Assembly: GCA_013824045.1 (NCBI GenBank)
Contig: PNND01000215.1
Span: 1 to 15,520, forward strand
Source: Rhodobacter sp.
GTDB lineage: Bacteria > Pseudomonadota > Alphaproteobacteria > Rhodobacterales > Rhodobacteraceae
Reading direction: 5' to 3'
DNA: 15,520 nucleotides
The position numbers and the translations under genes were made by a program. Within the stretch, counting starts at the first letter, position 1. Every line of letters starts with the position of its first letter. Of this stretch, positions 1 to 15,520 are shown in pieces. The notes beneath the pieces were generated by a model. The model made no database searches. It was not told where the DNA came from and saw nothing but the letters and a program-made list of their open reading frames with translations.

Positions 1-983
1 TCGGGCAGCATGGGAACCACGCGGTCGGGGAAATAGGTGGAATTGCCGCGCTTGCGCGCCTCGCGGTCCAGCGGGCTGTTGGGGCGGACGTAATGGGCGA
101 CATCGGCGATGGCGACCCAGACGATGAAGCCGCCGGGATTGTGGCTGTCGGTATCGGCCTCGGCATAGACCGCGTCGTCATGATCGCGGGCGTCGGACGG
201 GTCGATCGTGACAAGGGGCAGATCGCGCAGGTCTTCGCGTTTGCCCATCGGGGCGGGCTTTGCAGCCTCGGCTGCAGCGATGACGGGATCGGGGAAGCGG
301 TCGGGGATGCCATGCTGGTGAATGGCGATGAGCGAGACGGCTTTGGGGCCTGCCGGATCGCCCAGACGGGCCACGATGCGGGCGCGGGGCAGGCCCATGC
401 GTTTGGGGCCGGACTGTTCGGCCTCGACCAACTCGCCATCGCGGGCGTCGAGTGTGTCGTCGCGCCCGACCATCCATTCCTTGTCGGCGCCCTTGTCGAT
501 GCCGATGATGCGCCCGCCCTCGGCATTCTGGCGGAAGATGCCCAGAAGCTTAATCGGGTTGGTTCCGAGGCGGCGGATCAGGCGCGCCTCATACTGCCAG
601 TCGTCGAGATCGACCTTTGACAGCCGGGCAAGGATGCGGTCGCCCGCGCCGAGGGCGGGGTCGCCCTTTTTGGGGATGAACAGGATGCGGGGGGCGTCCT
701 CGTCCGCGCCTTGCCATTCCATGGGCTTGAGGAACACGTCGCCCTGCCCATCGGGCGGCAGGGCGGTCAGCAGGGTGACGGGGGGCAGGGTGTCGGGGTC
801 GCGGAAGGTGCGGGCCTTTTTGGTGAGCGCGCCTTCGTCTTCCAGCTCGCGCAGGATACGTTTGAGGTCGATCCGCGCCGCGCCCTTGATGTTGAAGGCT
901 TTGGCAATGTCGCGCTTGGCGGAAAGGCCGGGATTTTCGGCGATCCACTGGAGAATCTGGGCTTTGGTGGGCATATCCTGCAT
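1..983 (-). CDS. rnr: Ribonuclease R, N-terminal 327 residues (3' end outside window)
   Basis: A processive 3'-to-5' exoribonuclease acting on structured RNA in the cytoplasm. The frame is open from the start codon to the window edge. The N-terminus (about residues 1-60) reads as a winged-helix RNB-type segment, followed by a cold-shock/OB-like region and then the start of the RNB catalytic domain. The catalytic aspartate cluster IDPSDARDHDDA lies at about residues 258-270. Beyond it, VAIADVAHYV and RGNSTYFPDRVVPMLP are hallmark RNase II/R strings. Two ATGs are possible: 983 (MQDMPTKAQI) and 974 (MPTKAQI); neither has a strong Shine-Dalgarno, and I took the longer. The C-terminal RNB remainder and S1 domain would lie outside the window. 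The family call is secure. RNase R is preferred over RNase II because of the N-terminal helix-turn-helix extension. Confidence 0.95.
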   Translation of the reverse strand, partial: MQDMPTKAQILQWIAENPGLSAKRDIAKAFNIKGAARIDLKRILRELEDEGALTKKARTFRDPDTLPPVTLLTALPPDGQGDVFLKPMEWQGADEDAPRILFIPKKGDPALGAGDRILARLSKVDLDDWQYEARLIRRLGTNPIKLLGIFRQNAEGGRIIGIDKGADKEWMVGRDDTLDARDGELVEAEQSGPKRMGLPRARIVARLGDPAGPKAVSLIAIHQHGIPDRFPDPVIAAAEAAKPAPMGKREDLRDLPLVTIDPSDARDHDDAVYAEADTDSHNPGGFIVWVAIADVAHYVRPNSPLDREARKRGNSTYFPDRVVPMLP

Positions 984-1074
984 GGGGCGGCGTTAGCACG
1001 GGTTGGCCGGAAAGGCCATTGTGCTTTGTGCCGCTTCTGCCCCCGGTCCGGGTGAAGGGAGATTGGCCCTGCCC

Positions 1075-1094
1075 ATTCACCTTGGCAAAAATAC
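1075..1094 (-). repeat. Intergenic repeat motif, copy 1
   Basis: Minus-strand GTATTTTTGCCAAGGTGAAT, matching the window consensus GTATTTNNGCCAAGRTGAA (other copies at 7628 and 14533). It lies in the 180-bp spacer between the GNAT gene and rnr. Its GGTGAA can pair with TTCACC about 20 nt further along the minus strand, giving a possible stem continued by GGG/CCC with one bulge. Function unknown. Confidence 0.7.
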
Positions 1095-1141
1095 CCATGC
1101 GACAGGGCCGGTTTGTGCAGGTCCGACCGAAGAGGGGCTAA

Positions 1142-1157
1142 GGGGGCTGTTGCCCCC
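1142..1157. terminator. GC-rich hairpin downstream of the GNAT gene
   Basis: Perfect 6-bp inverted repeat GGGGGC (1142-1147) / GCCCCC (1152-1157) with a 4-nt loop. It begins just after the stop codon of the minus-strand acetyltransferase gene. There is no T-run on the minus strand, so it is at best a weak or rho-assisted terminator, or a 3'-end-stabilising stem. The rest of the 984-1163 spacer shows only repeat copy 1. Confidence 0.45.
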
Positions 1158-1163
1158 CCTGCC

Positions 1164-1583
1164 TTACAGCGAAAGGATCATGTCGCGGTGGGGGATGCCG
1201 GCATCCATGTATTCGGGGCCGGTGGCGGTGAAGCCGAGGCGTTCGTAAAAGCCGATGGCATGGGTCTGCGCGCCGAGTTTCGCCGTGGTCAGGCCGTGGC
1301 TGCGCAATTCCTCGATGGCCGCACGGATCAGCGCGGCGCCGAGGCCGGTGCCGCGATGGGATTTCAGCACGCAGACGCGGCCGATCTTGCCGGTTTGCCC
1401 GGAGATGAGCAGGCGGGCCGAGCCGACGGCGGTGCCGCTTTCGGTGGCCAGAAGGTGGATGGCGGTATCGTCCTTGTCGTCGACTTCATCCGCCTCGGAC
1501 ACGCCCTGTTCTTCGATGAAGACGATGCGGCGGAGGGTGCGGCAGGTGGCGATGTCGCGGGTGGGTTCGATCAGGATCGTCAT
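1164..1583 (-). CDS. GNAT family N-acetyltransferase
   Basis: A 139-residue single-domain GNAT protein, expected to transfer an acetyl group from acetyl-CoA to an amine; the substrate is unknown. The acetyl-CoA pyrophosphate-binding motif A is clear: RVCVLKSHRGTGLG, with R77-G-T-G-L-G82 matching R/QxxGxG/A. The N-terminal RRIVFIEEQGVSEADE segment is typical of the ElaA-like branch of small bacterial GNATs. The C-terminal GFYERLGFTATG is the usual motif B region. The ATG at 1583 lies 2 nt after the dapE stop codon on the same strand, so translation is probably coupled to dapE. A hairpin follows the stop codon. I see no link between its likely substrate and lysine synthesis beyond the shared transcript. 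Confidence 0.88.
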   Translation of the reverse strand: MTILIEPTRDIATCRTLRRIVFIEEQGVSEADEVDDKDDTAIHLLATESGTAVGSARLLISGQTGKIGRVCVLKSHRGTGLGAALIRAAIEELRSHGLTTAKLGAQTHAIGFYERLGFTATGPEYMDAGIPHRDMILSL

Positions 1584-1585
1584 GA

Positions 1586-2731
1586 TCAGGCTTGGGCGAA
1601 ATAGTCGCGCAGGATGCGGGTGTAGATGGATTTGAGCTGGTGGATCTGGGCCACTTCCACCCGTTCATCGACCTGATGCATGGTCTTGCCCACAAGGCCG
1701 AATTCCACCACGGGGCAGTGGTCTTTCACGAAGCGGGCATCCGAGGTGCCGCCGGTGGTGGAAAGTTCCGGGGTGATGCCGGTTTCCGCCTGCACGGCGC
1801 GGGAGATGAGGGCGGAGAGGTCACCGGGCGGGGTGAGGAAGCTTTCGCCTGAGATCTGGATGCGGGTGGCGATCTGCACGCCGGTTTCAGCTTCGACCTT
1901 TGCCGCCTCGGCCCGCAGCCATGCGGCGATGGATTCGCCGCTATGGGAATCGTTGAAGCGGATGTTGACGGTGGCGGTGCCCTTGGCGGGGATCACGTTG
2001 TTGGCCGGGTTGCCGCAATCGATGGTGGTGATCTGGAGGGTAGACGGGTCGAAATGGCCGGTGCCTTCGTCAAGCTGATCCGGCAGGCGAGAGAGGAGGG
2101 TGGTGAGCGCGCGCATCGGGTTCTTGGCGCGGTGGGGATAGGCGGAATGGCCCTGTACGCCCGTGGCCGTGAACCATGCGGTGAGCGAGCCGCGGCGGCC
2201 GATCTTCATCATCTGGCCCATGTGATCGGGGCAGGTGGGTTCGCCCACGAGGCAATGGGTCATGCGTTCGCCGTTTGCGGCCATCCAGTCGAGCAGGGCG
2301 ACGGTTCCATCGGTGGCGTCGCCCTCTTCATCGCCGGTGATGGCAAGGATCACTGCACCATCGGGGGGTGTGTCGTGGACGAAGTCGATGGCGGCGGCGG
2401 CGAAGGCGGCGACGCCGGATTTCATGTCAGTTGCGCCGCGCCCATACATCCAGCCGTCGATGATGGCGGCGCCGAACGGGTCTTGCGTCCAGGCGGTGCG
2501 GTCGCCCAAGGGGACGACATCGGTATGGCCGTTGAAGCCGAAGCTGCGGTTCGCGCCGCGTGTGCCCCAGCGGGCATAGAGGTTGGCGGTGCCATTCCTG
2601 TCGACCCGCATGCAGGTGAAGCCTGCCTTGCTGAGCAGGTCTTCGAGCAGGACCAGCGCGCCCCCCTCGACCGGGGTGACAGAGGGGCAGCGGATCAGGG
2701 CGGCGGTAAGGGCTGCGGGATCGGTCGGCAT
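1586..2731 (-). CDS. dapE: Succinyl-diaminopimelate desuccinylase
   Basis: Hydrolyses N-succinyl-LL-diaminopimelate to LL-diaminopimelate and succinate, in the succinylase branch of lysine and peptidoglycan precursor synthesis; a cytoplasmic di-zinc M20 peptidase-family enzyme. The 381-residue length fits DapE. Metal and catalytic residues are all visible: H69 and D71 in [10 protein letters not shown]102 in [11 protein letters not shown]135-E136 in TGDEEG, and H352 in [21 protein letters not shown] and MKIGRRGSL are DapE-typical and separate it from other M20 peptidases. The frame stays open upstream to 2785, but the ATG at 2731 is chosen: it gives the usual DapE N-terminus ([21 protein letters not shown]) and has AAAGGA upstream. 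It is followed 2 nt later by a GNAT gene; dapD lies about 5 kb away in the window. Confidence 0.96.
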
Positions 2732-2894
2732 GGCGGTCCTTTGAGGCGGTGCCAACGGGATAGCCTGCGCTGCAAGGGGCTGCAACTGCCTGTACCATGC
2801 CGGGTTTGGGCCTGCCGGGCCCAGACCTGGCCGTTTGGCTGGGGCGGGACAGACTTCTGCACGGAATGGGCCAAACTTTTGGACGATTTGCCGG

Positions 2895-2917
2895 TTAAAA
2901 ATTTAACGAAAGTTAAC
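2895..2917 (+). promoter_or_regulatory. TTAA triplet / CtrA-like direct repeat upstream of the first Hint gene
   Basis: Three TTAA boxes lie in an AT-rich island within the 224-bp dapE/Hint divergent spacer: 2895-2898, 2903-2906 and 2913-2916. The last two form TTAAC-GAAAG-TTAAC, with 6 nt between the TTAA cores and a 10-nt period. The canonical CtrA site is TTAA-N7-TTAA, so this is a one-base-shorter variant. It ends 38 nt before the ATG at 2956. The same TTAAC-N5-TTAAC arrangement precedes the paralogue at 6025. CtrA binding is inferred. Confidence 0.5.
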
Positions 2918-2955
2918 AATTCCGCCCTGTGCGGGACCAGAACGGATGTCCAACC

Positions 2956-4536
2956 ATGCCGACGGGTGCAGAACTGACCTACAACACGGCCGCCACTGCC
3001 TTGCAGATGGCCGATGCGATCTTTGGCGATGGCGTGATCGTCCACAGTGCCACCTTTACGGGCGATCCGGCAGCGAGCGCGATCTATTCCAACGGGCAGC
3101 TTGCGCCGGGTGTGGTGCCATCAGACACCGGGGTGATCCTGTCCACCGGGCGGGTGGTGGATTTCACGCAGTCAAGCGGTGATCCGAACCGCTCGGCGGG
3201 GACGACGACGGATACCTCGGGGCCGAACAACAACGCGCTGTTCAACGCGCTCGCCGGGGCGAGCACCTTTGATGCGTCTTTTCTGGAAGTGAGTTTCACG
3301 CCATCGGGCAGCATGATGACGATGCGCTTTGTCTTCGCCTCCGAGGAATACCCGGAATACATCAACAGCAGTTTCAATGATGTGGTCGGCGTCTGGGTGA
3401 ATGGTGTGTCGGTGCCGATGACGGTGAATGGCGGCACGGCGAGTGTGAACAACATCAACGGTGCGACGCAGCAGAACCTGTTTGTCGACAACCAGACGGA
3501 CGCCTTCAACACCGAGATGGACGGGTTCACGGTGACGCTGTCGCTGTCGATCCCGGTCACGGCCGGGGTGCCGAACACGATCCGCATCGGAATCGCGGAT
3601 GTGGGGGATGCGGCCTTTGATTCAAATTTGCTGATTGCTGGGGATTCGATTCAGACGGCGATCATCGCTGCGGATGATAGTGAAACCATGGGGCCGAACG
3701 GGACACGCATCCTGCGGGTGCTGGACAATGACACGACCACGGTCGGGACGCTGGTAATCACCCATGTGAACGGCCAGCCCGTGGTGGCCGGGCAGACGAT
3801 CACGCTGGCATCCGGTGAGCAGATCACGCTGAACGCGGATGGCACATTTACCGCCGTGGCCAATGGCACGGTGGAGACGCAGAGCTTTACCTATACGGTA
3901 TCGAACGGGCAAGGCGGGACCGATGTCGGCATGGTGACGCTGGCGATGGTCCCCTGTTTCGTGGCCGGGACGCGGATCGCCACGCCGGGCGGGCCGGTGC
4001 TTGTCGAGGATCTGCGGCCCGGAGATATGGTGCTGACCCGGGATGACGGGGCGCAAGTCCTGCGCTGGATCGGGCGGCGGCGGGTGGCGGCGCGGGGGGC
4101 GTTTGCGCCGATCGCATTCGCGGCCGGGGCGCTGGGCGCGCATGGCGCGCTGCGGCTGTCGCCGGAGCATCGGGTGCTGGTGCAGGGCGGCATGGCCGAG
4201 ATCCTGTTTGCCGCATCGGAGGTGCTGGTCGCGGCGAAGCATCTGGTCAATGATCAAAGCATCCGGCGTGTGGTCGGGGGCGAAGTGGATTATCTGCATC
4301 TGCTGTTTGATCGGCATCAGGTGATCCTGGCCGAGGGGCTTGCCACCGAGAGTTTGTTCATCGGTGGGCAGGCGTTGGCCGCGCTAGAGCGGGATACAGT
4401 AGAGGAAATCCTTACGATTTTCCCCGAACTGGATCCCCGCACCGGAGAAGGTTATGGGCCGACTGCACGGCGCGTGTTGAAAGCCCATGAGGCTCAGGTC
4501 ATGATGCATGGCATGATGGTAAACGCTGCCGCCTGA
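2956..4536 (+). CDS. Choice-of-anchor L / cadherin-like / Hint domain protein (paralogue 1)
   Basis: A 526-residue predicted self-processing surface or secreted protein. Residues about 15-235 are a choice-of-anchor L domain (TFDASFLEVSF, FVFASEEYPEY, FNDVVGVWVNG, FVDNQTDAFNTEMDGFTV, ADVGDAAFDSNLLIAG). Residues about 238-330 look like a cadherin/VCBS-type Ig-fold (LRVLDNDTT, VNGQPVVAGQ, LNADGTFTA, FTYTVSNGQGG). A Hint domain starts at the predicted nucleophile C334 (PCFVAGTRIATPGG); the block-B motif SPEH has H405. A tail (about 470-526) ends in YGPTARRVLKAHEAQ. Hint proteins of this type cleave at the Cys; no C-terminal Asn splice motif is seen, so this is not an intein. No signal peptide, RTX repeat or membrane segment is visible. 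ATG 2956 is chosen over GTG 2929 because it aligns with the paralogue. The downstream Hint gene starts 1 nt after its stop. Confidence 0.88.
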   Translation: MPTGAELTYNTAATALQMADAIFGDGVIVHSATFTGDPAASAIYSNGQLAPGVVPSDTGVILSTGRVVDFTQSSGDPNRSAGTTTDTSGPNNNALFNALAGASTFDASFLEVSFTPSGSMMTMRFVFASEEYPEYINSSFNDVVGVWVNGVSVPMTVNGGTASVNNINGATQQNLFVDNQTDAFNTEMDGFTVTLSLSIPVTAGVPNTIRIGIADVGDAAFDSNLLIAGDSIQTAIIAADDSETMGPNGTRILRVLDNDTTTVGTLVITHVNGQPVVAGQTITLASGEQITLNADGTFTAVANGTVETQSFTYTVSNGQGGTDVGMVTLAMVPCFVAGTRIATPGGPVLVEDLRPGDMVLTRDDGAQVLRWIGRRRVAARGAFAPIAFAAGALGAHGALRLSPEHRVLVQGGMAEILFAASEVLVAAKHLVNDQSIRRVVGGEVDYLHLLFDRHQVILAEGLATESLFIGGQALAALERDTVEEILTIFPELDPRTGEGYGPTARRVLKAHEAQVMMHGMMVNAAA

Positions 4537-4537
4537 T

Positions 4538-5527
4538 TTGACCCGCTGGATCGCCTTGTCCGACCAGCCGGACCCGCCCGGAGCGCCGGTGTCGGGTGAT
4601 CTTTCGCATGGGCTTTTAGTGTTCGAGATCGAGATGCCGCTGGCGGGGGCGGGCGTCTTGCTGGACCTGCGTGCGGGCAGCGGGGCGGAGGAAGTGGCGC
4701 TGTCGCTGTTTCACGATCTGGGGGCGGGGGTGGCGCTGCTCCATCGGCAGGGCGGGCGGGTGCTGCGCCATGTGCTGCCGGGGCCCTTGCCGCAGAAGCT
4801 GGGCGTGGCGCGGCTGAGTTTCGGCTGGGACATGCGCGGGCGCGGCTGGTGGATGGAGATGGATCTTGCCGGGCAGCGGCTGATGGCGCAGGGCGAGGCG
4901 GCCATGCCGATCCGGCTGGCGGACCTGAGGGCGCTGTGTGCGGGCGGGGCCGGGGTGCTGCGGCATCCGTCGGTGCTGTGGTTCGGGGCGATGCAGGGCG
5001 CGGCGAGGCCCGCGCCGCTGGGGTGGCTGGGGGTGGCGACACCGGTGAGCACCCGGCAGGGGCCGGTGGCGGCGGGGGCGTTGCGGCCCGGGGATCGGGT
5101 GATCACGCGCGACCATGGGGCGGTGGCGCTGGTGGCGGTGACGCGGGTGCAGGCGCCCAGCCGGGGGAGCATGGCGCCGATCCGGCTGCGCGCGCCCTAT
5201 TTCGGGCAGGAGGGCGACATGCTGGTGTCGCCGGATCAGCCGATCTGCATATCCGGGGAAGAGACGGAATATCTGTTCGGGGCGGAAGAGGTGCTGGTTC
5301 TGGCGCGGCATCTGGCGGATGGGCAGATGGCGGTGGTCGACAGCCGCCGGGCGGTGGCGGTGGGTGTGGTGCTGGATCTGGGGACGGCGGAACTGATCGA
5401 GGCGGATGGCTGCTGGCTGGCCACGGGCGGGCCCGAGGGCATGGCCCCGGCCCGGCGGCTGTTGGACCCATATGAGGCGCTGCCGCTGCGCACGGCGCTG
5501 GAGCGGTTGCAGCGGCGGGTGGTGTGA
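4538..5527 (+). CDS. Hint-fold protein with degenerate catalytic residues, TTG start
   Basis: 329 residues. The N-terminal half (about 1-150) has a beta-rich, LamG-like look (LLFDLRAGSG-like strands, WDMRGRGWWMEMDLAGQRL); this assignment is tentative. The C-terminal half is a Hint domain that aligns without gaps to its two neighbours: ALRPGDRVITRDHGAV, MAPIRLRAPYFG, YLFGAEEVLVLARHLADGQ. The nucleophile position is W163 instead of Cys and the block-B His position is Q234, with the same 71-residue spacing as in both paralogues. Autocleavage is therefore unlikely, and a structural, binding or inhibitory role is an inference. It starts with TTG 1 nt after the TGA of the upstream Hint gene (translational coupling); the TRWIALSDQ N-terminus supports this start, and no ATG occurs nearby. 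No signal peptide is visible. It converges on a small minus-strand gene 4 bp away. Confidence 0.82.
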   Translation: MTRWIALSDQPDPPGAPVSGDLSHGLLVFEIEMPLAGAGVLLDLRAGSGAEEVALSLFHDLGAGVALLHRQGGRVLRHVLPGPLPQKLGVARLSFGWDMRGRGWWMEMDLAGQRLMAQGEAAMPIRLADLRALCAGGAGVLRHPSVLWFGAMQGAARPAPLGWLGVATPVSTRQGPVAAGALRPGDRVITRDHGAVALVAVTRVQAPSRGSMAPIRLRAPYFGQEGDMLVSPDQPICISGEETEYLFGAEEVLVLARHLADGQMAVVDSRRAVAVGVVLDLGTAELIEADGCWLATGGPEGMAPARRLLDPYEALPLRTALERLQRRVV

Positions 5528-5531
5528 CGGG

Positions 5532-5873
5532 TCAGTCGTAGAAGGGGGTCATCTGGGCGACGATGACCGAGTTTTCATCCAGCGCACGTTGCATCAGGGC
5601 GCGTTCGTCGGCATCAATGTCATCCCCGCCCTTGAGACGATCTTCCAGCGTGCCGTAACCGGACACGTCAAGGGGCGCGAGATCTGCCTGTTTCAGGATG
5701 GCGACGGTTTCGCGGACGGCCTCATCCTCGTCGACCCCGGAGGCGTAGATCATCAGCGCGGCCCCGGTGGATTTTTCGGGCAGGCCGTCGCCGGGCTTGC
5801 GGCCCACTTCGACCACCAGCGTATAGACCTGCTGCGGGCGCTTTTCGCGCTTGGGGGGAGGGGCTTCGGTCAT
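5532..5873 (-). CDS. Conserved hypothetical protein (113 aa)
   Basis: A 113-residue acidic, soluble protein with no signal peptide or membrane segment. The core reads QQVYTLVVEVGR, ALMIYASGVDEDEAVRETV and ILKQADLAPLDVSGYGTLEDR, and it ends in VIVAQMTPFYD. The alternating hydrophobic strand at the start and the helix with regular acidic residues suggest a small alpha/beta fold, possibly ferredoxin-like or ACT-like; this is a guess. I recognise it as a conserved short protein of Rhodobacteraceae but know no function. The frame continues 19 codons upstream, but the ATG at 5873 is preferred: a GAGG lies just before it and the upstream residues look non-coding. It is convergent with the degenerate Hint gene and divergent from the second full-length Hint gene, so it may share the 5874-6024 promoter region. 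Confidence 0.8.
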   Translation of the reverse strand: MTEAPPPKREKRPQQVYTLVVEVGRKPGDGLPEKSTGAALMIYASGVDEDEAVRETVAILKQADLAPLDVSGYGTLEDRLKGGDDIDADERALMQRALDENSVIVAQMTPFYD

Positions 5874-5963
5874 GGTGGGCCTCGGTGATGGATGCCGGCC
5901 AGCGATAGCATCCCCGGGCGGAGAGCGCAAAGCGGCCGCGTGGGGGGCCTCTCTGACAGATAA

Positions 5964-5978
5964 TTAACATTTTTTAAC
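5964..5978 (+). promoter_or_regulatory. CtrA-like TTAAC-N5-TTAAC repeat upstream of the second Hint gene
   Basis: TTAA at 5964-5967 and 5974-5977, each followed by C, separated by 6 nt, in an AT-rich stretch (about 5961-5982) of otherwise GC-rich DNA. It ends 46 nt before the ATG at 6025. The spacing is identical to the site at 2903-2917 upstream of the paralogue. It lies in the 151-bp divergent spacer, so it could also affect the minus-strand gene starting at 5873. Confidence 0.5.
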
Positions 5979-6024
5979 AAAAGGTCGTTCTGCGGTTCTG
6001 AGAGAATTCCGGGAGCCTGCACCC

Positions 6025-7581
6025 ATGTCTGCATCAGAACTGAAGATCGAGTCGGCCGCTGCCGAGCAGATGGCCGAGACCATCTTTGGCGAAGGGGTCA
6101 AGATCGTTTCGGCCAGCTTCACCGGCGCGGATGGGCAGGTGGGCATCTATTCCGGTGCGGATGAGACCATGCCGGGGGTTGCCCCATCGGACCGGGGGTT
6201 GATCCTTTCGACAGGCCGGGTGTCGGATTTCACCCGGAGCGAGGGGGATGCCAATATCTCGGAGGGCACGTCGACCAACTTCGCGGGGCGGGGCGATGAC
6301 ATGCTGAGCCGGGTGTCCGGGCAGACCACCTTTGACGCGGCGGTGTTCGAGGCGAGTTTCGTGCCGACGGGGGATGTTCTGACGATGCAGATCGTCTGGT
6401 CGTCGGAGGAATATCTGGAATATGTCAATTCCGGCTTTAACGATGCCTTTGCTGTCTGGGTCAATGATGTGCCGGCGGAGTTGGTGTTGGGTGCGGGAAG
6501 CATTTCCATCGACAACATCAACAACAAGGTGAATTCGAACCTCTATGTCGATAACGCGGCGGCTTCGAACACCTACAATACCGAGATGGACGGGTTTACC
6601 GTCACGCTGACGCTGAAGGTGCCGGTTCGGGCGGGCGAGGTGAATACCTTTCGCATGGCGATCGCGGATTCGGGGGATGGTGCCTTTGACTCGGCCGTGC
6701 TGGTGGCGGCGGGGTCGGTGCAGGTGGGGCTGATCGCGCTTGATGACGAGATGTCGATCCGCAAGGGCGATCTGGCGAAGCTGGATGTGCTGGGCAATGA
6801 CAAATCGAGCGTTGGCGCGATGTTGAAGGTGACCAAGATCAACGGCATCGCTGTGGAGGCCGGGGACAGCGTGAAGCTGCCCACGGGGGAAATCATCACC
6901 TTGGACAAGGACGGGGTGCTGCATGTGCAGTCGGTCGACAGCCTTGAGGACCGGGTGCTGACCTATGAGGTCACCGACAGCATGGGCAATACCGACGTGG
7001 CCTTTGTGACACTGTCGATGTTGGCTTGCTTTACCGAAGGGACGTTGATCGATGTGCCGGGCGGGCGGGTTGCGGTGGAGGGGTTGGTGCCGGGGGATAT
7101 GGTTCGGACGCGGGATCACGGGGCGCAGCCGCTGCGCTGGATGGGGCGTGTGGTACGGGCGGCGGTGGGCGTGGATGCGCCGGTGGAGATCGCGGCGGGG
7201 ACGCTGGGGGATCACACGACGCTGCGTCTGTCGGGCAATCATCGGGTGCTGGTGGGCGGCGTGCGGGCGGAGTTGCTGTTCGGTGAGGCGGAGGTGCTGG
7301 TGAAGGCCAAGCATCTGGTGGACGGTCGCGCAGTGCGGGTCGTGGAGGGGGGCGAGGTGACCTATCTTCACCTGCTGTTCGACCGGCATGAGGTGGTGAC
7401 GGCGAACGGGTTGGATTGCGAGAGCTATTTCCCCGGCGACTGCACGATGAAAGGCTTCGACGCCGAAGTGCAGGATGAGATCCTGCGGTTGATGCCGAAA
7501 CTGCGAGAAGGGATGGCGGGGTTCGGGCCGCTGGCGCGGGCGGAGGTCAAGGCGGGCGAGGCGCGGCTGTTGATGCGATAG
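6025..7581 (+). CDS. Choice-of-anchor L / cadherin-like / Hint domain protein (paralogue 2)
   Basis: 518 residues, collinear with the protein at 2956 and clearly paralogous. The choice-of-anchor L domain spans about residues 12-235 (TFDAAVFEASFVPTGD, SSEEYLEYVNSGFNDAF, LYVDNAA, TEMDGFTVTLTL, ADSGDGAFDSAVLVAAGS). An Ig/cadherin-like domain follows (LDVLGNDKSS, INGIAVEAGD, LDKDGVLHV, LTYEVTDSMGN), then Hint from predicted nucleophile C335 (LACFTEGTLIDVPGG) with block-B SGNH (H406). The Hint domain continues through YLHLLFDRHEVVTANGL, and the tail ends FGPLARAEVKAGEARLLMR. C-to-H spacing is 71, as in the paralogue. A GGGAG Shine-Dalgarno lies about 9 nt before the ATG. It is monocistronic: a terminator-like hairpin and a repeat motif follow. 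No signal peptide is visible, so the export route is unknown. It probably arose by duplication within the cluster and then diverged. Confidence 0.88.
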   Translation: MSASELKIESAAAEQMAETIFGEGVKIVSASFTGADGQVGIYSGADETMPGVAPSDRGLILSTGRVSDFTRSEGDANISEGTSTNFAGRGDDMLSRVSGQTTFDAAVFEASFVPTGDVLTMQIVWSSEEYLEYVNSGFNDAFAVWVNDVPAELVLGAGSISIDNINNKVNSNLYVDNAAASNTYNTEMDGFTVTLTLKVPVRAGEVNTFRMAIADSGDGAFDSAVLVAAGSVQVGLIALDDEMSIRKGDLAKLDVLGNDKSSVGAMLKVTKINGIAVEAGDSVKLPTGEIITLDKDGVLHVQSVDSLEDRVLTYEVTDSMGNTDVAFVTLSMLACFTEGTLIDVPGGRVAVEGLVPGDMVRTRDHGAQPLRWMGRVVRAAVGVDAPVEIAAGTLGDHTTLRLSGNHRVLVGGVRAELLFGEAEVLVKAKHLVDGRAVRVVEGGEVTYLHLLFDRHEVVTANGLDCESYFPGDCTMKGFDAEVQDEILRLMPKLREGMAGFGPLARAEVKAGEARLLMR

Positions 7582-7627
7582 CTCTGCCTTCGCCGGGCGT
7601 GGCGCGGGCGGCGCTGTCGGATTTTGG

Positions 7628-7647
7628 GTATTTGGGCCAAGATGAAG
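7628..7647 (+). repeat. Intergenic repeat motif, copy 2
   Basis: GTATTTGGGCCAAGATGAAG on the plus strand, between convergent genes (second Hint gene and dapD). It abuts the stem of the terminator-like hairpin beginning at 7647. Matches consensus GTATTTNNGCCAAGRTGAA. Confidence 0.7.
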
Positions 7648-7675
7648 GGGCAGAGGTTGCGCCCTGCCCCCTTTT
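7647..7675 (+). terminator. Rho-independent-like terminator after the second Hint gene
   Basis: Seven-bp perfect stem GGGGCAG (7647-7653) / CTGCCCC (7664-7670) with a 10-nt loop, followed by CTTTT. It is 65 nt after the stop codon at 7581 and in the convergent spacer before the dapD stop. The short T-run makes it moderate in strength. Confidence 0.6.
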
Positions 7676-7692
7676 GGCGTGATCGGACCTGA

Positions 7693-8520
7693 TCAGTCGC
7701 GCAGAAGTTCGTTGATCGAGGTCTTGGAGCGGGTTTGCGCATCGACCTTTTTCACGATCACGGCGCAGTAGAGGTTGATGCCGCCCTTGGAGGGCATGGA
7801 CCCTGCGACGACGACAGATCCGGCGGGCACTTCGCCATACATGACTTCGCCGGTTTCGCGGTCGACGATCTTGGTCGATTTGCCGATAAAGACGCCCATG
7901 CCGAGGACCGAGCCTTCGCGCACGATGCAGCCTTCGACGACTTCGGACCGCGCGCCGATGAAGCAGTTGTCTTCGATGATCGTTGGGCCGGCTTGCATGG
8001 GTTCCAGCACCCCGCCGATGCCGACGCCGCCCGACAGATGCACGTTCTTGCCGATCTGCGCGCAGGAGCCGACGGTGGCCCAACCATCGACCATGGAGCC
8101 TTCATCGACATAGGCGCCGATGTTGACGAAGGAGGGCATCAGGACCACGCCCTTGGCGATGTAAGCCGAGCGGCGGACGATGGAGCCGGGGACGGCGCGG
8201 AAGGCGGCCTTGCGCCAGTCGGCCTCGGTCCAGCCTTGCCATTTGGAGGGGACCTTGTCCCACCAGTTGGAGCCACCGTTGGAGCCGGAGATTTCATACA
8301 TGTCGGTCAGGCGGAACGACAGGAGTACGGCCTTTTTCGCCCATTGATTGACGTGCCACTGGCCATCGGCCTGCCGTTCGGCCACGCGCAGGGTGCCGCT
8401 GTCGAGCGCGGTGAGGGTGGATTCGATGGCGTCGCGGGCTTCGCCGCGGGTGGCGGGTGTGATGCTGTCGCGGGCATCCCATGCAGTTTCGATGGCAGCT
8501 TCGAGCGCGGCGTAGGACAT
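7693..8520 (-). CDS. dapD: 2,3,4,5-tetrahydropyridine-2,6-dicarboxylate N-succinyltransferase
   Basis: Transfers succinyl from succinyl-CoA to tetrahydrodipicolinate, the step that commits lysine/DAP synthesis to the succinylase route; a cytoplasmic trimer. At 275 residues it has the usual length. The N-terminal domain is helical ([18 protein letters not shown]). The middle and C-terminal parts form a left-handed beta-helix of hexapeptide repeats ([73 protein letters not shown]), ending [13 protein letters not shown] 8520 is chosen although the frame stays open upstream, because AGGGGGGAAACC precedes it and it gives the family N-terminus. It is divergent from the LOG-family gene with 93 bp between them. 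It works two steps before DapE, encoded at 1586-2731. Confidence 0.97.
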
Positions 8521-8556
8521 GGTTTCCCCCCTTTTGATTGGTCTGATCCGGTGCGA

Positions 8557-8584
8557 CCCTATAGAGAAGGCCCTATAGAGAAGG
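8557..8584. repeat. Perfect 14-bp tandem duplication in the dapD/LOG promoter region
   Basis: CCCTATAGAGAAGG occurs twice without a gap (8557-8570 and 8571-8584). On the minus strand each unit carries CTATAGGG, a plausible -10-like box, so dapD may have two overlapping promoters 14 bp apart, about 40-60 nt before its ATG. On the plus strand the second unit ends 29 nt before the LOG-family ATG. Confidence 0.75.
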
Positions 8585-8613
8585 CGGGGCAGCCGCGCAA
8601 CAAGAGGACCGGA

Positions 8614-9423
8614 ATGACAGCCAAGGATGATGGACGCGCGCACCCGTTTCGGGACAGCTCGCAAGATGCGGCGGCGGCGGAGCGGTTGCCGGATACGGCG
8701 CAGACGCGGGCCCCGGCCTATCGGCTGGCCTTTACCGATACGGATTTCCTGATGCGCGAGGAGTTGCGTCCGGTGCGGTTGCAGCTGGAATTGCTGAAGC
8801 CGCAGATGGTGCTGGATGAGCGCGGCATCGGGTCTACGGTGGTGGTGATGGGATCGGCGCGGGTGCGGGCGGATGGCACGGGGCCTGCGGGGGGCTTGGC
8901 GCGGTGGTATGAGGAGGCGCGCAAGCTGGCTCATGCGATCACGGTGGAGAGCCTGAAGAGCTATGGCCGCGAGATGGTGGTGGTCACCGGGGGTGGCCCG
9001 GGCATCATGGAGGCGGGCAATCTGGGCGCGGCAGAGGCGGGGGGGCAATCCATCGGGTTGAATATCGTGCTGCCGCATGAGCAGGCGCCGAACCCGCATG
9101 TGACGCCGGACCTGTGTTTCAACTTTCACTACTTTGCCATCCGCAAGATGCATTTCCTGATGCGGGCGCGGGCGATCTGCATTTTCCCGGGCGGGTTCGG
9201 CACGCTGGACGAGATGTTTGAGGCGCTGACGCTGATCCAGACGGGGCGGATGAAGCGGGTGCCGTTCCTGCTGTTTGGCCGGGCGTTCTGGGAAAAGATC
9301 GTGGATTGGCAGGCGCTGGCGGATGAGGGGCTGATCGCGCAGGCGGACCTGTCGCTGTTCCGGTTCGTGGAGACGGCGGAAGAGGCGATGGAGGTTATTC
9401 TGGGGTGGGAGACCCCTGCCTGA
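8614..9423 (+). CDS. LOG family protein (TIGR00730-type nucleotide phosphoribohydrolase-like)
   Basis: 269 residues. LOG-family enzymes hydrolyse the N-glycosidic bond of nucleoside 5'-monophosphates, giving a base and ribose 5-phosphate; they were once labelled lysine decarboxylases. Signature motifs are [14 protein letters not shown] (about residues 122-136) and PGGFGTLDE (about 192-200), which bind phosphate and carry the catalytic Arg/Glu region. A 60-residue N-terminal extension precedes the Rossmann-like core ([11 protein letters not shown]), as in the larger bacterial members, so it may resemble nucleosidases acting on AMP or other purine nucleotides rather than cytokinin-activating plant LOG. 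ATG 8614 is chosen: AGAGGA lies 4-9 nt upstream, and the longer open frame to 7735 is antisense to dapD. It is divergent from dapD. The gap to dnaE2 is 70 bp and contains a LexA box. Confidence 0.9.
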
Positions 9424-9446
9424 GGGGACTCGTCTTGCGGGGATTT

Positions 9447-9472
9447 GTTCTTATAATGTTCTCATACAGAAC
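9447..9472 (+). promoter_or_regulatory. LexA operator (SOS box) of dnaE2
   Basis: GTTC (9447-9450), 7 nt, GTTC (9458-9461): an exact match to the alphaproteobacterial LexA direct repeat GTTC-N7-GTTC. The N7 spacer contains TATAAT (9452-9457), a consensus -10 box, so bound LexA would cover the promoter. A third box in inverted orientation, GAAC (9469-9472), lies 7 nt further on. The ATG of dnaE2 is at 9494. dnaE2 is a known LexA target in alphaproteobacteria, which fits. Confidence 0.9.
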
Positions 9473-9493
9473 AGAGCGAATCCCCTGCTGCCC

Positions 9494-12316
9494 ATGGCCT
9501 TTGTCGAATTGTCGGCCCTGTCGAATTTCACCTTTCTTGTCGGGGCGTCGCATCCCGAGGAGTTGATTGCGCGTGCCGCCGAGATGGGGATGGCGGGGCT
9601 GGCGGTGGCGGATGTGAATTCCGTGGCGGGGATCGTGCGGGCCCATGCGAAGGTGCGGGAACTGGCCCGGGTGGCGGCGGAGGAGGGGCGGGCGTGGCCG
9701 GGGACGCGGCTGATCCCGGCGGCGCGGATCGTGTTGCGGGACGGGTTTACGGTGACCTGCCTTCCGCAGGATCGGGCGGGGTGGGGGCGGCTGTGCCGTC
9801 TGGTTTCCCTCGGGCGGTTGCGGGTGGTGAAGGGGACCTGTGATCTGGGGGTGGAGGACCTGCTGGAGTGGGGGGCGGGGATGGTGCTGTTGATCCATCC
9901 GCCCGCGCGGGGTGAGATGGGGGCGTGGCGGGGGGTGGTGGCGCGGCTGGTGGCGGCGTTTCCCGGCGTGTGTCATCTGCTGATGGCGCCGCGCTATGAC
10001 GGGCAGGACCGGGCGCGGTTTGCGCGGCTGGCGCGGCTGGCCGAGGGGGTGGGAGTGCTGCCGGTGGCGAGCGCCCTACCGATGATGCATCACGGGGCGC
10101 GGCGGCGGATGGCGGATGTGCTGACGGCGATCCGGCTGGGGGTGCGGGTGGATGCGCTGGGCCGCCGCGCGCTGCCCCATGCCGAGCAGCGGCTGCGGTC
10201 GGAGGCCGAGATGCTGCGGCTGTTTGCAGGCCATGAGGCGGCGGTGCATCGGGCGGGGGAGGTGGCGGGGCGGTTGAGGTTCTCGCTGGATGAGTTGCGC
10301 TATGAATACCCGTCGGAGGTGACGGGGGGCGAGACGGCGGCGGAGCGGTTGGCGCGGCTGGCTTGGGCGGGGCTGGATTGGCGCTATCCTGCGGGGGCGA
10401 GTGATCGGGTGCGGGCGCAGATGACGCATGAATTGGCGCTGATCGGGAAGCTGAAGTATGAGCCCTATTTCCTGACGGTGCATGACATCGTGCAGTTCGC
10501 GCGCGAGCGCGGCATCCTGTGCCAGGGGCGCGGATCGGCGGCGAATTCGGTGGTGTGCTATGCGCTGGGGGTGACCAGTGTTTCGCCCGAGATCGGGACG
10601 ATGGTGTTTGAGCGGTTCGTGTCAGAGGCCCGCAATGAACCGCCCGATATCGACGTGGATTTCGAGCATGAGAGGCGCGAGGAGGTGATCCAGCACATCT
10701 ATGCGCGCTATGGGCGGCACCGGGCGGGGCTGTGCGCGACGGTGATCCATTATCGCGGCAAGCGCGCGGTGCGCGAGGTGGGGCGCGCGATGGGGCTGAC
10801 CGAGGATACGCTGGCGGCAATGTCGAGCCAGATCTGGGGCTGGGGCGGACCCGGCCAGATCACCGAGGTGCGGCTGCGCGAGATCGGGCTGGACCCTTCG
10901 GATCGGCGGCTGGCGCTGACCATGCAGATCATTGATGAGATACAGGGCTTTCCCCGGCATCTGAGCCAGCATGTCGGCGGGTTCATCATCACCGAGGGGC
11001 GGCTGGACGAGTTGGTGCCCATCGAGAATGCGACGATGGAGGATCGGACCGTCATCTGCTGGGACAAGGATGACATTGATACCTTGGGCATCCTGAAGGT
11101 GGATGTGCTGGCGCTGGGGATGCTGACCTGCATCCGCAAGGGGTTTGACCTGCTGGGCAAGCATCACCAGTTGCATCACACCTTGGCCAGCCTGCCCGCC
11201 GAGGATGCGGCGACTTATGACATGCTGTGCAAGGCCGATAGTCTGGGCGTGTTTCAGGTGGAAAGCCGGGCGCAGATGAATTTCCTGCCGCGGATGCGGC
11301 CGCGGACGTTTTACGATCTGGTGATTCAGGTGGCGATCATCCGGCCCGGCCCGATTCAGGGGGATATGGTGCATCCGTTCCTGCGGCGGCGGAACGGGCA
11401 GGAAGTGGTTTCCTTTCCATCCGATGAGCTGGGCCGGGTGCTGGGCAAGACGCTTGGCGTGCCGCTGTTCCAAGAGCAGGCGATGCAGATCGCCATCATC
11501 GGGGCGGGGTTTACGCCGACGGAGGCCGACCGGCTGCGCCGGTCGCTGGCGACATTCAAGAAGCATGGGTCGGTCAGCGAGTTCCGGGATCGGTTCATGG
11601 AGGGGATGCTGGCGAAAGGTTATGACGCCGATTTCGCCGCGCGCTGTTTTGCGCAGATCGAGGGGTTCGGGAGTTACGGATTTCCCGAAAGCCATGCGGC
11701 GAGCTTCGCGCTTTTGGTCTATGCCAGCGCGTGGCTGAAGCGGCATTATCCGGGGATCTTCGCCTGCGCGCTGCTGAACAGCCAGCCGATGGGGTTTTAT
11801 GCGCCTGCACAGATCGTGCGGGATGCGCGCGAGCATGGGGTGGTGGTGCGCCCGCCCTGCATCAATGCGAGCCATTGGGACAATCTGATGGAACCCGACG
11901 GGCGGGGCGGGTTGGCGCTGCGGCTGGGGCTGCGGCAGATCAAAGGTCTGGCCGAGGAGGAGGCGCAGTGGATCGTGGGCGCGCGGGGCAATGGCTATAC
12001 GGCGGTGGAGGATGTCTGGCGCCGCGCGGGGGTGAGCGCGCTGACGCTGGCGCGGCTGGCGGAGGCGGATTGCTTTGCGGCGCTTGGCCTGTCGCGGCGG
12101 GATGCGCTCTGGGCGGCTAAGGCGATGGGGGAGAGCAAGCCCTTGCCGCTGTTTGCGGGGGATATGGATGGCGAGGGGATCGTGGAGCCGGCGGTGGTGT
12201 TTCGCGAGATGACGGTGGGGGAGCAGGTGGTGGAGGATTATGTGTCGATGCGGTTGACGCTGCGGGCGCATCCCTTGGCGCTGCTGCGGCCATGGTTGAC
12301 GCCAGAGGCGGCTTGA
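9494..12316 (+). CDS. dnaE2: Error-prone DNA polymerase DnaE2 (ImuC), lacking the C-terminal OB domain
   Basis: A C-family polymerase for SOS-induced translesion synthesis. The N-terminal PHP-like region (FVELSALSNFTFLVGASHPEEL) is followed by the palm, with catalytic aspartates D387 and D389 in PDIDVDFEHERREEV and the third at D537 in LKVDVLALGML. The fingers/helix-hairpin-helix region includes VESRAQMNFLPRMRPRTFYDL, IRPGPIQGDMVHPFLRR and GFPESHAASFALLVY. A beta-clamp-like motif LPLF is at 884-887. The protein stops at residue 940 with TLRAHPLALLRP plus six residues, where other DnaE2 proteins (around 1,050-1,150 aa) continue into an OB-fold. Only 49 bp separate its stop from the next gene, so the domain is absent rather than frameshifted nearby. 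imuA and imuB are not adjacent. An exact LexA box precedes it. Confidence 0.94.
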   Translation: MAFVELSALSNFTFLVGASHPEELIARAAEMGMAGLAVADVNSVAGIVRAHAKVRELARVAAEEGRAWPGTRLIPAARIVLRDGFTVTCLPQDRAGWGRLCRLVSLGRLRVVKGTCDLGVEDLLEWGAGMVLLIHPPARGEMGAWRGVVARLVAAFPGVCHLLMAPRYDGQDRARFARLARLAEGVGVLPVASALPMMHHGARRRMADVLTAIRLGVRVDALGRRALPHAEQRLRSEAEMLRLFAGHEAAVHRAGEVAGRLRFSLDELRYEYPSEVTGGETAAERLARLAWAGLDWRYPAGASDRVRAQMTHELALIGKLKYEPYFLTVHDIVQFARERGILCQGRGSAANSVVCYALGVTSVSPEIGTMVFERFVSEARNEPPDIDVDFEHERREEVIQHIYARYGRHRAGLCATVIHYRGKRAVREVGRAMGLTEDTLAAMSSQIWGWGGPGQITEVRLREIGLDPSDRRLALTMQIIDEIQGFPRHLSQHVGGFIITEGRLDELVPIENATMEDRTVICWDKDDIDTLGILKVDVLALGMLTCIRKGFDLLGKHHQLHHTLASLPAEDAATYDMLCKADSLGVFQVESRAQMNFLPRMRPRTFYDLVIQVAIIRPGPIQGDMVHPFLRRRNGQEVVSFPSDELGRVLGKTLGVPLFQEQAMQIAIIGAGFTPTEADRLRRSLATFKKHGSVSEFRDRFMEGMLAKGYDADFAARCFAQIEGFGSYGFPESHAASFALLVYASAWLKRHYPGIFACALLNSQPMGFYAPAQIVRDAREHGVVVRPPCINASHWDNLMEPDGRGGLALRLGLRQIKGLAEEEAQWIVGARGNGYTAVEDVWRRAGVSALTLARLAEADCFAALGLSRRDALWAAKAMGESKPLPLFAGDMDGEGIVEPAVVFREMTVGEQVVEDYVSMRLTLRAHPLALLRPWLTPEAA

Positions 12317-12365
12317 TTGAGGGCAGGGTGCCGGGGCAGGCTGCGGGAAACACAAGGAGGCGCGG

Positions 12366-12848
12366 ATGACACCGGAGCGGTTGGCGATCGAGATGGGGCT
12401 GGATATCCCGGATTTCGATGTGATGGGGTATTATGGCGCGGATTACGGGACGATGAAGCCCTATCACCGCGTGGGGAGCCTGTTGTTCCTGTCGGGCCAT
12501 GTGGCGCAGATCGGCACCGAGATCACCCATAAGGGGCGGCTGGGGGCGGACCTGACCACCGATCAGGGCTATGCGGCGGCGCGGCGGACAGGGTTGAACG
12601 TGCTGGGTGGCATAAGGCAGGCGGTAGGCTCGTTGGACCGGGTGCGCAGCATCGTGCGGACGCTGAATTTCGTGGTCTGCACGCCGGACTATGAGGATGT
12701 GCACAAGGTATCGAGCGGCCTGTCGGACCTGTTCGTCGAGGTGTTCGGGCGCGAGCGGGGGCTTGGCGGGCGCGCCACCATCGGGGTGATGGCGCTGGCG
12801 GGCGGTGTCTGTTTCGAGACCTGGGCCACGGTGGAGGTGGCGGATTAA
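12366..12848 (+). CDS. RidA family protein (YjgF/UK114 type)
   Basis: 160 residues. RidA proteins deaminate reactive enamine/imine intermediates or have related small-molecule roles in the cytoplasm. The fold is recognised from [50 protein letters not shown] and the C-terminal [24 protein letters not shown]136 sits near the position of the ligand-binding Arg of canonical RidA, but the usual ARTAVGVxxLP context is altered, and the protein is longer than the ~128-residue archetype. It thus belongs to a divergent subgroup of uncertain substrate. A strong AAGGAGG Shine-Dalgarno lies upstream of the ATG. It is 49 bp after dnaE2 and could be co-transcribed with it. It ends in a 4-bp convergent overlap with phhB. 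Confidence 0.88.
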
Positions 12849-13159
12849 CTGCTGGCGAGTTGGTCCATCTTTGCCGCGAGCTTGACGTCAAGCGCGGTCA
12901 GGCCGCCCGTATCATGGGTGGTGAGCGTGACAGTGACGGTCTTGTAGACGTTGGACCAGTCGGGATGGTGATCCCATTTTTCTGCCCAGATCGCGGCGCG
13001 GGTCATGAAACCGAACGCCTCTACGAAATTGCGGAAGGTATAGACCTTGGCGATGGCCCGGCCGCCTTCGATCTTCATCCAGTCATTGGCCAGAAGGGGC
13101 GCAAGATCGGCGTCGGAAATGGTGCTGTCAGCGGGGCGGTCGATCATGGCGGCTTTCAT
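12845..13159 (-). CDS. phhB: 4a-hydroxytetrahydrobiopterin (pterin-4a-carbinolamine) dehydratase
   Basis: 104 residues. Dehydrates 4a-hydroxytetrahydropterin to quinonoid dihydropterin, recycling the cofactor of aromatic amino acid hydroxylases; in bacteria without such a hydroxylase it may serve other pterin chemistry. The signature is A-E60-K-W-D-H64-H65-P66-D, with [24 protein letters not shown] matching the PCD family. Length is typical. Starts are possible at 13159 (MKAAMIDR) and 13147 (MIDR); neither has a strong Shine-Dalgarno, and I used the longer. No phhA (phenylalanine hydroxylase) is in the window. Its stop codon overlaps that of the RidA gene by the shared palindrome TTAA. An inverted repeat lies about 30-50 bp upstream. 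Confidence 0.93.
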
Positions 13160-13187
13160 TCATCAGGTTGGGCAGGGCGATTTTTTG

Positions 13188-13206
13188 CGAAACTTTTCAC
13201 GTTTCG
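13188..13206. promoter_or_regulatory. Inverted repeat upstream of phhB
   Basis: CGAAAC (13188-13193) / GTTTCG (13201-13206) with a 7-nt spacer, in the 100-bp gap between phhB and the FemAB-like gene. It lies 29-47 bp upstream of the phhB start. Neither strand has a T-run after it, so a protein-binding operator fits better than a terminator. No regulator can be named. Confidence 0.35.
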
Positions 13207-13259
13207 TGGAACAAGCCTGCGATGGGTGACAGGCGGGCGCGGGAAGGTCAACAGGTCTG

Positions 13260-14432
13260 TCATGTCTCGGCGGTGACGTGCCGGAAGGGGCCGTAGGTGG
13301 TGAGCACCTCAATCTCTTCATCCACGGCACGGCGTTCGGCGCGCAGGTATTGCGCGACCGCATCGCGAAAGCCGGGTTCGGCGATCCAGTGCAGGGAATG
13401 GACGGGGGTGGGCAGGTAGCCGCGGGCGAGCTTGTGTTCGCCCTGTGCGCCGGCCTCGACCCGTGCGAGGCGGTTGGCGATGGCCCAGTCGATGGCCTGA
13501 TAGTAGCACAGTTCGAAATGTAGGCAGGGGTGATCCTCGATGCAGCCCCAGTAGCGGCCGAAGAGTGTGTGGCGGCCGATGAAGTTCAGCGCAGCGGCGA
13601 CCGGGGTGCCGTCGGGGCGTTCGGCCAGCACGAGGAGCATGTCGTCGCGCAGGGTTTCCTGGGCCTGAGTGAAGAAGCGGCGGGTGAGGTAGGGGGTGCC
13701 CCATTTGCGGGCGCCGGTGTCCTGATAGAAGGCCCAAAAGGCATCCCAGTGGTGGGGTTCGATCTGATCGCCGGTCAGTTGGCGGATCGTGAGTCCCGAG
13801 GCGCGGGCGGTTTCGCGTTCCTTGCGGATCATCTTGCGCTTGCGCGAGGAGAGATCGGCGAGGAAATCGTCAAAGGTGGCGTAGCCGCGATTTTCCCAAT
13901 GGAATTGCTGGGTGACGCGGTGGAGGAGGCCGTGGCGGGCGGCCAGCGTTTCGGCCTCTTCGCCCGTGCAGAAGGTGGCGTGGAGCGAGGAGAGGTGGTT
14001 GGAGCGGGCGAGGTGGATCGCCGCCTCGACCAGCGTGTCGCGGGCGTGGGGGGCGTCGATTGCTGCAAGGAAGCGGCGACCAGTGGCCGGGGTGAAGGGA
14101 ACGGCGATTTGCAGTTTCGGGTAGTAGCGCCCGCCCGCGCGTTCCAGCGCCTGCGCCCAGCCGTGATCGAAGATGTATTCGCCCTGGCTGTGGGATTTCA
14201 CATAGAGGGGAGTGGCGGCAAGGAGGCGCGCGCCATCGCGGATCACCAGCGGGCGAGGTTGCCAGCCGGTGCCGGTTCCGGTGGAGCCGGACCTGTCAAG
14301 CGCGGCGAGGAAGCGATGGGTGGTGAAGGGATCGACCGGGCGGCCGCCATCGGTGCATTCCGGACAGGCGAGGGCGTCCCAGTCGGCGGCGGGCAGGGCG
14401 GTGACGCTGTCGAGGAGGTCAGTTTCTGTCAT
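13260..14432 (-). CDS. FemAB-like GNAT acyltransferase (PF04339/DUF482 family)
   Basis: 390 residues, cytoplasmic, without signal peptide or membrane segments. The family has two GNAT-like folds as in FemA/B/X peptidoglycan aminoacyltransferases, but its substrate in proteobacteria is not established. Visible family strings are LACPECTDGGRPVDPFTTHRFL, TPLYVKSHSQGEYIFDHGWA, GRYYPKLQIAVPFTPATGRRF, QQFHWENRGYATFDDFLADL followed by a basic SSRKRKMIRKERE helix, GARKWGTPYLTRRFF, GRYWGCIEDHPCLHFELCYYQAIDWAI and GAQGEHKLARGYLPTPVHSLHWI. The ATG at 14432 gives the expected length but has only a weak Shine-Dalgarno. It is separated from gdpD (upstream on the same strand) by a 141-bp spacer with two hairpins and repeat copy 3, and from phhB by 100 bp. 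It is probably transcribed alone. Confidence 0.9.
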   Translation of the reverse strand: MTETDLLDSVTALPAADWDALACPECTDGGRPVDPFTTHRFLAALDRSGSTGTGTGWQPRPLVIRDGARLLAATPLYVKSHSQGEYIFDHGWAQALERAGGRYYPKLQIAVPFTPATGRRFLAAIDAPHARDTLVEAAIHLARSNHLSSLHATFCTGEEAETLAARHGLLHRVTQQFHWENRGYATFDDFLADLSSRKRKMIRKERETARASGLTIRQLTGDQIEPHHWDAFWAFYQDTGARKWGTPYLTRRFFTQAQETLRDDMLLVLAERPDGTPVAAALNFIGRHTLFGRYWGCIEDHPCLHFELCYYQAIDWAIANRLARVEAGAQGEHKLARGYLPTPVHSLHWIAEPGFRDAVAQYLRAERRAVDEEIEVLTTYGPFRHVTAET

Positions 14433-14461
14433 GCCCGGCGGGAGTTCCTATGGAGAGGCTG

Positions 14462-14478
14462 GGGGGCTGTCTGCCCCC
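14462..14478. other. GC hairpin GGGGGC/GCCCCC in the FemAB/gdpD spacer
   Basis: Perfect 6-bp arms GGGGGC (14462-14467) and GCCCCC (14473-14478), 5-nt loop. Nearly identical to the hairpin at 1142-1157, and likewise followed at about 55-60 nt by a repeat motif in the same relative orientation. Confidence 0.5.
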
Positions 14479-14485
14479 GCCGTCC

Positions 14486-14503
14486 ATCGGTTCTTGAACC
14501 GAT
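14486..14503. other. Perfect 8-bp inverted repeat ATCGGTTC/GAACCGAT
   Basis: ATCGGTTC (14486-14493), TT, GAACCGAT (14496-14503). Eight nt after the GC hairpin and 30 nt before repeat copy 3. It could be a second stem of the same element or an operator for the FemAB-like gene, whose ATG is 54 bp away. No T-run follows on either strand. Confidence 0.5.
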
Positions 14504-14532
14504 TGCGAACAGGATGGCCGCCCCCCCCGATA

Positions 14533-14552
14533 GTATTTGTGCCAAGATGAAG
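14533..14552 (+). repeat. Intergenic repeat motif, copy 3
   Basis: GTATTTGTGCCAAGATGAAG on the plus strand, inside the spacer between two minus-strand genes. Its GCCAAG can pair with CTTGGT about 10 nt downstream. Matches consensus GTATTTNNGCCAAGRTGAA. Confidence 0.7.
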
Positions 14553-14573
14553 GTGGCTTGGTGAAGGGGGGCG

Positions 14574-15344
14574 TCAAGCCGAGATACGGGCGGGGTATTG
14601 TTCAAAGGTGATGTTTTGGGCGATTTGGCGGGCCTTTGCCTCGGCCTCGGCGGATTTGATCGTCCAGCACAGGATCGCGGCGCCTTGGGCGGCCAGTTGG
14701 GCGACTCGGGGGCGGGTGAGATCCTTGGCCTCGTGGCTGATGAAGCTGGCCTGAACCCGGTCATAATCGGGGATGTCGCGGAGGCGGTCGCAGGTGGCGG
14801 CGGGGATCGGGTGCCAGTCGTCCGGGTCATAGGCCGAGGTGGTGAGCCCGCGCGGGAGGGCGGGGGCGAGGCGGGCCATATGGGCGATGCAGTGGGGGTT
14901 GAAGGACATGACTGCAACGGGGCCTTGGTAGCCCGCCAGCAAGGCGGCGGTGGCCTGTTCGAGGCGGCCGTCGGTATCAGCCATGCGGAGGGTCTGATCC
15001 TTGATCTCGATCAGCAGGGGGACGCGGCCTGCGACGAGGGTGAGGATGTCGGCGAGGGTGGGGATGCCTTCATCGCCGCCCTTGAGCGGGATGGTGGCAA
15101 GCTCGGCGGCGGTGAGGTCGCAGAGCCAGCCTTCGCGGGGGGTGAGGCGTTCGAGGGTTTCATCGTGGAACACCATCGGCACGCCATCGCGCGACAGTTG
15201 CAGGTCGATCTCGATCCCGTAGCCCGCCGCGATGGCCGCGCGGATGGCGGCGCGGCTGTTTTCCGGGCGGCCCTGTGCCACATCGTGATAGGCGCGGTGG
15301 GCGATGGGGGCCTGAAGGAAGGCGGGGGGCAGGCTGGGGCGCAT
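14574..15344 (-). CDS. Glycerophosphodiester phosphodiesterase
   Basis: 256 residues. Hydrolyses glycerophosphodiesters (deacylated phospholipid headgroups) to glycerol 3-phosphate and an alcohol. The GDPD TIM-barrel catalytic set is complete: H16-R17 in IAHRAYHD, PEN at 27-29, E45 and D47 in GIEIDLQLSRDG, and H60-D61 in VFHDETLERLT. LIEIKDQ continues the metal-binding face, and CWTIKSAEA near the C-terminus matches the usual WTVN position. With no signal peptide it should be cytoplasmic, like UgpQ. ATG 15344 is chosen over the longer open frame to 15440 because those codons overlap the upstream RidA gene. It starts 4 nt after that gene's stop codon, so the two form an operon. Confidence 0.93.
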   Translation of the reverse strand: MRPSLPPAFLQAPIAHRAYHDVAQGRPENSRAAIRAAIAAGYGIEIDLQLSRDGVPMVFHDETLERLTPREGWLCDLTAAELATIPLKGGDEGIPTLADILTLVAGRVPLLIEIKDQTLRMADTDGRLEQATAALLAGYQGPVAVMSFNPHCIAHMARLAPALPRGLTTSAYDPDDWHPIPAATCDRLRDIPDYDRVQASFISHEAKDLTRPRVAQLAAQGAAILCWTIKSAEAEAKARQIAQNITFEQYPARISA

Positions 15345-15348
15345 GGGA

Positions 15349-15520
15349 TCAGCGGATTTCAAAGATGCCTTCGATTTCCACCGCGACGCCGAGCGGGAGC
15401 GAGGCTGCGGAGACCGCCGAGCGGGCGTGCCGACCGGCATCGCCCAAGGCGGCGACGAGGAAATCGGAGGCGCCGTTGATGACCTTGGGCTGATCGGTGA
15501 ATTCGGGGGTGGAGTTCACG
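15349..15520 (-). CDS. RidA family protein, C-terminal 56 residues (5' end outside window)
   Basis: The minus-strand frame from the window edge reads PKVINGASDFLVAALGDAG, then RHARSAVSAASLPLGVAVEIEGIFEI and stop. The last part is the RidA C-terminal signature (R-SAVGVAxLPxGxxVExEAI), including the conserved Arg that binds the substrate carboxylate. Canonical members protect PLP enzymes by hydrolysing enamines. It is the first visible gene of an operon with the glycerophosphodiesterase gene, 4 nt upstream of it. It is much closer to classical RidA than the protein at 12366-12848. The N-terminal half is not visible. Confidence 0.88.
   Translation of the reverse strand, partial: VNSTPEFTDQPKVINGASDFLVAALGDAGRHARSAVSAASLPLGVAVEIEGIFEIR

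Follow-up and report, generated by a model that had tools for sequence, protein, structure and literature searches.

The window (the whole 15,520-nt stretch of Rhodobacter sp. DNA analysed here) carries two plus-strand genes, A and C, encoding choice-of-anchor L/Ig-like/Hint paralogues and, immediately behind A, a third gene, B, encoding a jelly-roll domain followed by a Hint-related domain:

2956-4536, plus strand: gene A, choice-of-anchor L, Big_9 and active-type Hint_2 protein, 526 aa (from profile matches and a model)
3004-3648, plus strand: choice-of-anchor L domain of A
3661-3942, plus strand: Ig-like Big_9 domain of A, with a fold similar to the split domain of FrhA/MpAFP
3952-4365, plus strand: Hint_2 domain of A (Cys334 codon 3955-3957, His405 codon 4168-4170)
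4366-4533, plus strand: C-terminal tail of A, resembling the tails of RTX-Hint proteins
4538-5527, plus strand: gene B, putative lectin-like jelly roll and pseudo-Hint, 329 aa, TTG start
4538-5017, plus strand: jelly-roll domain of B (LamG/CBM40-like fold)
5015-5428, plus strand: pseudo-Hint of B, with Trp163 (codon 5024-5026) in place of Cys1 and Gln234 (codon 5237-5239) in place of the block-B His
5532-5930, minus strand: conserved 132-aa ORF between B and C
6025-7581, plus strand: gene C, paralogue of A, 518 aa, with its Hint at 7024-7440 and Cys335 encoded at 7027-7029
2903-2917, strand not given: CtrA-like TTAAC-N5-TTAAC upstream of A
5964-5978, strand not given: CtrA-like TTAAC-N5-TTAAC upstream of C

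B starts with the TTG at 4538, one base past the stop of A (start of A taken as ATG 2956; GTG 2929 is likewise open). The original prediction spoke of a three-gene cluster, of which the adjacent A-B pair stands but not C as third member, since the minus-strand ORF at 5532-5930 separates B and C and makes a shared transcript of C with A-B unlikely. A Pfam and NCBIfam profile search gave no match for this ORF.

Active-type Hints in A and C and the pseudo-Hint of B

Hint domains are known self-cutters. The description of A and C as full-length paralogues with choice-of-anchor L, Ig-like and Hint domains is borne out by profile matches and by the presence of the catalytic residues. Choice-of-anchor L NF038133 (cut-off 27 bits) matches A at E 5e-49 (167 bits) and C at E 1e-52 (179 bits), Hint_2 (PF13403; cut-off 28.4 bits) matches A at E 7e-51 (173 bits) and C at E 1e-45 (156 bits), and Big_9 matches A at E 7e-8 and C at E 4e-4, the latter under the gathering cut-off. 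The model of A is of low confidence in parts of the choice-of-anchor L region. Both Hints have Cys1 and the block-B His, the catalytic set being C334, H405, D452 and H454 in A and C335 with the same further residues in C. C334 is the sole Cys of A, and the predicted split of this protein, calculated as 34.1 + 20.6 kDa, matches the ~35 + ~20 kDa estimated earlier.

The Cys, Ser, His, Asp, His set is intact in 54/55 A-type Hints from the window and from loci chosen by B (P0001, P0003 and 53 ORFs from loci), the single exception being the broken 253-aa ORF of L056; the same catalytic-column scoring also took in 80 B loci, 121 B proteins and 6 others. A tree of 85 Hint domains, sampling one in three A and B rows and adding 37 others, places 20 A-type rows on one side of a branch (98/89) and 28 B rows on one side of another (100/100), whose stem is long (1.24), with the C-type Hints (P0003 and the downstream copies of L043 and L079) making up a separate branch (100/98); by its sequence, C looks like an old paralogue retained here and there. 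The genome of the window also has a stand-alone ORF of 222 aa whose Hint is of active type (CFARGT; L005, G000:C7) and a Hint ORF of 204 aa in which Gly takes the place of Cys1 (L009, G000:C164).

B also matches Hint_2 (E 1e-22, 81 bits against the cut-off of 28.4). In the alignment, however, W163 occupies the Cys1 place and Q234 the block-B His place, confirming a middle gene whose Hint is devoid of both catalytic residues, and B thus lacks the residue pair (Cys1 and block-B His) of a self-cleaving Hint. Residue 163 begins the range aligned with residue 1 of several inteins and with C258 of hedgehog 1at0. The hedgehog Hog domain is among the closest known systems, as are Hint_2 (PF13403) proteins and bacterial intein-like (BIL) domains, from which B differs in having neither Cys1 nor the block-B His. 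A jelly-roll fold (ConA/LamG/CBM40-like) was found for the N-terminal part of B, which had no match in a Pfam search and which by this fold is putatively lectin-like.

B loci were found with one peptide pattern in named genomes, and the best 80 of 276 relatives were retained. In these 80 loci the Cys1 place is occupied by Trp (28), Thr (20), Ser (16), Gly (8), Ala (6) or Cys (2), and the block-B His place by Gln (77), Ala (2) or His (1); among 121 B proteins (P0002 and 120 of the 122 homologues found), 119 have Trp and 120 have Gln at the respective places. The only keepers of Cys1, L089 and L095, retain the later Asp-x-His as well, but their block-B His is replaced by Gln. Both are first branches among the B rows of the Hint tree and possibly represent a halfway stage of catalytic-residue loss, and this arrangement, which depends on a single small branch and on midpoint rooting, suggests that the change from His to Gln came first and the loss of Cys1 later. 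Loci titled Pseudorhodobacter also have small Hint ORFs lacking Cys1, located between B and dapD (L048:4126-4866 and 5011-5631, L062:6857-7567, L070:9530-10174), which are perhaps a further dead-Hint group.

Conservation of B and its association with A

B is in one frame in 78/80 loci (best 80 of 276; one of the 78 is cut by a contig end) and apparently split over two frames in the remaining two (L061, L065). Titles of the relatives are mostly of Rhodobacteraceae type, those of L065 (Exiguobacterium) and L076 (Enemella) being taken as mislabelled, and in a class-wide sample a B match at E 1e-30 was present in 3/289 genomes, all Rhodobacteraceae, in a scan that scored at most 7 candidates per genome and that distant forms of B may escape. 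Among the best 80 of 276, contig-end-cut loci included, dapE lies near B in 77/80 and dapD in 54/80, and the 132-aa ORF is present in 59/80, marking the A-B pair as an old resident of one locus. Judged by these sequences, B is a conserved family of single origin.

The dN/dS of B (NG86) is 0.19 against L041 and 0.23 against L042 and rises in distant relatives to 0.49 (L043) and 0.56 (L064); values are 0.18, 0.21 and 0.24 for A against L041-L043 and 0.09-0.12 for dapE against L041, L042, L043 and L064 (0.53 for A against L064 and 0.57 for C against L042 were left out as paralogue comparisons). On these ratios B is under purifying selection among near relatives. Such low values, together with a single frame in 78/80 loci and the same His to Gln change in 77/80 (best 80 of 276), argue against B as a functionless, decaying relic of an A-like duplicate, an explanation to which the lost catalytic residues, the two split frames and the count of full CtrA-like sites before B (0/33 loci without A) would lend themselves but which we find hardly credible.

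A immediately precedes B in 46/78 evaluable loci (best 80 of 276), including L056 with its broken A, and the gap between them is -5 to +14 nt in 39/46, with starts guessed by motif (ATG, GTG or TTG in 33/46). The co-occurrence check thus left the middle gene standing as a conserved gene adjoining A. A conserved three-gene unit was rejected, a further A-type gene being found downstream in just 4/46 A-B loci (best 80 of 276), so that the arrangement looked for in relatives proved rare. There is no upstream A in 32/78 evaluable loci (best 80 of 276), two of which have an A-type gene downstream (L047, L064); a further 2 loci lie at a contig edge.

A survey of 61 family genomes, one per genus, not independent and tallied by hand, identified B in 29 (28 by two-domain profile match and G011 by a Hint-part match beside A) and a strong choice-of-anchor L match in 24 (E < 1e-30, a chosen cut that excluded three weaker matches in ORFs of 2538-2975 aa), with both in 21. 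A is directly upstream of B in 18 of the 61 and downstream only in G027. B is present in 21/24 genomes with strong choice-of-anchor L vs 8/37 without it (Fisher p 4e-7, over non-independent genomes), and strong choice-of-anchor L is found without B in 3/24. The genomes of 25 of the 32 loci without upstream A were searched for A elsewhere. Among the matches listed, a choice-of-anchor L + Ig part occurs nearly whole at another place in 7/25 (in G213 within an A-like gene of 543 aa, in the other six within ORFs of 653 to 2613 aa) and in partial form in G200 and G221, and 16/25 have no choice-of-anchor L part, whole or partial. In G198, G199, G201 and G205, A-like choice-of-anchor L + Ig parts are located in 1050-2613-aa ORFs away from B, and Hint matches there look to be in frame with them.

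Median distances are largest for the jelly roll (1.25), followed by the B Hint (0.68), A N-part (0.56), A Hint (0.41) and dapE (0.34). After removal of dapE (44 loci), distances of A and B correlate: 0.59 for A N-part vs B Hint (0/2000 permutations as high), 0.46 for A Hint vs B Hint (2/2000), 0.41 for A N-part vs B jelly roll (0/2000) and 0.31 for A Hint vs B jelly roll (6/2000), against a yardstick of 0.48 for the two parts of A itself (A N-part vs A Hint, 44 loci).

These associations bear on a possible dedicated regulation of A by B, in which the dead Hint would pair with the Hint or tail of A to hold, place or activate it, with the lectin as sensor or tether. A precedent would be prozyme-type dead paralogues such as trypanosome AdoMetDC (in the available text of PMC5201418), where a conserved dead copy likewise accompanies a live one. 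Close gene spacing, the tracking of strong choice-of-anchor L by B and the correlated distances are consistent with such a role, although co-inheritance as a linked cassette would likewise correlate distances, and among the matches listed most B-without-A genomes searched (16/25) have no choice-of-anchor L part to regulate. With B kept in the absence of upstream A in 32/78 loci, B is not only a helper of A, B as a strict partner of A is weakened, and the prediction that the inactive protein binds, chaperones or regulates its A-type neighbours lacks support in its original form. A dedicated regulator is in our view unlikely, yet retains some weight through adjacency and co-variation.

B might instead serve Hint_2 proteins in general, such as RTX-Hint proteins, A being merely the nearest. 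Each of the 29 B genomes (of 61) has 5 to 21 Hint_2 matches, B included, and other P0001-like Hint matches turn up in every one of the 25 B-without-A genomes searched (E 1e-37 or better, a measure of similarity only), but genomes rich in Hint_2 can lack B (G007 with 13 matches, G039 with 11), and we regard such a general role as improbable. Absence of B from genomes without Hint_2 is uninformative here because B itself matches Hint_2.

Export, CtrA-like sites and a possible two-part adhesive surface

No RTX-like motifs (RTX nonapeptide repeats) were found ahead of the Hint in A or C (0 in each; L004 and L006 rows). To that extent the remark that no RTX repeat explains export stands, but two leads are present, the RTX-Hint-like tail and the split-domain-like Ig module. 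The tail of A scores 94 against that of RTX-Hint protein L003 of the same genome (500 shuffles, mean 22, maximum 43) and 71 against that of L007, also RTX-Hint (shuffle maximum 45), as well as 62 and 55 against Hint ORFs L002 and L001, which are motif-less within the available stretch (shuffle maxima 39 and 38); the tail of C resembles that of A, and the tail of B was compared by eye. In a survey of 39 Hint ORFs (9 of this genome and the 30 best matches of other genomes), 29 have at least 2 RTX-like motifs ahead of the Hint, and many of the 39 have a tail of LFPEL...AR..LK.HEA type. The Ig-like domain of A is similar in fold to the split domains of the RTX adhesins FrhA and MpAFP, from which A differs in having no RTX-like motifs before its Hint and in carrying a Hint at all. 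The genome has a PrtD-type permease (640 bits against a cut-off of 510). A is most likely a type I secretion substrate, to judge from its sequence, with the tail as putative secretion signal.

The sites at 2903-2917 and 5964-5978 are the only TTAAC-N5-TTAAC in the window. For comparison, the CtrA site is given as TTAA(N7)TTAA, with 6 bp as the suggested spacing at two R. sphaeroides promoters, in the available text of PMC6180460, and TTAA-N7-TTAAC was used in Dinoroseobacter work (available text of PMC4046655). The TTAA-N6/7-TTAA expected of a CtrA regulon member is found at both window sites and in relatives: upstream of A in 11/46 A-first loci (dinucleotide shuffles, mean 0.21, maximum 3 in 100 rounds), no full site being found in the other 35/46, and upstream of C-type genes in 3/7 (shuffle mean 0.01), related loci being counted separately. 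GTTAA[CT] is found upstream of A in 29/46 (shuffles, mean 4.95, maximum 10). Upstream of B in the 33 loci without A, these motifs number 0 and 2, respectively (shuffle means 0.00 and 1.14), in a stretch that is GC-richer and may run into dapE. CtrA control of A-B is, on these motifs, a fair guess.

Taking together domain content, catalytic residues, pairing, conservation, the likeness of the tail of A to RTX-Hint tails and the CtrA-like sites, we infer, tentatively and with somewhat less than even confidence, that A is a type-I-secreted adhesin with a self-cutting or self-attaching Hint, and that B is a lectin made along with A which its dead Hint leaves uncut. A (and C) would be exported as surface adhesins, most likely via type I secretion, and a thioester at Cys334 of the Hint would cause the acidic 34-kDa adhesin part to be cut off or passed on. 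B would be a co-translated, co-exported lectin with its C-terminal Hint frozen by replacement of the block-B His by Gln and loss of Cys1 (His probably first), so that its lectin is never severed from the Hint-plus-tail module, presumed to be the export and docking part. With A ending up released or attached and B remaining whole, a two-part adhesive surface would result, switched on with the CtrA programme. Loci having B without upstream A imply that joint action of A and B is not obligatory, and the many such loci are why a lectin on an uncuttable module, acting with A, is ranked above a regulator.

No C-terminal His-Asn motif was seen in the aligned Hints, so that the thioester would depend on water or on an acceptor from outside, for which hedgehog offers a precedent (available text of PMC7765530). 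B, encoded next to A, might supply that nucleophile, the thioester of A being passed to B to join adhesin and lectin covalently; the 17 invariant columns of a 36-row B alignment include no Lys, Cys or Ser, and we consider this very improbable. A broader and doubtful, if conceivable, proposal is that a dedicated pseudo-Hint, kept through the history of the family, controls the place, the time or the target of thioester use by its living neighbour, within a two-part adhesin timed by CtrA and exported by type I secretion.

A full-text literature search, covering subscription journals thinly, found no description of a live-Hint/dead-Hint pair, and in the literature searched B would be the first dedicated pseudo-Hint of which any trace was found. 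A self-cutting domain lastingly kept in dead form raises the question of its job, and a conserved dead Hint of single origin, joined to a putatively lectin-like domain and lying beside a live Hint, amounts to a natural experiment on non-cutting roles of the fold. The A-B pair also offers a handle on Hint_2 domains, which are listed as enriched in fast-growing marine bloom bacteria (available text of PMC12487129) and which number 2 to 21 matches in each of the 53/61 family genomes having them.
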